Source of the DNA: Pseudomonas sp. Root562
Lineage (GTDB): Bacteria > Pseudomonadota > Gammaproteobacteria > Pseudomonadales > Pseudomonadaceae
Length of the DNA: 64,000 bases
Assembly: GCF_001427125.1 (NCBI RefSeq)
Contig: NZ_LMGK01000024.1
Location: 187,789-251,788, forward strand
Direction of reading: 5' to 3'
Part shown: positions 1 to 64,000 of the stretch, one piece after another
Layout: each line of letters starts with the position of its first letter
Numbering within the stretch: position 1 is the first letter of the stretch
Program-made: the position numbers and the translations under genes
The notes under the pieces: model-generated
What the model was told of the DNA's origin: nothing
The model's input: only the letters and a program-made list of their open reading frames with translations
Databases searched by the model: none

Positions 1-65
1 AGTTCAACGTGCAGATCGGCCTGGATTCCCAGGATGTGACGCAGCAGAGTTTTGAGTTGCTGTAA
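1..65 (+). CDS. C-terminal end of an unidentified protein
   Basis: Only the last 20 codons and the TAA stop (63-65) of a gene entering from the left are present, read in the frame starting at base 3. The tail ends in QQSFELL. It is too short to assign to a family. It is followed within 15 bases by a palindromic repeat element, the usual position of such elements downstream of a gene. Confidence 0.55.
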   Translation, partial: FNVQIGLDSQDVTQQSFELL

Positions 66-78
66 CCCCGTGTGGACT

Positions 79-197
79 GATCGTTCCCACGCTCTGCGTG
101 GGAATGCAGCCCGTGACGCTCCGCGTCACTGGACGCGGAGCGTCCCTGGAGGCGGAGCGTCCCTGGAGGCGTTCCCACGCAGAGCGTGGGAACGATC
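79..197. repeat. Palindromic repeat, GTTCCCACGC family
   Basis: The outer arms GATCGTTCCCACGCTCTGCG and CGCAGAGCGTGGGAACGATC are perfect inverted repeats. They enclose a second inverted pair around GACGCTCCGCGTC. The inner unit GGAGCGTCCCTGGAGGC is present twice in tandem. The same family recurs near 26.8-27.6, 39.65, 51.2 and 57.2 kb. It lies between the end of the first gene and the convergent phospholipase D gene, so the RNA hairpin could stop or stabilise transcripts from both sides. Confidence 0.9.
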
Positions 198-210
198 TGG
201 AATGTCAGGC

Positions 211-1368
211 TCAACCCCTTCGATCCAACAGATTCACCACCAACCGATCCACCCATCCCCAGGCCCGTTGCTTGATTCGCTTCCAGAGAGGACGGCGCTG
301 CCATTCTTCCAGGCTGACTTGCTGGCTCAGGACAAAATCCTTTTCGAAACTCGCCGCCACGTCCCGGGTCAGTCCAGGGTCGAGCGCTTCGAGGTTGGCT
401 TCCAGGTTGAAGCGCAAATTCCAGTGATCGAAGTTGCACGAACCGATGCTCACCCAATCGTCGATCAACACCATTTTCAGGTGCAGGAAGCACGGCTGGT
501 ACTCGAAAATCTTCACCCCGGCCTTGAGCAACCGCGGGTAGTAGCGATGCCCGGCATAGCGCACGGAAGGGTGATCGGTACGTGGCCCGGTCAGCAGCAG
601 GCGTACGTCGACGCCACGGCCGGCGGCACGACGCAATGAGCGGCGGACCTTCCAAGTCGGCAGAAAGTACGGAGTGGCCAGCCAGATACGCTTCTGGCCG
701 CTGTTCAGTGCGCGCGTCAAGGATTGCAGAATGTCGCGGTGCTGACGGGCGTCGGCGTAGGCGACGCGGCCCATGCCCTCCCCTGTGGCGGGCACTCGGG
801 GCAGACGCGGCAAGCCGAAATGCGCCGCGGGTTTCCAGGCGCGGCGATGACGGTTGGCGATCCATTGGCGATCGAACAGCAGTTGCCAGTCGAGCACCAG
901 CGGGCCGGTGATTTCCACCATCACTTCGTGCCATTCACTGACGTCCTCGCCCGGCGTCCAGAACTCATCGGTGACACCCGTGCCGCCGACCACAGCCAGG
1001 CTTTGATCCACCAGCAGCAACTTGCGGTGATCACGGTAGAAGTTACCGACCCAACGCCGCCAGTTCAGACGATTGTAGAAGCGCAATTCCACGCCGGCCG
1101 TCGTCAGGCGCTGACGCAAGGTCAGGGTGAACGCGAGGCTGCCGTAATCATCGAACAGGCAACGCACCCGCACACCGCGCTCGGCAGCCTGGACCAACGC
1201 TTGCACCATGGCCTCGGCACAGGCGCCCGCCTCCACCAGATACAACTCCAACTCGACCTGTTCCTCGGCACGGGCTATCGCCACCAGCATGCGCGGGAAA
1301 AACTGCGGGCCGTCGATCAGCAGTTCGAAGCGGTTGCCTTCACGCCACGGAAAAATTGCCCCGGCCAT
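211..1368 (-). CDS. Phospholipase D superfamily protein, cardiolipin synthase ClsB-like
   Basis: A 385-residue protein with two HxK(x)4D motifs: H114/K116/D121 (in HRKLLLVD) and H296/K298/D303 (in HLKMVLID). The pair forms the single active site of the phospholipase D superfamily, through a phosphohistidine intermediate. Length and the lack of N-terminal membrane helices resemble ClsB-type synthases (E. coli ClsB is about 413 residues), which join phosphatidylglycerol with another phospholipid at the inner membrane. The substrate is inferred. The start codon lies one base after the stop of the upstream yceI-like gene, so the two are probably translated together. Another phosphatidyltransferase or nuclease of the superfamily is possible. 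Confidence 0.85.
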   Translation of the reverse strand: MAGAIFPWREGNRFELLIDGPQFFPRMLVAIARAEEQVELELYLVEAGACAEAMVQALVQAAERGVRVRCLFDDYGSLAFTLTLRQRLTTAGVELRFYNRLNWRRWVGNFYRDHRKLLLVDQSLAVVGGTGVTDEFWTPGEDVSEWHEVMVEITGPLVLDWQLLFDRQWIANRHRRAWKPAAHFGLPRLPRVPATGEGMGRVAYADARQHRDILQSLTRALNSGQKRIWLATPYFLPTWKVRRSLRRAAGRGVDVRLLLTGPRTDHPSVRYAGHRYYPRLLKAGVKIFEYQPCFLHLKMVLIDDWVSIGSCNFDHWNLRFNLEANLEALDPGLTRDVAASFEKDFVLSQQVSLEEWQRRPLWKRIKQRAWGWVDRLVVNLLDRRG

Positions 1369-1369
1369 G

Positions 1370-1960
1370 TCAGCGCGCCGTGAAAATCAGCACCGCACCC
1401 ACCGGCACCGACAGACTGATGGCCGATAAACCGGCGACCTTGCGCAGTGCTTCCAGCCCCGGCGCCAGATCAAAGTCTTCGGCGTTGATCACCAACGGCT
1501 CCAGCGTCACCACCTGGAAGCGCCGGTCATCCAGGCGCGTCGCCAGCAATTCGGCGTTGTAGGTGTGCTGTTTGCCATGCAGGTCGACCGTCAGCGGCAG
1601 ACGCAATTCCAGTTGCGCGCCGGGGGCGAGGTCGTTGATCGGGCGCAGGTCGATTTGTGTGGAGATCAATGCTTCGGGAAATTTATCGATCTCGAACAGA
1701 TTGTTGCGCATGCGCTCATCACGCAGCGGAATGCCGCTGTTGATCGAATCCAGTTCCACTTCAACCTGCGCCAGCCCTTTGGGATCGACTTTGCCATGCA
1801 GCACCAAAAAGCGCTGCACTTCGGAAACATTGGCGTTTTTGGTGCTGACGAATGACAGCCGCGAGGACTCGCCGTCCAGATACCAGTTGGCCTGGGCGGA
1901 CAGCGAAGCGCCGGCCAACAGCACTGAAGCGAGGGTTTGGGTGACTGACCGCTTGGACAT
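1370..1960 (-). CDS. YceI family periplasmic protein
   Basis: The 196-residue product begins MSKRSVTQTLASVLLAGA, a typical signal peptide cleaved near SAQA-NW, so it is exported. The mature part (NWYLDGESSRLSFVSTKN... through LTVDLHGKQHTYNAEL) matches the YceI beta-barrel fold, whose members bind long isoprenoid or lipid-like ligands. I chose the ATG at 1960 rather than a TTG six codons upstream, because ATG directly precedes the signal sequence. It is the first gene of a two-gene unit with the phospholipase D protein. A role in envelope lipid handling fits the pairing but is inference. Confidence 0.85.
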   Translation of the reverse strand: MSKRSVTQTLASVLLAGASLSAQANWYLDGESSRLSFVSTKNANVSEVQRFLVLHGKVDPKGLAQVEVELDSINSGIPLRDERMRNNLFEIDKFPEALISTQIDLRPINDLAPGAQLELRLPLTVDLHGKQHTYNAELLATRLDDRRFQVVTLEPLVINAEDFDLAPGLEALRKVAGLSAISLSVPVGAVLIFTAR

Positions 1961-2063
1961 AAAGACTCGTGGGGGCAAGTAAACCTGTGCTGAACCTTAA
2001 CCGGCCTGACACAGGTTGCAAGAAATGTGTTGCCTTGAGTCTCTAAACAGCCACAAGTTCCAA

Positions 2064-2834
2064 TCAGGCCATCGCCTGCTGCACATCGCCAATGGTCGTG
2101 GCCAGGCTGTTGAGGTGCAGGCTCAGCACCCGTTCCACCGGCGCCTGATCCATCGGCCAGTGCAACGCCATGCTGCCGACCAGCCGGCCGTCGGTACGGA
2201 TCGGTAAAGCCACCGCTCGAATCAGGAACGGCAGGCGCACCGGGTATTCCCAGTAACCTTCGGTGCGCTGGCCGAACCCCTGGTGCAACGCCGTTTGCGA
2301 AGCGTTGAACAGCGTGTCGTCATTCAACCGCTCACGCTCGGCCAGACGTTCTACTTCATGGCTGTCCAGTTCTCCCAGGCAGGCCCGGCCCATGGCCGAA
2401 TGAAACAGGCTGGCGTGCTGGCCGACGATCTGGCAGTTGTTCGGATAACGCTTGCGTAGCACCGTCGGAATGGCGCTTTCCATGACCTCGATCCGCTCGC
2501 CGTCGAAACACGACAAGTCCGCCACCAGCCCGGTGCGTTCGCTCAATTCCAGCAACAGCGGCGCGGCGTTTTCCACCAGCCGCCGCTTGAAACGCTGCTG
2601 GCTGTCACCATACAGACGCTTGGCGCACAAGCGGTAACGCCGGTCGCTCAAGCCGCGGTAGATCCAGCCCTGCTCCTGCAGGGTCAGCAACATCCGTGAC
2701 ACTGTGGACTTGGGCAGGCTCGTCAGGTAATGCAATTCCTCCAACCCCAACGCCTGATGCTCACCCAGCAATTCGACGATCGCCAGAGCGCGCTCGACGG
2801 AACGTACATTGCCGGTTTCTGCCTTGCTCTCCAT
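2064..2834 (-). CDS. IclR family transcriptional regulator
   Basis: A 256-residue protein with an N-terminal winged helix-turn-helix (about residues 8-70, including SLPKSTVSRMLLTL) followed by an IclR effector-binding domain. The ATG at 2834 is preceded by TAGGGAG at a good distance; an upstream ATG in the same frame lacks a ribosome-binding site. The gene follows the amidase and transporter genes on the same strand and likely controls them, with a substrate of that pathway as effector. The last part of the effector domain (LVGSMALHWPM...) departs from the usual IclR pattern, so the ligand may be unusual. Confidence 0.87.
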   Translation of the reverse strand: MESKAETGNVRSVERALAIVELLGEHQALGLEELHYLTSLPKSTVSRMLLTLQEQGWIYRGLSDRRYRLCAKRLYGDSQQRFKRRLVENAAPLLLELSERTGLVADLSCFDGERIEVMESAIPTVLRKRYPNNCQIVGQHASLFHSAMGRACLGELDSHEVERLAERERLNDDTLFNASQTALHQGFGQRTEGYWEYPVRLPFLIRAVALPIRTDGRLVGSMALHWPMDQAPVERVLSLHLNSLATTIGDVQQAMA

Positions 2835-2907
2835 AGGTTCGAACTCCCTAAGCCCGTATCGCTGCTCTTTTACAAAGCACAGCAAGATGCGGGCCTGTCC
2901 GCCAGGC

Positions 2908-4356
2908 TCAAGAGTTTTGCAGACAACCGGGCGGTCGGCGCTTGACCCATTGGGTCAGTTGCTCGTGGGCATACGCCAGTTGCAGCACCGCCAAGTCAGC
3001 CTGGGCCGGGCCGATGATTTGCAGGCCCGTCGGCAGTCCGGCCGGGTTGAAACCCACCGGCACGTTCATGCTCGGCAATCCGGCCAACGTCGGCCCGATG
3101 ACCACCTCCATCCAGCGGTGGTAAGTGTCCATGCTCTGCCCGCCGACGACGCGCGGCCACGGTGTTTGTGCATCAAAAGGAAACACTTGAGCAGTGGGCA
3201 GCAACAGAAAATCGTAACGTTCGAACAATTCGTTCAAGGCCCGAAACCAGTCGCTGCGACTGACCGAGGCCTGGTAGACATCCGCTGCCGTCAGACGCAG
3301 TCCGCCTTCGACTTCCCATTGCGCTTCGGGTTTGAGTTGCTCGCGTTTGCGTGGGTCGGCGTACAACGCACCGAGGCTGCCTTGCACCAGCCAATGGCGA
3401 TGGGTCAACCAGGCTTGCCACAGGCGTTCCATGGCGTAGTCCGGCTGACAGGCTTCAACCTTGCAGCCCAGTGCCGCAAAGTCGTGCAATGCCGACTCGC
3501 ACAGGCTCATCACGCCTGGGTCCATCGGCAGGTAACCGTTATAGTCGCCCAGCCATCCGACGCGAACATCGTTGAAATCCTGCGCCAGGGACTGATGGAA
3601 AACCTGCGGGTCCTGAGTCAGCGACAATGGCGCGCGCGAGTCGTAGCCGGCCTGCGTGCCGAGCAATCGAGCGACATCGGTAACGGTGCGGCCCATCGGC
3701 CCTTCGGTGGCCAATTGCTGGACGAACAGCTCCGGCGCCGGACCGTACGGCACGCGCCCCTGGGACGGACGAAAACCGAAGACGTTGTTGAACGCCGCCG
3801 GATTGCGCAGCGAGCCCATCATGTCGCTGCCATCGGCCACCGGCAGCATGCGCAACGCCAGCGCCACCGCCGCCCCGCCGCTGCTGCCACCGGCGACCCG
3901 TGTCGGGTCGTAGGCGTTGGTGGTGGTGCCGAATACGCTGTTGTAGGTTTGCGAGCCGAGGCCGAACTCCGGAACGTTGCTCTTGCCGATGATGATTGCG
4001 CCACTGTCGCGTACCCGCGCAACACTGATGGCATCGTGTTGCGGGACCTGTTCGGCGAACAGTGGCGAGCCCATGGTGGTGCGCAACCCGGCGGTGGCAG
4101 CCAGGTCTTTGACCGCTTGCGGCATGCCGTGCATCCAGCCACGGGACTGGCCTTGATCCAGCTGCCGGTCGCAGGCGTCGGCTTCGCTCAGCAGTTCATC
4201 GTCCGCTCGCAGCGACACCAGCGCATTGACCTGCGGATTGAAGCGTTCGATCTGCGCCAGATACGCTTGCATCACTTCACGGCAAGACACCAGCCGCCCG
4301 TGGATGGCCCGGGACAGCGTAGCGGCGTCCATTTCTACAATCGGATTGATGCTCAA
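2908..4356 (-). CDS. Amidase signature family hydrolase
   Basis: A 482-residue amidase with the Ser-cisSer-Lys triad in place: K83 (in QAVKDL), cis-Ser S159 in GGSSGG and nucleophile S182 in MGSLRNP. The 23-residue distance between the two serines fits the family. It would hydrolyse a carboxamide to acid plus ammonia in the cytoplasm. Its ATG overlaps the stop of the transporter gene upstream (ATGA, 4353-4356), indicating a translationally coupled pair. Together with the M20 hydrolase gene it suggests use of an amide-linked compound; the actual substrate cannot be read from the sequence. Confidence 0.9.
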   Translation of the reverse strand: MSINPIVEMDAATLSRAIHGRLVSCREVMQAYLAQIERFNPQVNALVSLRADDELLSEADACDRQLDQGQSRGWMHGMPQAVKDLAATAGLRTTMGSPLFAEQVPQHDAISVARVRDSGAIIIGKSNVPEFGLGSQTYNSVFGTTTNAYDPTRVAGGSSGGAAVALALRMLPVADGSDMMGSLRNPAAFNNVFGFRPSQGRVPYGPAPELFVQQLATEGPMGRTVTDVARLLGTQAGYDSRAPLSLTQDPQVFHQSLAQDFNDVRVGWLGDYNGYLPMDPGVMSLCESALHDFAALGCKVEACQPDYAMERLWQAWLTHRHWLVQGSLGALYADPRKREQLKPEAQWEVEGGLRLTAADVYQASVSRSDWFRALNELFERYDFLLLPTAQVFPFDAQTPWPRVVGGQSMDTYHRWMEVVIGPTLAGLPSMNVPVGFNPAGLPTGLQIIGPAQADLAVLQLAYAHEQLTQWVKRRPPGCLQNS

Positions 4357-5663
4357 GGTTTCACCTCAAGGTTGAGTTCGACAGATCGCTTTGCCCGTGG
4401 TGCTTCCTGCATGCAGTAAGTGCCCAATAGCGTCAGCAGGCAAGCGAACAACACATAGAACGATGGCGCCACCGGCGTCGCCAGGACTTTGCTCAGCCAG
4501 GTGACGATCAGCGGCGCGAAACCGCCGAAGACCATGACCGCAACGTTGTAGGCCACCGATACCCCGGTAGAGCGCACTTCAATCGGAAACTGTTCGGCCA
4601 GTGCGGTCGGCGCCGGGCCGAAAAAGCCGCCGATCGAACTGCACAGCAACAGTTGCATCACCAGCAAGCGCTCGATGGAGGGGGCTGCCGCCACCCACAC
4701 GTACAACGGATAGACCATCAGGAAAAACGCCAGGGTGAAGGCCATCAAAACCGGGCGTCGGCCGAGGCGATCCGACAATGCGCCGGACAATGGAATGACC
4801 ACGGTCATCAACGCCACGGCCAGCATCTGCACCAGCAGCACCTGGTCCAGCGGCAAGCCGAGATTCTTGTGAGCGAAGGTCGGCATGTTCACCAGGACCA
4901 CGTAGAACGACACAGTCGCACCGCACGCCAGGCCCATCGATACAAGAATGGCGCGGCGGTGTTCGCGGATCACTTGCAGCAAGCTTGGACTGGCGCCCTT
5001 GGCCTGTTTGCGCGCCTCAAGAAACTCCTCCGGTTCTTCCATGTGCTTGCGAATCCACAGCCCGACCGGGCCGATCAGCAAGCCGATGATGAACGGAATG
5101 CGCCAGCCCCAAAGGTCCAATGCCTCGGGGGTCAGCAAATGGGTGAACAACGCCACCATGCCGGCCCCGGAAAACACCGCCAGGCATTGCCCGACCAATT
5201 GCCACGAGCCATACAAACCCTTGCGGTGCGCCGGTGCGCTCTCCACCAGGAACGCCGTGGCACTGGCGTACTCACCACCCGTGGCGAAGCCTTGCAGCAT
5301 CCTTGCGACCACGATCAACAGCGGCGCCCCCATGCCGATGGCGGCGTAGTTGGGTGCAAAGGCGATCAGCGCGATGGACACGGTCATCAGGCGGATGATC
5401 ATCTGCATCGCCGCCTTGCGTCCTTTGCGATCCGAATACATGCCCAGCAGAATGCCACCCACCGGGCGCATGAAAAAGCCGACGCCGAAGGTCGCCAGCG
5501 CCATCAGCAGCGAGGCGTACTCATCCTCGGACGGGAAAAATTGCCGGGCGATGATACTCGCCAGAAAGCCGTAAACAATGAAGTCATACCATTCCAGTGC
5601 GTTGCCGACAACGGCGGCGACCACCTGCCGGGTGCGCGAAACGCCTGTGCTCGAAGTGTGCAT
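4353..5663 (-). CDS. MFS transporter, metabolite:H+ symporter type
   Basis: A 436-residue membrane protein with twelve predicted helices. The first helix region reads NALEWYDFIVYGFLA and the loop 2-3 motif is SDRKGRKAA, both typical of the ProP/KgtP/ShiA-like metabolite:H+ symporters. A second RLGRR loop lies in the C-terminal half. The ATG at 5663 has GGAGAG just upstream; an in-frame upstream start is less likely. It sits between the M20 hydrolase and the amidase genes on the same strand and overlaps the latter by four bases, so it probably imports the compound that these two hydrolases process. Confidence 0.88.
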   Translation of the reverse strand: MHTSSTGVSRTRQVVAAVVGNALEWYDFIVYGFLASIIARQFFPSEDEYASLLMALATFGVGFFMRPVGGILLGMYSDRKGRKAAMQMIIRLMTVSIALIAFAPNYAAIGMGAPLLIVVARMLQGFATGGEYASATAFLVESAPAHRKGLYGSWQLVGQCLAVFSGAGMVALFTHLLTPEALDLWGWRIPFIIGLLIGPVGLWIRKHMEEPEEFLEARKQAKGASPSLLQVIREHRRAILVSMGLACGATVSFYVVLVNMPTFAHKNLGLPLDQVLLVQMLAVALMTVVIPLSGALSDRLGRRPVLMAFTLAFFLMVYPLYVWVAAAPSIERLLVMQLLLCSSIGGFFGPAPTALAEQFPIEVRSTGVSVAYNVAVMVFGGFAPLIVTWLSKVLATPVAPSFYVLFACLLTLLGTYCMQEAPRAKRSVELNLEVKP

Positions 5664-5744
5664 GGGCAACTCTCCAAAAACCTGATGGGTAACGGCGGGC
5701 ACGACGGCGCGCGCCCGGTCCAGCGGCAGTAGAAAGTGAGGAAA

Positions 5745-6920
5745 TCAGGCCGGCTTGAGCCAGCTCTCGGTCAGCGCGCCCCAATACGCCGCGCCGGTCA
5801 GCAGGATGTCGTCGTTAAAATCATACGCGGGGTTGTGCACCATCGGCCGCGATACGCCATTGCCGATAAACAGGTAGGCGCCCGGGCAACGCTGGAGCAT
5901 CCAGGCGAAGTCTTCGCTGCCCATGAGTTTTGGCGTGTTGCCGTCCACCGCATCGGCGCCGAGCAACTCGACAGCGACCTGACGGGCGAATTCGGTTTCG
6001 TTGGCGTGGTTGACCAGCACCGGATAGGCCGGACGATGCTCGATGCGTGAACTGCAACCAAAACTCCTGGCCTGGGATTCGATGATCGCGCGCACCCGTT
6101 CGAGGGTCTGTTCACGCACTTGTGCATTGAGTGCGCGCAGGCTCAGGCGCAGGATCGCCTGCTGCGGTATCACGTTGGCGGCCTCCCCGGCCTGCAACGC
6201 ACCGACCGTGACCACTGCCGCTTGCTGCGCATCGATGTTGCGCGCCACCACCGTCTGCAAAGCCATGACCACGCTGGCTGCCGCCACCAATGGGTCGACC
6301 GCCAGATGCGGCATCGAACCATGTCCGCCGACGCCTTCGATGGTTACGGTGAGCAAGTCCTGCGACGCCATCATCGGCCCTTCACGAAAGCCCAAATGTC
6401 CGGCAGGCAGACCCGGCATGTTGTGCATGCCGAACAGCGCATCGCAGGGGAAACGTTCGAGCAGGCCATCGGCGAGCATGGCCTCGGCACCACCCTGGCC
6501 TTCTTCGGCCGGCTGGAAAATCAGGGTCAGGGTGCCGTCGAACTGCCGGGTCGCCGCCAGATAACGCGCGGCGCCCAACAACATGGTGGTGTGGCCGTCA
6601 TGCCCGCAAGCGTGCATGCAGCCCTGATGCTGACTGCTGTAGGTGGCGCCGGTGTTCTCGATGATCGGCAGCGCATCCATGTCGGCGCGCAATCCCAGTT
6701 TGCGCGAGCTGTTGCCGTTGCGCAGGACACCGACCACGCCGGTCTTGCCGATCCCGGTGTGAACCTCGTAGCCCCAGTCCACCAAGGATTTGGCCACCAG
6801 CGCCGAGGTGCGGTTTTCCTCGAAACCGAGTTCGGGGTGGGCATGGATGTCCTGGCGGGTGGCGTGCAGGTCGCTGGCCACGTCGCTGAGCCAGGCAAGG
6901 ATGTGCTGATGTCGAGTCAT
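5745..6920 (-). CDS. M20 family amidohydrolase (hippurate hydrolase/aminoacylase type)
   Basis: A 391-residue metallohydrolase beginning near DIHAHPELGFEE, with the metal-binding segments HACGHDGHTTM and QPAEEGQGGA, and the dimerisation domain in the middle (GVGGHGSMPH). This is the M20D pattern of hippurate hydrolases, N-acyl-amino-acid amidohydrolases and IAA-amino acid hydrolases. It would cleave an N-acyl amide bond in the cytoplasm. The ATG is preceded by GAGGAAA. It is the first gene of a set running into the transporter, amidase and IclR genes, with an 81-base gap to the transporter. Confidence 0.9.
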   Translation of the reverse strand: MTRHQHILAWLSDVASDLHATRQDIHAHPELGFEENRTSALVAKSLVDWGYEVHTGIGKTGVVGVLRNGNSSRKLGLRADMDALPIIENTGATYSSQHQGCMHACGHDGHTTMLLGAARYLAATRQFDGTLTLIFQPAEEGQGGAEAMLADGLLERFPCDALFGMHNMPGLPAGHLGFREGPMMASQDLLTVTIEGVGGHGSMPHLAVDPLVAAASVVMALQTVVARNIDAQQAAVVTVGALQAGEAANVIPQQAILRLSLRALNAQVREQTLERVRAIIESQARSFGCSSRIEHRPAYPVLVNHANETEFARQVAVELLGADAVDGNTPKLMGSEDFAWMLQRCPGAYLFIGNGVSRPMVHNPAYDFNDDILLTGAAYWGALTESWLKPA

Positions 6921-7103
6921 GACGATTTCCTCAGGCCGAGTGAATTCCCGTTCTTGTTGTTCGCTGTTCTTTTGTGGAGCGCGAGACGCATCAAAGGCAG
7001 GGGCTCACCGCCAGATAACCGCGAGTCGCGCACGAGGACAATCGAATGTGGTTCCACAGAGTGGAACCTGAGGGGAAAAAGCTTTGATGACCAATGCAAA
7101 ACC

Positions 7104-7239
7104 TTGTGGCGAGGGAGCTTGCTCCCGCTGCGCTGCGAAGAGCGGCGCTAGCACCTCAACCGTGTTGTATCTGACATACCGAGGTTGCTGAGTTTACGAC
7201 TGCTGCGCAGCCGAGCGGGAGCAAGCTCCCTCGCCACAA
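7104..7239. repeat. Palindromic repeat, GCGAGGGAGCTTGCTCCC family
   Basis: The arms TTGTGGCGAGGGAGCTTGCT and AGCAAGCTCCCTCGCCACAA are perfect inverted repeats. An inner palindromic pair around GCTGCGC is degenerate, and about 60 bases of less related sequence fill the middle. It occupies most of the 334-base gap between the M20 hydrolase gene and the small membrane protein gene. The rest of the gap holds the start region of the hydrolase operon; no other gene is seen. Confidence 0.88.
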
Positions 7240-7254
7240 AAAGCATCGCCGCAC

Positions 7255-7578
7255 TCAGGGCGATAAGCGGCAACCCTGGCGTTCGCCGATCCACGCGGCG
7301 CTGTTGCTGCGGCCCATGCCGCTGACGGTGACGCGCTTGTCGAGGGTGTCATCGGTAAACCCGCTGGTGGGCAGCCACTGCTTCACATAACCACGGCAAT
7401 AACCGGCGTCGTTGTTCATCACGTACCGGCACGAGCAATATTCCTTCGCGGTGTAGGCGCTGATGATGTCGGGGAATGCCCACAGAGCCACACGCTCGTG
7501 CCAGATCCAGCCCAGCAAGGCGAGCAGCAGGACCAATAGCAATGAACTGATCGGCCGGCGCCGGATGAAACCGCTCAT
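7255..7578 (-). CDS. Small membrane-anchored protein of unknown function
   Basis: A 107-residue protein with one N-terminal membrane segment (PISSLLLVLLLALLGWIW) followed by a short extracytoplasmic part. That part has four cysteines (EYCSCRY, GYCRGY and QGCRLSP), which may pair as disulphides in the periplasm. I do not recognise the family with certainty. Its ATG overlaps the end of the serine hydrolase gene by four bases, so the two are cotranscribed and probably act together in the periplasm. Confidence 0.75.
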   Translation of the reverse strand: MSGFIRRRPISSLLLVLLLALLGWIWHERVALWAFPDIISAYTAKEYCSCRYVMNNDAGYCRGYVKQWLPTSGFTDDTLDKRVTVSGMGRSNSAAWIGERQGCRLSP

Positions 7579-8669
7579 GGTTGCACCTTCCCGGCAACGG
7601 CCTTCAGTGCGAGCTTGAGCAATTCGTTGTGACGATAGCTGCCGTCGCGGTCATCGCCGTAACGCACGATCACCAGTTTTTCGCTCGGAATCACGTACAT
7701 CGCCTGGCCCCAATGGCCCAGCGCCGCGAACGTATCGACGGGCGCATCGGGCCAGGGTTGTGCCGCTCCGTCTGCTGCACGATTGAGCCACCAATGGCCA
7801 CCGGGAACGGTTTCGTCCTGATGCGCGTGATAATTGGCGAACGGCTCGCGGTTGAAGGCGACCCAATCCCTGGGCAGCAATTGTCTGTCGCCCCAACGAC
7901 CGTCGCGGGCCATCAGCAAGCCGACTCGCGCCAGATCCCGCGCGGTCAGGTAGGCGTAAGAAGACGCGACGAACGTGCCGCTGGCGTCGGTTTCCCAAAT
8001 GGCGTGGCGAATACCCAGTGGCTCGAACAAGGCTGTCCATGGAAAGTCCGCATAGCGATTAGCACCGACGATGCTTTTCAGCGCGGTGGACAACAGATTG
8101 CTGTCGCCGCTGGAATAGCGAAACGTCTGGCCTGGCGCCGCGTACCGGCCATGATCGGCAGTGAACGCGGCCATGTCCGCGTGACCTCGGGTGTAGAGCA
8201 TCGCCACCACCGAAGATTTCAACGGTGCGTATTCGTAGTCTTCCTGCCAGTCAATGCCTGAGGCCCAGTGCAACAGGTCGGCCATGCTCGTGTCCGGGTG
8301 TTTTTTCAGGGGCGGATAAAACCTCTGCACCGGGTCCTGGAGCTTGAACAGGCCTTCGCCGTACGCCACGCCCAGTACCGTGGCCATCAGGCTTTTGCTG
8401 ATGGACCAGGTCAGGTGCGGCGTCTCGGAGGTGGTCGGCCAGGCGTAGCGTTCGTAGATCAACTGGCCATCGCGGATCACCAGCAAGGCATCGGTGCGCA
8501 GGCCTTTTCGGGTGCTGTCATCGCGCAGTGGGAAGGCATAGTTTTCCAGCGCCTCAAGTGCTGGGCCAGTCATCGCCGGACCGCTGGACCATTGCTCGGC
8601 GGGCCAGTTTTCGGCTTGAGCCGATAGGCCGAGCAACAATAGAAAAATCAGGGACAAGCCTTTGAACAT
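7575..8669 (-). CDS. Periplasmic serine hydrolase, class C beta-lactamase/NylB-like fold
   Basis: A 364-residue protein with a signal peptide (MFKGLSLIFLLLLGLSAQA). The penicillin-binding-protein fold active site is visible as S89-I-S-K92, the nucleophile motif SxxK, and Y185-S-S as the second motif. The ordering and the RYSSGDSNLLS segment resemble 6-aminohexanoate-dimer hydrolase and related esterases more than true beta-lactamases, so it is probably an esterase or amidase rather than a resistance enzyme. No strong ribosome-binding site precedes the ATG. It overlaps the small membrane protein gene downstream. Confidence 0.85.
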   Translation of the reverse strand: MFKGLSLIFLLLLGLSAQAENWPAEQWSSGPAMTGPALEALENYAFPLRDDSTRKGLRTDALLVIRDGQLIYERYAWPTTSETPHLTWSISKSLMATVLGVAYGEGLFKLQDPVQRFYPPLKKHPDTSMADLLHWASGIDWQEDYEYAPLKSSVVAMLYTRGHADMAAFTADHGRYAAPGQTFRYSSGDSNLLSTALKSIVGANRYADFPWTALFEPLGIRHAIWETDASGTFVASSYAYLTARDLARVGLLMARDGRWGDRQLLPRDWVAFNREPFANYHAHQDETVPGGHWWLNRAADGAAQPWPDAPVDTFAALGHWGQAMYVIPSEKLVIVRYGDDRDGSYRHNELLKLALKAVAGKVQP

Positions 8670-8751
8670 GGCGGGGGCTCTTGGGAACGAACCCGCTGAG
8701 CCTAGTCGAGGTTGATGACAGTTCCGGGATTTGTGATGCCTGGAAGATTGC

Positions 8752-8825
8752 CATCGCGGGCAAGCCCGCTCCCACAGGAACCGCTGGCGAATACAAGACT
8801 TGTGGGAGCGGGCTTGCCCGCGATG
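8752..8825. repeat. Palindromic repeat, GGGCTTGCCCGCGATG family
   Basis: CATCGCGGGCAAGCCCGCTC and GAGCGGGCTTGCCCGCGATG are perfect inverted arms with about 34 bases between them. The copy stands between the serine hydrolase start and the end of the acyl-CoA-dehydrogenase-like gene. The same family occurs at 27594-27663 and, diverged, at 25211-25301 and 34436-34501. Confidence 0.9.
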
Positions 8826-8832
8826 AGGCCCG

Positions 8833-9711
8833 TCAGATCGCCGCCAATGCCTTGGCCAGCCGCTTACCCCTGGCCCCCGCCGCCAGATCCATCACCGCTT
8901 GATCCCTCTGCCACATCGCCGCCCATTCCGCTGGCCCATCGGCCAGTGCTTCATTTACCTCAACCTTGAGCGCCTCGAACTGCGCAAACAACCCGCCGAG
9001 CAACACGTGCCCGGCCGCATGACTCGGCGCCTGACGGCTGGTTTCCGCACACCCGGCCAGCAACGCCAACAATCGTAATTGCAAGCTCTGCGGCCAGTCA
9101 CAGTCCTGCCCGACGCCATACAGCCACGCCGTCATGGCGCTCAACACATAGACATCTTCCAGGGTGCGGAACGGTTTGACGTAAGCGTCCCAGCCATCAC
9201 CGGCGAGCAATTCGCACAGCGCGTTTTCCAAGAATAAACGGCCGTGGCTGATCTCCGGCATCAACGGGAGCGGCGGCAGCTTTTCCACACGCACGCCCGG
9301 CTCATCCGGATAAACCACCGCCAGACTCAGACGCGGCTCGTCGCCAGGTGGCTCGCTGCGGGCGGCGATCAGCAGCCAGTCGGCGGCATCGCCGGCGGTG
9401 ACGAAATCCTTGCGCCCGCTCAGGCGCAAACCGCTCAGGCGGGTTTGCATGTCCGCCGGGCGCAGGCTGCGCTGTTCGGTGGCGCACAAGGCTCCGAGGC
9501 TCAACGGCGCGCTCGGCCAAAGCATGCGCAGTGCCGCTTGATAGCCCACCAGAAATGCCAGTCCCGGTGTTGCCATCAAACCTCCGCCCGCCACCGCCAA
9601 CTCGAATGGGGAAACGGCGCCCAGGTGATCTAACAAGGTCGTGAACCCTTCTCCCAGGTCGGGGTTGGCGGGCAAGCGATCACGGCGTTTCAACAGGGTT
9701 TGCCAGGGCAT
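8833..9711 (-). CDS. Acyl-CoA dehydrogenase-like protein, short and divergent
   Basis: The 292-residue product has the flavin/substrate-binding middle region of acyl-CoA dehydrogenases (TRLSGLRLSGRKDFVTAGDAADWLLI and the beta-domain after it) and an alpha-helical C-terminal part. It lacks most of the usual N-terminal helical domain; family members are about 380 residues. I see no clear catalytic glutamate motif. The ATG at 9711 has AAGGAG upstream and is preferred to one eight codons earlier. It is divergent from olsBA, which suggests a lipid-related role, but that is inference. It may be a non-catalytic relative. Confidence 0.75.
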   Translation of the reverse strand: MPWQTLLKRRDRLPANPDLGEGFTTLLDHLGAVSPFELAVAGGGLMATPGLAFLVGYQAALRMLWPSAPLSLGALCATEQRSLRPADMQTRLSGLRLSGRKDFVTAGDAADWLLIAARSEPPGDEPRLSLAVVYPDEPGVRVEKLPPLPLMPEISHGRLFLENALCELLAGDGWDAYVKPFRTLEDVYVLSAMTAWLYGVGQDCDWPQSLQLRLLALLAGCAETSRQAPSHAAGHVLLGGLFAQFEALKVEVNEALADGPAEWAAMWQRDQAVMDLAAGARGKRLAKALAAI

Positions 9712-9866
9712 AAGAGACTCCTTGTGGGCTGTCATATAAGCATCACCAAAGCTTCATGGCGATGACACCGGGGCTACATAGCCTGACTTTGCACAACAAG
9801 GCTGGATAAAGAAAGTCGATCCGCTGTAACCCAAAGACGGGTGAGCAGCCCGCACGGAGATTCGCC

Positions 9867-10622
9867 ATGACTCAGATCGCCCGCATCAGCGATACCGGCA
9901 ACGAACGCCGCCTGCAAGCCGAACGTCTGATAGGCGCCGAGGCTTTGCAGGAAGCTCAGGCCTTGCGTTTCAACGTGTTCAGCGGCGAGTTCAACGCCAA
10001 GCTCAAAGGCGCGGAACTGGGTCTGGACATGGATGACTATGATGTTCACTGCGCCCATATCGGCGTGCGTGACCTGAACACCGGGCGACTGGTGGCGACC
10101 ACCCGCTTGCTCGACCACACCGCCGCCAGCAGCCTGGGCAAGTTCTATAGCGAAGAAGAATTCAGCCTGCATGGCCTGGTCCATCTTCAAGGCCCGATTC
10201 TGGAAATCGGCCGTACCTGCGTCGACCCGGCCTACCGCAACGGCGGCACCATCGCCGTGCTCTGGGGCGAACTGGCCGAAGTGCTGAACCAGGGCGGTTA
10301 CAGCTACCTGATGGGTTGCGCCAGCATCCCGATGCAGGATGGCGGCATCCAGGCCCACGCGATCATGCAGCGTCTGCGGGAACGTTACCTGTGCACCGAA
10401 CACCTGCGCGCCGAACCGAAAAAACCGCTGCCGACCCTGGATATTCCCTCCAACGTAATCGCTGAGATGCCACCGCTGCTCAAGGCCTACATGCGCCTGG
10501 GCGCGAAGATCTGTGGCGAGCCGTGCTGGGACGAAGACTTCCAGGTTGCCGACGTGTTCATCCTGCTCAAGCGCGACGAACTCTGCCCGCGCTACGCCAA
10601 ACACTTCAAGGCGGCGGTGTAA
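9867..10622 (+). CDS. olsB: L-ornithine N-alpha-acyltransferase OlsB
   Basis: A 251-residue GNAT-fold protein with the pattern of Ols[10 protein letters not shown] near residue 35, [14 protein letters not shown], and [15 protein letters not shown] around residue 115, then [10 protein letters not shown]. OlsB transfers a 3-hydroxy-fatty acyl group from acyl carrier protein to the alpha-amino group of ornithine, giving lyso-ornithine lipid. The stop codon overlaps the ATG of olsA (TAATG), so the two enzymes of the pathway are made together. In Pseudomonas this pair is known to respond to phosphate limitation; I did not find a clear Pho box here. Confidence 0.93.
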
Positions 10623-11416
10623 TGAGCCGGCTGCGGGTGTACGCGCGAATCGCGCGAGTGTTGCTGGTGGTGGCGCTGGGGCTGAGCATGGCCAGTGTGT
10701 TCGGCGTGTTCGAACGCTTGGGCCTGGCTCATTCGATGGAGCGCCGTCAGCGCTGGTCGCGATTTTTTATGGCACGCCTGAGCAACGCCCTGCCCTTCGA
10801 CGTGACGGTCCACGGTCAATTGCCGACAGCGCCGATGCTGTGGGTCAGCAATCATGTGTCCTGGACTGACATCCCGTTGCTGGGCATGCTCACGCCGCTG
10901 TCGTTCCTGTCCAAGGCCGAAGTGCGTACCTGGCCTGTGGCCGGTTGGTTGGCGGCAAAGGCCGGCAGCCTGTTCATCCGCCGTGGTTCGGGTGACAGCC
11001 AGTTGATCCGCAAACAGATGACCCGTCATCTGCAGCATGCGCATCCGTTGCTGATGTTCCCGGAAGGCACCACCACCGATGGCCGCTCCCTGCGCACGTT
11101 CCACGGGCGGCTGCTGTCCGCCGCCATCGATTCGGACGTGGCATTGCAGCCGGTGGCGATTCGTTATGTGCGTGACGGTGAACTCGATACGCTTGCACCT
11201 TTCATTGGCGATGATGACTTGCTCTCGCACTTGATGCGCTTGTTTGCCAATGACCGCGGCGCTGTCGAGATCCACTTGCTCAAGCCAATCGTCTGCGAAG
11301 GTCGCGAGCGTGCGGCACTGGCGTTCGAGGCGCAGCAAGCGGTGCAGAAGGCGTTGTTTGGTGATGTGGTGAAACCTGCTGAACCGCGTCGTGCCGGCGA
11401 ATTGATCGCCGCGTAA
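10622..11416 (+). CDS. olsA: Lyso-ornithine lipid O-acyltransferase OlsA
   Basis: A 264-residue PlsC-type acyltransferase with an N-terminal membrane segment (IARVLLVVALGLSMASVFGVF), the catalytic motif NHVSWTD and the substrate motif FPEGTTTDG about 75 residues further on. It acylates lyso-ornithine lipid at the hydroxyl of the fatty acyl chain, on the inner membrane. The ATG used here overlaps the olsB stop by one base; a longer reading frame starting inside olsB is not needed. A palindromic repeat follows and may end the transcript. Confidence 0.93.
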   Translation: MSRLRVYARIARVLLVVALGLSMASVFGVFERLGLAHSMERRQRWSRFFMARLSNALPFDVTVHGQLPTAPMLWVSNHVSWTDIPLLGMLTPLSFLSKAEVRTWPVAGWLAAKAGSLFIRRGSGDSQLIRKQMTRHLQHAHPLLMFPEGTTTDGRSLRTFHGRLLSAAIDSDVALQPVAIRYVRDGELDTLAPFIGDDDLLSHLMRLFANDRGAVEIHLLKPIVCEGRERAALAFEAQQAVQKALFGDVVKPAEPRRAGELIAA

Positions 11417-11424
11417 GCACTTTT

Positions 11425-11515
11425 CTGTAGGAGCAAAGCTTGCTCGCGATGGGATCGACGCGATTTGACTGATGACCGCGTTATCGTTCATCGCGAACAA
11501 GCTTTGCTCCTACAG
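11425..11515. repeat. Palindromic repeat, CTGTAGGAGCAAAGCTTGCTCG type
   Basis: CTGTAGGAGCAAAGCTTGCTCGCGATG is matched by its near-perfect inverted copy ending in GCTTTGCTCCTACAG. It lies between the convergent olsA and acpH genes and can form a long hairpin in either transcript, so it may act as a two-way terminator, though there is no T-run. Confidence 0.9.
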
Positions 11516-11524
11516 GGGGTTGTG

Positions 11525-12094
11525 TCAGCGGTTCTGCGCAAAATCCTGCAACTGCGGATAGAACAACCGGAAATCTTCGCTCAACGGCTCGTACAACATC
11601 CGTAATTCCTGCATCGCGGCCGCCAGCTCTTCAGGCCGGGTCAAGCGCCGGGAAATCCCCCGCAGCACCTGTTCCAGCACTTCAAATTCCCGATACGAAC
11701 CCAACCAGTCATTGGCCACCATGTGCGGGGCAATCTTCGCCAGGCGCTCTGGCAGTTGTCGTTCACGGGACAGCACGCGATACACATCCGAAGTGAACAG
11801 CTCCAGCGGCCGGTCGGCATACAGCCGCCAGTCCCGCGCCAGGCAATGATCGAAAAACACGTCGAGCACGATCCCGGCATAACGCCGGCGCGTCAGGGAA
11901 AACCGTGACAGTGCGGTATCGACCAAAGGATGGCGGTCGGTAAACACGTCGATGCTGCGATGCAGCTGGATGGCCGCTTCAATCTCCGGTTCGAACTGTC
12001 CTTGCAGCCTGCCTTTGACGAAATCGCCATACAGACTGCCGAGCAATTGACCGGGACGCTGGCCACCGAGGTGAAGATGTGCGAGATAGTTCAT
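11525..12094 (-). CDS. acpH: Acyl carrier protein phosphodiesterase
   Basis: A 189-residue protein starting MNYLAHLHLGG and continuing LLGSLYGDFVKGRL, then HRSIDVFTDRHP and VFFDHCLARDW. These conserved His/Asp segments are those of the AcpH family (DUF479), a metal-dependent hydrolase related to HD-domain enzymes. AcpH removes the 4-phosphopantetheine group from acyl carrier protein. Length matches the family (about 193 in E. coli). It converges with olsA, another ACP-using function, but regulation looks independent. Confidence 0.92.
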   Translation of the reverse strand: MNYLAHLHLGGQRPGQLLGSLYGDFVKGRLQGQFEPEIEAAIQLHRSIDVFTDRHPLVDTALSRFSLTRRRYAGIVLDVFFDHCLARDWRLYADRPLELFTSDVYRVLSRERQLPERLAKIAPHMVANDWLGSYREFEVLEQVLRGISRRLTRPEELAAAMQELRMLYEPLSEDFRLFYPQLQDFAQNR

Positions 12095-12136
12095 GGGCGC
12101 AGCTTAGCACCGCGCCCCGGTATCTACACCCAGCAT

Positions 12137-12240
12137 ATCGTTATAACCCGATATACCGATTTATTCGGTCGTCAGATCGAAATCATATTGGTATATCGCG
12201 AAATACCGATTTAAAGTTCGCTTCATCGCGATATAGCGTT
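12137..12240. promoter_or_regulatory. Operator region with TCGCGA-centred and related palindromes before the ArsR gene
   Basis: An AT-rich stretch contains a near-perfect 18-base palindrome at 12190-12207 (GGTATATCGCGAAATACC). A second, shorter one lies at 12225-12232 (ATCGCGAT) and a diverged half-site pair around 12137-12160 (CCGATATACCGATTTA). The repeated core CGATATACCGATTT/CGAAATACCGATTT suggests a multi-site operator. It directly precedes the ArsR gene and lies upstream of the MFS and reductase genes, so autoregulation by the ArsR protein is likely but inferred. Confidence 0.65.
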
Positions 12241-12263
12241 TTACTGATCACGAGCCCCCAACC

Positions 12264-12566
12264 ATGAACCTTGACCTCGACGAAATAATAAAAGCCCTGG
12301 CGCATCCGGTACGCAGAGACATCCTGCACTGGCTCAAAGACCCGACCGTCGAATTCCCAGACCAGTCCCACAGCAACGAGCACGGCGTTTGCGCCGGGCA
12401 GATCGATCAACGTTGCGGCCTGTCGCAATCCACGGTGTCCGCGCACCTGGCGACCTTGCAACGCGCCGGCCTGATCAGCAGCCGCAAAGTCGGCCAGTGG
12501 CACTTTTTCAAACGCAATGAGGAAACCATTCAGGAGTTCCTCAAAGTCTTCAGCAAAGAGCTCTGA
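12264..12566 (+). CDS. ArsR family transcriptional repressor
   Basis: A 100-residue winged-helix protein: KALAHPVRRDILHWL at the start, recognition helix GLSQSTVSAHLATLQRAGL, then the wing SRKVGQWHFFKRN. This is the ArsR/SmtB pattern. The metal-site motif ELCVCDL of true ArsR proteins is absent; two cysteines (VCAGQ and RCGLS) remain just before the recognition helix, so a redox or electrophile signal is conceivable. It heads a unit with an MFS exporter and an OYE reductase, the kind of set that is induced by electrophiles. Confidence 0.9.
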   Translation: MNLDLDEIIKALAHPVRRDILHWLKDPTVEFPDQSHSNEHGVCAGQIDQRCGLSQSTVSAHLATLQRAGLISSRKVGQWHFFKRNEETIQEFLKVFSKEL

Positions 12567-12594
12567 CCCCAAGTCAGAAAAAAGGATTCAGACG

Positions 12595-13761
12595 ATGCCC
12601 CTCTCGCTACTCATATTGGCCTTGAGCGCCTTCGCCATCGGCACCACCGAGTTCGTCATCATGGGCTTGCTGCCTGATGTGGCGGCCGACCTCGGTGTGT
12701 CGATCCCCGGCGCCGGCTGGCTGGTGACCGGTTATGCCCTGGGCGTGGCCATCGGTGCGCCATTCATGGCCCTGGCCACCGCCAAACTGCCGCGCAAGGC
12801 TGCATTGGTGGCGTTGATGGGCATTTTCATCATCGGCAACCTGCTCTGCGCAGTGGCCAGTGACTACAACGTGCTGATGTTTGCCCGCGTGGTCACGGCG
12901 CTGTGTCACGGTGCGTTCTTCGGCATCGGTTCGGTGGTAGCTGCTGGTCTCGTGCCTGCGAACAAACGCGCATCAGCCGTGGCCCTGATGTTCACCGGCC
13001 TGACCCTGGCCAACGTGCTCGGCGTACCCCTGGGCACCGCTCTGGGCCAGGAAGCCGGCTGGCGTTCGACCTTCTGGGCCGTGACCGTGATTGGTGTGAT
13101 CGCGCTGATCGGCCTGATCCGTTTCCTGCCGGCCAAGCGTGATGAAGAAAAACTCGACATGCGCGCCGAACTGCGAGCCCTCAAAGGCGCCGGCATCTGG
13201 TTGTCCCTGAGCATGACCGCGCTGTTCGCCGCGTCGGTGTTCACCCTGTTCACCTACGTCGCGCCGCTGTTGGGCGAAGTCACTGGCGTTTCGCCCCGGG
13301 GCGTGACCTGGAGCCTGATGCTCATCGGCCTGGGCCTGACCCTCGGCAACATCATCGGCGGCAAGATGGCCGACAAAGGCCTGGCCGCCACGCTGATCGG
13401 CGTTTTCATCGCCATGGCCGTGGTGTCGACCGTGCTGACCTGGACCAGCGTCGCCGTGATCCCGACCGAAATCACCCTGTTCCTTTGGGCCACTGCGTGT
13501 TTTGCCGCCGTGCCTGCCCTGCAGGTCAACGTGGTGACCTACGGCAAAGCCGCGCCGAACCTGGTCTCGACCCTCAACATCGGCGCATTCAACGTCGGTA
13601 ACGCCTTGGGCGCCTGGGTCGGTGGCAGCGTGATTGCCCACGGCTTCGGCCTGACCAGCGTGCCGCTCGCAGCCGCAGCGCTGGCGGTGCTCGCCCTGCT
13701 GGTGACCCTGATTACTTTCCGTCAGAACGGCAATCCCGAACTGGCTCCTGCTACTAACTGA
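12595..13761 (+). CDS. MFS exporter, DHA1 (AraJ/YdhP-like) family
   Basis: A 388-residue membrane protein with twelve helices that starts MPLSLLILALSAFAIGTTEFVIMGLLPDVA. The GTTEFVIMG segment in helix 1 and the short tight loops are typical of the YdhP/AraJ drug:H+ antiporter branch. The ATG at 12595 is preceded by AAAGGATT; a longer frame would overlap the ArsR gene. It is flanked by the ArsR repressor (28 bases upstream) and the OYE reductase (21 bases downstream). It likely exports a toxic compound or its reduced product. Confidence 0.9.
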   Translation: MPLSLLILALSAFAIGTTEFVIMGLLPDVAADLGVSIPGAGWLVTGYALGVAIGAPFMALATAKLPRKAALVALMGIFIIGNLLCAVASDYNVLMFARVVTALCHGAFFGIGSVVAAGLVPANKRASAVALMFTGLTLANVLGVPLGTALGQEAGWRSTFWAVTVIGVIALIGLIRFLPAKRDEEKLDMRAELRALKGAGIWLSLSMTALFAASVFTLFTYVAPLLGEVTGVSPRGVTWSLMLIGLGLTLGNIIGGKMADKGLAATLIGVFIAMAVVSTVLTWTSVAVIPTEITLFLWATACFAAVPALQVNVVTYGKAAPNLVSTLNIGAFNVGNALGAWVGGSVIAHGFGLTSVPLAAAALAVLALLVTLITFRQNGNPELAPATN

Positions 13762-13782
13762 TCTTCAAAAGAGAGCGATTAA

Positions 13783-14832
13783 ATGACGACTATTTTCGAT
13801 CCGATCAAACTGGGCGACCTCGAACTGTCCAACCGCATCATCATGGCGCCGCTGACCCGCTGCCGCGCTGACGAAGGCCGCGTGCCGAACGCGCTGATGG
13901 CCGAATACTACGTACAACGCGCCTCCGCCGGCCTGATCCTCAGCGAAGCGACTTCGGTCACGCCAATGGGCGTCGGCTACCCGGACACCCCGGGCATCTG
14001 GTCCAACGATCAGGTGCGTGGCTGGGCCAACGTGACTAAAGCAATCCATGGCGCGGGCGGCAAGATCTTCCTGCAACTGTGGCACGTCGGTCGTATTTCG
14101 CACCCGTCGTACCTGAACGGCGAAGCCCCGGTTGCACCGAGCGCCATCCAGCCTAAAGGTCATGTCAGCCTGGTTCGCCCACTGGCCGACTACCCAACCC
14201 CGCGTGCCCTGGAAACCGCTGAAATCGCCGACATCGTCGACGCCTACCGCACCGGTGCCGAAAACGCCAAGGCCGCAGGCTTCGACGGCGTGGAAATCCA
14301 CGGCGCCAACGGTTACCTGCTGGACCAGTTCCTGCAAAGCAGCACCAACCAGCGCACCGACAACTACGGCGGCTCGGTGGAAAACCGTGCGCGCCTGCTG
14401 CTGGAAGTGACCGATGCCGCAATCGAAGTCTGGGGCGCCGGCCGCGTCGGCGTGCACCTCGCGCCACGTGCCGATTCCCATGACATGGGCGACGACAACC
14501 TGGCCGAAACCTTCACCTACGTCGCTCGCGAACTGGGCAAGCGTGGCATCGCCTTCATTTGCTCGCGCGAGAAAGAAGGCGCCGACAGCCTCGGCCCTCA
14601 AATCAAGGAAGCCTTCGGCGGCCCGTACATCATCAACGAACGCTTCACCAAGGACAGCGCCAACGCCTGGCTGGCCGCCGGTAAAGCCGACGCCGTCGCC
14701 TTCGGCGTGCCGTTCATCGCCAACCCGGACCTGCCGGCGCGTTTGAAAGCCGATGCGCCACTGAACGAAGCGCGTCCTGAACTGTTCTACGCCAAAGGCC
14801 CGGTTGGTTATATCGACTATCCAACGCTGTAA
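13783..14832 (+). CDS. Old Yellow Enzyme family alkene/nitro reductase (XenB/NemA-like)
   Basis: A 349-residue FMN enzyme with a TIM-barrel fold. The substrate-binding pair is H173 and N176 (in EIHGANGYLLDQF), which marks the OYE subgroup acting on enones, nitro compounds and nitrate esters. The segment STNQRTDNYGGSVENR is a family signature. It uses NAD(P)H to reduce activated C=C or nitro groups in the cytoplasm. It is the last gene of the ArsR-MFS-OYE unit and is followed by a strong terminator. A role in detoxifying electrophiles fits the setting. Confidence 0.93.
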   Translation: MTTIFDPIKLGDLELSNRIIMAPLTRCRADEGRVPNALMAEYYVQRASAGLILSEATSVTPMGVGYPDTPGIWSNDQVRGWANVTKAIHGAGGKIFLQLWHVGRISHPSYLNGEAPVAPSAIQPKGHVSLVRPLADYPTPRALETAEIADIVDAYRTGAENAKAAGFDGVEIHGANGYLLDQFLQSSTNQRTDNYGGSVENRARLLLEVTDAAIEVWGAGRVGVHLAPRADSHDMGDDNLAETFTYVARELGKRGIAFICSREKEGADSLGPQIKEAFGGPYIINERFTKDSANAWLAAGKADAVAFGVPFIANPDLPARLKADAPLNEARPELFYAKGPVGYIDYPTL

Positions 14833-14851
14833 TCTTCAGCTGTAGAAATGC

Positions 14852-14887
14852 AAAAAGCCCCGACTTGAAAGAGTTGGGGCTTTTTTT
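14852..14887 (+). terminator. Rho-independent terminator after the OYE reductase
   Basis: AAAAAGCCCCGACT and AGTTGGGGCTTTTTTT form a GC-rich stem with a short TGAAAG loop, ending in a run of seven T. It closes the ArsR-MFS-reductase transcript. The A-run on the left would also let it work on the minus strand. Confidence 0.93.
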
Positions 14888-15038
14888 GTTTCTCACCATT
14901 CGTTAACAACAATAATTAGTGCCAAGCATTTACACACTCAGCAAACAATATCCAGCGTTAACATTTGCCAGCCCAATCACAAAAAATCATTATTGCCCCA
15001 TCGACACACCATATTGTTTTCAATGGAGAGAAACAGCA

Positions 15039-16112
15039 ATGGACTATGCACAAGAAGAAATGCTTCTGAAAGAAGAAAAGCTCAAAGCCCTCTACGAAGA
15101 ACGAAAGAACACTCAATGGAAGGAATTCAACCAGGGTAAAAACTCGATAGAACTGCTTGTTTACATCCAGAACAACACCAATGAAACAATCCAGCTTATC
15201 GAGACGGACTTCGAAATCGAAGATTTGTCCGAATGCGATATCCCGCCCTACTCCATCGCAGTGATGGGCGCACAGAATGTTTTTGACCACAACAGACTCG
15301 GGGCGACACGGCCCGGTGACAACATCTTTATCAAGAAATTCTTGACGTACGCAGCAGGCGGCAAGCAATGTCGTCTTGATACACATCTGCTGGTGAAGTC
15401 CTCGTTCGGCTTCATTGCTCCCACCCGAACGCCGGTCTGGGAGCATCAAGCACGCTCCACAGGCCGAGAATTCCTGCACTGCTCATCTCAATTGAGAGAT
15501 CATGACCCTCAAGCGCCCCATAGTTACTGGCTGGATGTGCATATCGGAAAGGAACAGCCCGGAACCCTGGTCGCAAATGCATTACAGGCCGACCTGGACG
15601 CCATCGAACTGGCAGAACAGACTTACCTGGACAATATGGAACACAGCTCATCAGCTGGAACCTATCCCTTTTTGGGGATGTATGTTGATCTTTTCAAAGA
15701 TGCCATATTTCGCAGTCAGGACGACGCGGACAAGAACACCACCACTACAGTATTTTTTATTACCAACGAAACTTCCGAAAGGTTTGAGCTCATCGACAGC
15801 AACGTCCACCCACGGCATTTACACCCCATTGCAAAATCCCTGAAACCCAAAACGATTATCTACTTCTGCGAGAAAACCGTGTCCAACTCTGCCGGTACAC
15901 GTGCACACAAGTTTTTTACCTTCAGCAATGAAAAGGGAGACAAAGTCTTTCGAATCAATACAGACATTACACCGGGTGATCCAACGCACCTCAAAACCTG
16001 GAATCATGAAGCCATTTCAATTGGCGCCACTCACGTAAGTTGCACGTCTACATTGAATAACTCACTGACCGAAGCGCCTTATAGCTATCTGGTAGATATC
16101 CGAGTCGAATAA
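15039..16112 (+). CDS. Uncharacterised protein with two tandem copies of an unknown domain
   Basis: A 357-residue protein. Residues 1-33 form a charged helix. Domain A (about 36-170) and domain B (about 235-357) share a pattern: a strand ending in NNT or NET (45-47; 243-245), a PPYS or KPKT turn, a WEHQARSTG or WNHEAISIG block (W134; W321) and a closing HSYWLDVHI or YSYLVDIRV strand. A helical linker joins them. There is no signal peptide or membrane segment. The ATG at 15039 has GGAGAG upstream and is preferred to a start 40 codons earlier. Base composition is AT-richer than the neighbours and the codon use differs, which hints at transfer. I do not recognise the family; a beta-sandwich is my guess. 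Confidence 0.85.
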   Translation: MDYAQEEMLLKEEKLKALYEERKNTQWKEFNQGKNSIELLVYIQNNTNETIQLIETDFEIEDLSECDIPPYSIAVMGAQNVFDHNRLGATRPGDNIFIKKFLTYAAGGKQCRLDTHLLVKSSFGFIAPTRTPVWEHQARSTGREFLHCSSQLRDHDPQAPHSYWLDVHIGKEQPGTLVANALQADLDAIELAEQTYLDNMEHSSSAGTYPFLGMYVDLFKDAIFRSQDDADKNTTTTVFFITNETSERFELIDSNVHPRHLHPIAKSLKPKTIIYFCEKTVSNSAGTRAHKFFTFSNEKGDKVFRINTDITPGDPTHLKTWNHEAISIGATHVSCTSTLNNSLTEAPYSYLVDIRVE

Positions 16113-16162
16113 ACACCAACGCTCCAAGCCAATCCAAATATTCCACACAGGAAAACCAAGAC

Positions 16163-16603
16163 ATGGACGTCTCAAAAAAGCTTGTCTTCAGCGTAATCAT
16201 CACCAACAACACTTCATCAATTTTTTGGCGCGACGATACAACTTTCGAGGATGCTCCGCCTGAATGTCCGGAAAAATTGATGCCTTACAGCAGCACTCCA
16301 GTGACGCTTGAAGCGTCCATCCCTGCGCATCTCAATCCAGCAATCAGACAATACAACATGCAAAGCCTGTTTACTTTTCAGGCCACCTACACCAACTATA
16401 GTCAAACGGTAGAGTTCGCGAGCAGCCTCAAGTACTTTTATCACTCAAACATCAGCCCTTTAGCTCCGATACTAAAGTTGGTGTGGGAACATGATGCGAA
16501 GTCGATAGGAGATATACCTGTACTGACGGCTTCCAGTTTAATCAAGAAAGAAACCCAACACCCTTACAGTTACTCTATGTCAGCCACTATTCTATCGACA
16601 TAA
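16163..16603 (+). CDS. Uncharacterised single-domain protein related to the preceding gene
   Basis: A 146-residue protein that repeats the domain of the gene before it: SVIITNNTSS at residues 10-19, MPYSSTPVTL at 40, VWEHDAKSIG at 107-116 and HPYSYSMSATI at the end. It lacks the helical N-terminus and the linker. The 50-base gap and shared AT-rich composition suggest one transcript. No catalytic motif, signal peptide or membrane segment is visible. It may pair with the two-domain protein, for example as subunits of one structure, but that is speculation. Confidence 0.8.
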   Translation: MDVSKKLVFSVIITNNTSSIFWRDDTTFEDAPPECPEKLMPYSSTPVTLEASIPAHLNPAIRQYNMQSLFTFQATYTNYSQTVEFASSLKYFYHSNISPLAPILKLVWEHDAKSIGDIPVLTASSLIKKETQHPYSYSMSATILST

Positions 16604-16743
16604 AAACCAAAAAGTGGACAAACTAAAAAGAACTAAAAAGCACCTTTGACTCCAGAATAACCGACACCTTTTCCGCACAGCGACCTAATACTTCCGGTTG
16701 CCCCCTCGAAGCCAGGGCATAAAGCCCTGGCAGAGGATGGGTG

Positions 16744-16983
16744 TCACTTTTTCTTCTTCGTCGACGTTTCTGACTTGGCAGATTTCTTGGTTTTTTCTGG
16801 CTTGCTATCTGCTTTCTTTGCAGACTTCTTTGGTTCGGCATCTTTTTTCTTGTCCTTCTTTTCGGACGATTTCGAAAGCGCCGACGCTGCCGCTGATTTC
16901 TTGGTCGATGTTGATTTTTTGTCCTTCAAGTCCTTGCTGGCTTTTGAAGTGTCACCTTTGCTTTTCTTCTCGTCTTTAGCCAC
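16744..16983 (-). CDS. Lysine/serine/alanine-rich low-complexity basic protein
   Basis: About 79 residues made almost only of K, S, A, E, D and T, reading AKDEKKSKGDTSKASK at the start and ending STKKKK. The composition resembles the basic tails of bacterial histone-H1-like proteins and suggests nucleic acid binding, but no folded domain is present. I prefer the GTG at 16983, which has GAGAGG eight bases upstream, to an ATG seven codons earlier that has a weaker site. It converges with the two-domain gene pair and is unlikely to belong to it. Confidence 0.65.
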   Translation of the reverse strand: MAKDEKKSKGDTSKASKDLKDKKSTSTKKSAAASALSKSSEKKDKKKDAEPKKSAKKADSKPEKTKKSAKSETSTKKKK

Positions 16984-17252
16984 GTTGACCACCTCTCGAA
17001 GCATGCCGGTATTGGCACCTTGCCTGCGGGAATTTCCACAGGCTGATCATTAGGCGAGCGCGTCCAAACGCGGTTCCATTTATTTGATGCCTCGAGAAGG
17101 GCTTAGGTTGAAGCGCCACAGGTACCTGTCCACACCAGGCACCGGGACCTTCAGCTCAGCCTTCTCGCCCTCCTTATCCGGCCCCTGCAATGTTCAGTAA
17201 TCCGCCAACTAGTCGATAATGGAATACCACTCAGCTATCGGCCTCCCAAAAA

Positions 17253-18287
17253 ATGGATCAGGTTCTTTCTCTTCTCTCCGATACCATTCCCAATGCCCGA
17301 ACCCTGGAGCAACTGACGCGCCCCTTGCTCACTCTGCTCAGCCAAGTCACCGGTATGGAGTCGACCTACCTGACGACCATTGATACCGACGAGGGCGTCC
17401 AGCGCATCGAGTTTGCACGCAACGTCGGTGACATGGTGATTCCGGAAGGGCTGGTGGTGCCTTGGGCAGATACTTTGTGCAAGCGGGCGCTGGACGAGAA
17501 TCGCATGTACTCGGATAACGTTGCCGAATGTTGGGGCGACTCGCAGGCCGCCGCGGCGTTGGGTATCAGTACGTATGTAAGCGCGCCGATCAGGTCCCAG
17601 GATGGGCAAGTGTTGGGGACGGTGTGTGCCGCCAGCTCGAACCAGGTGCCTCGTCGTTCTGAAGTGGAGCCCTTGCTGAAGCTGCTTTCAGGGTTGCTCG
17701 GATATTCCCTTGAACGTGAGCAGCTGGTTAAGCAACTCCAGGCCGCCAACGTCGAGTTGACCAATCTGGCACTGACAGACCCACTCACCGGCCTGTCCAA
17801 TCGACGCGCCGTACTCAACGATGCCGAGCGCCTGTTCGCCCTGGCCCAGCGTGAGAACAAGTACATACTTTTGGGTGTCATCGATCTGGATGGGTTCAAG
17901 CTCATCAACGATACCCACGGTCACTTGGCAGGAGACCAGCTACTGCGCGGCGTGGCCGCCCGATTGCAGCATGGCCTCAGAATCAGCGACATCATCGGGC
18001 GGACTGGAGGTGATGAATTCATCGTGATTGCCCTGGGCACGCCCTCTGAACACTCGGACCCGGCAAAAGACAGGGAACACGCGGCCGGGTTGCTGCAGGA
18101 CCGCCTGTCCAAAGCGACAAAAGGGAAATATGAGCTGGGCCACGGTTTTGGTGAGGTTGACTACAGCGGCGCAAGCGTTGGGGTAGTGGCAGTGATACCG
18201 GGCAGCTTGACAGTGGACGAGGCCATCAAACTGGCAGACGGCGAGATGTACAAGGTGAAACAGCAACGAAACCGTCAAGGGATATAG
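17253..18287 (+). CDS. GAF-GGDEF diguanylate cyclase
   Basis: A 344-residue soluble protein. Residues about 20-150 form a GAF sensor domain (VGDMVIPEGLVVPWADTLCKRAL..., TYVSAPIRSQDGQVLGTVCAAS). The rest is a GGDEF domain starting DPLTGLSNRRAVL. The active site GRTGGDEF is intact, and RISD five residues before it is a consensus inhibitory I-site, so the enzyme should make cyclic di-GMP with product feedback. No ribosome-binding site stands out before the ATG, but an in-frame TAA closely upstream excludes a longer start. The GAF ligand is unknown. Confidence 0.92.
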   Translation: MDQVLSLLSDTIPNARTLEQLTRPLLTLLSQVTGMESTYLTTIDTDEGVQRIEFARNVGDMVIPEGLVVPWADTLCKRALDENRMYSDNVAECWGDSQAAAALGISTYVSAPIRSQDGQVLGTVCAASSNQVPRRSEVEPLLKLLSGLLGYSLEREQLVKQLQAANVELTNLALTDPLTGLSNRRAVLNDAERLFALAQRENKYILLGVIDLDGFKLINDTHGHLAGDQLLRGVAARLQHGLRISDIIGRTGGDEFIVIALGTPSEHSDPAKDREHAAGLLQDRLSKATKGKYELGHGFGEVDYSGASVGVVAVIPGSLTVDEAIKLADGEMYKVKQQRNRQGI

Positions 18288-18456
18288 GCGCTCGCCCACA
18301 CAAGCGACACAAAATTCCTACAAATTACCGCGCCGACTATCTGTCACCGCGGCGAGCGGGCGTATATAAAAGCACCCGTCTGCCGCCGTGCGCGTGAAGA
18401 ACTGTTCATTTGCGGCCTTGACCGTTGACACACGCGGCACCGATTAGCATGTTGTT

Positions 18457-19089
18457 TCACTTGCGCAGGCTGGGACTCAAACGCAGTGTGTCCAACGCGA
18501 TGTCGACCCAACGCTCGGCCTCGGTGTGCAGCTGGAAGCTGTCCGGTGCCAGCAACCACTGATAAAGCAGGCCGTCGATCCAGGCATGAATACTGATGGC
18601 AGCGCGAACGGTATCGAGGTCTTCCGGCAATTGCCCACGGTTGACCGCATTACGCAGGGTCAGACCGATGCGCGTATTGCATTCGAGGCTGGCCGTTCGG
18701 CGCTGCTGACGCAGGTCGCACATTTCATCGGTGAATTCACACTTATGGAACAGAATTTCGTTGATGCGCCGGGTCTTGGGGTCCAGTGCAACTTCATGAA
18801 ACAAATGGATCAACAGCCGCCGCATACAGCCCAGTGGATCGGGCTCGTCTTCACTCTCCGCGGCTTTGGCCAACTCATCCAGTGGTTCGTGCAGGCTGTC
18901 GAGCATGGCCTGCACCAGATCGGCCTTGTTACTGAAATGCCAATAGATGGCCCCACGAGTGACTCCGGCGAGGGTGGCGATATCCGCCAGGGTCGTACGG
19001 GCCACGCCCCGCTCGTAAAAGGCTTTTTCAGCCGCCTCGAGTATCTGGGCGCGGGTTTCTTGAGCTTCCTCTTTGGTACGACGGACCAT
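18457..19089 (-). CDS. emhR: TetR family repressor of the RND efflux operon (EmhR/TtgR)
   Basis: A 210-residue repressor very close to TtgR in the parts I remember: [16 protein letters not shown] at the start, recognition region [49 protein letters not shown] and the end [12 protein letters not shown]. TtgR/EmhR binds aromatic drugs and solvents in its C-terminal domain and then leaves the operator between it and the efflux genes. It is divergent from emhABC, and a TtgR-like operator lies in the gap at about 19235-19267. Confidence 0.93.
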
Positions 19090-19234
19090 GGCAGTACAAC
19101 CTCAATCAGGATGCTTCAGCGATGTCTGAATATCAGCTGAATAAAAGTGGGGCGATCGCTCTTGGGTATCGTCCCCGGGCCTACAATTCCAACCTTTCGA
19201 TGGCTGCTGTAACGGCGAAGATACACCGCCAAGG

Positions 19235-19267
19235 TATTTACAAACAGCCGTGAACGTAAGTATATTC
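19235..19267 (+). promoter_or_regulatory. TtgR/EmhR-like operator overlapping the emhABC promoter
   Basis: The segment beginning TATTTACAAACAGCCGTG and ending GTAAGTATATTCC matches, as I recall it, the TtgR operator of P. putida with few changes. Within it TTTACA (19237-19242) and TATATT (19261-19266), 18 bases apart, make a plausible sigma-70 promoter for emhABC. Repressor bound here would cover both promoter boxes. The remaining gap to emhR presumably holds the divergent promoter. Confidence 0.75.
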
Positions 19268-19355
19268 CTTAGCATGCTACTTATCCACCCGGAACCCACT
19301 TTTTACCTTTCATCTTTTCTTGTGCGTTTTTTACGCGCCTGACCCGAGGATTTTC

Positions 19356-20513
19356 ATGCAATTCAAGCCAGCTCTCACCGCTCTGGTCGCCGCCGTCGCC
19401 CTGGCATCGCTGCTCAGCGGATGCAAAAAGGAAGAAGCGGCGCCGGCCGCACCACCGCCTCAGGTCGGCGTTGTCACCCTGCAACCGCAAACGTTTACGC
19501 TGACCTCCGAACTGCCCGGCCGCACCAGTGCGTTCCGCATTGCTGAAGTGCGCCCGCAGGTCAATGGCATCATTCTCAAGCGTCTGTTCAAGGAAGGCAG
19601 CGACGTCAAGGCCGGCCAGCAGCTGTACCAGATCGATCCGTCGGTCTACGAAGCGACCTTGAAAAGCGCCGAAGCCAACCTGCGTTCGACCAAATCGATC
19701 TCCGATCGCTACAAGCAATTGGTCGACGAGCAAGCCGTGAGCCGTCAGGAATACGACACCGCCGTGGCCAATCGCCTGCAATCGGAAGCTGCGCTGCAAT
19801 CGGCGCAAATCAATGTGCGCTACACCAAGGTCTATGCACCGCTGACCGGCCGTATCGGTCGCTCTTCGGTGACCGAGGGCGCACTGGTCAGCAATGCCCA
19901 GGTCGAAGCAATGGCCGTGATCCAGCAACTCGACCCGATCTACGTCGACGTCACCCAATCCTCGGTCGAATTGCTTGAGCTGCGCCGTGAACTGGAAAGC
20001 GGTCGCCTGCAAAAGGCCGGCGATAACTCGGCCAAGGTCAAGCTGACCCTCGAGGACGGCAGCCAGTACAAACTCGACGGCAAGCTGGAATTCTCCGAAG
20101 TCTCGGTTGACCAGACCACCGGTTCCGTGACCCTGCGCGCGGTGTTCCCCAACCCTGACCACACGCTGCTGCCAGGCATGTTCGTGCACGCCCAGTTGCA
20201 GGCCGGTGTGAACAGCGCGGCGATTCTGGCCCCGCAGCAAGGTGTGACCCGCGACCTCAAAGGCACACCGACCGCGATGGTCGTCGGCCCGGACAACAAG
20301 GTTGAACTGCGCCAGCTCAAGGCCAGCCGTACCGTCGGCAACCAATGGCTGATCGAAGACGGCCTGAAAGCCGGTGATCGGCTGATCACCGAAGGCCTGC
20401 AATACGTCAAGCCTGGCGTCGAAGTCAAAGCCAGCGAGGCGACCAACGTAACCGCAAAGAACCCGGCCCCCGCACAGGCAGCTAACAAAGCCGCTGGCGG
20501 CAAAGGGGAGTAA
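19356..20513 (+). CDS. emhA: RND efflux periplasmic adaptor lipoprotein (MexA/TtgA type)
   Basis: A 385-residue membrane fusion protein. The lipobox LLSGC puts the acylated cysteine at C23. After a proline-rich stretch come the first beta-barrel/lipoyl segment (VGVVTLQPQTFTLTSELPGRTSAFRIAEVRPQVNG), a helical hairpin (about 95-165) and the second lipoyl half (RYTKVYAPLTGRIGRSSVTEGALV). It links the inner-membrane pump EmhB to the outer-membrane channel EmhC. The ATG at 19356 has CGAGGA upstream; an earlier in-frame start would spoil the signal peptide. First gene of the operon controlled by emhR. Confidence 0.95.
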   Translation: MQFKPALTALVAAVALASLLSGCKKEEAAPAAPPPQVGVVTLQPQTFTLTSELPGRTSAFRIAEVRPQVNGIILKRLFKEGSDVKAGQQLYQIDPSVYEATLKSAEANLRSTKSISDRYKQLVDEQAVSRQEYDTAVANRLQSEAALQSAQINVRYTKVYAPLTGRIGRSSVTEGALVSNAQVEAMAVIQQLDPIYVDVTQSSVELLELRRELESGRLQKAGDNSAKVKLTLEDGSQYKLDGKLEFSEVSVDQTTGSVTLRAVFPNPDHTLLPGMFVHAQLQAGVNSAAILAPQQGVTRDLKGTPTAMVVGPDNKVELRQLKASRTVGNQWLIEDGLKAGDRLITEGLQYVKPGVEVKASEATNVTAKNPAPAQAANKAAGGKGE

Positions 20514-20516
20514 ACC

Positions 20517-23500
20517 ATGTCGAAATTTTTTATCGACCGTCCGATTTTCGCTTGGGTAATTGCCCTGGTGATCATGTTGGTCGGGGCACTGTCGATCCTC
20601 AAACTGCCGATCAACCAATACCCGAGCATTGCGCCGCCCGCTATCGCTATCTCCGTGGCCTACCCGGGTGCCTCCGCGCAAACCGTGCAGGACACCGTGG
20701 TTCAGGTGATCGAGCAGCAGCTCAACGGTATCGACAACTTGCGTTATGTATCGTCGGAAAGTAACTCCGACGGCACCATGACCATCACCGCGACCTTCGA
20801 GCAAGGCACCAACTCCGATACCGCGCAGGTCCAGGTCCAGAACAAGCTGAACCTGGCCACCCCGCTGCTGCCGCAAGAAGTGCAGCAACAGGGTATCCGC
20901 GTAACCAAGGCCGTGAAGAACTTCCTGTTGGTGATCGGTGTGGTGTCGCGTGACGGCAGCATGACCAAGGACGACCTGTCCAACTACATCGTGTCGAACA
21001 TGCAGGACCCGATCTCGCGGACCGCCGGTGTCGGTGACTTCCAGGTGTTCGGTTCGCAGTACGCCATGCGTATCTGGCTCGACCCGGCCAAGTTGAACAA
21101 CTTCAACCTGACCCCGATCGACGTCAAGACCGCCATCGCCGCCCAAAACGTACAGGTGTCTTCCGGTCAACTGGGCGGCTTGCCTGCCCTGCCCGGCACC
21201 CAGCTGAACGCGACGATCATCGGCAAGACCCGCCTGCAGACCGCCGAGCAATTCGACAAGATCCTGCTCAAGGTCAACAAGGACGGTTCTCAGGTTCGCC
21301 TCAAAGATGTCGCCGAGGTCGGTCTGGGTGGTGAGAACTACAGCATCAACGCCCAGTTCAACGGCGCTCCGGCTTCCGGTCTGGCGGTGAAACTGGCCAC
21401 AGGCGCCAACGCGCTGGATACCGCCAAGGCACTGCGCACCACCATTGACAGCCTCAAGCCGTTCTTCCCGCAAGGCATGGAAGTGGTGTTCCCGTACGAC
21501 ACCACGCCGGTGGTGACCGAGTCGATCAAGGGCGTGGTTCACACCCTGGTTGAAGCGGTAGCGCTGGTGTTCCTGGTGATGTTCCTGTTCCTGCAGAACT
21601 TCCGCGCCACCATCATCACTACCATGACCGTTCCGGTGGTGTTGCTGGGTACGTTCGGGATCCTCGCGGCAGCCGGTTTCAGCATCAACACCCTGACCAT
21701 GTTCGGTATGGTGCTGGCCATCGGCTTGCTGGTGGACGATGCCATCGTCGTGGTGGAAAACGTCGAACGGGTAATGAGCGAAGAAGGCCTGTCGCCCAAG
21801 GAAGCCACCAAGAAATCCATGGGGCAGATCCAGGGCGCCCTGGTGGGTATCGCCCTGGTTCTGTCGGCGGTACTGCTGCCGATGGCGTTCTTCAGCGGTT
21901 CCACCGGTGTGATCTACAAGCAGTTCTCGATCACCATCGTCTCGGCCATGGCCCTGTCGGTATTGGTTGCACTGATTTTCACTCCGGCGCTCTGCGCCAC
22001 CATGCTCAAGCCGATTCGCAAAGGCGAGCATCACACGCCCAAACGCGGCTTCTTCGGCTGGTTCAACCGCAACTTCGACCGTGGCGTCAAAAGCTACGAG
22101 CGCGGCGTGGGCAACATGCTTACGCACAAGGCGCCGTATCTGCTGGCGTACCTGATCATCGTCGTCGGCATGATCTGGCTGTTCACCCGCATTCCAACGG
22201 CATTTCTGCCTGAAGAAGACCAAGGCGTATTGTTCGCCCAGGTACAGACGCCGGCCGGTTCGACCTCCCAGCGTACCCAAGTGGTCGTGGACCAAATGCG
22301 CGAATTCCTGCTGCGCCCGAGCAAGGACGGCGGTGAAGGCGATGCGGTGAACTCGGTGTTTACCGTGACCGGCTTCAACTTCGCCGGCCGTGGCCAAAGC
22401 TCCGGTATGGCGTTCATCATGCTCCGCCCGTGGGACGAGCGTAACGCCGACAACAGCGTGTTCAAGGTGGCGGCCCGTGCCCAACAGCACTTCTTCACCT
22501 TCCGTGACGCGATGGTGTTCGCCTTCGCCCCGCCAGCGGTACTGGAACTGGGTAACGCCACCGGTTTCGACGTATTCCTGCAGGATCGCGCCGGTATCGG
22601 TCACGAAAAGTTGATGGAAGCGCGCAACCAGTTCCTCGGTATGGCGGCGCAAAGCAAGATTCTGACGCAGGTCCGTCCGAACGGCTTGAACGACGAGCCG
22701 CAGTATCAGCTGGAAATCGATGACGAGAAGGCCAGTGCCCTGGGCATTACCATCGCGGACATCAACAACACCCTGTCGATCGCCCTGGGTAGTAGCTACG
22801 TCAACGACTTCATCGACCGCGGTCGAGTGAAGAAGGTTTACGTTCAAGGCCAGCCGGGCGCGCGCATGAGCCCCGAAGACCTGAAGAAGTGGTACGTACG
22901 CAACAGCGTCGGCACCATGGTTCCGTTCTCGGCGTTCGCCAAGGGCGAATGGATCTACGGTTCGCCGAAACTGGCCCGTTACAACGGTGTGGAAGCGATG
23001 GAAATCCTCGGTGCCCCGGCTCCGGGTTACTCCACCGGTGAAGCCATGGCCGAAGTCGAAGCCATCGCCAAGAAACTGCCGGCCGGTGTCGGTATTTCCT
23101 GGACCGGCCTGTCGTACGAGGAACGTTTGTCCGGCTCGCAAGCACCCGCGCTGTATGCCCTGTCGCTGCTGATGGTGTTCCTGTGTCTGGCGGCGTTGTA
23201 TGAAAGCTGGTCGATTCCGATCGCGGTGATGCTGGTGGTGCCGCTGGGGATCATCGGTGCGCTGATGGCCACCAGCCTGCGCGGCTTGTCCAACGACGTG
23301 TACTTCCAGGTGGGCTTGTTGACGACCATCGGTCTGGCGGCGAAAAACGCCATTCTGATCGTCGAATTCGCCAAGGAACTGCACGAACAGGGACGCAGCC
23401 TGCGCGAGGCGGCTATCGAAGCCTGCCGGATGCGTCTGCGACCGATCATCATGACCTCGCTCGCCTTCGTTCTTGGTGTAGTCCCCCTGGCGATCTCCAC

Positions 23501-23678
23501 GGGCGCAGGCTCGGGTAGCCAGCATGCCATCGGTACCGGGGTGATTGGCGGTATGATCACCGCAACCGTACTGGCGATCTTCTGGGTCCCACTGTTCTTC
23601 GTCACTGTGTCGGCTATGGGTCAGCGTAAAAACGTCGACGAGCAAGACGCACCTGAAACTCCTAAAGAGGCTGGCTAA
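20517..23678 (+). CDS. emhB: RND multidrug efflux transporter (MexB/TtgB type)
   Basis: A 1053-residue hydrophobe/amphiphile efflux pump: N-terminal helix [22 protein letters not shown], two large periplasmic loops after helices 1 and 7, and the proton-relay aspartates in [18 protein letters not shown] of helix 4. It is a full-length HAE1 pump that forms homotrimers in the inner membrane and expels drugs, solvents and aromatic hydrocarbons using the proton gradient. It begins three bases after emhA and its stop overlaps the emhC start (TAATG). A very long antisense frame over this gene is a codon-bias shadow. Confidence 0.97.
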
Positions 23679-25138
23679 TGAGCAAGTCGCTACTCTCCCT
23701 GGCAGTCGCCGCCTTCGTGCTCGGTGGCTGCTCGCTGATACCTGATTATCAGCAACCGGATGCTCCGGTGGCGGGCCAATACCCTCAAGGGCCGGCGTAT
23801 TCGCCGGCCCAGGCACCGGCACAGGCCGCTGCCGAGCAGGGCTGGAAGCAGTTTTTCCGTGACCCGGCATTGCAGCAATTGATTCAGGTTTCTCTGGAAA
23901 ACAACCGTGACCTGCGTGTCGCGGCGCTGAACATCGACGCGTTTGCGGCTCAATACCGCATCTCCCGCGCCGACCTGTTCCCGGCTGTGTCGGCCAATGG
24001 CACCGGCAACCGTCAGCGGCTTCCGGCCGATGCATCGCAGACCGGTGAAGCGGGCATCAGCAGTTCCTACTCTGCCACCGTCGGCATCAGCGCCTATGAA
24101 CTCGACCTGTTTGGCCGTATTCGCAGCCTGAACGAAGAAGCGCTGCAGCGTTACTTCGCAACTGAAGAAGGCCGTCGCAGTACACAGATCAGCCTGGTGG
24201 CCAGCGTGGCCAATGCCTACCTGACCTGGCAGGCCGACAAGGAACTGCTCAAAGTCACCCAAGACACCCTCGCCGCGTTCGAGGAGAGCTACAAGCTCAC
24301 CGCGCGCAGCAATGAAGTGGGGGTCGCTTCGGCGCTGGACCTGGCGCAGTCGCGGACTTCGGTGGAGAACGCCCGTGCGCAATTGGCCCGTTACACGCGC
24401 CAGGTCGCCCAGGATGAAAACAGCCTGGTACTGCTGCTCGGCACCGGCATTCCAGCCAACCTGCCAGCGGCCAAACCGTTGAATGAGGACCTGTTGGCCG
24501 AAGTACCGGCCGGCCTGCCGTCGGACCTGCTGCAACGTCGTCCGGACATCCTCCAGGCCGAATACAACCTGAAAGCGGCCAACGCCAACATTGGCGCCGC
24601 ACGCGCAGCGTTCTTTCCGAGCATCAGCCTGACCGCCAACGCCGGGACCCTGAGCCCGGACCTGTCCGGTCTGTTCAAGGGCGGCTCGGGCACCTGGCTG
24701 TTCCAGCCGCAGATCAATCTGCCGATCTTCAATGCCGGCAGCCTGCGTGCCAGCCTGGACTACTCGAAAATCCAGAAAGACATCGGCGTGGCGAACTACG
24801 AGAAGTCCATTCAAACGGCCTTCCAGGAAGTCGCCGACGGTTTGGCCGCACGCGGCACCTACACCGACCAGGTACAGGCGCAGCGTAATCTGGTCAGTGC
24901 AAACCAGGACTACTACCGTCTGGCCGAGCGGCGTTATCGCATCGGTGTCGACAGCAACCTGACGTTCCTCGATGCTCAGCGTCAGTTGTTCAACTCTGAA
25001 CAGTCACTGATTACCGATCGGCTGGCGCAGCTGATCAGCCAGGTCAACCTGTACAAGGCCCTGGGCGGTGGCTGGAACGAACAGACGGCGAAGAACGAGC
25101 CGCTGAAAGAAGAAGCGCCGAAGTTGAAGTTGTTCTGA
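23678..25138 (+). CDS. emhC: Outer-membrane efflux channel lipoprotein (OprM/TtgC type)
   Basis: A 486-residue channel of the TolC/OprM (NodT) family. The lipobox is LGGC with C18. Two repeats of the outer-membrane-factor domain follow (about 60-250 and 275-465), with the conserved [33 protein letters not shown] block of the second repeat. Trimers span the outer membrane and periplasm and complete the EmhABC pump. It overlaps the end of emhB by one base and is followed by a terminator, so emhABC is a three-gene operon. Confidence 0.96.
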
Positions 25139-25157
25139 TAGCGCTGTGAAAACACGA

Positions 25158-25181
25158 AGCCCACCGATTGGTGGGCTTTTT
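25158..25181 (+). terminator. Rho-independent terminator of emhABC
   Basis: AGCCCACC and GGTGGGCT form a perfect stem with the loop GATT, followed by five T. It lies 20 bases after the emhC stop. Confidence 0.93.
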
Positions 25182-25210
25182 GTTGGCGGCGGGAAAGGTT
25201 GTGCTGACTT

Positions 25211-25301
25211 CATCGCTGGCAAGCCGGCTTCCACCTTGTGCGTCCCGTGCACAATTTTTGTGGGCGACCATGACCTTGTGGGAGCTGGCTTGCCAGCGAT
25301 G
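25211..25301. repeat. Palindromic repeat, GCTGGCAAGCCGGCTTCC/GGCTTGCCAGCGATG type
   Basis: CATCGCTGGCAAGCCGGCTTCC and GGGAGCTGGCTTGCCAGCGATG are inverted arms separated by about 47 bases. It is a variant of the family at 8752 and 27594. It sits in the 429-base gap between emhC and the porin gene, after the terminator. The rest of the gap is AT-rich and holds a PcaR-like site and presumably the porin promoter. Confidence 0.87.
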
Positions 25302-25341
25302 AGGACCGCAAAAAAAATACAAAAACGACTGTTAATCTTAT

Positions 25342-25356
25342 GTTCGATTATCGCCC
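25342..25356. promoter_or_regulatory. PcaR-like operator upstream of the porin gene
   Basis: GTTCGATTATCGCCC differs at two positions from the PcaR motif GTTCGATAATCGCAC that I recall from P. putida and that occurs exactly before pcaK in this window. It lies 212 bases upstream of the porin ATG in an AT-rich stretch. A clear second half-site at the usual 19-base distance is not seen, so this is weaker than the pcaR and pcaF sites. Confidence 0.5.
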
Positions 25357-25567
25357 AGAACCTGCTTTCCAAGATTGAACCACCCAGTACATTCCCCTCA
25401 CCATCCGAGCCACAAAACCAATAACAACAGGTTCGATGCCATGCCCCCGCGCCCTGTCCCGTCCGGCTGATCCCGGTTCGTTCGCCCCTGATTTGCACTA
25501 TTCGTCTGCAACCCCTGGTTGCGGCATCACACCCGCTTTGTCTACAAAAATTAGAGAGCCCCAGCCC

Positions 25568-26827
25568 ATGACCTCTTCCACCGCGCAGTACTTCGTTCCC
25601 AGCCTGATCGCCGCCGCCCTCGCCAGTGCCGCCCTGCCCGCCTGCGCCGAAGAAGCGGGGTTTGTCGAAGGCGCCAAGGTCAACCTGAACCTGCGCAACT
25701 TCTACATCAACCGTAACTTCACCAACCCGACCAAGGCTCAAGGCAAGGCTGAAGAATGGACGCAAAGTTTCATTCTCGACGCCAAATCCGGGTTCACCCA
25801 AGGCACCGTCGGGTTTGGCATGGATGTGCTGGGGTTGTACTCGGTGAAGCTCGATGGCGGCAAAGGCACTGGCGGTACGCAACTGCTGCCGCTGGACAGC
25901 GACGGTCGCCCGGCGGACAACTTCGGCCGCACCTACGTCGCATTCAAGGCCAAGCTGTCGCAGACCGAAGTCAAGGTAGGCGAATGGATGCCGGTATTGC
26001 CGATCCTGCGTTCGGACGATGGGCGTTCGCTGCCGCAAACCTTCCGTGGCGGTCAGATCACGTCGAAGGAGATCAATGGCCTGACGCTCTACGGCGGCCA
26101 GTTCCGCCAGAACAGCCCCCGCGATGACAGCAGCATGGACGACATGTCGATGACCGGCAAAGCGGCGTTCACCTCCGACCGCTTCAACTTCCAGGGTGGC
26201 GAATACCTGTTCAATGAAAAACGCACGCAGATCGGTCTGTGGAACGCCGAACTCAAGGATATCTACAGCCAGCAGTTCATCAACCTGACCCACAGCCAAC
26301 CGTTGGGTGATTGGACGCTGGGCGCCAACCTCGGGTTCTTCCATGGCAAGGACGATGGCAGTGCCCGGGCCGGCGAGCTGGACAACAAAACAATGTACGG
26401 CCTGCTCTCAGCCAAGTACGGCGGCCACACCTTCTACGTCGGCCTGCAAAAACTCACCGGTGACAGTCCCTGGATGCGAGTCAACGGCACCAGCGGCGGG
26501 ACCCTGGCCAACGACAGCTACAACTCCAGCTATGACAATGCTCGGGAAAGATCCTGGCAGGTGCGCCACGATTACAACTTCGTTGCTCTCGGCGTCCCGG
26601 GCCTGACCTTGATGAACCGCTACATCAGCGGCGACAACGTGCACACCGGCACGGTCACCGATGGCAAGGAATGGGGTCGTGAAAGTGAACTGGGCTACAC
26701 CGTGCAAAGCGGCGCACTGAAAGACCTGAACCTGAAATGGCGCAACTCGACCATGCGCCGGGATTACAGCAACAACGAGTTCGATGAAAACCGCCTGATC
26801 GTCAGCTATCCGATCAGCCTGCTCTAA
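25568..26827 (+). CDS. OprD family outer-membrane porin (BenF/PcaP-like candidate)
   Basis: A 419-residue porin: signal peptide ending at LPACA-EEAGF, then the OprD-type start FVEGAKVNLNLRNFYINRNF, EEWTQSFILDAKSGFTQGTVGFGMDVLGLYSVKLDGG and the closing strand [11 protein letters not shown]. It forms an 18-stranded barrel for small carboxylates. The ATG at 25568 follows AGAGAGCC; an upstream frame start is not credible. It faces the end of the pca cluster and has a PcaR-like site upstream, so uptake of protocatechuate or a related aromatic acid is likely. Its last codons are duplicated four times in the repeat array that follows. Confidence 0.9.
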   Translation: MTSSTAQYFVPSLIAAALASAALPACAEEAGFVEGAKVNLNLRNFYINRNFTNPTKAQGKAEEWTQSFILDAKSGFTQGTVGFGMDVLGLYSVKLDGGKGTGGTQLLPLDSDGRPADNFGRTYVAFKAKLSQTEVKVGEWMPVLPILRSDDGRSLPQTFRGGQITSKEINGLTLYGGQFRQNSPRDDSSMDDMSMTGKAAFTSDRFNFQGGEYLFNEKRTQIGLWNAELKDIYSQQFINLTHSQPLGDWTLGANLGFFHGKDDGSARAGELDNKTMYGLLSAKYGGHTFYVGLQKLTGDSPWMRVNGTSGGTLANDSYNSSYDNARERSWQVRHDYNFVALGVPGLTLMNRYISGDNVHTGTVTDGKEWGRESELGYTVQSGALKDLNLKWRNSTMRRDYSNNEFDENRLIVSYPISLL

Positions 26828-27593
26828 ACCTCATCACCGATCGTTCCCATGCTCTGCGTGGGAATGCAGCCAGGGACGCTCCGCGTCCAGGTTCCAAAGC
26901 CGAACGCGGAGCGTCCGTTGAGGCGTTCCCACGCAGAGCGTGGGAACGATCCAAATAACCGCCTGATCTCCGAACGCGGAGCGTCCGTTGAGGCGTTCCC
27001 ACGCAGAGCGTGGGAACGATCCAAATAACCGCCTGATCGTCAGCTATCCGATCAGCCTGCTCTAAACACCACCACCGATCGTTCCCATGCTCTGCGTGGG
27101 CATGCAGCCAGGGACGCTCCGCGTCCAGGTTCCAAAGCCGAACGCGGAGCGTCCGTTGAGGCGTTCCCACGCAGAGCGTGGGAACGATCCAAATAACCGC
27201 CTGATCGAGGCGTTCCCAACGCGGAGCGTCCGTTGAGGCGTTCCCACGCAGAGCGTGGGAACGATCCAAATAACCGCCTGATCGTCAGCTATCCGATCAG
27301 CCTGCTCTAAACCTCACCACCGATCGTTCCCATGCTCTGCGTGGGAATGCAGCCCGAGACGCTCCGCGTCCCGTCCAAAGCCGAACGCGGAGCGTCCGTT
27401 GAGGCGTTCCCACGCAGAGCGTGGGAACGATCCAAATAACCGCCTGATCGTCAGCTATCCGATCAGCCTGCTCTAAACCTCACGTGCCGAACGCGGAGCG
27501 TCCGTTGAGGCGTTCCCACGCAGAGCGTGGGAACGATCCAAATAACCGCCTGATCGTCAGCTATCCGATCAGCCTGCTCTAAACCTCATCACC
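26828..27593. repeat. Composite repeat array with copies of the porin gene tail
   Basis: The 865-base gap between the porin and pcaC is filled with GTTCCCACGC-family elements. I count three left arms (near 26837, 27075 and 27320) and six right arms ending CGTGGGAACGATCC. The right arms run into AAATAACCGCCTGATC. Four of them continue into full copies of the last 40 bases of the porin region, including its stop codon: about 27029-27067, 27274-27313, 27440-27479 and 27546-27585. Two others stop after 11-14 bases (26959, 27197). The original is at 26791-26830. Unequal crossing-over or slippage is the likely cause. No gene is seen; small reading frames here are repeat artefacts. Confidence 0.92.
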
Positions 27594-27663
27594 GCCATCG
27601 CGGGCAAGCTCGCTCCCACAGGATTTGCGCTAAACCTGTGGGAGCGGGCTTGCCCGCGATGGC
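27594..27663. repeat. Palindromic repeat, GGGCTTGCCCGCGATG family
   Basis: GCCATCGCGGGCAAGCTCGC and the inverted arm GAGCGGGCTTGCCCGCGATGGC enclose about 26 bases. It directly abuts the composite array and precedes the end of pcaC, so two unrelated repeat families meet between the converging porin and pca genes. Confidence 0.9.
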
Positions 27664-27692
27664 GTCAGCTCAGGCACCGAAAATCGCCGGGA

Positions 27693-28085
27693 TCACTCCC
27701 GAGATTCAGTCCCCAACTCATCCCACACCGACTCGGCCAGGTGGAACGTTGCGTTGGCGGCGGGGATGCCGCAGTAAATCGCGCTCTGCATGATCACTTC
27801 CTTGATCTCGCCGCGGCTCACACCATTGTTGGCGGCGGCACGCAGGTGCAGTTTGAGTTCACCTTCGCGGTTCATGCCGATCAACATGGCAATGGTGATC
27901 AGGCTGCGGGTGTGGCGCGGCAGACCCGGGCGGGTCCAGATGTCGCCCCAGGCGTGGCGGGTGATCATTTCCTGGAATTCCGAGTTGAACTCGCTCAGGG
28001 TTGTCAGGCTGCGGTCGACATGGGCGTCGCCCAGTACCGCGCGACGCACCTTCATTCCTTCGTCGTAACGCTGTTTCTCGTCCAC
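27693..28085 (-). CDS. pcaC: 4-carboxymuconolactone decarboxylase
   Basis: A 130-residue CMD-family protein (DEKQRYDEGMKVRRAVLGDAHVDRS at the start; AHDD-like helix core RHTRSLITIAMLIGMNREGELKLHLRAAANNGVSREEI-type region). It decarboxylates gamma-carboxymuconolactone to beta-ketoadipate enol-lactone. I chose the GTG at 28085, which has GAGGGG at the right distance; the upstream frame overlaps pcaD. It lies ten bases after pcaD and is the last gene of the pca run. Confidence 0.93.
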   Translation of the reverse strand: MDEKQRYDEGMKVRRAVLGDAHVDRSLTTLSEFNSEFQEMITRHAWGDIWTRPGLPRHTRSLITIAMLIGMNREGELKLHLRAAANNGVSRGEIKEVIMQSAIYCGIPAANATFHLAESVWDELGTESRE

Positions 28086-28095
28086 AACAATCCCC

Positions 28096-28887
28096 TCAAT
28101 GAGCCGACAAAAACGCCAGGACCCGCTCGCTGAACGCAGCGCCGGCCTGGACGTTGGACAAGTGCGCGGCGTAGAACTCGGCGTATTCGGCGCCCGGCAC
28201 ATGCTCCTGAATGAAATGCCCGCCAGACGGTGGCGTCACTGCATCCTGAGCGCCAGCAATCACCAGCAGCGGCGCCTTGATCGACGACAACTGATCACGG
28301 AAATCGGCATCACGCACCGCTGCGCAATTGGCCGCGTAACCTTCTGGCGAAGTCGCCGCGAGCATGTCGGTAATCTGCTTGGCCGCCGCCGGGTTGGCTT
28401 CGGAGAAGTCCGGGGTGAACCAGCGTGCAATCGAGGCGTCACGCAGCGCAACCATGGCGGCCTGACCATCGCGCAGGACCATGTCGATGCGTGGATTCCA
28501 GATCGAAGGATCGCCGATTTTCGCCGCCGTATTGCACACGATCAGTTTGTTCAAGCGCTCGCCGGCATTGATGCCCAGCCACTGGCCAATCAACCCGCCC
28601 ATGGACAGACCACAGAAATGCGCACGCTCAATGTGCAAGGCATCGAGCAGCGACAACACGTCACGACCCAGTTGCTCGATGCTGTACGGTCCCGGCGTTA
28701 CCAGCGATTTGCCGTGGCCTCGGGTATCGAAACGCAGCACGCGAAAATGCTCGGTGAACGCCGGGATTTGCACCTCCCACATGTGCAGGTCAGTGCCCAG
28801 AGAGTTGGATAGCACCAGCACCGGTGCATCGACCGGTCCATCGAGTTGGTAATGTAGTTCGCCATCGGCGAGTTGAACGAAAGCCAC
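28096..28887 (-). CDS. pcaD: 3-oxoadipate enol-lactonase
   Basis: A 263-residue alpha/beta hydrolase with the nucleophile S95 in GLSMGG, oxyanion region SNSLGTDLHMW near residue 30 and the C-terminal histidine in AAHLSNVQAG. It opens beta-ketoadipate enol-lactone to beta-ketoadipate. The GTG at 28887 has AAGGAG just upstream and gives the usual start AFVQLADGELHYQLDG; an ATG ten codons earlier overlaps pcaB. It lies between pcaB (11 bases) and pcaC (10 bases) in the operon. Confidence 0.94.
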   Translation of the reverse strand: MAFVQLADGELHYQLDGPVDAPVLVLSNSLGTDLHMWEVQIPAFTEHFRVLRFDTRGHGKSLVTPGPYSIEQLGRDVLSLLDALHIERAHFCGLSMGGLIGQWLGINAGERLNKLIVCNTAAKIGDPSIWNPRIDMVLRDGQAAMVALRDASIARWFTPDFSEANPAAAKQITDMLAATSPEGYAANCAAVRDADFRDQLSSIKAPLLVIAGAQDAVTPPSGGHFIQEHVPGAEYAEFYAAHLSNVQAGAAFSERVLAFLSAH

Positions 28888-28898
28888 AGCAGTCTCCT

Positions 28899-30263
28899 TC
28901 AGGCAGTCAATGCACAATGGTCAGCCACCGCGCGCTCGACCCAGGTTTTCGCCTGGCCGAGGTAGTGAGCGGGGTCCAGCAGATGATCGAGTTCGGCGGC
29001 CGTCAGTTCGGCGGTCACCTGCGGTTCGTCGCCAAGCACCGCACGCAGGTGGCGCTGTTCGGCCACGGCGCGTTTACAGCATTGTTCCAGCAGATGGTGC
29101 GCAGCATCGCGGCCGACCCGTTGCGCCAGGACGATGCTCACCGCTTCGGCAAGCACCAGGCCTTGGGTGAGGTCGAGGTTGCGGGCCATGCGCTCGGCGT
29201 CCACCTCCAGCCCTTGAGCGATCAACAACGCTTGTTGCAGGCTGCCGGACACCAGGCAGCAGATTTCCGGCAGGGTTTCCCACTCGGCATGCCACAAGCC
29301 GAGGCTGCGTTCATGTTCTTGTGGCATGGCGCTGAACAGCGTCGACAGCAAGCCCGGCACACGCGTCGCCGCGCCGATCAATACCGCTGCGCCTACCGGA
29401 TTGCGCTTGTGCGGCATGGTCGAGGAACCGCCCTTGCCCGGCGCCGATGGCTCGAACACTTCAGCGGCTTCGGTTTGCATCAACAGGCTGATGTCGCGAC
29501 CGAGTTTACCCAGGCTGCCGGCGATCAGACCCAGCACCGCGCCGAACTCCACCACGCGATCTCGCTGGGTGTGCCACGGCTGGTCAGGCAAGCTCAGTTG
29601 CAGCTCTTCGGCCAACGCTTGAGCAATCGGCAGCGCTTGCTCGCCGAGGGCCGCGAGGGTGCCGGAAGCGCCGCCGAACTGCAGCACCAGCAAACGCGGC
29701 TTGAGTTCGGCCAAACGTTGACGACTGCGGGTCACCGCCCCCAGCCAACCGGCGATTTTCATGCCGAGGGTGACGGGTGTGGCGTGCTGCAACCAGGTGC
29801 GTCCGGCCAATGGCGTGGCTGCATGACGCTGGGCCTGGCTCGCGAGGATTTGCCCCAATTGCGCCAGATCGTTTTCGATCAGTTCCAACCCCCGGCGCAG
29901 TTGCAACACCAGGCCGCTGTCCATCACGTCCTGACTGGTCGCACCCAGGTGCACGTAACGTTCAGCCTCGGCATTCTGCGCAGCGATCTGCTTGCCTAAC
30001 GCCTTGACCAACGGAATCGCCGAGTTGCCGGCGACGGCAATCGCCTCGCCGAGGGCAGCGAAATCGTAAAGCCCGGCCTCGCACGCACTCTCGATTGGCC
30101 CGACAGCACTCATCGGAATCAACCCGACCCGTGCTTCGGCCCGGGCCAATGCCGCTTCGAAATCGAGCATCGCCTGCACCCGCCCCTGATCGCAGAACAC
30201 CTCACGCATATCGCGGGCAGTGAAGTAGGCATCGAACAACTGATTGCCCGGTCGCTGGTTCAT
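28899..30263 (-). CDS. pcaB: 3-carboxy-cis,cis-muconate cycloisomerase
   Basis: A 454-residue member of the fumarase/aspartase superfamily, with the signature GSSTMPHKRNP at 279-289 and the conserved GATSQDVMDS at about 107-116. It turns 3-carboxymuconate into gamma-carboxymuconolactone, the step between PcaHG and PcaC. Length agrees with P. putida PcaB. The gene follows the transporter pcaT with a 45-base gap and leads into pcaD. Confidence 0.95.
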   Translation of the reverse strand: MNQRPGNQLFDAYFTARDMREVFCDQGRVQAMLDFEAALARAEARVGLIPMSAVGPIESACEAGLYDFAALGEAIAVAGNSAIPLVKALGKQIAAQNAEAERYVHLGATSQDVMDSGLVLQLRRGLELIENDLAQLGQILASQAQRHAATPLAGRTWLQHATPVTLGMKIAGWLGAVTRSRQRLAELKPRLLVLQFGGASGTLAALGEQALPIAQALAEELQLSLPDQPWHTQRDRVVEFGAVLGLIAGSLGKLGRDISLLMQTEAAEVFEPSAPGKGGSSTMPHKRNPVGAAVLIGAATRVPGLLSTLFSAMPQEHERSLGLWHAEWETLPEICCLVSGSLQQALLIAQGLEVDAERMARNLDLTQGLVLAEAVSIVLAQRVGRDAAHHLLEQCCKRAVAEQRHLRAVLGDEPQVTAELTAAELDHLLDPAHYLGQAKTWVERAVADHCALTA

Positions 30264-30308
30264 AAACAGTCCCTGAAGGCGCGGGCCTTTGTAGACCGCG
30301 CGTGAAGA

Positions 30309-31613
30309 TCAAAGGTCGTGATGCAGATACTTCGCCTGTTTCGGCAGACGCAAGCTGAACAGGAAGGCAATCGCCATCATCACCGTTACGTACCAGTAGA
30401 AGGCGTTTTCCATGCCGACGTTCTTGAGGCTCAAGGCCACAAATTCCGCCGAACCGCCGAAGATCGCATTGGCCACCGCATATGCCAGGCCGACACCCAG
30501 TGCGCGCACTTCCGGCGGGAACATCTCGGCTTTCACCAGACCGCTGATCGAGGTGTAAAAACTGACGATCGACAGTGCCAGGGTAATCAGCACAAAAGCC
30601 AGGAACGGGCTGCTGACGCTTTTCAGGCTCAGCAGGATCGGCACAGTGCACAAGGTGCCCAGGGCACCGAACCAGAGCATCGAGTTACGTCGACCGATCT
30701 TGTCGGCGAGCATGCCGAACACAGGCTGCATGCACATGTACAGGAACAGCGCGCCGGTCATGATGTAGCTGGCGGTCTTGGCGTGCATGCCGGCGGTGTT
30801 CACCAGGTATTTCTGCATGTACGTGGTAAAGGTGTAGAAAATCAGCGAGCCACCGGCGGTGTAGCCCAGCACGGTAATAAACGCCGCCTTATGGTCGCGG
30901 AACAGCGCCCTGATGCTGCCGGCGTCTTTGTTCTCGCGCATTTCCTTGCTGGTGGTTTCTTTCAGCGAGCGACGCAGGAACAGCGAAATCAACGCCGCTA
31001 CCGCACCGACCACGAACGGAATCCGCCAGCCGTAGGCCCGCAGGTCTTCTTCAGTAAGAAACTGTTGCAGGATCACCACCAGCGACACCGCCAGCAACTG
31101 CCCACCGATCAGGGTCACGTACTGGAACGACGCAAAGAAACCGCGCTGGCCCTTGAGCGCCACTTCGCTCATGTAGGTCGCGGTGGTGCCGTACTCCCCG
31201 CCTACTGACAAACCTTGCAGCAAGCGCGCGAACAGCAACAGGATCGGCGCCCAGACGCCTATGTCTTTATAGGTCGGCAGGCAAGCGATGAGCAGCGAGC
31301 CGAAGCACATCATCAGAATCGAGATCAGCATCGAGTTCTTGCGCCCGTGCTTGTCCGCGACACGGCCGAAGATCCAGCCGCCAATCGGCCGCATCAGGAA
31401 CCCGGCAGCGAACACGCCCGCGGTGTTTACCAACTGCACCGTGGGGTTGTCGGACGGAAAGAACGCGGGGGCGAAATAAATCGCACAGAACGCGTAGACG
31501 TAGAAGTCGAACCATTCGACGAGGTTGCCGGACGAAGCGCCGACAATGGCGAAGATCCGCTTGCTGCGTTCTTCACCCGTATAAAGAGCTGTAGGAGCCG
31601 TGGGAGTCGTCAT
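30309..31613 (-). CDS. pcaT: MFS dicarboxylate transporter PcaT-like
   Basis: A 434-residue twelve-helix transporter of the metabolite:H+ symporter family, with [16 protein letters not shown] in helix 1, KHGRKNSM in loop 2-3 and the KgtP-like [14 protein letters not shown]-type central region ([16 protein letters not shown]). In the pca cluster of Pseudomonas this gene is known as pcaT and is thought to carry beta-ketoadipate or other dicarboxylates. It follows pcaG after 135 bases that hold a short palindrome, and precedes pcaB. Confidence 0.9.
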
Positions 31614-31702
31614 CGTTTTTCACTCAATAGGGACAGTAGAGTCTAGACACACTTTGCAACAGTCCCGTTCCGCAGAAGCATTACCTGAGGCCAAAACACG
31701 CA

Positions 31703-31736
31703 CTTGTGGCGAGGGAGCTTGCTCCCTCACCACAAG
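31703..31736. repeat. Short palindrome, GCGAGGGAGCTTGCTCCC family
   Basis: CTTGTGGCGAGGGAGCTTGC and its inverted arm GCTCCCTCACCACAAG form one compact 34-base hairpin with a single mismatch. It is a half-size version of the elements at 7104 and 43913. It lies between pcaG and pcaT and, with the T-run after it on the plus strand, may partly separate their expression. Confidence 0.87.
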
Positions 31737-31748
31737 TTTTGAGTCCAT

Positions 31749-32315
31749 TCAATAATCGAAGAACACCGTCTCGGCATCGGTGCCCTGCAGAATCACATTC
31801 CACTGATACACGCCCGATGCATCCTTCTTCGCCAGCAACGTGCTGCGGCGCTCGGCCGGCACGCACTCCAGCAACGGATCGTCGACGTTGGCCGGTTCAC
31901 CCTCGAAGTAGATCCGCGTCAGCAGGTGCTTGACCAAGCCACGGGCGAACACCAGAACCACAAGGTGCGGCGCCTGGGTCGTGCCCTTGAGGCCTTCGAC
32001 CGTGCCCGGCTTGATGGTGGTGAAACGAAAACGCCCTTCGGCATCCACCGGCACCCGGCCGAAACCTTCGAAATTCGGGTCCAGGGGTTTGTCCTGGTCA
32101 TCTTCGGGGTGGTCGTACTTGCCGGCGGCGTTTGCTTGCCAGACTTCCAGCATGGCGTCGTTGACGACATCGCCGTTGCCATCGACCACTTGCCCGGTGA
32201 TCGCCACGCGCTCGCCCAGGGTTTGTTCGACGGTCAGGTTTTCGCGGTTCAGCCAGGTCAGGCCGATGTGATAGTACGGCCCTACGGTGTGGGACGTGGT
32301 CGCAGTCAGCGTCAT
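31749..32315 (-). CDS. pcaG: Protocatechuate 3,4-dioxygenase, alpha subunit
   Basis: A 188-residue intradiol dioxygenase subunit: HTVGPYYHIGLTW at the start, GERVAITGQVVDGNGDVVNDAMLEVWQAN and the end WNVILQGTDAETVFFDY. The alpha subunit lacks the iron ligands and shapes the active site made by PcaH. The ATG at 32315 has GGAGAA upstream and begins one base after the pcaH stop, so the subunits are made in step. An earlier start inside pcaH is not plausible. Confidence 0.95.
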   Translation of the reverse strand: MTLTATTSHTVGPYYHIGLTWLNRENLTVEQTLGERVAITGQVVDGNGDVVNDAMLEVWQANAAGKYDHPEDDQDKPLDPNFEGFGRVPVDAEGRFRFTTIKPGTVEGLKGTTQAPHLVVLVFARGLVKHLLTRIYFEGEPANVDDPLLECVPAERRSTLLAKKDASGVYQWNVILQGTDAETVFFDY

Positions 32316-32316
32316 C

Positions 32317-33021
32317 TTATTTCTCCATCGGCGTGGCGTCGCGGCCGCGCAAAACGATGTCCCAGCGATAACCGAGGGCATAGGAAGGGATGGTTTTTTC
32401 CAGATCGAACGTCGCGATCAAGCGCTCTTTGGCACTGGTATCGGGCACGCAGTTGTAGATCGGGTCATAAGCCAGCAGCGGGTCGCCCGGGAAATACATT
32501 TGCGTGACCAGGCGCGTCAGGATGCTCGGCCCGAACAGCGAGAAATGGATGTGCGCCGGGCGCCAGGCGTTGTGATGGTTGCCCCATGGGTACGCGCCGG
32601 GCTTGATGGTCTGGAACTGGTACCAGCCATCGGCGTCGGTCACGGTGCGGCCGGTGCCGGTAAAGTTCGGGTCCAGCGGCGCGTCGTGCAGGTCACGGGC
32701 GTGGGCGTAACGACCGGCGGCGTTGGCCTGCCAGATCTCCACCAGAATCCCCGGCACCGGCAGACCGTTTTCATCCAGCACGCGGCCATGAATGATGATG
32801 CGCTCACCCTGCGGCTGACCTTCGTGCTGAGCGGTCAGGTCATTGTCTTTTTCGTTGACGCGCTCGGCGCCGACGGTCGGACCGGTGATTTCCGACAGCG
32901 AATGGGGCAGAAACACCAACGGCTTCGATGGCGAGCGCAGGTTGGTGGATTGATAGCTCGGGTGCAGGTACTCCGGCTGAGTACCCTCCTGCGGGCGACG
33001 ATAACCAGGCTTGTCAGTCAT
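32317..33021 (-). CDS. pcaH: Protocatechuate 3,4-dioxygenase, beta subunit
   Basis: A 234-residue catalytic subunit. The four ferric ligands can be placed at Y105, Y144, H157 and H159 (in GRYAH, GAYPWGN and PAHIHF); their spacing (39, 13, 2) equals that of the P. putida enzyme. It opens the ring of protocatechuate between the hydroxyls, giving 3-carboxy-cis,cis-muconate. The ATG at 33021 follows GAGGAAA. It lies 37 bases after pcaF, inside the pca cluster, whereas in P. putida KT2440, as I recall, pcaHG is at a separate locus. Confidence 0.96.
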   Translation of the reverse strand: MTDKPGYRRPQEGTQPEYLHPSYQSTNLRSPSKPLVFLPHSLSEITGPTVGAERVNEKDNDLTAQHEGQPQGERIIIHGRVLDENGLPVPGILVEIWQANAAGRYAHARDLHDAPLDPNFTGTGRTVTDADGWYQFQTIKPGAYPWGNHHNAWRPAHIHFSLFGPSILTRLVTQMYFPGDPLLAYDPIYNCVPDTSAKERLIATFDLEKTIPSYALGYRWDIVLRGRDATPMEK

Positions 33022-33058
33022 TACACTTTCCTCAGTTCTTATTAGTCGACAGGGCGTG

Positions 33059-34264
33059 TCAGACCCGTTCGATTGCCAAAGCCAGACCCTGGCCGACACC
33101 GACGCACATGGTCGCCAGGCCTTTCTTGCCACCGGTCTTTTCCAGCTGATGCAACGCCGTCAGGACCAGACGCGCACCGCTCATGCCCAACGGATGCCCC
33201 AGGGCAATGGCGCCGCCGTTTGGATTGACCTGCGGCGCGTCGTCGGCAATTCCCAGCTCACGCAACACCGCCAGACCCTGGCTGGCGAAGGCTTCGTTGA
33301 GTTCGATCACGTCGAAATCGCTGACCGCCACACCAAGGCGCTCGATCAGTTTACGTACCGCCGGCACCGGGCCAATGCCCATCACACGCGGTGCCACACC
33401 GGCGCTAGCCATGCCCAGCACTTTGGCGCGGGCAGTCAGACCGTGTTTTTTCACCGCTTCGGCCGAGGCGAGGATCAGCGCCGCGGCGCCGTCGTTCACG
33501 CCCGAGGCGTTGCCGGCTGTGACGGTTTTGTCGGGACCGTTGACCGGTTTGAGTTTGGCCAGGGCTTCCAGGGTGGTGTCGGCGCGAGGATGTTCGTCCT
33601 GGCTGACGATGGTTTCACCCTTCTTGTGGGCAATGCGCACTTCGACGATTTCTTCGGCGAAAAAACCTGCGGCCTGGGCGGCAGCGGTGCGTTGCTGACT
33701 GCGCAAGGCGAATGCGTCCTGATCGGCGCGGGACACCTTGTAATCATCAGCAACGTTATCGGCGGTCTGCGGCATCGCGTCCACACCGTACTGGGCTTTC
33801 ATCAGTGGATTGATGAAACGCCAGCCGATGGTGGTGTCCTCCAGTTTCATGTTGCGCGAAAACCCGGCGTCCGCCTTGCCCATCACGAACGGCGCACGGG
33901 ACATCGACTCCACGCCACCGGCAATCGCCAGCTCCATTTCACCGCTGGCGATGGCGCGGAACGCCGTGCCGATGGCGTCCATGCCCGAGGCGCACAGGCG
34001 ATTGAGAGTCACGCCGGGAATGGTCTGCGGCAAACCGGCCAGCAGCAGCGCCATGCGCGCCACGTTGCGGTTGTCTTCACCCGCCTGGTTGGCGCAACCG
34101 AGGAACACCTCGTCGACGGCATTCCAGTCCACCGATGGATTGCGCTCCATCAAGGCCTTGAGCGGCACGGCGGCCAGGTCGTCGGCGCGAACCGCAGACA
34201 AACCACCACCAAAACGGCCGATGGGGGTGCGAATCGCGTCGCAGATGTAAACGTCACGCATCAT
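33059..34264 (-). CDS. pcaF: 3-oxoadipyl-CoA thiolase
   Basis: A 401-residue thiolase with the acyl-accepting C91 in NRLCASGMDAIG, the histidine in GHPLGMSGAR and the second cysteine in ATMCVGVGQG. The start RDVYICDAIRTPIGRFGG is typical of PcaF. It cleaves beta-ketoadipyl-CoA to succinyl-CoA and acetyl-CoA, the last step of the pathway. The CoA transferase genes pcaIJ are not in this window. It is preceded by GGAG and a 274-base leader with PcaR-like sites and a hairpin. Confidence 0.95.
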   Translation of the reverse strand: MMRDVYICDAIRTPIGRFGGGLSAVRADDLAAVPLKALMERNPSVDWNAVDEVFLGCANQAGEDNRNVARMALLLAGLPQTIPGVTLNRLCASGMDAIGTAFRAIASGEMELAIAGGVESMSRAPFVMGKADAGFSRNMKLEDTTIGWRFINPLMKAQYGVDAMPQTADNVADDYKVSRADQDAFALRSQQRTAAAQAAGFFAEEIVEVRIAHKKGETIVSQDEHPRADTTLEALAKLKPVNGPDKTVTAGNASGVNDGAAALILASAEAVKKHGLTARAKVLGMASAGVAPRVMGIGPVPAVRKLIERLGVAVSDFDVIELNEAFASQGLAVLRELGIADDAPQVNPNGGAIALGHPLGMSGARLVLTALHQLEKTGGKKGLATMCVGVGQGLALAIERV

Positions 34265-34304
34265 GCTTCTCCAGGTGCTTCAGATGGGTAAAGCCTTCCG
34301 ACTT

Positions 34305-34331
34305 TGAAAAAAGGCGCCGATGCGCAGCGCC
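34305..34331 (-). terminator. Hairpin with T-run in the pcaF leader
   Basis: Read on the minus strand, GGCGC and GCGCC flank a nine-base loop (TGCGCATCG) and are followed by six T. It looks like a small intrinsic terminator. It may end pcaRK transcripts, but it also lies between the PcaR-like sites and the pcaF start, so it could attenuate pcaF transcription. Confidence 0.5.
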
Positions 34332-34370
34332 GGAGTGGCTGAAGAGTAAGCCCGTGAAAAACGTCAAACA

Positions 34371-34404
34371 ATCCGATAATCGACTGAGTGTTCGCTTATC
34401 GAAC
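34371..34404 (-). promoter_or_regulatory. Paired PcaR-like sites upstream of pcaF
   Basis: On the minus strand GTTCGATAAGCGAAC (34404 to 34390) and AGTCGATTATCGGAT (34385 to 34371) resemble the PcaR motif GTTCGATAATCGCAC. Their centres are 19 bases apart, as at the pcaR promoter. This fits the known mode of PcaR binding over both the -35 and -10 boxes. They are about 107-140 bases before the pcaF start. Confidence 0.6.
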
Positions 34405-34435
34405 ACATTGTTATCCGGCTATTGGTACCCGAAAG

Positions 34436-34501
34436 CTTCGCGGGCAAGACTCGCCCCTACAAATCCAGGTGCCTCTGTAGGAGCGAGGCTTGCCCGCGAA
34501 G
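34436..34501. repeat. Palindromic repeat, CTTCGCGGGCAAG type
   Basis: CTTCGCGGGCAAGACTCGCC and GGCGAGTCTT-like inverted arm GGAGCGAGGCTTGCCCGCGAAG form a hairpin with mismatches in the middle. It lies between the end of pcaK and the PcaR-like sites of pcaF, in the 274-base gap. Confidence 0.82.
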
Positions 34502-34538
34502 ATGCCATCAACCACGATGAAGATTCAGACGCCTGAAA

Positions 34539-35885
34539 TCAGGTTGCATCCGCATGGCTGACCAAACCCTTGATCACCACCGCGGCGGTCGCCAATGCTG
34601 CCGGAATCACCAACGCCGTCAGCACCTGCTCGAAGTTCCAGCCCAGGCCCAAGAGCGTGGCGCCCATCCAGGCTCCGAGGATCGCACCGAAACGGCCGAT
34701 ACCCAGCATCCACGAAACACCGGTGGCACGTCCCTGAGTCGGATAGAAGCGCGCGGCCAGCGATGGCATCGCCGATTGCGCGCCGTTGACACACATCCCC
34801 GCCACCAGCACCAGGGTCGCCAACAACGTGATGTTGCCCAGGCTCTGCCCTACCGCGTAGGCAAATACCCCGGCCAGCAGGTAGAAAGTACCGATCACCT
34901 TGTGCGGATTGAACCGATCCATTGCCCAACCCACACCCACCGCGCTCAATACGCCACCGAACTGGAACAATGCGCCGATGAACGCCGCCTGTTCCATGCT
35001 CGCGCCGCTATCGCGCATGAGGGTCGGCAGCCAACTGGTCAATAGGTAAACAATCACCAGCCCCATAAAGTAGGTCAGCCACAGCAACAATGTGCCAACG
35101 CTGTAGGTGCCCGAGAAGATCACCGCGAACACGTTGCGCGCCTTCACGGTTTTCTGTTCCGGCACACTGAAGCTGGAGGCTTGGGCCACCACAGTCGGAT
35201 CAATCGGCGCCAGCGCCTGGCGCACCTTGTCGGTACCGCGATTGCGCACGACCAGGTAGCGTGCCGATTCCGGCAACCAGAACAGCAAAACGACAGCAAG
35301 GATCAGTGGCAGAATCCCGCCGATCAGCAGCAGGCTGTGCCACCCGAACGCCGGAATCAACTTGGCGGAAATGAATCCGCCACCGGCCATGCCCAGGTTG
35401 AAACCGCAGAACATGCTGGTCACCAACAGGGATTTCTTGCGCTCCGGGGTGTATTCCGACAGCAGCGTCGTGGCGTTGGGCATACCGGCGCCCAGGCCCA
35501 AGCCGGTCAGAAAGCGCAACACCAACAGTTGCTCGACGTTGGTGCTGTAAGCCGAGGCCAGGCTGAACGCACCGAACAGCAGCACTGCACCGACCAGTAC
35601 GACTTTTCGTCCAAAGCGGTCAGCCAGCGGGCCGGAACCCAGTGCGCCAAAGACCATGCCGATGAGCGCGGCACTCATCACCGGGCCGAGACTCGCGCGA
35701 TCGATCCCCCAGTCCTGAGAAAGCGCAGGCGCAATGAAACCCATGGCCGCCGTGTCGAGGCCATCGAGGAAGACAATCAGGAAACACAGAATCACCACTC
35801 GCCACTGATAACGCGAAATGGGTTGAGCATTGATGAAGGACTGCACGTCGAGGCAGTTCCCTACAGCAGACTGAGGCTGGTTCAT
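34539..35885 (-). CDS. pcaK: 4-hydroxybenzoate/protocatechuate MFS transporter
   Basis: A 448-residue aromatic acid:H+ symporter with twelve helices. The helix 1 motif reads FLDGLDTAAMGFIAPAL, the key feature of the AAHS family, followed by ADRFGRKVV in loop 2-3. PcaK imports 4-hydroxybenzoate and protocatechuate and acts in chemotaxis to them in P. putida. The ATG at 35885 gives MNQPQSAVGN and has GGAA upstream; the earlier frame start is not credible. An exact PcaR motif lies 108 bases upstream. Confidence 0.94.
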   Translation of the reverse strand: MNQPQSAVGNCLDVQSFINAQPISRYQWRVVILCFLIVFLDGLDTAAMGFIAPALSQDWGIDRASLGPVMSAALIGMVFGALGSGPLADRFGRKVVLVGAVLLFGAFSLASAYSTNVEQLLVLRFLTGLGLGAGMPNATTLLSEYTPERKKSLLVTSMFCGFNLGMAGGGFISAKLIPAFGWHSLLLIGGILPLILAVVLLFWLPESARYLVVRNRGTDKVRQALAPIDPTVVAQASSFSVPEQKTVKARNVFAVIFSGTYSVGTLLLWLTYFMGLVIVYLLTSWLPTLMRDSGASMEQAAFIGALFQFGGVLSAVGVGWAMDRFNPHKVIGTFYLLAGVFAYAVGQSLGNITLLATLVLVAGMCVNGAQSAMPSLAARFYPTQGRATGVSWMLGIGRFGAILGAWMGATLLGLGWNFEQVLTALVIPAALATAAVVIKGLVSHADAT

Positions 35886-35992
35886 TATTTTTATTCCGTG
35901 GATCACAGTCGAACGGGGAGCCAGCCAATGCTGGCGCAGCCGCGACATTAATGATCCGGAGGAAACAGCGTCAATTCACCCGAAGCAACTCT

Positions 35993-36007
35993 GTGCGATT
36001 ATCGAAC
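35993..36007 (-). promoter_or_regulatory. PcaR operator of pcaK
   Basis: Read on the minus strand this is GTTCGATAATCGCAC, identical to the PcaR-binding element that I recall for P. putida pca promoters. It lies between the stop of pcaR (36011) and the start of pcaK, so pcaK has its own PcaR-controlled promoter in addition to any read-through from pcaR. Confidence 0.72.
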
Positions 36008-36010
36008 ACC

Positions 36011-36853
36011 TTAGGCAAACAGTTGAGCGCTGAGATCGCGGCTGGCGCTTAACAAACCAGGGAGGAAGCGTTGTTCCAGCTCATTACGGCTGACCCGACC
36101 CGCATGGGTACTGACGTTGAGGGCCGCCACCACTTGACCGGACGCGTCGTACACCGGTACCGCAATCGAGCGCAGCCCCTGCTCCAGTTCCTGATCGACG
36201 ATGCACCAGCCTTGCTGCCGGACTTCCTTCAAGCATTCGAGCAATGCCTCTGGGGTGTGGATCGTGCGACTGGTCTTGGCCTGCAAATCGGCGTGATCGA
36301 GGTATTCACCCAGGGACGAGTCATCCAGCGCCGCCAGCAGGATCCTGCCCATCGACGTGCAATAGGCCGGCAAGCGCCCACCCACCGACAGATCGACCGA
36401 AATCAGCCGCTGGGTCGTTGCCGAGCGGGCGATGTACAGAATGTCGTCGCCTTCCAGGGTCGCCATGTTGCAGGCTTCGTGCAGTTGCTCGCTCATGCGG
36501 TCCAGATACGGCTGGGCCGACACCGCCAGCGGTGTCGAGGATACGTAGGCATGGCCGAGGGTCAGCACTTTGGGCAGCAGGGAATACGTGCGGCCGTCGG
36601 TAGTGGCGTAGCCAAGTTTGATCAGGGTGTGCAGGCAACGTCTTACTGCAGCGCGGGGAATTTCCGTGCGGTGACTGATCTGCGCAATGGTCAGGTGCCG
36701 TTTGCGCTCCTGAAACGCTTGCACGACAGCCAGCCCCCTCGCCAGCGAGGTCATGAAGTCCGGATCACCTGTGAGTGCCTGGATTCGCTTGGCGGGCGAC
36801 GCGACGATGGGCGGTGCCACAGAGGCAAAGGAATTGCGCAGTTGATCGTTCAT
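36011..36853 (-). CDS. pcaR: IclR family regulator of the pca regulon
   Basis: A 280-residue IclR protein: DPDFMTSLARGLAVVQAFQERKRHLTIAQISHRTEIPRAAVRRCLHTL forms the winged helix-turn-helix (about residues 34-85) and the effector domain follows (YLDRMSEQLHEACNMATLEGDDILYIARS). In Pseudomonas PcaR activates most pca genes with beta-ketoadipate and represses pcaK and itself in some strains. The ATG at 36853 is chosen over a start six codons earlier because it follows GAAGAGAATC. It heads the cluster and has paired operator-like repeats upstream. Confidence 0.94.
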   Translation of the reverse strand: MNDQLRNSFASVAPPIVASPAKRIQALTGDPDFMTSLARGLAVVQAFQERKRHLTIAQISHRTEIPRAAVRRCLHTLIKLGYATTDGRTYSLLPKVLTLGHAYVSSTPLAVSAQPYLDRMSEQLHEACNMATLEGDDILYIARSATTQRLISVDLSVGGRLPAYCTSMGRILLAALDDSSLGEYLDHADLQAKTSRTIHTPEALLECLKEVRQQGWCIVDQELEQGLRSIAVPVYDASGQVVAALNVSTHAGRVSRNELEQRFLPGLLSASRDLSAQLFA

Positions 36854-36935
36854 TACAGATTCTCTTCCCACACGGATCAGCGAGTATTACAAGTGGCTAT
36901 CGGTCCGGCGCACAAGCCGTGCCGGTCCCAGATTG

Positions 36936-36966
36936 GGCGATTATCGAACCATTGACCGATAATCGC
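36936..36966. promoter_or_regulatory. Inverted PcaR-like sites upstream of pcaR
   Basis: GGCGATTATCGAACC (36936-36950) and CCGATAATCGC (36956-36966) carry the palindromic core CGATWATCG twice, with centres 19 bases apart. They lie 83-113 bases before the pcaR start, a likely autoregulatory site. Confidence 0.62.
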
Positions 36967-37089
36967 AATCGCCGTACATCATCCGAATCAATCAAAGAGC
37001 GTGTTTCAAGCATTCACCACGGTGACAATGCAGACTTGCCAAGGTCGATGTAATTGCCAAAAAGTTGTTCGACTTAATGGCGCCAGAAA

Positions 37090-37111
37090 GCTATCACTGA
37101 ACAGTGATAGC
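37090..37111. promoter_or_regulatory. Orphan 22-base palindrome, operator-like
   Basis: GCTATCACTG and CAGTGATAGC are perfect inverted arms around a central AA. The core CTATCACTG/CAGTGATAG resembles operators bound by TetR-like or phage-type repressors. No gene for such a repressor is next to it. It stands about 100 bases upstream of a TATAAT box and may control the transcript that starts there. Confidence 0.55.
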
Positions 37112-37191
37112 ATTCAGCGCTCTAGTTGGCCGTGAAAGTAACGAGTAACAAAACGATCACACATCGCGACCTACTTTTAACTCTGTAGAGA

Positions 37192-37219
37192 TAGAGTTCT
37201 GTGAATCGCTCGCTATAAT
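37192..37219 (+). promoter_or_regulatory. Sigma-70-like promoter
   Basis: A consensus -10 box TATAAT lies at 37214-37219, with a poor -35 candidate (TAGAGT) 16 bases upstream. A transcript from about 37226 would cover the small reading frame at 37358 and the small protein gene at 37530. The region between (37220-37357) shows no clear coding and could be an untranslated leader or a small RNA. Confidence 0.5.
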
Positions 37220-37357
37220 GCAAATCAGTAGCCAGACGGTTTTCTACTTGCCGACTCCGCTACAAGGTGGCGCGATGTTCCATCGCTGCCGCCCCCGGCA
37301 AGCGCCCGACGCTGACTGCATTGCATCGTCAACGCGCTCGCTGAAAACAGGAAGCTG

Positions 37358-37429
37358 ATGCTGCGTCAGCTATTTATCTCTGGTGCCGTGGTCGCCTGCA
37401 ACATGGACGTATTGATCGCCCTGCCGTAA
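37358..37429 (+). CDS. Possible 23-residue hydrophobic leader-type ORF
   Basis: ATG with AGGAAG six bases upstream, encoding MLRQLFISGAVVACNMDVLI and a few more residues. The good ribosome-binding site and the hydrophobic composition are the only support. Another short frame (37466-37525) follows and ends five bases before the next gene, so the leader may be translated in steps. Either may be chance. Confidence 0.25.
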   Translation: MLRQLFISGAVVACNMDVLIALP

Positions 37430-37529
37430 AACAATGCCCTCACCGGCCTTGTCGATGCGTCGAGAATGATCGATACATTGGATGCAGCGCGTTTCACCAG
37501 AATTTATCTCAACTCAATCAGGTAGCACT

Positions 37530-37730
37530 GTGACGAAAGACGAACTGCGCGCGGAACTTGAGCGCCAGGAACAACGTTACAAGGAAGTTTACGGCGGGGA
37601 AGTCACCACCTACGCCGCCCAACCCGAACCGGAGCGCAAACCCTGGCGTAAACGCGCCACCGTTCAGGATCAGGTTTTCAAGCAAGAACTTGAAAAAATG
37701 GAAAAGGAACTCAAAGCCGAAGAGCCTTGA
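37530..37730 (+). CDS. Small conserved-looking hydrophilic protein of unknown function
   Basis: A 66-residue protein starting at GTG (AGGT seven bases upstream): [30 protein letters not shown], then a proline/arginine-rich turn and a helical end [20 protein letters not shown]. Two charged helices suggest a coiled-coil or hairpin protein in the cytoplasm. I recognise it only as a type of small protein common in pseudomonads. Codon use and the absence of stops support it, but no function can be given. Confidence 0.65.
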
Positions 37731-37921
37731 TGGTCCCGGCTTTAATCCTTACAAGGGTCTGCGATTGCACCCGTTAAAAGCGGGATGCATGGATGTTGCC
37801 TTTTGCGCCCGCTACAAGCGGGCAGCGGCCACCTTGCTCATCCGACAAGGTAAAGGGCGCATATCCGACCCTCTTCTCAGAAATTTCACACAAGCGTTCA
37901 GGCCCCTCCTCCGAGCGCGCG

Positions 37922-37945
37922 AAACCCTTTTGCCATGGGTTTTTT
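37922..37945 (+). terminator. Rho-independent terminator before pitA
   Basis: AAACCC and GGGTTT form a short stem with a nine-base loop and run into eight or nine T in total. Upstream, GCCCGC/GCGGGC (37807-37823) and CCTTG/CAAGG (37832-37850) can form further hairpins. The 378-base gap before pitA therefore holds a structured 3' region or a small RNA ending here. Confidence 0.6.
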
Positions 37946-38065
37946 CAAATAAATTCAATGACTTGCAAGGCCCGTAAAATCACCGACACGCAGGACTGCG
38001 GCTCAAATTAATTCGTTGAAGAATGTTACCAACGAGCAGCTAGTGCATTGATTGGCACGCTTTTC

Positions 38066-38074
38066 TGGCATAAT
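38066..38074 (+). promoter_or_regulatory. Extended -10 promoter for pitA
   Basis: TGGCATAAT fits an extended -10 box (TGnCATAAT). A TTGATT 15 bases upstream is a weak -35. It lies 35 bases before the pitA ATG. Confidence 0.45.
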
Positions 38075-38108
38075 CCCGCCCCCCTTATGACCGGGTCAGA
38101 AAACCTTC

Positions 38109-39584
38109 ATGATCGATTTATTCAGCGGACTGGATGCTTGGGTGCTAGTGAGCCTCCTGCTCGCCCTGACTTTTGTCCTCGCCTTCGAGTTCATCAACGG
38201 ATTTCATGACACCGCTAACGCGGTAGCCACTGTTATCTACACCAAAGCGATGCCGCCTCATCTGGCGGTGTTCTTTTCCGGTGTGTTCAATTTCCTCGGC
38301 GTGTTGCTGGGCGGCGTTGGCGTGGCGTATGCCATCGTCCACTTGCTGCCGGTGGAGCTGCTGATCAATGTGAACACCGGTCATGGACTGGCCATGGTGT
38401 TTTCGTTGCTCGCCGCCGCCATCGCCTGGAACCTGGGCACCTGGTACTTCGGTATCCCCGCTTCCAGCTCCCATACGCTGATCGGCTCGATTCTCGGTGT
38501 AGGCCTGGCCAACGCCCTGATCAACGAGATTCCGTTGGCCGATGGCGTGAACTGGCAGAAGGCAATCGATATCGCCATGTCGCTGGTGTTCTCGCCGATG
38601 GCAGGTTTCCTGATTGCAGCGCTGATTCTGATCGGCCTGAAATGGTGGCGTCCGCTGTCGAAGATGCACAAGACGCCGGAACAGCGCCGCAAGATCGATG
38701 ACAAAAAGCACCCACCGTTCTGGAATCGCCTGGTCTTGGTGATCTCCGCCATGGCCGTGAGTTTCGTGCACGGTTCCAACGATGGCCAGAAAGGTATCGG
38801 CCTGATCATGCTGGTGCTGATCGGTATCGTGCCGGCGCAGTTCGTCCTTGATCTGAACAGCACCACCTACCAGATCGAACGCACCCGCGATGCCACCTTG
38901 CATCTGAATCAGTTCTACCAGCGCAACGCCGAAACCCTCGGCGAGTTCCTGGCATTGGGCAAAAGCGTGGAAGGTGATCTGCCGGAGAAATTCCGCTGCA
39001 ACCCGCAGCAGACCGAACCGACCATCAACGCGTTGCTGGGCACCCTCAAGGGCGTAGCCGACTACCGCTCGCTGTCGGCGGAAAGCCGCATCGAAGTGCG
39101 CCGCTACCTGCTCTGCCTGGATGACACCGCGAAGAAAGTCAGCAAGCTGCCAGGCCTGCCCGCCCGTGAAAAGGCTGACCTGGACAAGCTGCGCAAGGAC
39201 TTGACCACCACCACCGAATACGCGCCGTTCTGGGTGATTCTGGCGGTGGCCCTGGCCCTCGGCCTGGGCACCATGGTGGGCTGGAAACGCGTGGTTCTGA
39301 CCATCGGTGAGAAAATCGGCAAGCAGGGCATGACTTATTCCCAGGGCATGTCGGCGCAGATCACCACTGCCAGCCTGATCGGCATGGCCAACATCTTCAG
39401 CTTGCCGGTGTCCACTACCCACGTGCTGTCTTCAGGCGTGGCCGGTACCATGGTCGCCAACAAAAGCGGTCTGCAAGGCGGCACCGTCAAAACCATCCTG
39501 CTGGCCTGGGTGCTGACCCTGCCAGCCACGGTTGCCCTGTCGGCCGGATTGTTCTGGCTGGCCTCGAAGGCACTCGGCAGCTGA
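38109..39584 (+). CDS. pitA: Low-affinity inorganic phosphate transporter (Pit family)
   Basis: A 491-residue membrane protein with the two Pit repeats: FEFINGFHDTANAVATVIYTKAM near residue 26 and AVSFVHGSNDGQKGIGLIMLVL around 217, both ending the conserved GxxDxxNA/GxNDxxK type motif. A soluble loop of about 140 residues separates the two halves. PitA carries metal-phosphate with protons across the inner membrane. A terminator follows directly. An N-terminal ATG close to the promoter is used. Confidence 0.94.
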   Translation: MIDLFSGLDAWVLVSLLLALTFVLAFEFINGFHDTANAVATVIYTKAMPPHLAVFFSGVFNFLGVLLGGVGVAYAIVHLLPVELLINVNTGHGLAMVFSLLAAAIAWNLGTWYFGIPASSSHTLIGSILGVGLANALINEIPLADGVNWQKAIDIAMSLVFSPMAGFLIAALILIGLKWWRPLSKMHKTPEQRRKIDDKKHPPFWNRLVLVISAMAVSFVHGSNDGQKGIGLIMLVLIGIVPAQFVLDLNSTTYQIERTRDATLHLNQFYQRNAETLGEFLALGKSVEGDLPEKFRCNPQQTEPTINALLGTLKGVADYRSLSAESRIEVRRYLLCLDDTAKKVSKLPGLPAREKADLDKLRKDLTTTTEYAPFWVILAVALALGLGTMVGWKRVVLTIGEKIGKQGMTYSQGMSAQITTASLIGMANIFSLPVSTTHVLSSGVAGTMVANKSGLQGGTVKTILLAWVLTLPATVALSAGLFWLASKALGS

Positions 39585-39597
39585 TCAGCTGCCGAAC

Positions 39598-39634
39598 GAA
39601 AAAGGCGCGCTCCGCAAGGACCGCGCCTTTTTTA
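39598..39634 (+). terminator. Rho-independent terminator of pitA
   Basis: AAAGGCGCG and CGCGCCTTT are perfect arms around a CTCCGCAAGGAC loop, followed by further T. It lies 14 bases after the pitA stop. Confidence 0.92.
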
Positions 39635-39644
39635 TTACCGGATG

Positions 39645-39850
39645 ATCGTTCCCACGCTCTGCGTGGGAATGAATCCCGTGACGCTCCGCGTCAGAATTGG
39701 ACGCAGAGCGTCCATGGCGGCATTCCCACGCAGAGCGTGGGAACGATCAAGAACGCAGAGCGTGGGAACGATCAAGAACGCAGAGCGTGGGAACGATCAA
39801 GAACGCAGAGCGTGGGAACGATCAAGAACGCAGAGCGAGGGAACGATCAA
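39645..39850. repeat. GTTCCCACGC-family repeat with a 25-base tandem tail
   Basis: A complete palindromic element (39645-39750) is followed by four tandem 25-base units starting at 39751, 39776, 39801 and 39826. Each unit is GAACGCAGAGCGTGGGAACG plus ATCAA, that is, the right arm of the element repeated. The last unit has GAGCGAGG for GAGCGTGG. It lies between pitA and ccoM, which converge. Confidence 0.92.
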
Positions 39851-39868
39851 CTTCAAGGAATCGCAGGC

Positions 39869-39894
39869 AAAAAAAAGGGCAACCGAAGTTGCCC
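39869..39894 (-). terminator. Rho-independent terminator of ccoM
   Basis: On the minus strand GGGCAAC, loop TTCG, GTTGCCC and then eight T. The tetraloop and the perfect seven-base stem make it strong. It lies 36 bases after the ccoM stop. Confidence 0.92.
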
Positions 39895-39929
39895 AAAATG
39901 CCTTGCGTGCTCATTGCATCCAGAAAGAC

Positions 39930-40046
39930 CTACGGTTTTTTCCGCTTGTGCGAATCCTTCCAGATAAAAAATCCGAATCCTGCAAAAAAAACGAACATGA
40001 GGCTGACGGTCAGCACTCCGGCGATCACCACGTTGTCGAAAAACAT
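39930..40046 (-). CDS. ccoM: CcoM-like small subunit of cbb3-type cytochrome oxidase
   Basis: A 38-residue single-helix protein that starts MFFDNVVIAGVLTVSLM and ends with FIWKDSHKRKK. It matches closely what I remember of CcoM from P. stutzeri (MFVDNVVLAGVVTVGLM..., IWKDAHRK), a subunit that stabilises the cbb3 oxidase. The ATG has AGGAG upstream and a terminator follows, so the gene stands alone. It is too short for usual ORF cut-offs and easily missed. The cco oxidase operon itself is not in this window. Confidence 0.75.
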   Translation of the reverse strand: MFFDNVVIAGVLTVSLMFVFFAGFGFFIWKDSHKRKKP

Positions 40047-40189
40047 GACGCGTCTCCTGCTGTTGCCCTGTTGCGATAGGGCTAAGTTACCCAAACGGGC
40101 AGGAGAAAGAATTGACCGGGATCAATGTTGCCCGAGACCGGGCTCAAAGGAGGGGAAAAACTGACCTGCATCAACCGATGACGGGGGAT

Positions 40190-40351
40190 TCAACGTTTTT
40201 TCGGTTTGTTCTTCGGTTTTTTCTTCGCCTTGCCCAGCGGCATGGCTTGCTCGAACGCCTGACGCACTTCATTAAGGCGTTTTTCGTTGAGGTCATGGAC
40301 ACGCTTGGCGCGTTCGGCGTTGAGGTCGATCAGTTTGTCGTCTTGGCTCAT
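40190..40351 (-). CDS. Small basic protein of unknown function
   Basis: A 53-residue protein: MSQDDKLIDLNAERAKRVHD, then a helical part (EKRLNEVRQAFEQAMPLG) and a very basic tail of lysines and prolines ending KKR. No membrane segment or known domain is seen. The helix plus lysine tail could bind RNA or DNA, but that is a guess. There is no clear ribosome-binding site. It lies between ccoM and the proline-rich protein gene on the same strand. Confidence 0.6.
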   Translation of the reverse strand: MSQDDKLIDLNAERAKRVHDLNEKRLNEVRQAFEQAMPLGKAKKKPKNKPKKR

Positions 40352-40444
40352 GGCGTTCAGTGCATCACTGGCAAATGAATTCAGCTGCCGAGGCAGGTTT
40401 GCGCCAATAATGCGGTCTGGCGACAGCGCTGACCAGCCACTCGC

Positions 40445-40786
40445 TCAAATCTCGATGTCGACCCACAATCCCTGGCGGGGCTGATCTTCCATCAATGGCG
40501 CCACCGGTACGGTGTTGTCGGCATTGAGTTCGTCCCCTGGGATGGCCAGATGCGCTTCAGGGTCTTCGTCGGCTTCACGGCGACGTCTTTCCTGCTCCTG
40601 CTTGCGCCGCTGTTCTTCGCGCAGCAGCAAGGCGGTTTCTTCAGGGTCACGCTTTTTCAGGTCGATGGTGCTGTCCGTGGAGCTTTCCTGCACGGGCACC
40701 ACAGGTGCTATGTCCGGGCGCGGGCGGACCGGGTCGTGCTGAGAGGTGATCGGCACGGCACTCAAGGGAAGCATCGGTGGCAGCAT
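40445..40786 (-). CDS. Hypothetical proline- and charge-rich protein
   Basis: A 113-residue protein beginning MLPPMLPLSAVPITSQHD, with a strongly charged central helix (LLLREEQRRKQEQERRRREADED) and an acidic end WVDIEI. The ATG at 40786 is preceded by AGGAG; a longer frame is not supported. It lacks a signal peptide. I do not recognise a family. The helix may form a coiled coil. It is divergent from rapA, with a 231-base gap. Confidence 0.7.
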   Translation of the reverse strand: MLPPMLPLSAVPITSQHDPVRPRPDIAPVVPVQESSTDSTIDLKKRDPEETALLLREEQRRKQEQERRRREADEDPEAHLAIPGDELNADNTVPVAPLMEDQPRQGLWVDIEI

Positions 40787-41017
40787 ATTTTTTGGTCTCC
40801 TGTCAGCAGGCTGTCGGCTGCGCAAATGGCGACTTGAGCCATCGGTCGCAAACTGTGACTCAATCGACACTGCCTTAACGGTCGCAAGCTAGGATTTGTT
40901 CAGGCCACGCGGATCAAAAAAACGCAGCCTACGGCACCTCCCACACAGGTATTCCTTTGGTCTGGAGACCTGATTCCGTTAAGATAGCCCGCTTTTTCAA
41001 GGTGGGAGTCAGGCAGC

Positions 41018-43864
41018 ATGGCGCAGCAGTATCAACCGGGGCAACGCTGGATCAGTGACAGCGAAGCCGAGCTGGGTTTGGGCACCGTTCTGGCACAGGA
41101 CGGCCGCTTGTTGACCGTGCTCTATCCGGCCACTGGCGACACCCGCCAGTACGCGCTAAGGAATGCGCCCCTCACCCGCGTACGGTTTTCGCCGGGTGAC
41201 TCGATTACTCACTTCGAAGGCTGGAAACTGACCGTTCGCGAAGTCGACGACGTCGATGGCCTGCTGGTCTACCACGGCCTCAACGCGCAGAACGAAGTGG
41301 TTACCCTGCCGGAAACCCAGCTGTCGAACTTCATTCAGTTCCGCCTGGCCAGCGACCGTTTGTTCGCCGGGCAAATCGACCCGCTTGCCTGGTTCTCCCT
41401 GCGTTACCACACCCTCGAACACACCAGCCGCCAGTTGCAGTCCTCCCTCTGGGGCTTGGGTGGCGTACGTGCGCAGCCGATCGCGCACCAATTGCACATC
41501 GCCCGTGAAGTGGCTGACCGTATTGCACCGCGGGTATTGCTGGCTGACGAAGTAGGCCTGGGCAAGACCATCGAAGCCGGTCTGGTGATCCATCGCCAAC
41601 TGCTCTCGGGCCGCGCCAATCGCGTGCTGATCCTGGTGCCGGAAAATCTCCAGCACCAGTGGCTGGTGGAAATGCGCCGGCGCTTCAATCTGCAAGTCGC
41701 ACTGTTCGACGAAGAGCGCTTCATTGAAAGCGATGCCTCCAACCCGTTCGAAGACACCCAGCTCGCGCTGGTGGCCCTGGAATGGCTGGTGGAAGACGAG
41801 AAGGCCCAGGACGCACTGTTCGCCGCCGGCTGGGACTTGCTGGTGGTCGACGAAGCGCACCACCTGGTATGGCACGAAGATCAGGTCAGCCCTGAATACT
41901 CGCTGGTCGAGCAACTCGCCGAAACCATTCCCGGCGTACTGTTGTTGACCGCGACGCCGGAACAACTCGGCCAGGACAGCCACTTCGCCCGTCTGCGCCT
42001 GCTCGATCCGAACCGCTTCCATGACCTGCACGCCTTCCGCGCCGAGAGCGAGAACTATCGCCCGGTGGCCGAAGCCGTTCAGGAATTGCTCGACCAGGGC
42101 CGCCTGTCGCCGCAAGCGCACAAGACCATTCAAGGTTTCCTCGGCAACGAAGGCGAAGCCCTGCTGACCGCCGTCAACGATGGCGACACCGAAGCCAGCG
42201 CCCGTCTCGTGCGTGAGCTGCTGGACCGTCACGGTACCGGTCGCGTGCTGTTCCGTAATACCCGCGCCGCCGTGCAAGGTTTCCCGGAGCGCAAACTGCA
42301 CCCGTACCCGCTGCCATGCCCGGACGAATACCTCGAACTGCCGTTGGGCGATCACGCCGAGCTGTACCCGGAAGTCAGCTTCCAGGCCCAGCCGGACGCC
42401 AATGAAGAAGAACGCTGGTGGAAATTCGACCCACGCGTCGAGTGGCTGATCGATCAACTGAAGATGCTCAAGCGCACCAAAGTGCTGGTGATCTGCGCCC
42501 ACGCCGAAACCGCCATGGACCTGGAAGACGCCTTGCGCGTGCGCTCCGGCATTCCGGCCACGGTGTTCCACGAAGGTATGAACATCCTCGAGCGTGACCG
42601 CGCCGCCGCCTACTTCGCCGACGAAGAGTTTGGCGCGCAAGTGCTGATCTGCTCGGAAATCGGCAGTGAAGGTCGCAACTTCCAGTTCTCCCACCACCTG
42701 GTGCTGTTCGATCTGCCGTCCCACCCGGACCTGCTGGAGCAACGTATCGGTCGTCTGGACCGGATCGGCCAGAAACACACCATCGAACTGCACGTGCCGT
42801 ACCTGGAAACCAGCCCACAGGAGCGCCTGTTCCAGTGGTACCACGAAGCTCTGAACGCGTTCCTCAACACCTGCCCGACCGGCAATGCCTTGCAGCACCA
42901 GTTCGGCCCTCGCCTGCTGCCGCTGCTGGAAGAAGCCGACGACGGTGAGTGGCAAGCGCTGATCGACGAGGCCCGCACTGAGCGTGAGCGTCTGGAAGCC
43001 GAATTGCACACCGGCCGTGACCGCTTGCTGGAGCTCAACTCCGGTGGCGCTGGCGAAGGCGACGCGCTGGTCGAAGCCATTCTTGAACAGGACGACCAGT
43101 TCGCCCTGCCGATCTATATGGAAACCCTGTTCGACGCCTTTGGCATCGACAGCGAAGACCATTCGGAAAACGCACTGATCCTCAAGCCGAGTGAAAAAAT
43201 GCTCGACGCCAGCTTCCCGCTGGGCGACGACGAAGGCGTGACCATCACATACGACCGCAACCAGGCGCTGTCCCGCGAAGACATGCAGTTCATCACCTGG
43301 GAACACCCGATGGTCCAGGGTGGCATGGATCTGGTGCTGTCCGGCTCCATGGGCAACACCGCGGTGGCGCTGATCAAGAACAAGGCGCTCAAACCTGGCA
43401 CGGTACTGCTGGAACTGCTCTACGTCAGCGAAGTGGTCGCCCCGCGCTCGTTGCAACTGGGCCGCTACCTGCCGCCCGCTGCACTGCGCTGCCTGCTCGA
43501 TGCCAATGGCAACGACCTGTCGCCCCGGGTGTCGTTCGAGACCCTGAACGACCAACTCGAAAGCGTCCCGCGCGCCAGCGCCAACAAGTTCATCCAGGCC
43601 CAGCGCGATCAACTGACCCCGCGGATCAATGCCGGCGAAGACAAAATCTTCCCGCGTCATGCCGAGCGCGTGGCAGAGGCACAACGCCGCCTGGCCGCCG
43701 ACACCGACGAAGAACTGGCACGCCTGACCGCGTTGCAAGCGGTCAACCCGACCGTTCGTGACAGTGAACTGGTTGCGTTGCGCAAACAACGCGAGCAAGG
43801 CCTGGCGATGCTCGACAAGGCGGCTCTGCGACTGGAAGCGATCCGGGTGTTGGTGGCGGGTTAA
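41018..43864 (+). CDS. rapA: RNA polymerase-associated helicase RapA
   Basis: A 948-residue SWI2/SNF2-type ATPase: N-terminal Tudor-like domains ([19 protein letters not shown]; about residues 1-115), Walker A in [15 protein letters not shown] (about 178), DEAHH as motif II, and the C-terminal helicase motif [41 protein letters not shown]. RapA binds core RNA polymerase and recycles it after termination. Length is close to E. coli RapA (968). An equally long antisense frame over it is a shadow. Its terminator has been split by a repeat element. Confidence 0.96.
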
Positions 43865-43888
43865 GTCCCCTGCTCCACCGCTGAAAAC

Positions 43889-44082
43889 AAGAAGGCCCGC
43901 AATACTGCGTAAGCTGTTCACTTAAGAGAACGTTAGCATCCTGTGGCGAGGGAGCTTGCTCCCGCTGGGCTGCGCAGCAGCCCCCTTCAGGGCCGCTTCG
44001 CGCCCCAGCGGGAGCAAGCTCCCTCGCCACAAGTACAGTGGTCGTCCTTAAGTGAACAGCAATACTGCGGACCTTCTTTTTT
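43889..44082 (+). terminator. rapA terminator split by an inserted repeat
   Basis: AAGAAGGCCCGCA (43889-43901) and TGCGGACCTTCTTTTTT (44065-44082) would form an intrinsic terminator with the four-base loop ATAC if the 160 bases between them are removed. The inserted stretch is itself a long hairpin, so the stem may still form across it. Confidence 0.6.
43913..44060. repeat. Inserted palindromic element with 14-base terminal inverted repeats
   Basis: The element is bounded by GCTGTTCACTTAAG and CTTAAGTGAACAGC. Inside are the arms TGTGGCGAGGGAGCTTGCTC / GAGCAAGCTCCCTCGCCACA of the GAGGGAGCTTGCTCCC family and an inner part GGGCTGCGCAGCAGCCC. AATACTGCG is present on both sides (43901-43909 and 44061-44069) as a 9-base direct repeat, with TAA extra on the left. 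This looks like a small non-autonomous mobile element. Confidence 0.78.
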
Positions 44083-44087
44083 GGATC

Positions 44088-45437
44088 TTATGCCGTCGCC
44101 ACAGCACCCTCAGGCAAAACCACCCCTCCCAATCCATCCTTCATCCGCTTGGCATCGCGCACAAAACACCGCGACGCCAACACCAGAAACACCATGGTGA
44201 AAAACAGCGCTACCGGAATCAGGTACATCGCGTCGTGCAGGCCGACGGCCTTGAACGCTTCGGTCATTTGCCCGGCGCCCGCGGCGAGCATCGCCGTGTG
44301 GGCGAAGTGGTCGGACAGTGCGCCGACAACCACCGGCCCCAACCCGCCGCCCAGCAGATACAACCCGGCAAAGAACAGCGCCATTGCCGTTGCCCGCAGA
44401 CGCGGTTCGACCACGTCCTGAATCGCCGTGTACACGCAGGTATAGAAGTTGTAGGCAAACAACCAGCCCAGGCTGAATACCGCCACGAATACACCGATCT
44501 CGATCCGCCCCGAATGCAGCGCCCACGCCGTGCAGACCGTGGAGATGATCAGGCTGAACGCCGCAAACAGCAGGCGACCATTGGCGATTCGCTGATGAAT
44601 CTTGTCGGCGACCCAGCCCCCCAGCGTCAGGCCGAACAAACCGGTCACGCCGACGATGATACCGGTCGCGACTGCGGCTTCCTGCAATGGCATCAGGAAG
44701 TAACGCTGCAGCATCGGCACCAGGAACGAGTTGCAGGCATAGGTGGCGAAGTTGAAGCACAGTCCGGCCATGACCAGCCAGAGGAAGGTGGGTACTGCCA
44801 GCACCCGACGGATTGGCCGATCAACCTTTTCCTGGGAAACCTGCACGGTTTCCGCGGCGCCGCGCTTGGGCTCCTTGATGAAAAACATGAAGACGGCGAG
44901 GATCAGTCCCGGTACGGCGGCAATGAAGAACGGTGCGCGCCAACTGTCGAAGGCCTTGACCATCGCACCGATGGTGAAAAACGCCAACAGCAGGCCCAAT
45001 GGCAGGCCAAGCATGAAAATGCCCATGGCCCGCGCCCGACGGTGAGCCGGGAACAGATCGCCAATCAGCGAATTCGCCGCGGGCGCATAGCTGGCCTCGC
45101 CGATGCCGATGCCCATGCGCACGATCAGGAAACTCCAGAAACTTCCCACCATGCCGTTGACCGCCGTCAGCCCGCTCCAGGCTGCCAGCCCCCAACCCAT
45201 CAGTTTTGCGCGCGAGCCGGTGTCGGCCATTCGCCCCAGAGGCAGGCCGGCAATGGCGTAGACGATTGTGAACGCGGTGCCGATGATCCCCAGTTGAAAG
45301 TCGCTGAGGTGCCATTCCATGCGGATCGGTTCGATGATGATGGCCGGAATGGTGCGGTCGAAAAAGTTGAACAGGTTGGCCAGGAACAGCAGGAACAGAA
45401 TGCGCCAGGCATTCGCCGCTTGGGTCGAGTTCTGCAT
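44088..45437 (-). CDS. MFS transporter, Spinster-like family
   Basis: A 449-residue membrane protein with twelve helices. The segment FLLFLANLFNFFDRTIPAII at the start, LGRMADTGSRAKLM in loop 2-3 and GIGIGEASYAPAANSLIGDLFP in helix 4-5 are typical of Spinster/hexuronate-like MFS carriers in bacteria. The substrate is unknown. I use the ATG at 45437, which gives MQNSTQAANAWR; earlier in-frame starts lie in poor sequence. There is no partner gene nearby. Confidence 0.86.
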   Translation of the reverse strand: MQNSTQAANAWRILFLLFLANLFNFFDRTIPAIIIEPIRMEWHLSDFQLGIIGTAFTIVYAIAGLPLGRMADTGSRAKLMGWGLAAWSGLTAVNGMVGSFWSFLIVRMGIGIGEASYAPAANSLIGDLFPAHRRARAMGIFMLGLPLGLLLAFFTIGAMVKAFDSWRAPFFIAAVPGLILAVFMFFIKEPKRGAAETVQVSQEKVDRPIRRVLAVPTFLWLVMAGLCFNFATYACNSFLVPMLQRYFLMPLQEAAVATGIIVGVTGLFGLTLGGWVADKIHQRIANGRLLFAAFSLIISTVCTAWALHSGRIEIGVFVAVFSLGWLFAYNFYTCVYTAIQDVVEPRLRATAMALFFAGLYLLGGGLGPVVVGALSDHFAHTAMLAAGAGQMTEAFKAVGLHDAMYLIPVALFFTMVFLVLASRCFVRDAKRMKDGLGGVVLPEGAVATA

Positions 45438-45645
45438 GGGTCCGTCTCTTTTATTGTTATGGGGCTTCACTGCCAGTGCATCCGAGCCCGGAACCTGCAA
45501 TCTAGTCAGGCGCCCCACCGCTGTCTGTAATTATTCGTAAAGCTGATACCCAGCCATCGTCTCCGGCGCGGCCTGTGCAACATTTTATTTCCAAACAATC
45601 TAGGGTTCATTCCAAAAGGATTGCAGGACAATGTGCCACTATCGC

Positions 45646-45672
45646 TTGCGTTCCGTATGTGACCTCTATACT
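45646..45672 (+). promoter_or_regulatory. Possible promoter of the MHYT-GGDEF-EAL gene
   Basis: TTGCGT (45646-45651) and TATACT (45667-45672) are 15 bases apart, a short but usable spacing. It lies 46 bases before the ATG. Confidence 0.4.
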
Positions 45673-45717
45673 CCATGACATTCGCTGGCGTTGATTGCGC
45701 CAGCCAGGAAGTAATCG

Positions 45718-47946
45718 ATGGGGCATGCTATGGAGTGGCTTGGTCTGCATTTCATTACCGAGCTGCCAGAGAGTGGGCAGGTCATACTCAACTGCATACA
45801 TGACCCTTTTCTGGTGCTTTTGGCTTATCTGGTTGCCTGTGCTGGCAGTTTTGCCACGCTGGACATGGCCGAGCGGGTGGCTCATGCAGAAAAGAAGGCG
45901 TCACAGCGACTCTGGCGCTGGGTCGGCGCCGGATGCCTCGCGGGCGGAATCTGGGCCATGCACTTCATCGGCATGCTGGCGTTCCAGGCACCGATAGATA
46001 TCCACTACCAGTTGCCCATTACCCTCGCCTCTCTGCTGATCGCCCTGCTCGCTTCGTGGCTGGCGATGCACACCCTCAGCCTTGCGCAGTTGAGCTTCTG
46101 GCAATGTTTCAGGTCAGCCATCGGTGTCGGCCTGGGCATCGCCGCCATGCATTACGTGGGCATGTCTGCACTGAGTTCGCCGGCGCAGGCCTACTATCAA
46201 CCGCTGTTGTTCGGCCTGTCGATCGTGATCGCTATCGGCGCCAGCATGGCGGCCCTGTTGCTGTCGAGTTACTTGCGCAACGAAACAGGGACGTTTCATC
46301 AACTGCTCAAGTACGGTGCCAGCCTGGTACTCGGGGCGGGGATCATCAGCATGCATTTCACCGGCATGGCTGCCTTCAATCTGGTGCTGCCCAGCGACAG
46401 CCTCCTGGCTCAGCCCGGAGAAAACAATCACTTTCAACTCGGCCTGACCGTAGCGATCATGACGCTGCTGATCATCGGTAGCAGTATCAGCGCGGCGCTG
46501 GCGGACAAAAAGTTGCAACACAAGGAACTCGATTTGCAACGGGTCAACTCGTTGCTCAGCCAACTGGACCAGGCGCGCATGTCCCTGCAACAGGTGGCGC
46601 ACTACGATCCATTGACCAACCTGATCAACCGTCGCGGTTTCAACCAGCTGTTCGCCGAGAAACTCAGCGAGAAAATCCACGAGGGCGGCAGGCTCGCGGT
46701 CCTGTTCCTCGATATCGACCACTTCAAGCGGATCAACGACAGCCTTGGCCACGATGCCGGCGATGAGTTGCTCAAGGTCATTGCCGGGCACATCAGAAGC
46801 TCCATACGCAGTCACGCCGATGTGGTTGCGCGCTTCGGTGGCGATGAGTTCTGCATCCTCATCGACCTGCATGATCGAGAAGAAGCGCGGCACATGGCCC
46901 AGCGCATCATGCAAAAAATGAAAGAGCCCATTGAACTTGCCGGACGGCGCATGGTGATGACCACCAGCATCGGCATCAGCGTGTTTCCGGAAGACGGCAA
47001 ATCCTGCGAAGAGCTGTTGAAAAACGCCGACCTGGCGCTGTATCAGTCCAAGGGCAGCGGTCGCAACGGTCTGAATTTTTTCAGCGCCAACCTCAAGGCC
47101 CGCGCCACGCTGGAACTGCAACTGGAAGAAGAACTGCGTTACGCCCTGCGTGAAGACACCGGCCTGATGCTCTATTACCAACCGATCTACGACCTGAAAA
47201 CCGGCCAGGTCAGCAAACTCGAAGCGTTGATTCGCTGGCAACACCCGACCCACGGCTTCCTCGCCCCGGACCGTTTCATCACCATTGCCGAAGCCAACGG
47301 CCTGATCACCGAACTGGACCATTGGGTATTGCGCAAGGCGTGTGAAGACTTGGGCGAGCTATCGCGGCAAGGCTGCGAGGTGCTGAGGATCGCCGTCAAT
47401 TGTTCGCCCTTGAGCCTGGCCCGCGAAGAGTTGTCCTCCGAAATCGAACGGGCGCTGCGTGACGCCGGGGTCGCGCCGCAACGGCTGGAACTGGAAGTGA
47501 CCGAGAACGCACTGATGGGCAACATCGCCGATACGCTGGTGCAGTTGCGGCAGATTCGCACCCTCGGCGTGTCACTGTCGATCGATGATTTCGGCACCGG
47601 TTATTCGTCCCTGGCGTATCTCAAGCGCTTGCCGTTGAACACTCTGAAAATCGACCGTTCGTTCATCCAGGACATTCCCAACTCGACTCAGGACATGGAA
47701 ATTGTCCAGGCGATCATCGCCATGGCCCACACCCTGCACCTGGAAGTGGTGACCGAGGGCGTGGAAACCTTCGAGCAGTACCAGTTTCTTGAAGGTGCCA
47801 GTTGCGATTACGTTCAGGGTTACCTGCTCAGCCGTCCGGTACCGCTCGCCGAATTGCTCCCGGTGCTGTATGAAATCAATCAGCGCAAACACTCCTACTC
47901 AGTCACGACGCTGAGTCTGGTGCACGGTACATCTGCACTAATGTAG
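45718..47946 (+). CDS. MHYT-GGDEF-EAL cyclic di-GMP protein (MucR-like)
   Basis: A 742-residue membrane protein. Residues about 15-265 carry the MHYT sensor: seven helices with motifs MHFIGMLAF, MHYVGMSAL and MHFTGMAAF, thought to bind copper and sense oxygen, CO or NO. Then comes a GGDEF domain (DPLTNLINRRGF; active site ARFGGDEF; the position of the I-site reads SHAD, so feedback inhibition is doubtful) and an EAL domain with EALIRW, EVTENAL and DDFGTGYSSL intact. Both enzyme activities are possible. MucR, the P. aeruginosa relative, has the same order. The ATG has GGAAG upstream. The 3' end overlaps the next gene by 44 bases, tail to tail. Confidence 0.93.
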   Translation: MGHAMEWLGLHFITELPESGQVILNCIHDPFLVLLAYLVACAGSFATLDMAERVAHAEKKASQRLWRWVGAGCLAGGIWAMHFIGMLAFQAPIDIHYQLPITLASLLIALLASWLAMHTLSLAQLSFWQCFRSAIGVGLGIAAMHYVGMSALSSPAQAYYQPLLFGLSIVIAIGASMAALLLSSYLRNETGTFHQLLKYGASLVLGAGIISMHFTGMAAFNLVLPSDSLLAQPGENNHFQLGLTVAIMTLLIIGSSISAALADKKLQHKELDLQRVNSLLSQLDQARMSLQQVAHYDPLTNLINRRGFNQLFAEKLSEKIHEGGRLAVLFLDIDHFKRINDSLGHDAGDELLKVIAGHIRSSIRSHADVVARFGGDEFCILIDLHDREEARHMAQRIMQKMKEPIELAGRRMVMTTSIGISVFPEDGKSCEELLKNADLALYQSKGSGRNGLNFFSANLKARATLELQLEEELRYALREDTGLMLYYQPIYDLKTGQVSKLEALIRWQHPTHGFLAPDRFITIAEANGLITELDHWVLRKACEDLGELSRQGCEVLRIAVNCSPLSLAREELSSEIERALRDAGVAPQRLELEVTENALMGNIADTLVQLRQIRTLGVSLSIDDFGTGYSSLAYLKRLPLNTLKIDRSFIQDIPNSTQDMEIVQAIIAMAHTLHLEVVTEGVETFEQYQFLEGASCDYVQGYLLSRPVPLAELLPVLYEINQRKHSYSVTTLSLVHGTSALM

Positions 47947-48799
47947 ACGGGTCTTTTTCCAGATTCCCCTGGGCGCCGTGCAGGCGCATCAATTGCGCCG
48001 CCAGACCGCTGACCGGAGTTGCCGAGCCCTGTTCGCGGGAAAACTTCACCGCCGTGTCCAGGTCCTTGAGCAAGGTCCGCACGTGCCACTTCACCGGTTC
48101 GAAACGACTGTCGGCCATTTGAGGAGCCAGGATCTGCAGCGGCTTTGAATCGGCAAAGCCACCGGCCAGCGCTTCGGCGATCAAATTGGCATCGACACCC
48201 GAACGCTCTGCCAGGGCCACCACTTCGGCAATCACCAGCGCATTGCAGGCAACGATCATCTGATTGCAGGCCTTGGTCACCTGCCCCGCTCCGACCGCCC
48301 CCATGTGCGTCACGCGCTGGCCGAGGCTCAGCAAAACCGGTTTAACCCGCTCAAGCGCCGTCCCGTCGCCACCGACCATGATCGCCAGGCTGCCAGCCTG
48401 CGCCCCGACGACACCGCCAGACACAGGCGCATCGAGCCAGCCCATGCCGGTTTTGCTGACGAGCTCAGCTGCCATTTCACGCGTTGCCGTCGGTTCCAGG
48501 CTGGAAAAGTCCACCAGCAACTGGCCATTTTTCGCACCCTCGATCACTCCCGCGGTGCCGAATACCACACCGCGCACCACCGCCGTGTCCGCCAGGCACA
48601 GCATCACCACGTCGGCGTGCTGGCACAGTTCGGCCGGGGTCGCGACCTGACGTGCCCCGGCCTCGACCAGCGGCGCGCACTTGGCCGGATTGCGATTCCA
48701 CACCGTCAGCGGGTAACCCGCCGCGAGCAATCGCCGGCACATCGGCAACCCCATCAAGCCAATTCCGGCAAAACCCAGCGAAGGTAGCATTGACATCAT
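47903..48799 (-). CDS. Beta-hydroxyacid dehydrogenase (tartronate semialdehyde reductase/3-hydroxyisobutyrate dehydrogenase type)
   Basis: A 298-residue NAD(P)-dependent enzyme: dinucleotide fold GFAGIGLMGLPMCRRLL at the start, substrate motif WLDAPVSGGVVGAQAG (about 125-140) and the catalytic lysine in GQVTKACNQMIVACN. The choice between GlxR/GarR and MmsB cannot be settled from sequence reading alone. The ATG follows AAGGAGG, an unusually good site, with a second ATG directly after. It converges on the MHYT gene with 44 bases of overlap, so transcripts may interfere. Confidence 0.88.
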   Translation of the reverse strand: MMSMLPSLGFAGIGLMGLPMCRRLLAAGYPLTVWNRNPAKCAPLVEAGARQVATPAELCQHADVVMLCLADTAVVRGVVFGTAGVIEGAKNGQLLVDFSSLEPTATREMAAELVSKTGMGWLDAPVSGGVVGAQAGSLAIMVGGDGTALERVKPVLLSLGQRVTHMGAVGAGQVTKACNQMIVACNALVIAEVVALAERSGVDANLIAEALAGGFADSKPLQILAPQMADSRFEPVKWHVRTLLKDLDTAVKFSREQGSATPVSGLAAQLMRLHGAQGNLEKDPSTLVQMYRAPDSAS

Positions 48800-48997
48800 T
48801 TTGCCTCCTTTTGATTAAAGATCGCCAAATCTTGGCCGATTTATCATGACTTAGGAAAGGATTCCCCCGAGCGACGTTCAGGCCACGGCACTGACGCTTG
48901 GGCCAAATACGCGCTGATAAAAGACGCGAGATCTTATTCCGTGACGGTTTGACGACAGCCTGTCGCCCGACCAACCAGCCCAGGTACATGGCGAACA

Positions 48998-51196
48998 ATG
49001 ACTTCTAAAAATAACCCGGCCACCGCGATTTCCGACCTGACGCTGAGCCCGGCGGCGAACAGCCCCGCACCGTCGAAGCCATTGCCGCCATCGCGCCCGC
49101 TGGCGAGCCAGCAATACCTGTACTTCACCGAAACCAATACCGACCGCATCCTCGACAACCTCGACGGCCTGCGCGACATGGTGTTCCCGCGTCCGCCCCA
49201 CCTGGAAGGCGACAACGAACAGTACAGCGATCAGGAATTCCCGTCGGTGTGCCTGATCGGCCTGGGCCGCTGCGGTTCGAACATTGCGCTGGATGTCGCG
49301 GAGCTGGTGTACAACGCCCGCAAGTTCTACCTCAACGAATTCAACAGCGAAGATCGCCTGTCGCCGGACAAACGTTTTGCCGAAAAGGGCTACAGTCCGG
49401 CCCAGTGGATCCGCAACAACCTGCGCCTGGGCCAGAACAAAAACACCAAGCCGGTATTTCTGGTCGAGCCACTGGTGATGCTCGGCGACCTGGACAAAGA
49501 CATCGCCGGTCGCATCCGCTTCTCGCGCAAAGGCGAAAAAAGCGGCTTCCTGCGCGATTACAGCAAAATGAAAATCATGGACTTGTCGGAAGTCCATGCC
49601 GGTGGCGCCGGTAACGCGCCGATTCTCGGCCAGTACCTGGCCAAGATCATCCTGAACAAGGACACCCAGCGTTTCTCCAGCCCTGACTGGAAAATGATTC
49701 ACTCGTACCTGATCGACAGCTGTGGCATCAAGGCCAACCAGTCGCGCCTGTATTTCTCGATCTTCAGTGCTGGCGGCGGTACCGGTTCGGGCATGGCCTC
49801 GGAATTCGGCCTGGCCCAGCAGCACTCGTACATGAACAAGACGTTCGACACCAAACCGATGGACGAGCACGACAGCAAGAGCGGCCACTCCTTCGTCTTC
49901 GAACCGATCTTCACCAGCGGCATCTGCGTACTGCCGAACATTTCCGATCATCGCAGCGAAATGTCCGAAGCACTGCACATCAACGCCGGTCGCTTGCTGT
50001 GCAAATACCTGTCGGAAGAATGGGACTTCTCCTACAACTTCGCCAATGAAGACAGCAGCGAAGCGAGCGTCATGGGCCGTATCCGCCCATGGAACGCAAT
50101 GATGCTGATCTCCAACGACATCATGCGTTATGCCGAGGAAAACGATGACGGCAACATCCAGAACATTGATGTCAATGCGATGGAAAAGCACGCCAATCAA
50201 TACATTTCGCAGCAGATCTTCAACATTCTGACAGCGCAGGCGGTTACGACTGACTACGATCAGAACTATTTCCGCCGCGCCGGCATCGACATCGGTGAAA
50301 CCATCCGCCTGGACGCCAACGACCTGTTCATGAGCCTGGCCGGCCCCGTGGCGATTGCCTATGCCGAATCCGTGGTGCCGGAAACCCCGCCGCCAAGCAG
50401 CGACAAATTCAAGGTCTTCGAGAAAGAGCCGCAGCGCCTGAACATCGACGACCTGTTCTTCCGCTCGATCGACCTGCCGCACTTCAACAAAGTCACCCAG
50501 GCCATCGAAGGCATCAGTCTGTTGCCGATCGAGTCCAAGCGTTATCGCGCATCGCTGGAGCAGTACAAGAATTCGGGTTATGACGCCGCCGCGCTGCACG
50601 ACCTGCACTTCTTCAAGAACTGCTCGTCGGTGGTGTCGATCGTTTCCCTGCCGAAGGATTACAAGCTGTCGTACATGGACCTGAACCGGTTGAAGACGCA
50701 CCTCAACAGCCTGTTCCCCAACACCACACTCAAGCGTTACGCGCTGGTGATCGGCGCCTCGGCCAACCTGTCGCTGACCACCCTGATCGCCAAGAGCCCG
50801 TGCCTGTCGGACGACTTCCTGACCCTGATCGTGGCGTTCATCAAACGTTGCTTCGCGAAAAACCCGTACCGCTTCGACGAGACGCTGGACAACTCGATCC
50901 TGGACTTCATCATCAATGAACACTTTGACGAGGACCTGATCGACGACCTGCTCAACGAATTCGAGAACCCGGCGAAGATCCTCGATACCAACTGGTACGC
51001 GATCAAACCGATGTACGAGAAGAAATACCGCGAGCTGATCAACGACAAGGACAAGTTCGTTTCGATCAACGATATCCGCCTGTCCCGGGATTGCGTGAAG
51101 AAGGCAATCAAGTACCTGCGCGAGATCTACCGTCATCGCATAGGCAAGACCAAGGTTATTTCGTTGAATAACCATACGGGTAAAACTGCCTACTAA
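48998..51196 (+). CDS. Tubulin/FtsZ-like GTPase of unknown role
   Basis: A 732-residue protein. After a proline-rich N-terminus (1-40), the nucleotide-binding motifs of the tubulin superfamily appear in order: T1 as CLIGLGRCGSN (G88 to N95), the tubulin signature SAGGGTGSG (A258 to G265), a helix-rich segment, and a T7-like loop RLDAND (D439, D442), after a helix like H7. FtsZ has GGGTGTG and NVDFAD at the matching places. About 270 further residues end in a basic tail. No signal peptide or membrane helix is seen. The spacing T1-T4 (170 residues) is longer than in FtsZ. I think it belongs to the Pfam family Tubulin_2 (PF13809). No partner genes are adjacent. Confidence 0.8.
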   Translation: MTSKNNPATAISDLTLSPAANSPAPSKPLPPSRPLASQQYLYFTETNTDRILDNLDGLRDMVFPRPPHLEGDNEQYSDQEFPSVCLIGLGRCGSNIALDVAELVYNARKFYLNEFNSEDRLSPDKRFAEKGYSPAQWIRNNLRLGQNKNTKPVFLVEPLVMLGDLDKDIAGRIRFSRKGEKSGFLRDYSKMKIMDLSEVHAGGAGNAPILGQYLAKIILNKDTQRFSSPDWKMIHSYLIDSCGIKANQSRLYFSIFSAGGGTGSGMASEFGLAQQHSYMNKTFDTKPMDEHDSKSGHSFVFEPIFTSGICVLPNISDHRSEMSEALHINAGRLLCKYLSEEWDFSYNFANEDSSEASVMGRIRPWNAMMLISNDIMRYAEENDDGNIQNIDVNAMEKHANQYISQQIFNILTAQAVTTDYDQNYFRRAGIDIGETIRLDANDLFMSLAGPVAIAYAESVVPETPPPSSDKFKVFEKEPQRLNIDDLFFRSIDLPHFNKVTQAIEGISLLPIESKRYRASLEQYKNSGYDAAALHDLHFFKNCSSVVSIVSLPKDYKLSYMDLNRLKTHLNSLFPNTTLKRYALVIGASANLSLTTLIAKSPCLSDDFLTLIVAFIKRCFAKNPYRFDETLDNSILDFIINEHFDEDLIDDLLNEFENPAKILDTNWYAIKPMYEKKYRELINDKDKFVSINDIRLSRDCVKKAIKYLREIYRHRIGKTKVISLNNHTGKTAY

Positions 51197-51205
51197 GCGT
51201 CTCCA

Positions 51206-51310
51206 GATCGTTCCCATGCTCGGCGTGGGAATGCCTCATCCGACGCACTGCGTCCGCTTGGGACGCTCTGCGTCCCTGGCTGCGTTCCCACGCAGAGCGT
51301 GGGAACGATC
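51206..51310. repeat. Palindromic repeat, GTTCCCACGC family
   Basis: GATCGTTCCCATGCTCGGCG and the arm CGCAGAGCGTGGGAACGATC enclose inner arms around GGACGCTCTGCGTCC. The left arm has two changes. It follows the tubulin-like gene by ten bases. A small hairpin GCAGCC-CTCA-GGCTGC at 51347-51362 lies downstream and may help end the transcript. Nothing else is seen up to the DUF2288 gene. Confidence 0.9.
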
Positions 51311-51491
51311 ACAATTCACCACTTTCCAACATCCAGAAACAATTAAGCAGCCCTCAGGCTGCTCTCTCAACTGTTCCCGTTACGTTTACGTCACCGTGAG
51401 GCTGTGGCCTTTCTCTACGGCAACCTGCCATCACGCTACTCGGCTACACACTTTCGGGCGGTCACACCACGCACCATAAAGGTGCGCACCA

Positions 51492-51797
51492 TCAGGACTG
51501 CGCCCTTTCCTGAATCATAATCCACGGCGAAACCACCACCGCCCACAGCTGCGGATCACGTTCAAAAAGATCCAGCGCCCGCGTTTCAGACAGCTTGGCG
51601 AGCTGGTCTTCGGCCAGCCAGGCAGCCACTTTCTCGCCTTCATCACTCGCTACGGCCTCTGCCGCGGCGATCAGATCCAGGCTCGCGTCGACCCATAATA
51701 GGGCACCCTTGGCAAAGAACGGCTCCAGTTCCTTCCAGGTAATAGATGCGGTTTCACCAAGCAGTTTGGCATAGAGGGTGCTAGGTTCTTCAGTCAT
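51492..51797 (-). CDS. DUF2288 family protein
   Basis: A 101-residue soluble protein: STLYAKLLGETASITWKELEPFFAKGALLWVDASLDLIAAAEAVA and the ending RDPQLWAVVVSPWIMIQER. This corresponds to the DUF2288 family, small proteins of gamma-proteobacteria without known function. The ATG at 51797 is used; the frame extends upstream but with sequence that does not fit the family. It stands alone between the tubulin-like gene and the bra operon. Confidence 0.82.
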   Translation of the reverse strand: MTEEPSTLYAKLLGETASITWKELEPFFAKGALLWVDASLDLIAAAEAVASDEGEKVAAWLAEDQLAKLSETRALDLFERDPQLWAVVVSPWIMIQERAQS

Positions 51798-52147
51798 GGG
51801 TCCGGTCCGGAAAAGAAATCGACGCAATGATAACGTCGGTGGTCTGGCAGAAAAACCCAGATGCAATTTGTGTCACTGAACGAAAAGAGCAGGAAGGCCA
51901 AGGAATGCACGGAATCTGGCTATAAGCCTTTCAACGCCCCGCCGCAATTCTGTCTTTTTCTTTCAAAATGGCGACACCCCCAAGTTTTGCCCCCTGGCGC
52001 CAGCTTCCCAGGCTGACAATCGGCGCTCTACACTGTACCGGTACAGTTGCCGGGGGGCATTTCCGGGGGATGTCGTAGATATCTGACCCGGTTCTGCTGC
52101 CAACGGCGCCAGGACTATAAAAACTACAACAGTAAGAGTGGAGCACT

Positions 52148-53275
52148 ATGACTAAGGCTACTAAGCAGATTTCCAAACTGTTTGCCGCTATGGTTCTGGC
52201 CGGGGTTGCCAGCCATTCGTTCGCAGCTGACACCATCAAGATCGGCATCGCCGGCCCCAAGACCGGCCCTGTAGCCCAATACGGCGACATGCAGTTCAGT
52301 GGCGCCAAAATGGCCATCGAACAGATCAACGCCAAAGGCGGCGTAGACGGCAAGAAACTCGAAGCCGTTGAATACGATGACGCCTGTGATCCAAAACAAG
52401 CCGTGGCCGTAGCGAACAAAGTCGTCAACGACGGCGTCAAGTTCGTGGTGGGTCACCTGTGCTCCAGCTCCACTCAACCGGCTTCGGACATCTACGAAGA
52501 CGAAGGCGTGATCATGATCACCCCGGCTGCCACCAGCCCGGACATCACCGCCCGTGGTTACAAAATGGTCTTCCGTACCATCGGTCTGGACAGCGCCCAG
52601 GGCCCTGCCGCCGGTAACTACATCGCCGACTACGTCAAACCGAAGATCGTTGCTGTTTTGCATGACAAACAGCAATACGGCGAAGGCATCGCCACCGCCG
52701 TCAAAACCACTCTTGAGAAGAAAGGCGTGAAAGTCGCCGTGTTCGAAGGCGTCAACGCCGGCGACAAGGACTTCTCTTCGATGATCGCCAAGCTCAAGCA
52801 AGCCAACGTCGACTTCGTCTACTACGGCGGCTACCACCCGGAGCTGGGCCTGATCCTGCGTCAATCCCAGGAAAAAGGCCTGAAAGCCAAGTTCATGGGT
52901 CCGGAAGGCGTGGGTAACGACTCCATTTCGCAGATCGCCAAAGACGCTTCCGAAGGCCTGCTGGTGACCCTGCCGAAATCCTTCGACCAGGATCCGGCCA
53001 ACGTTGCCCTGGCTGATGCGTTCAAAGCCAAGAAAGAAGACCCGAGCGGTCCATTCGTGTTCCCGGCCTACTCGGCTGTGACCGTGATTGCCGACGGTAT
53101 CAAGGCTGCCAAGTCCGAAGACTCCGCCAAAGTGGCTGAAGCCATCCACAAAGGCACCTTCAAGACCCCGACCGGCGACCTGAGCTTCGACGAGAAAGGC
53201 GACCTGAAAGACTTCAAATTCGTGGTTTACGAGTGGCACTTCGGCAAACCAAAAACTGAAGCCAAGCCTCAGTAA
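52148..53275 (+). CDS. braC: Branched-chain amino acid ABC transporter, periplasmic binding protein
   Basis: A 375-residue periplasmic protein with the signal peptide ending ASHSFA-AD (A26) and the LivJ/BraC pattern: IKIGIAGPKTGPVAQYGDMQFSGA, the disulphide pair in DDACDP and GHLCSSS, and YYGGYHPELGLILRQ. It binds leucine, isoleucine, valine and often alanine and threonine. The ATG has GGAG upstream. A terminator hairpin after the gene probably makes braC more abundant than the membrane parts. Confidence 0.95.
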   Translation: MTKATKQISKLFAAMVLAGVASHSFAADTIKIGIAGPKTGPVAQYGDMQFSGAKMAIEQINAKGGVDGKKLEAVEYDDACDPKQAVAVANKVVNDGVKFVVGHLCSSSTQPASDIYEDEGVIMITPAATSPDITARGYKMVFRTIGLDSAQGPAAGNYIADYVKPKIVAVLHDKQQYGEGIATAVKTTLEKKGVKVAVFEGVNAGDKDFSSMIAKLKQANVDFVYYGGYHPELGLILRQSQEKGLKAKFMGPEGVGNDSISQIAKDASEGLLVTLPKSFDQDPANVALADAFKAKKEDPSGPFVFPAYSAVTVIADGIKAAKSEDSAKVAEAIHKGTFKTPTGDLSFDEKGDLKDFKFVVYEWHFGKPKTEAKPQ

Positions 53276-53299
53276 GGCGCTGCCTGACTGACTGCCAAC

Positions 53300-53330
53300 A
53301 AAGCCCACGGCGTGCCGTGGGCTTTGTTTT
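53300..53330 (+). terminator. Terminator-like hairpin after braC
   Basis: AAAGCCCACGG and CCGTGGGCTTT form a perfect stem with the loop CGTG, followed by GTTTT. It is likely a partial terminator between braC and braD, giving less transcript for the membrane parts. Confidence 0.87.
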
Positions 53331-53508
53331 ACGAATGTATCTGGGCCGCGCTGGCGTGATCCGCCAGTCTCCCCACCTGAAAATCTCAAAACCGTCATCA
53401 GCGGTTCGCTGGCAAACCCCGAATTCGAAGTGGATGCAGATCCACGGGGCTCGGGCGGGAAAATGACTCCACCAGTGAAATGCGTATCAGGTTTTTAGGA
53501 GCGCTGTA

Positions 53509-54432
53509 ATGCCTGACATCTATCACTTCTTCCAACAGCTGGTTAATGGCCTGACCATTGGCAGCACGTATGCCCTGATTGCCATCGGCTATACGATGGT
53601 TTACGGCATCATTGGAATGATCAACTTCGCCCACGGCGAGGTGTACATGATCGGTTCCTACGTGGCGTTCATCGCCATCGCCGGGCTGGCCATGATGGGA
53701 CTCGACAGTGTTCCGCTGTTGATGACCGCCGCTTTCATCGCCACCATCGTGGTGACCAGTGCCTACGGTTACAGCATCGAACGGATCGCCTACCGCCCCT
53801 TGCGCGGCAGCAACCGTCTGATCCCGCTGATCTCCGCCATCGGTATGTCGATCTTCCTGCAGAACACGGTTCTGCTGGCGCAGGACTCCAAGGACAAATC
53901 CATCCCCAACCTGATTCCGGGCAACTTTGCCTTCGGGCCAGGTGGCGCACATGAAGTGCTGATTTCCTACATGCAAATCGTGGTGTTCGTGGTGACCCTG
54001 GTCGCCATGCTCGGCCTGACCCTGTTCATCTCCCGCTCTCGCCTGGGCCGCGCCTGCCGCGCCTGCGCCGAAGACATCAAGATGGCCAACCTGCTAGGTA
54101 TCAACACCAACAACATCATCGCCCTGACCTTCGTCATCGGTGCCGCGCTGGCGGCCATCGCCGCCGTGCTGCTGAGCATGCAATACGGCGTGATCAACCC
54201 GAACGCCGGTTTCCTGGTCGGCCTCAAGGCCTTTACCGCAGCGGTACTGGGCGGTATCGGCAGCATTCCGGGCGCCATGCTCGGCGGGCTCGTTTTGGGT
54301 GTGGCGGAAGCCTTTGGTGCCGATATCTTCGGCGACCAGTACAAGGACGTCGTGGCGTTCGGCCTGCTGGTTCTGGTGCTGTTGTTCCGGCCAACCGGCC
54401 TGCTGGGCCGTCCGGAGGTTGAGAAGGTATGA
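53509..54432 (+). CDS. braD: Branched-chain amino acid ABC transporter, permease
   Basis: A 307-residue inner-membrane permease of the LivH type: [39 protein letters not shown] at the start, and the cytoplasmic ABC contact loop near [19 protein letters not shown]. It has eight predicted helices. It pairs with BraE to form the channel. The ATG follows GGAGCGCTGTA. The stop overlaps the braE start by four bases. Confidence 0.96.
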
Positions 54433-55685
54433 CTAGGAATCTTAAACAGGCGCTGTTCAGCGCCTTGCTGGTGTGGGCCGTGGCCTACCCGGTACTCGGT
54501 CTGAAGCTGACCATCGTCGGCATCAACCTCGAAGTGCATGGCACCAGCACCGCTACCCTGATCACCATCGCCGTGTGTTCGGTGCTGATGTTCCTGCGTG
54601 TGCTGTTCGACCAGCAGATCAGTTCGGCCTGGCGTTCTTCGCCAAGCATGCCGCTGATTCCGGCCAAGGCCAGCAACTTCCTGACCCTGCCGACCACCCA
54701 GCGCTGGATCATCATTGCGTTGATCGCCGGTGCACTGGTCTGGCCGTTCTTCGGCTCCCGCGGTGCGGTGGATATCGCCACGCTGGTGTTGATCTACGTG
54801 ATGCTCGGTCTCGGCCTGAACATCGTGGTCGGCCTGGCTGGCCTGCTCGACCTCGGATACGTCGGTTTCTATGCCGTCGGCGCCTACAGCTACGCGCTGC
54901 TGTCGCACTACTACGGTCTGAGCTTCTGGATCTGCCTGCCGATTGCCGGCCTGATGGCGGCCACCTTCGGCTTCCTGCTCGGTTTCCCGGTACTGCGCTT
55001 GCGCGGCGATTACCTGGCGATCGTGACCCTGGGCTTCGGTGAAATCATCCGTCTGTTCCTGCGTAACCTGACCGATATCACCGGCGGCCCGAACGGCATC
55101 AGCAACATCGAGAAGCCAACGTTCTTCGGCCTGACCTTCGAACGTAAAGCCGCGGAGGGTCTGCAAACCTTCCACGAGTACTTCGGTCTGGAATACAACT
55201 CGATCAACAAGGTGATTTTCCTCTACCTGGTCGCGCTGTTCCTGGCACTGGCTGCACTGTTCGTCATCAACCGCTTGCTGCGCATGCCTCTGGGCCGTGC
55301 CTGGGAAGCGTTGCGCGAAGACGAAATCGCCTGCCGTGCGCTCGGTCTGAACCCGACGGTGATCAAGCTTTCCGCGTTCACTCTCGGCGCAGCATTCGCC
55401 GGTTTTGCCGGCAGCTTCTTCGCTGCCCGTCAGGGCCTGGTAACGCCGGAATCCTTCACCTTCATCGAGTCGGCGATCATCCTCGCCATCGTGGTGCTCG
55501 GTGGCATGGGCTCGCAGCTGGGCGTCATCCTCGCTGCCGTGGTGATGATCCTGTTGCCGGAAATGATGCGTGAGTTCAGTGAATACCGCATGTTGATGTT
55601 CGGTGCCTTGATGGTACTGATGATGATCTGGCGCCCTCAGGGTCTGCTGCCCATGCAACGTCCTCACATGGAGCTGCGCAAATGA
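54429..55685 (+). CDS. braE: Branched-chain amino acid ABC transporter, permease
   Basis: A 418-residue LivM-type permease. An N-terminal extension of about 90 residues with two or three helices precedes the conserved part ([33 protein letters not shown]); the ABC contact loop is [24 protein letters not shown]. It forms the second half of the channel with BraD. It overlaps both neighbours (ATGA at each end), so braD, E and F are translationally coupled. Confidence 0.96.
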
Positions 55686-56449
55686 GCCGCGAGATCCTTA
55701 AAGTAGAAAACCTGAGCATGCGCTTCGGCGGCTTGCTGGCGGTCAATGGCGTGGCCTTGAGCGTGAAAGAGAAACAAGTGGTTGCCCTGATCGGCCCCAA
55801 CGGCGCCGGCAAGACCACCGTGTTCAACTGCCTGACCGGCTTCTACAAGCCGAGCGGTGGCAGCATCCTGCTGGACGGCGAGCCGATCGAAGGCCTGCCG
55901 GGTCACAAGATCGCCCTCAAAGGCGTGGTGCGTACTTTCCAGAACGTGCGGTTGTTCAAGGACATGACCGCGGTCGAGAACCTCTTGATCGCCCAGCACC
56001 GTCACCTGAACACCAACTTCCTGTCCGGCCTGTTCAAGACCCCGTCGTTCCGCAAGAGCGAACGCGAGGCCATGGACTTCGCCGAGTACTGGCTGGAAAA
56101 GGTCAACCTGAAAGAGTTCGCCAACCGTCCGGCCGGCACCCTGGCCTACGGTCAGCAACGTCGCCTGGAAATCGCCCGCTGCATGATGACCCGCCCGCGG
56201 ATCCTCATGCTCGACGAACCGGCCGCCGGCCTGAACCCAAAGGAAACCGAAGACCTGAAGGCGCTGATCAGCGTGTTGCGTGAAGAGCACAATGTCACCG
56301 TGCTGCTGATCGAACACGACATGAAACTGGTCATGAGCATTTCCGACCACATCGTCGTGATCAACCAGGGTACCCCTCTGGCCGACGGTACGCCGGAACA
56401 GATCCGCGACAATCCTGAAGTGATCAAAGCCTACCTGGGGGAAGCGTAA
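55682..56449 (+). CDS. braF: Branched-chain amino acid ABC transporter, ATP-binding protein
   Basis: A 255-residue LivG-type ATPase: Walker [10 protein letters not shown], the signature region [13 protein letters not shown], Walker [14 protein letters not shown] and the H-loop IEHD. The stretch [21 protein letters not shown] is the LivG-specific insertion. It works as a heterodimer with BraG at the inner face of the membrane. One base separates its stop from the braG ATG. Confidence 0.96.
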
Positions 56450-57151
56450 ATGCTGCAGTTCGAAAACGTTTCCACCTTCTACGGCAAGATCCAGGCCCTG
56501 CACAGTGTCAACGTCGAAGTCCGTCAGGGCGAAATCGTGACCCTGATCGGCGCCAACGGTGCCGGCAAGTCCACGTTGCTGATGACCCTGTGCGGTTCGC
56601 CGCGCGCCCACAGCGGCAGCATCCGCTACATGGGTGAAGAACTGGTCGGTCAGGACTCCTCGCAGATCATGCGCAAGAGCATTGCCGTGGTGCCGGAAGG
56701 TCGTCGGGTGTTTTCTCGTCTGACCGTCGAAGAGAACCTGTCCATGGGCGGGTTCTTCACCGCCAAGGGCGACTACCAGGAGCAAATGGACAAGGTCCTC
56801 GGACTTTTCCCACGCCTGAAAGAACGCTTCAGCCAGCGCGGCGGCACCATGTCCGGCGGCGAACAGCAAATGCTCGCCATCGGCCGTGCGCTGATGAGCA
56901 AGCCCAAGCTGCTGCTGCTCGACGAGCCATCGCTGGGCCTGGCCCCGATCATCATCCAGCAGATCTTCGACATCATCGAACAGCTGCGCAAGGACGGCGT
57001 GACGGTGTTTCTGGTCGAGCAAAACGCCAACCAGGCGCTGAAAATCGCTGACCGCGCCTACGTTCTCGAGAACGGCCGGGTAGTGATGCAAGGCACTGGT
57101 GAAGCGCTGCTGACTGACCCGAAAGTGCGCGAAGCGTACCTCGGCGGCTAA
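56450..57151 (+). CDS. braG: Branched-chain amino acid ABC transporter, ATP-binding protein
   Basis: A 233-residue LivF-type ATPase: Walker A GANGAGKST, signature MSGGEQQMLAIGRAL, Walker B LLLLDEPSLGLAP and H-loop position replaced by VEQNA as usual in LivF. It is the second ATPase of the BraDEFG complex and the last gene of the operon, with a strong terminator 16 bases after its stop. Confidence 0.96.
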   Translation: MLQFENVSTFYGKIQALHSVNVEVRQGEIVTLIGANGAGKSTLLMTLCGSPRAHSGSIRYMGEELVGQDSSQIMRKSIAVVPEGRRVFSRLTVEENLSMGGFFTAKGDYQEQMDKVLGLFPRLKERFSQRGGTMSGGEQQMLAIGRALMSKPKLLLLDEPSLGLAPIIIQQIFDIIEQLRKDGVTVFLVEQNANQALKIADRAYVLENGRVVMQGTGEALLTDPKVREAYLGG

Positions 57152-57167
57152 CCTCAGCGGTAAACAG

Positions 57168-57192
57168 AAAACGGCCTTCGGGCCGTTTTTCT
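57168..57192 (+). terminator. Rho-independent terminator of the bra operon
   Basis: AAAACGGCC, loop TTCG, GGCCGTTTTT. A perfect stem with a stable tetraloop and a T-run. Confidence 0.95.
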
Positions 57193-57215
57193 TATCCTGC
57201 CAAACTCCCTTTACC

Positions 57216-57320
57216 GATCGTTCCCACGCTCTGCGTGGGAATGCAGCCTTGGACGCTCCGCGTCCCAAGCGGACGCAGAGCGTCCGGCGAGGCATTCCCA
57301 CGCAGAGCGTGGGAACGATC
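57216..57320. repeat. Palindromic repeat, GTTCCCACGC family
   Basis: GATCGTTCCCACGCTCTGCG and CGCAGAGCGTGGGAACGATC are perfect outer arms. Inner arms GGACGCTCCGCGTCC and GGACGCAGAGCGTCC are near-inverted. It lies between the bra terminator and the end of the convergent LysR gene. Confidence 0.92.
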
Positions 57321-57335
57321 ATCGACAGTCATCGA

Positions 57336-58247
57336 CTAGCGAAGTCGATCCAGCGCTTCACCGCTGCGCTTGAACCAGCCAATCAAATAGTCCGCCAACA
57401 CCTGCGTACGCTTTGGCAATCCGCCCTGATACGGATGCACCAGATACATCGGCATAATTCGTGTCTGATAATCACGCAAAAGCCAATGCAAACGGCCGTC
57501 AGCCAATTCCGCCGACAGCAAGTAGGACGGCAGGCGCGCAATGCCGGCGCCAGTGAGTACGGCTTTCTTCAACAGGCTGTAATGATTGCTGGCAAACGGC
57601 CCCGAAACCCGCACTCGCAACAGTTCGTGCTGTTGGTGATACAACCATTCTTCACGACCACTGTAATGGCTGTTGAGCAGGCAACGATGTTCGGCCAGTG
57701 CCTGGGGGGTCTGCGGTTCGCCGTATTGCTCCAGATAGGCCGGGCTGGCACAGGTCATTTCATGCCAGGCCAGCAGCGGACGTGCCACCAGCCGCTGGTC
57801 GATGGCCACGTCGGCGCGGATCGCCAGATCGAAGCCATCGCGAGACAAGTCACGGTAATTGTTGTTGAGCTCCAGTTCGATCTGCACTTCGGGGTATTTG
57901 GCCGAAAACTCCAACAGCAACCCATCAAAGAAGGTTTCCCCCAACGACACCGGCACCGTCATGCGCACCGGGCCGGCCATGTCGTCCTTCAACCGCGCCA
58001 GGGCCTGGCGTGCGCGCTCGACCTGGGTCACCAGTGCCTGCGCCTGCGGCAACAACGCCGCGCCGGCAGCTGTCAGGCTCAAGCGCCGCGTGGTGCGCTG
58101 CAACAAAACCACAGAGAACTGTGCCTCCAATTGACTGATGCGTTTGGACAATTGGCCCTTGCTGCAACCCAGTTGCTGCGCAGCCAAGGTAAAACTGCCC
58201 GCTTCTACCAATACCGCGAACGCCGCCAGATCATCCATCTCACTCAT
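57336..58247 (-). CDS. LysR family transcriptional regulator
   Basis: A 303-residue LysR protein. The helix-turn-helix is in the first 60 residues (DDLAAFAVLVEAGSFTLAAQQLGCSKGQLSKRISQLEAQF), followed by the substrate-binding domain (PVRMTVPVSLGETFFDGLLLEFSAKYPEVQIELEL). The sequence resembles the AaeR/DmlR-like branch that often controls a divergent oxidoreductase. The ATG at 58247 gives MSEMDD. It is divergent from the SDR gene, 106 bases away, which is its likely target. Confidence 0.9.
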   Translation of the reverse strand: MSEMDDLAAFAVLVEAGSFTLAAQQLGCSKGQLSKRISQLEAQFSVVLLQRTTRRLSLTAAGAALLPQAQALVTQVERARQALARLKDDMAGPVRMTVPVSLGETFFDGLLLEFSAKYPEVQIELELNNNYRDLSRDGFDLAIRADVAIDQRLVARPLLAWHEMTCASPAYLEQYGEPQTPQALAEHRCLLNSHYSGREEWLYHQQHELLRVRVSGPFASNHYSLLKKAVLTGAGIARLPSYLLSAELADGRLHWLLRDYQTRIMPMYLVHPYQGGLPKRTQVLADYLIGWFKRSGEALDRLR

Positions 58248-58353
58248 TGATTGTTTCCAATTGAAAACCAAAGGTTGCCTATTAGTGCGCTTATCCAGAT
58301 AAAAAACCACTCTAGACTGAGCACTCATTCAATCCACTTGAGGATCAGTACCC

Positions 58354-58953
58354 ATGAAAATTCTTTTGATCGGCGCAGGCGGCACCATTGGTTCGGCAGT
58401 CGACAAGGAGCTGTCCCAGCGCCACGAGATCGTGCGCATCGGCCGCAACAGCGGCAATTTTCAGGTGGATATCAGTGACGGTGCTTCGATTCGCAAACTG
58501 TTCGAGCAGACCGGAAAATTCGATGCGCTGATCTGCGCCGCCGGCAACGTGACCTTCGCACCACTGGCAGAAATGAGTGAGGAAAGTTTCGCCCTGGGCC
58601 TGAAAGACAAGTTGATGGGCCAGGTCAACCTGCTGCTGATCGGCCGCGAGTTCGCCAATGACGGCGCCTCGTTCACCTTCACCACGGGTGTGCTGAGCCA
58701 CGATCCGATTCGCAGTGGTGCCTCCGCAGCGCTGGTCAACGGTGCGCTGGACAGCTTCGTCCGCGCCGCCGCTATCGAACTGCCACGTGGCCTGCGCGTG
58801 AACTCGATCAGTCCGAACGTGCTGGTCGAAGCCATGGGCAAATACGCCCCGTACTTCCGTGGCTTCAAACCGGTTCCGGCAGCGGATGTGGCATTGGCCT
58901 ACGCCAAAAGCGTGGAAGGCCTGCAAACCGGCCAGACCTTTCACGTAGGCTGA
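58354..58953 (+). CDS. Short-chain dehydrogenase/reductase family protein with degenerate active site
   Basis: A 199-residue SDR: the nucleotide motif is LLIGAGGTIGSAV (G7 to G13) and the NAAG-like motif is ICAAGNVTFAPL. Where YxxxK is expected the sequence reads SGASAALVNGALDSFVRAA, so the catalytic tyrosine and lysine are both missing. The later part RVNSISPNVLVEA follows the family. It may bind NAD(P) without classical catalysis or use other residues. It is divergent from the LysR gene and probably regulated by it. Confidence 0.85.
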   Translation: MKILLIGAGGTIGSAVDKELSQRHEIVRIGRNSGNFQVDISDGASIRKLFEQTGKFDALICAAGNVTFAPLAEMSEESFALGLKDKLMGQVNLLLIGREFANDGASFTFTTGVLSHDPIRSGASAALVNGALDSFVRAAAIELPRGLRVNSISPNVLVEAMGKYAPYFRGFKPVPAADVALAYAKSVEGLQTGQTFHVG

Positions 58954-58965
58954 CCCGGTTCAAGC

Positions 58966-59325
58966 TCAATCGACCAATGTGGGCAAAAGGTCTTTGGCGA
59001 CGGCTTTCGGGATGGAAACCCTGAACTGTGAGCCCAGGACCGTTTGCACTTTCGCGGTAGAGACCTTCCAGCCATTGATCGACAGCGTCAATTGTTGGCC
59101 CAGGGAAGCACGAGAAATGTTCTGCATTCTCTCGGTGGCTTCAGGACTGAGCGTGACATTCATTTCAAACGTCGATTGAAGTCTGTCGTCATCCTTCAAC
59201 AGCACATCCATCCGGGTGAAATCGGTTGCCGAAGACAAATTGATCTCGGCAGCCTGGCTGGCCGTGGCCGCCCCCATCATCACCGGCAACAACAACCCGA
59301 TCTTCCAGCCCACTGCCTTCTTCAC
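58966..59325 (-). CDS. Small exported protein resembling the SecDF P1 head subdomain
   Basis: A 119-residue protein with a signal peptide (KKAVGWKIGLLLPVMMGAATASQA). The mature part FEMNVTLSPEATERMQNISRASLGQQLTLSINGWKVSTAKVQ follows the pattern seen in the P1 head of SecD, where a similar ...LTPEG..R....T....G..LAI.LDG.V.SAP.V run occurs. I chose the GTG at 59325, with AGGGGG five bases upstream; a TTG or GTG just before it is possible. Function unknown. It converges with the SDR gene. Confidence 0.68.
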   Translation of the reverse strand: MKKAVGWKIGLLLPVMMGAATASQAAEINLSSATDFTRMDVLLKDDDRLQSTFEMNVTLSPEATERMQNISRASLGQQLTLSINGWKVSTAKVQTVLGSQFRVSIPKAVAKDLLPTLVD

Positions 59326-59498
59326 ATCCACCCCCTGCAAAAAAGTGACAGCTTACCGTTGGCATCCTGGTATTCGGCTTTGGATTTACCTCAAGTTGTT
59401 GCCGATAAATCGACCTCAGATTTGCCGCAGACAAACTCCAGTCTTGTGATGAACGGTCAGCCTGAGTAACGTGGCGGCACTTGTCAGGAGACCCCAAG

Positions 59499-60164
59499 AT
59501 GCGCGCTGCCCGTTCCTTAGTTCTCGTTGCCCTGCTTCCTCTATTCGCCGCTTGCCAATTGTTCGATGGCGAGCGTGAGAGTGCTACCCACGTCGGCCAG
59601 ACCCGCATGCAAGGCCAGTTGAGTGCAGCCGACGGCAAGCTGTTGTTCCAGCCGTGCGGTGAGCAGCGGCGTTATGTGGTCAACGACACGGGCGGCACCA
59701 GCGTATTGCAACAGGCCGCTACGCTGGCCGATGCCAAAGGCAAGCTGTTCGCCGATGTGCGCGGGCGGATCGTTGCGGGTGATGGCGACGGCCAGCTCGA
59801 CCTGCAGCAGTTGTACCGCGTCGAGCGCTCGGGCAATGGATGCGAGGATGCCAATTTCAAATTGCTGATTCTGCGCGCCGCCGGTCACACCCCGGAGTGG
59901 AACGTGAAAGTCAGCGGCAAGGGCATGGTCATCGACCGCGCCGGCCAGCCGCCATTGGCAGTGCCTTACGTTGAAGAGCAATTGGGCGATGGCCGCTTCA
60001 ACCTCAGCACCGAAGCCAATAACCAGCACATCGAATTGTGGGTCGCGCCGCAACGCTGCGTCGACAGCAGCACTGGCAGCATTCAACACATGAGCGCCGA
60101 ACTGCGCGTCGATGGTCAGGTGCAGCGCGGTTGCGGGTATTTCGGCGGCTCGCGCGACGACTGA
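59499..60164 (+). CDS. Putative lipoprotein (COG3650-like)
   Basis: A 221-residue lipoprotein: MRAARSLVLVALLPLFAACQLF gives a lipobox FAAC with the cysteine at about 19. The rest contains a repeat of an OB-like or barrel pattern (GQLSAADGKLLFQPCGEQRRYVVNDTG) and a C-terminal part with FNLSTEANNQHIELWVAPQRCVDSSTG, similar to the COG3650/META-type envelope proteins. The ATG at 59499 has CAGGAG upstream. Its function is unknown. It is followed by the FAD oxidoreductase gene after 95 bases. Confidence 0.78.
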   Translation: MRAARSLVLVALLPLFAACQLFDGERESATHVGQTRMQGQLSAADGKLLFQPCGEQRRYVVNDTGGTSVLQQAATLADAKGKLFADVRGRIVAGDGDGQLDLQQLYRVERSGNGCEDANFKLLILRAAGHTPEWNVKVSGKGMVIDRAGQPPLAVPYVEEQLGDGRFNLSTEANNQHIELWVAPQRCVDSSTGSIQHMSAELRVDGQVQRGCGYFGGSRDD

Positions 60165-60259
60165 TCGTTTAAGCCTCACGGGACCGGGCTTTTGGAGCTT
60201 ATAATCGCCGGCTTCAAACGCCCTGGCGCAGTTGTGCGCCCCGCGAACCGGATCCCGCC

Positions 60260-61873
60260 ATGTTACGAATCACCGAACTCAAGTTGCCGATCGACCATCC
60301 CGAAGAAGACCTGCGCCCTGCCATCGTGCAGCGCTTAGGCCTTGCCAGCGATGATTTGCTCGATTTCACCTTGTTCAAGCGCAGCTACGATGCGCGCAAA
60401 AAGTCCTCCGAATTGTGCTTCATCTACACCATCGACCTCAACGTTCGCGATGAGGCGGCGGTGCTGCACAAGTTCGCCGATGACCGTAACGTCAACGTGG
60501 CACCGGATGTCAGCTACAAAGAGGTTGGCCAGGCGCCGGCCGACCTGAGCGTGCGCCCGATCGTCGTCGGTTTCGGCCCGTGCGGGATTTTCGCCGGCCT
60601 GCTGCTTGCGCAAATGGGCTTCAAGCCGATCATTCTCGAACGCGGCACCGAAGTGCGCCAGCGCACCAAGGACACCTGGGGCCTGTGGCGCAAAAGCGTG
60701 CTCAACCCTGAGTCCAACGTGCAGTTCGGCGAAGGCGGCGCGGGGACGTTCTCCGACGGCAAGCTCTACAGCCAGATCAAGGACCCGAAATTCCTCGGTC
60801 GCAAAGTCCTGCACGAATTCGTCAAGGCCGGCGCGCCGGAAGAAATCCTTTACGTCAGCAAGCCGCACATCGGTACGTTCCGTCTGACCGGTGTCGTGGA
60901 AAACATGCGTGAGCAGATTCGTGCATTGGGCGGCGAAGTTCGATTCCAGCAGCGGGTTACCGACGTGCTGATCGAAGACGGCCAACTGGTCGGCGTAGAA
61001 CTCGATGGCGGCGAACAGATTCATTCCAAACACGTGATCCTGGCCCTCGGCCACAGTGCCCGCGATACCTTCCGCATGCTCCACGGTCGCGGCGTGTACA
61101 TGGAAGCCAAACCGTTCTCGGTGGGTTTCCGTATTGAGCATCCGCAATCGCTGATCGACCGTGCGCGCCTGGGCAAGTACGCCGGCCACCCGAAGCTTGG
61201 CGCCGCCGACTACAAACTGGTGCACCACGCCAGGAACGGCCGTTCGGTCTACAGCTTCTGCATGTGCCCGGGCGGCACGGTGGTGGCGGCGACTTCCGAG
61301 CCGAACCGCGTGGTCACCAATGGCATGAGCCAGTACTCGCGCAACGAACGCAATGCCAACTCCGGGATCGTCGTCGGCATTACGCCGGAAGTCGATTACC
61401 CGGGCGGCCCGCTGGCCGGGATTGAGTTGCAGGAGCGTCTGGAATCCCACGCTTTTGTATTGGGCGGCAGCAATTACGAAGCGCCAGCGCAACTGGTCGG
61501 CGACTTTATTGCGGGCAAGCCGTCCACCGAGCTGGGTAGCGTTGAACCGTCCTACAAACCGGGTGTTGCGTTGGGCGATCTGGCCCTGGCATTACCGGAC
61601 TTCGCCATTGAGGCCATTCGCGAAGCACTGCCAGCGTTCGAGAAACAAATTCGCGGTTACTCGCTGCACGATGCCGTGTTGACCGGCATCGAGACCCGCA
61701 CCTCGTCGCCGCTGCGTATTACCCGCAATGAGTCGATGCAGAGCCTGAACGTAAAAGGCCTGTTCCCGGCGGGCGAAGGCGCAGGTTATGCGGGCGGGAT
61801 TCTGTCGGCCGGTGTGGACGGGATTCGCATTGCCGAGGCAGTGGCGCGGGATATCCTGGGCCTGGAGGCCTGA
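60260..61873 (+). CDS. FAD-dependent oxidoreductase (COG2509 type)
   Basis: A 537-residue protein. An N-terminal domain of about 90 residues (LRITELKLPIDHPEEDLRPAIVQRLGL...) precedes the FAD-binding fold VGFGPCGIFAGLLLAQMGFKPIILERG. The segments QFGEGGAGTFSDGKLYSQIKD and LFPAGEGAGYAGGILSAGVDGIR belong to the uncharacterised dehydrogenase family COG2509. It is cytoplasmic and its substrate is not known. The gene has its own leader and no partner on this strand. Confidence 0.88.
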   Translation: MLRITELKLPIDHPEEDLRPAIVQRLGLASDDLLDFTLFKRSYDARKKSSELCFIYTIDLNVRDEAAVLHKFADDRNVNVAPDVSYKEVGQAPADLSVRPIVVGFGPCGIFAGLLLAQMGFKPIILERGTEVRQRTKDTWGLWRKSVLNPESNVQFGEGGAGTFSDGKLYSQIKDPKFLGRKVLHEFVKAGAPEEILYVSKPHIGTFRLTGVVENMREQIRALGGEVRFQQRVTDVLIEDGQLVGVELDGGEQIHSKHVILALGHSARDTFRMLHGRGVYMEAKPFSVGFRIEHPQSLIDRARLGKYAGHPKLGAADYKLVHHARNGRSVYSFCMCPGGTVVAATSEPNRVVTNGMSQYSRNERNANSGIVVGITPEVDYPGGPLAGIELQERLESHAFVLGGSNYEAPAQLVGDFIAGKPSTELGSVEPSYKPGVALGDLALALPDFAIEAIREALPAFEKQIRGYSLHDAVLTGIETRTSSPLRITRNESMQSLNVKGLFPAGEGAGYAGGILSAGVDGIRIAEAVARDILGLEA

Positions 61874-61891
61874 TACGAAATCTTTGAAACA

Positions 61892-62052
61892 AACACTGTG
61901 CCCGTGGCGAGGAAGCTTGTCGGATCGCCGCACCGTCCCGCTGGGCTGCGCAGCAGTCCTTTTTAGGGCCGCTTCGCGCCCCAGCGGGACGGTGCGGCGA
62001 TCCGACAAGCTCCCTCGCCACGGGTACAGTGTTCTTCCCTTAAGTGAACAGC
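61892..62052. repeat. Long palindromic element, variant with GATCGCCGCACCGTCCC stem
   Basis: AACACTGTGCCCGTGGCGAGG and CCTCGCCACGGGTACAGTGTT are outer arms. The inner stem CGGATCGCCGCACCGTCCCG with its complement CGGGACGGTGCGGCGATCCG is perfect and continues into GCTGGG/CCCAGC. The loop GGCTGCGCAGCAGTCC...AGGGCCGCTTCGCGCC is shared with the element at 43913. CTTAAGTGAACAGC (62039-62052) is also shared, but the left counterpart is missing. It lies between the FAD enzyme gene and the convergent PLP enzyme gene. Confidence 0.87.
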
Positions 62053-62071
62053 ATTATCTGTAGGAGCGAGG

Positions 62072-63166
62072 CTAAATATTGGCGCGTAACACGCTCGCCG
62101 GCAGCGGTTCACCTCGCTCCGCACTGGCGGCAACCGCCGCCTTCAATCCGCTCAACTCATACCCTTGGTCCTTGAGCCATTTCTGATCGTAATAGGTGTC
62201 GGCATAACGCTCGCCACTGTCACACAGAATCGCCACCATCGACCCCGACTCCCCTGCCGCCTTCATATGCTGCGCAGCCATCAACGCGCCGATCAGGTTA
62301 GTGCCGCTCGACCCGCCGACATGCCGCCCCAACCGCTCGGCCAGGTAATGCATCGCCGCCAGCGACAGTGCATCCGGCACCTTGACCATTGCATCAATGA
62401 CCTTGGGCAGGAACGATGCTTCTACCCGTGGCCGGCCAATACCTTCGATCCGCGAACCGTGGTCCAGGCGCAGGCTGGCATCGCCGGTCTGGTAGTAATC
62501 GAAAAATACCGAGCGCTCGGCATCGGCGCACAACACCCGGGTGCAATGCTGGCGATAGCGAACATAGCGGCCCAGGGTGGCAGTGGTTCCCCCGGTGCCA
62601 GGACTGGAAATCAGCCAGCTCGGTTCCGGGTGCTGCTCGAAGCGCATTTGTTGAAAAATCGATTCGGCAATGTTGTTGTTCGCCCGCCAGTCGGTCGCGC
62701 GCTCGGCGTAGGTGAACTGATCGAGGAAGTGCCCGTCGTGCTCGCGCGCCAGTCGCTCTGATTCGGCGTAGATCTGCGTCGGATCGTCAACCAGATGGCT
62801 TTGGCCACCATAAAAGGCGATCTGCGCGATCTTTTCCCTGGAAGTGGTCGCGGGCATTACTGCAATGAACGGCAAGCCCAGCATGCGCGCAAAGTACGCT
62901 TCGGAAATCGCCGTCGAACCGCTGGAGGCTTCGATGACCGGTGCCCCGGGCTTGAGCCAGCCGTTACACAGCGCATACAGGAACAGCGATCGCGCCAGCC
63001 GGTGCTTGAGGCTGCCGGTGGGATGACTGGATTCATCCTTGAAGTACAACTCGATGCCCGGAAAACCCGGCAGCGGCAAAGGGATCAGATGGGTATCGGC
63101 GCTGCGCTGAAAGTCGGCTTCAATGATCCGGATGGCTTCGCGGGCCCACTGTCGGTTGTCGCTCAT
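62072..63166 (-). CDS. PLP-dependent cysteine synthase family enzyme
   Basis: A 364-residue fold-type II PLP enzyme: the lysine that binds PLP is K54 (in [10 protein letters not shown]), the phosphate loop appears as [12 protein letters not shown] and the substrate loop as [21 protein letters not shown]. The C-terminal serine for the pyridine nitrogen may be in CDSGERY. It is longer than CysK/CysM (about 300), with extra residues between and at the end. It may act on cysteine, for example as a desulfidase, or on another beta-substituted amino acid. The ATG at 63166 has GAGAAA upstream. Confidence 0.85.
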
Positions 63167-63415
63167 GGTGGTTTTCTCGTTGTATCGGGCAGGAATTGGC
63201 CTTGCAACAGGGCTCAATCAGCAAGCTTAGGAAAAAACCTACATTCAGCACAGATACAGCTGCGCTCCAATACGTCGGGCAACTGCTAGGCTCAGTCCTC
63301 AGCACGGGAGTGCCTTGTAACGACATATAACAAAAAAGAATATAACTTTTGTTTTAACAACTAACGGGAATTGTTAGGGTGTAACACCTTTTGAATTCAC
63401 AGATGGAGAGCAACC

Positions 63416-64000
63416 TTGCCTCTGCGTAGCACTTTCACGCGTTTCTTTCAGTTGGAAGCTGCCAGCGGTCTGTTATTGATCGCCGCTGCCGTTCTGGCTT
63501 TGATCATCAACAATTCGCCGCTGTCATGGCTTTACAACGGCCTGTTGGAAACCCCCGTGGTGGCCCAGATCGGCGCGCTGAAAATCGCCAAACCGTTGCT
63601 GCTGTGGATCAACGATGGCCTGATGGCGCTGTTCTTCCTGCTGATCGGCCTGGAAGTGAAGCGCGAAGTCCTCGACGGTCAACTGTCCAAGCCGTCACAG
63701 ATCGTCCTGCCCGGCGCGGCAGCAATTGGCGGCATGGTCGTACCGGCGCTGATCTACTGGTTTCTCAACCGTGACAACCCGCCAGCCCTCAGCGGTTGGG
63801 CGATCCCGACCGCCACCGATATCGCCTTCGCCCTTGGCGTGCTGGCGCTGTTGGGCAAACGGGTTCCGGTGTCGCTGAAACTGTTCCTCATGACCCTGGC
63901 CATCATTGATGACCTCGGTGCAATCATCATCATTGCGATTTTCTACTCCGGCGCACTGTCGACCCTGTCGCTGGCACTGGCAGCGGCCTGCATCGCGGCG
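63416..64000 (+). CDS. nhaA: Na+/H+ antiporter NhaA, 5' part
   Basis: The first 195 codons of nhaA; the gene continues beyond the window. It starts with TTG at 63416, after GGAGAG; an ATG at 63403 runs into a stop. The protein reads [34 protein letters not shown], with [18 protein letters not shown] in helix 2, [17 protein letters not shown] in helix 4 and [17 protein letters not shown] in helix 5, where the paired aspartates of the ion site stand. It exchanges external protons for internal sodium. Upstream, AACAAAA (63329) and TTTTGTT (63347) form an inverted repeat of possible regulatory use. Confidence 0.94.

Follow-up and report, generated by a model that had tools for sequence, protein, structure and literature searches.

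Bacterial relatives of tubulin are known to work in cell division and in the positioning of plasmids and phages. What, then, could be the task of a long tubulin-like protein whose gene stands by itself on a Pseudomonas chromosome? The gene considered here lies in a stretch of 64,000 nucleotides from Pseudomonas sp. Root562, analysed at its full length (the window), and is single-copy and chromosomal in a host genome of 6.2 Mb in 26 contigs. The reading that we favour, and on which we are evenly divided, is that its product would be a GTP-driven tubulin-like polymer which, in the P. fluorescens-type clade, is made together with the late flagellar genes.

Re-examination of the window re-derived all that a first-pass annotation had reported about the reading frame itself, namely its coordinates, its length of 732 residues and the words GLGRCGSN at residue 88, AGGGTGSG at 258 and LDAND at 438 (Table 1). 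An antisense open reading frame of 779 aa overlies the same DNA at 48878-51217. Since the plus-strand protein has a dN/dS of 0.06-0.16 when compared with 8 Pseudomonas homologues and a mean column identity of 69% over 48 aligned sequences, the plus strand is taken to be the coding strand, and the gene is under purifying selection. The table also includes the T3 and T6 loops and the upstream promoter-like element, which had been overlooked in the first reading.

Table 1. Features of the locus, with positions counted from the first nucleotide of the window.
Feature	Position	Strand	Remarks
MHYT-GGDEF-EAL protein (c-di-GMP turnover)	45718..47946	+	neighbour
3-hydroxyisobutyrate-dehydrogenase type protein	47903..48799	-	neighbour, divergent
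Promoter-like element TAAAGATC-N11-GCCGATTT, FliA/sigma-28 layout	48816..48842	+	155 nt before the ATG, points at the gene
FtsZl2-type tubulin/FtsZ-superfamily protein gene	48998..51196	+	732 aa and stop
N-terminal tail, residues 1-40	48998..49117	+	proline-rich, poorly conserved
T1 loop GLGRCGSN, residues 88-95	49259..49282	+	GLGRCGSN in 156/158, GFGRCGSN in 2/158; FtsZ T1 profile lands here
T3-like loop HAGGAGNAPILG, residues 200-211	49595..49630	+	identical in 149/158, one change in 9/158; FtsZ T3 profile
T4 tubulin signature AGGGTGSG, residues 258-265	49769..49792	+	158/158
T6-like loop LISNDIM, residues 370-376	50105..50125	+	158/158; contains N373
T7-like loop RLDANDLF, residues 437-444	50306..50329	+	158/158; contains D439 and D442
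Basic amphipathic segment, residues 693-710	51074..51127	+	helical hydrophobic moment 0.754 on the Eisenberg scale, the highest in the protein
DUF2288 protein	51492..51866	-	downstream neighbour, convergent

Two statements about the ends of the protein fared differently. The proline-rich N-terminus is real, with 8 prolines within residues 1-40, yet it is among the least conserved regions of the protein, and in the families f26 and f65 the protein starts about 30-40 residues later, as judged from start codons chosen by script. The estimate of about 270 extra C-terminal residues, in turn, was too high: because 290 residues follow the T7 loop compared with 184 in the genome's own FtsZ of 397 aa, only about 105 are extra, and the remainder occupies the usual position of the C-terminal domain. 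These 290 residues contain no Pfam family above cut-off, and their secondary structure comes from low-confidence models; a helix at residues 697-712 is predicted in a low-confidence model only.

Membership of the tubulin/FtsZ superfamily was examined through the loops of the GTP site and their order. Profiles of T1, T3, T4, T6 and T7 taken from 11 FtsZ proteins, scanned in fixed order with free spacing, landed on residues 84, 201, 252, 367 and 435 with a total score of 19.6. Among 291 background ORFs taken from the same loci and no shorter than 400 aa, the highest score was 3.9; the reversed protein scored -19.4, and none of 1000 shuffled sequences scored 19.6 or more. The T3 profile on its own scored weakly on the T3-like loop (0.9). 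Across all 158 distinct family sequences, which include many close Pseudomonas relatives, the ordered scan ranged from 15.6 to 23.4, and N373, D439 and D442 were invariant. The claim that the GTP-site motifs follow one another as in tubulin and FtsZ is thus borne out by the scan and by the words listed in Table 1, and the two T7 aspartates, whose conservation among relatives had been proposed as a check, are present in every sequence.

General-purpose searches gave fainter signals. The window protein scores 18.2 bits with PF00091 against a cut-off of 33, and the Tubulin_2 profile (PF13809), with which the first-pass annotation had suggested a comparison, reaches 16.4 bits against a cut-off of 27 and is found in 0/1 in the search of the own genome. 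All 48 of the aligned members match both profiles below threshold, the best PF00091 E-value being 0.00021, and the own-genome search with PF00091 also picks up the T1 and T4 pieces of this gene, correctly ordered and with E-values at chance level. AlphaFold models were of low confidence (mean pLDDT 38.0 with 14 aligned sequences and 42.2 with 48), and a Foldseek search with the second of these low-confidence models returned 22 matches, none of them at E ≤0.001. A profile-profile comparison placed the 11 FtsZ proteins at the top of 26 alignments (E 0.011, the strongest of 25 decoys having 0.024), but 1 of 100 column shuffles also reached its score of 29.3 and the reversed profile exceeded it (32.5), and because of this reversed control the comparison was set aside as evidence. 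Sequence searches of the PDB gave either no match or a single chance-level match to ribosomal protein L23, and no noteworthy NCBIfam, PADLOC or PHROGs family was found for the window protein. Judging from the motifs and their order, we regard the protein as almost certainly a member of the tubulin/FtsZ superfamily.

A separate observation concerns the specificity of single loops. In one genome search, 11 of the 20 matching genomes had weak matches only (E 0.13-1.0), and the two of these eleven that were inspected proved by eye to be 6-phosphogluconate-type dehydrogenases, so that a T1-like loop alone is non-specific.

Is this kind of protein new? Comparison with the literature indicates that it is not, because Makarova and Koonin had already described such proteins in 2010 under the name FtsZl2, defined from PFL_1302 of P. 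fluorescens Pf-5 (PMC2875224). The available sections of that paper portray a proteobacterial family with T1, T4, T6 and T7, a C-terminus of about 300 aa that has a mixed alpha/beta make-up and belongs to no known family, no coiled coil and no associated genes (PMC2875224). The window protein fits FtsZl2 on the points examined, with its loops in order and no constant partners, and shares with it the proteobacterial host, the long C-terminal region and the presence of an ordinary FtsZ alongside. We found no feature that distinguishes the two; the FliA-like element discussed below goes unmentioned in the available sections of PMC2875224. Given a P. protegens FD6 copy that is 92% identical and lies in the same neighbourhood, the window protein is probably orthologous to the type protein PFL_1302.

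The neighbouring families are less close. With FtsZl1/Tubulin_2 the protein has in common the superfamily signature, its separateness from FtsZ and the weak match in 48/48 members, but it stays below the Tubulin_2 cut-off and contains T6 and T7, two loops that in FtsZl1 were not located with confidence according to the part of the 2010 paper available (PMC2875224); moreover, none of the 19 neighbour proteins scanned is a vWA, kinase or OmpA partner. It resembles FtsZ in carrying T1, T3, T4, T6 and T7 in identical order and differs from it in its low PF00091 score, in its length (732 versus 397 residues) and in a gene that lies outside the division cluster. TubZ of plasmids and PhuZ of phages are tubulin-superfamily GTPases that act outside division, and the window gene, chromosomal and without plasmid or phage match, is set apart from them by its genomic setting and not by sequence comparison. 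In the accessible portion of a superfamily phylogeny published in 2023, Tubulin_2 proteins are omitted and the name FtsZl is never used (PMC9871819), while the term 'ftszl2' occurs also in PMC11987601 and PMC7327170. The literature matches listed, from a search outside which most subscription journals lie, include no bench study of the FtsZl2 family and no paper that names an FtsZl2 gene together with FliA.

The gene neighbourhood agrees with this assignment. Besides the genes of Table 1, the neighbours in the window include an MFS transporter and a periplasmic binding protein; they are stable inside each lineage and differ between lineages, and this lack of a constant partner gene agrees with the description of FtsZl2 given in the available text from 2010 (PMC2875224). 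No flagellar gene was found among the neighbours scanned. The host genome has a single ordinary FtsZ, above the PF00091 cut-off, which lies on another contig and adjoins an FtsA-like ORF (recognised by eye), and the view of a stand-alone chromosomal gene away from division genes therefore holds. Matches to the gene were also absent from phage and plasmid collections and from two scans of viral contigs. In 7 of 8 P. fluorescens-type loci a GGDEF-EAL gene is found at most 1.1 kb from the FtsZl2 gene; such a gene adjoins it in 8 of 13 f26 loci and is 2.2 kb away in the sole f150 locus; within 4 kb none was found in the second Pseudomonas group (0/8), f14 (0/2), f16 (0/11), f20 (0/9) or f65 (0/10). 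Two control sets of genomes each showed a density of 4 matches per 400 kb, and a functional link to c-di-GMP enzymes is a weak lead.

As regards distribution, 58 other genomes of the genus were searched, of which 41 have the gene and 17 lack it, and it is present in 44 of the 95 genomes in the full set of the genus-level search, its own genome counted. Wider samples, all drawn from one phylum and counting the own or centre genome, contained it in 9/398 genomes at the level of phylum, 2/369 of class and 23/390 of order. The corresponding family samples, again with the centre genome counted, gave 11/12 for f65 (one of them in pieces), 11/100 for f16, 2/6 for f14 and 9/121 for f20, and the order of f150 has it in 1 of 3 genomes; in the genome G472 the gene is present in pieces only. 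The Rho protein of f26 is 78% identical to that of A. baumannii, and f26 is not assigned to Acinetobacter. The best 80 of 292 loci in a scan of genome contigs were all from Pseudomonas and up to 98% identical. The family is narrow, with full-length matches in the alignment-based genome searches all at or above 1200 bits and nothing intermediate. On a tree of 48 rows, 8 groups require 7 changes in total, the minimum possible; f65 is not a single clade beside f26, and f150 falls on a long branch inside the second Pseudomonas group, a placement that makes a few horizontal transfers possible.

With no constant partner among the neighbours, what hints at a function? The lead comes from the leader of the gene, where the promoter-like element matches once only within the window. 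In the P. fluorescens-type clade its layout is TAAAGA-N13-GCCGAT, visible as two conserved blocks in the aligned leaders. Of 110 P. fluorescens-type loci, 109 carry the strict pattern TAAA-N15-GVCGAT no more than 260 nt from the start, and the remaining locus has TCAAG; some species figure twice in these 110 because two collections were used, and with the window added there are 111 leaders, 100 of them distinct. Among 892 other ORFs of the context loci, chosen by script, none is preceded by the strict pattern. Over the 100 distinct leaders, hexamer conservation is 1.000 for GCCGAT and GGCCGA and 0.998 for TAAAGA, whereas the remainder averages 0.738, and the spacing between the blocks is constant, with TAAAG and GCCGAT invariant.

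Could these blocks belong to the divergent dehydrogenase gene instead? In the 109 loci with enough upstream DNA, that gene is not intact in 37 (35 without a trace, 1 in pieces and 1 a fragment), and the element is retained in 37/37 of these as well as in 72/72 of the loci with an intact copy. Its persistence where no intact dehydrogenase gene exists argues that the element is not part of it. In other lineages the strict element was found in none of the loci examined (0/8 in the second Pseudomonas group, 0/2 in f14, 0/11 in f16, 0/9 in f20 and 0/13 in f26), and a looser pattern appeared in 1 of 11 f16 loci (L213). In the second Pseudomonas group and in f16, conservation upstream of the gene falls on other blocks. 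FliA-like matches before 3 of 10 f65 genes were dropped, as they fall within coding sequence, at the end of the gene upstream.

The arrangement of the element recalls promoters read by FliA (sigma-28). The consensus for Pseudomonas is given as TAAAGTTT-N11-GCCGATAA in the accessible part of PMC7286023, which also places such sites before flaA, fliS, flgM and motA of P. fluorescens MFE01 and reports that their transcripts drop in a fliA mutant. The window element agrees with this consensus at 12 of 16 positions with exact spacing, and its -10 box lacks the final AA of the consensus. In a control stretch of 400 kb from a genome of the same genus (G036), TAAAGTTC-N11-GGCGATAC precedes fliS (a gene recognised by eye) and TCAAG-N14-GACGATAA precedes flagellin (gene and site both recognised by eye). 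The perfect core TAAA-N15-GCCGAT has a single match, inside coding DNA, in 800 kb made up of that stretch and 400 kb from three genomes. The presence of a FliA site and control by FliA need not coincide, since a FliA-affected gene lacking such a site is on record in the available text of PMC4866697. Taking these observations together, we lean towards FliA control of the FtsZl2 gene in the P. fluorescens-type clade, and such control would be a property of this one clade because no locus examined in the other lineages has the strict element.

How might the protein work? We propose that FtsZl2 would bind GTP through T1-T6 and assemble head to tail. In FtsZ and tubulin it is established that the aspartates of T7 complete the GTP site of the subunit that follows, and by the same token D439 and D442 may enter the GTP site of the adjoining FtsZl2 subunit and trigger hydrolysis, giving a dynamic filament; that FtsZl2 polymerises seems probable to us. 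Towards the C-terminus, the basic amphipathic segment may provide a contact with a partner or with the inner membrane. FliA would drive expression of the protein together with the class IV (late) flagellar genes in the P. fluorescens-type clade, and its likely task would then lie in the spatial or structural organisation of motile cells, bearing on the number, placement or segregation of flagella or on chemosensory arrays; work in division or for plasmids or phages is less favoured than such a task. The core activity of FtsZl2 need not depend on flagella, as other lineages lack the element and would express the gene differently. The most specific form of the proposal, in which P. fluorescens-type FtsZl2 is a FliA-dependent class IV gene and its GTP-driven polymer serves to position, count or segregate flagella or chemosensory arrays, is tentative and on present evidence rather doubtful. 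To our knowledge, such a role has not been described for any bacterial tubulin homologue.

Other accounts of the locus share parts of this one. It is quite possible, if short of probable, that the same GTP-driven filament has a housekeeping, envelope or stress role unrelated to flagella and that the element, though it resembles a FliA promoter, is recognised by a different sigma factor or regulator. Such an account would accommodate a -10 box that lacks the AA found at the end of the sigma-28 consensus, the different blocks conserved upstream in the second Pseudomonas group and f16, the variation of neighbours between lineages and the lineages that keep the protein, its GTP-site words unchanged, without the element; what it leaves without a ready place is the match of the fixed spacing and the invariant TAAAG and GCCGAT to the FliA layout published in the accessible part of PMC7286023, together with the absence of the strict pattern from all other upstreams scanned. 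The polymer itself would be dispensed with if FtsZl2 were a GTP-binding protein of tubulin fold that has lost polymerisation, or a regulator of FtsZ or another partner, with T7 serving a dimer. A C-terminal part about 105 residues longer than that of FtsZ could indeed block the ends of a filament, but the T7 aspartates, which would be unneeded if there were no catalysis from subunit to subunit, are invariant, and we consider this account unlikely.

Two further possibilities return to the known work of the superfamily. The GTPase motifs common to FtsZ could belong to an FtsZ paralogue acting in cell division; against this, the ordinary FtsZ sits beside an FtsA-like ORF on another contig, 17 of the 58 other genus members searched lack the gene and its PF00091 score is 18.2 against the 33 bits required, which together make a division paralogue highly improbable. 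We give hardly any credence to the view that the gene belongs to a plasmid, phage or other mobile element and serves positioning, as TubZ and PhuZ do, or defence: a stand-alone gene with a patchy distribution might suggest this, but plasmids, phages and the two viral-contig scans yielded no match, no PADLOC or PHROGs family corresponds to the window protein, synteny is kept inside lineages and the groups stay mostly together on the tree.

The preferred reading, that of a GTP-driven polymer made with the late flagellar genes, would give FtsZl2 a first candidate role. In 2010 the family had no functional clue, and the element described here provides a testable regulatory lead towards the late flagellar genes. 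FtsZl2 is carried by many easily handled soil and plant Pseudomonas. If dynamic filaments of this protein form in flagellated cells, they would represent a further job for the bacterial relatives of tubulin.

Seventeen sites of the palindromic repeat GTTCCCACGC-N3-GCGTGGGAACG were counted in the window at up to three mismatches, compared with 0.03 expected, and one repeat pair lies immediately 3′ of the gene for FtsZl2, the tubulin/FtsZ-superfamily protein. We take these repeats to resemble the REP-type repeats of Pseudomonas. The sole Rfam match within the window was the small RNA PhrS.

Upstream of FtsZl2, blocks distinct from the FliA-like element are conserved: CTGTATATAGTGCT in some loci of the second Pseudomonas group, and TTGTATTT and CTAGCGTTAA in most loci of another FtsZl2-carrying lineage, f16. 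In f65, a full-length FtsZl2 match was found in 10 of the 11 genomes that remain when G472 is set aside; the G472 copy itself is decayed, being split into several pieces with internal stops.

Features and loci in the window and around FtsZl2 relatives
Feature	Location	Strand	Remark
PhrS small RNA	window 39868-40085	-	Rfam match, 192.4 bits
Repeat sites, pairs and clusters	window 82-194, 26842-27535, 39647-39745, 51209-51307, 57219-57317		pattern match
Conserved upstream blocks	L046, L048, L052, L053 and f16 loci		upstream of FtsZl2
Decayed FtsZl2	L044 (G472, f65) 9912-12762		
678-codon ORF, f150	L160 5004-7037	-	overlaps FtsZl2 end, same strand
L,D-transpeptidase-type gene, f16	L161, L213, L214, L217, L218, L219, L220	same as FtsZl2	directly upstream
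Amt-PAS-GGDEF-EAL gene, f26	L042, L167, L168, L170, L171	same as FtsZl2	downstream
Amt-PAS-GGDEF-EAL gene, f26	L172, L173, L174	same as FtsZl2	upstream

Neighbouring genes were also compared between lineages. The f150 ORF, which has no match in Pfam or PHROGs, is possibly an operon partner of FtsZl2. An L,D-transpeptidase-type gene precedes FtsZl2 in 7 of 11 f16 loci, its domains having been checked in L161 only, and in f26 a gene encoding an Amt-PAS-GGDEF-EAL protein adjoins FtsZl2 in 8 of 13 loci. Because the latter gene lies downstream in five loci and upstream in three, the f26 adjacency has been maintained while the gene order was swapped.
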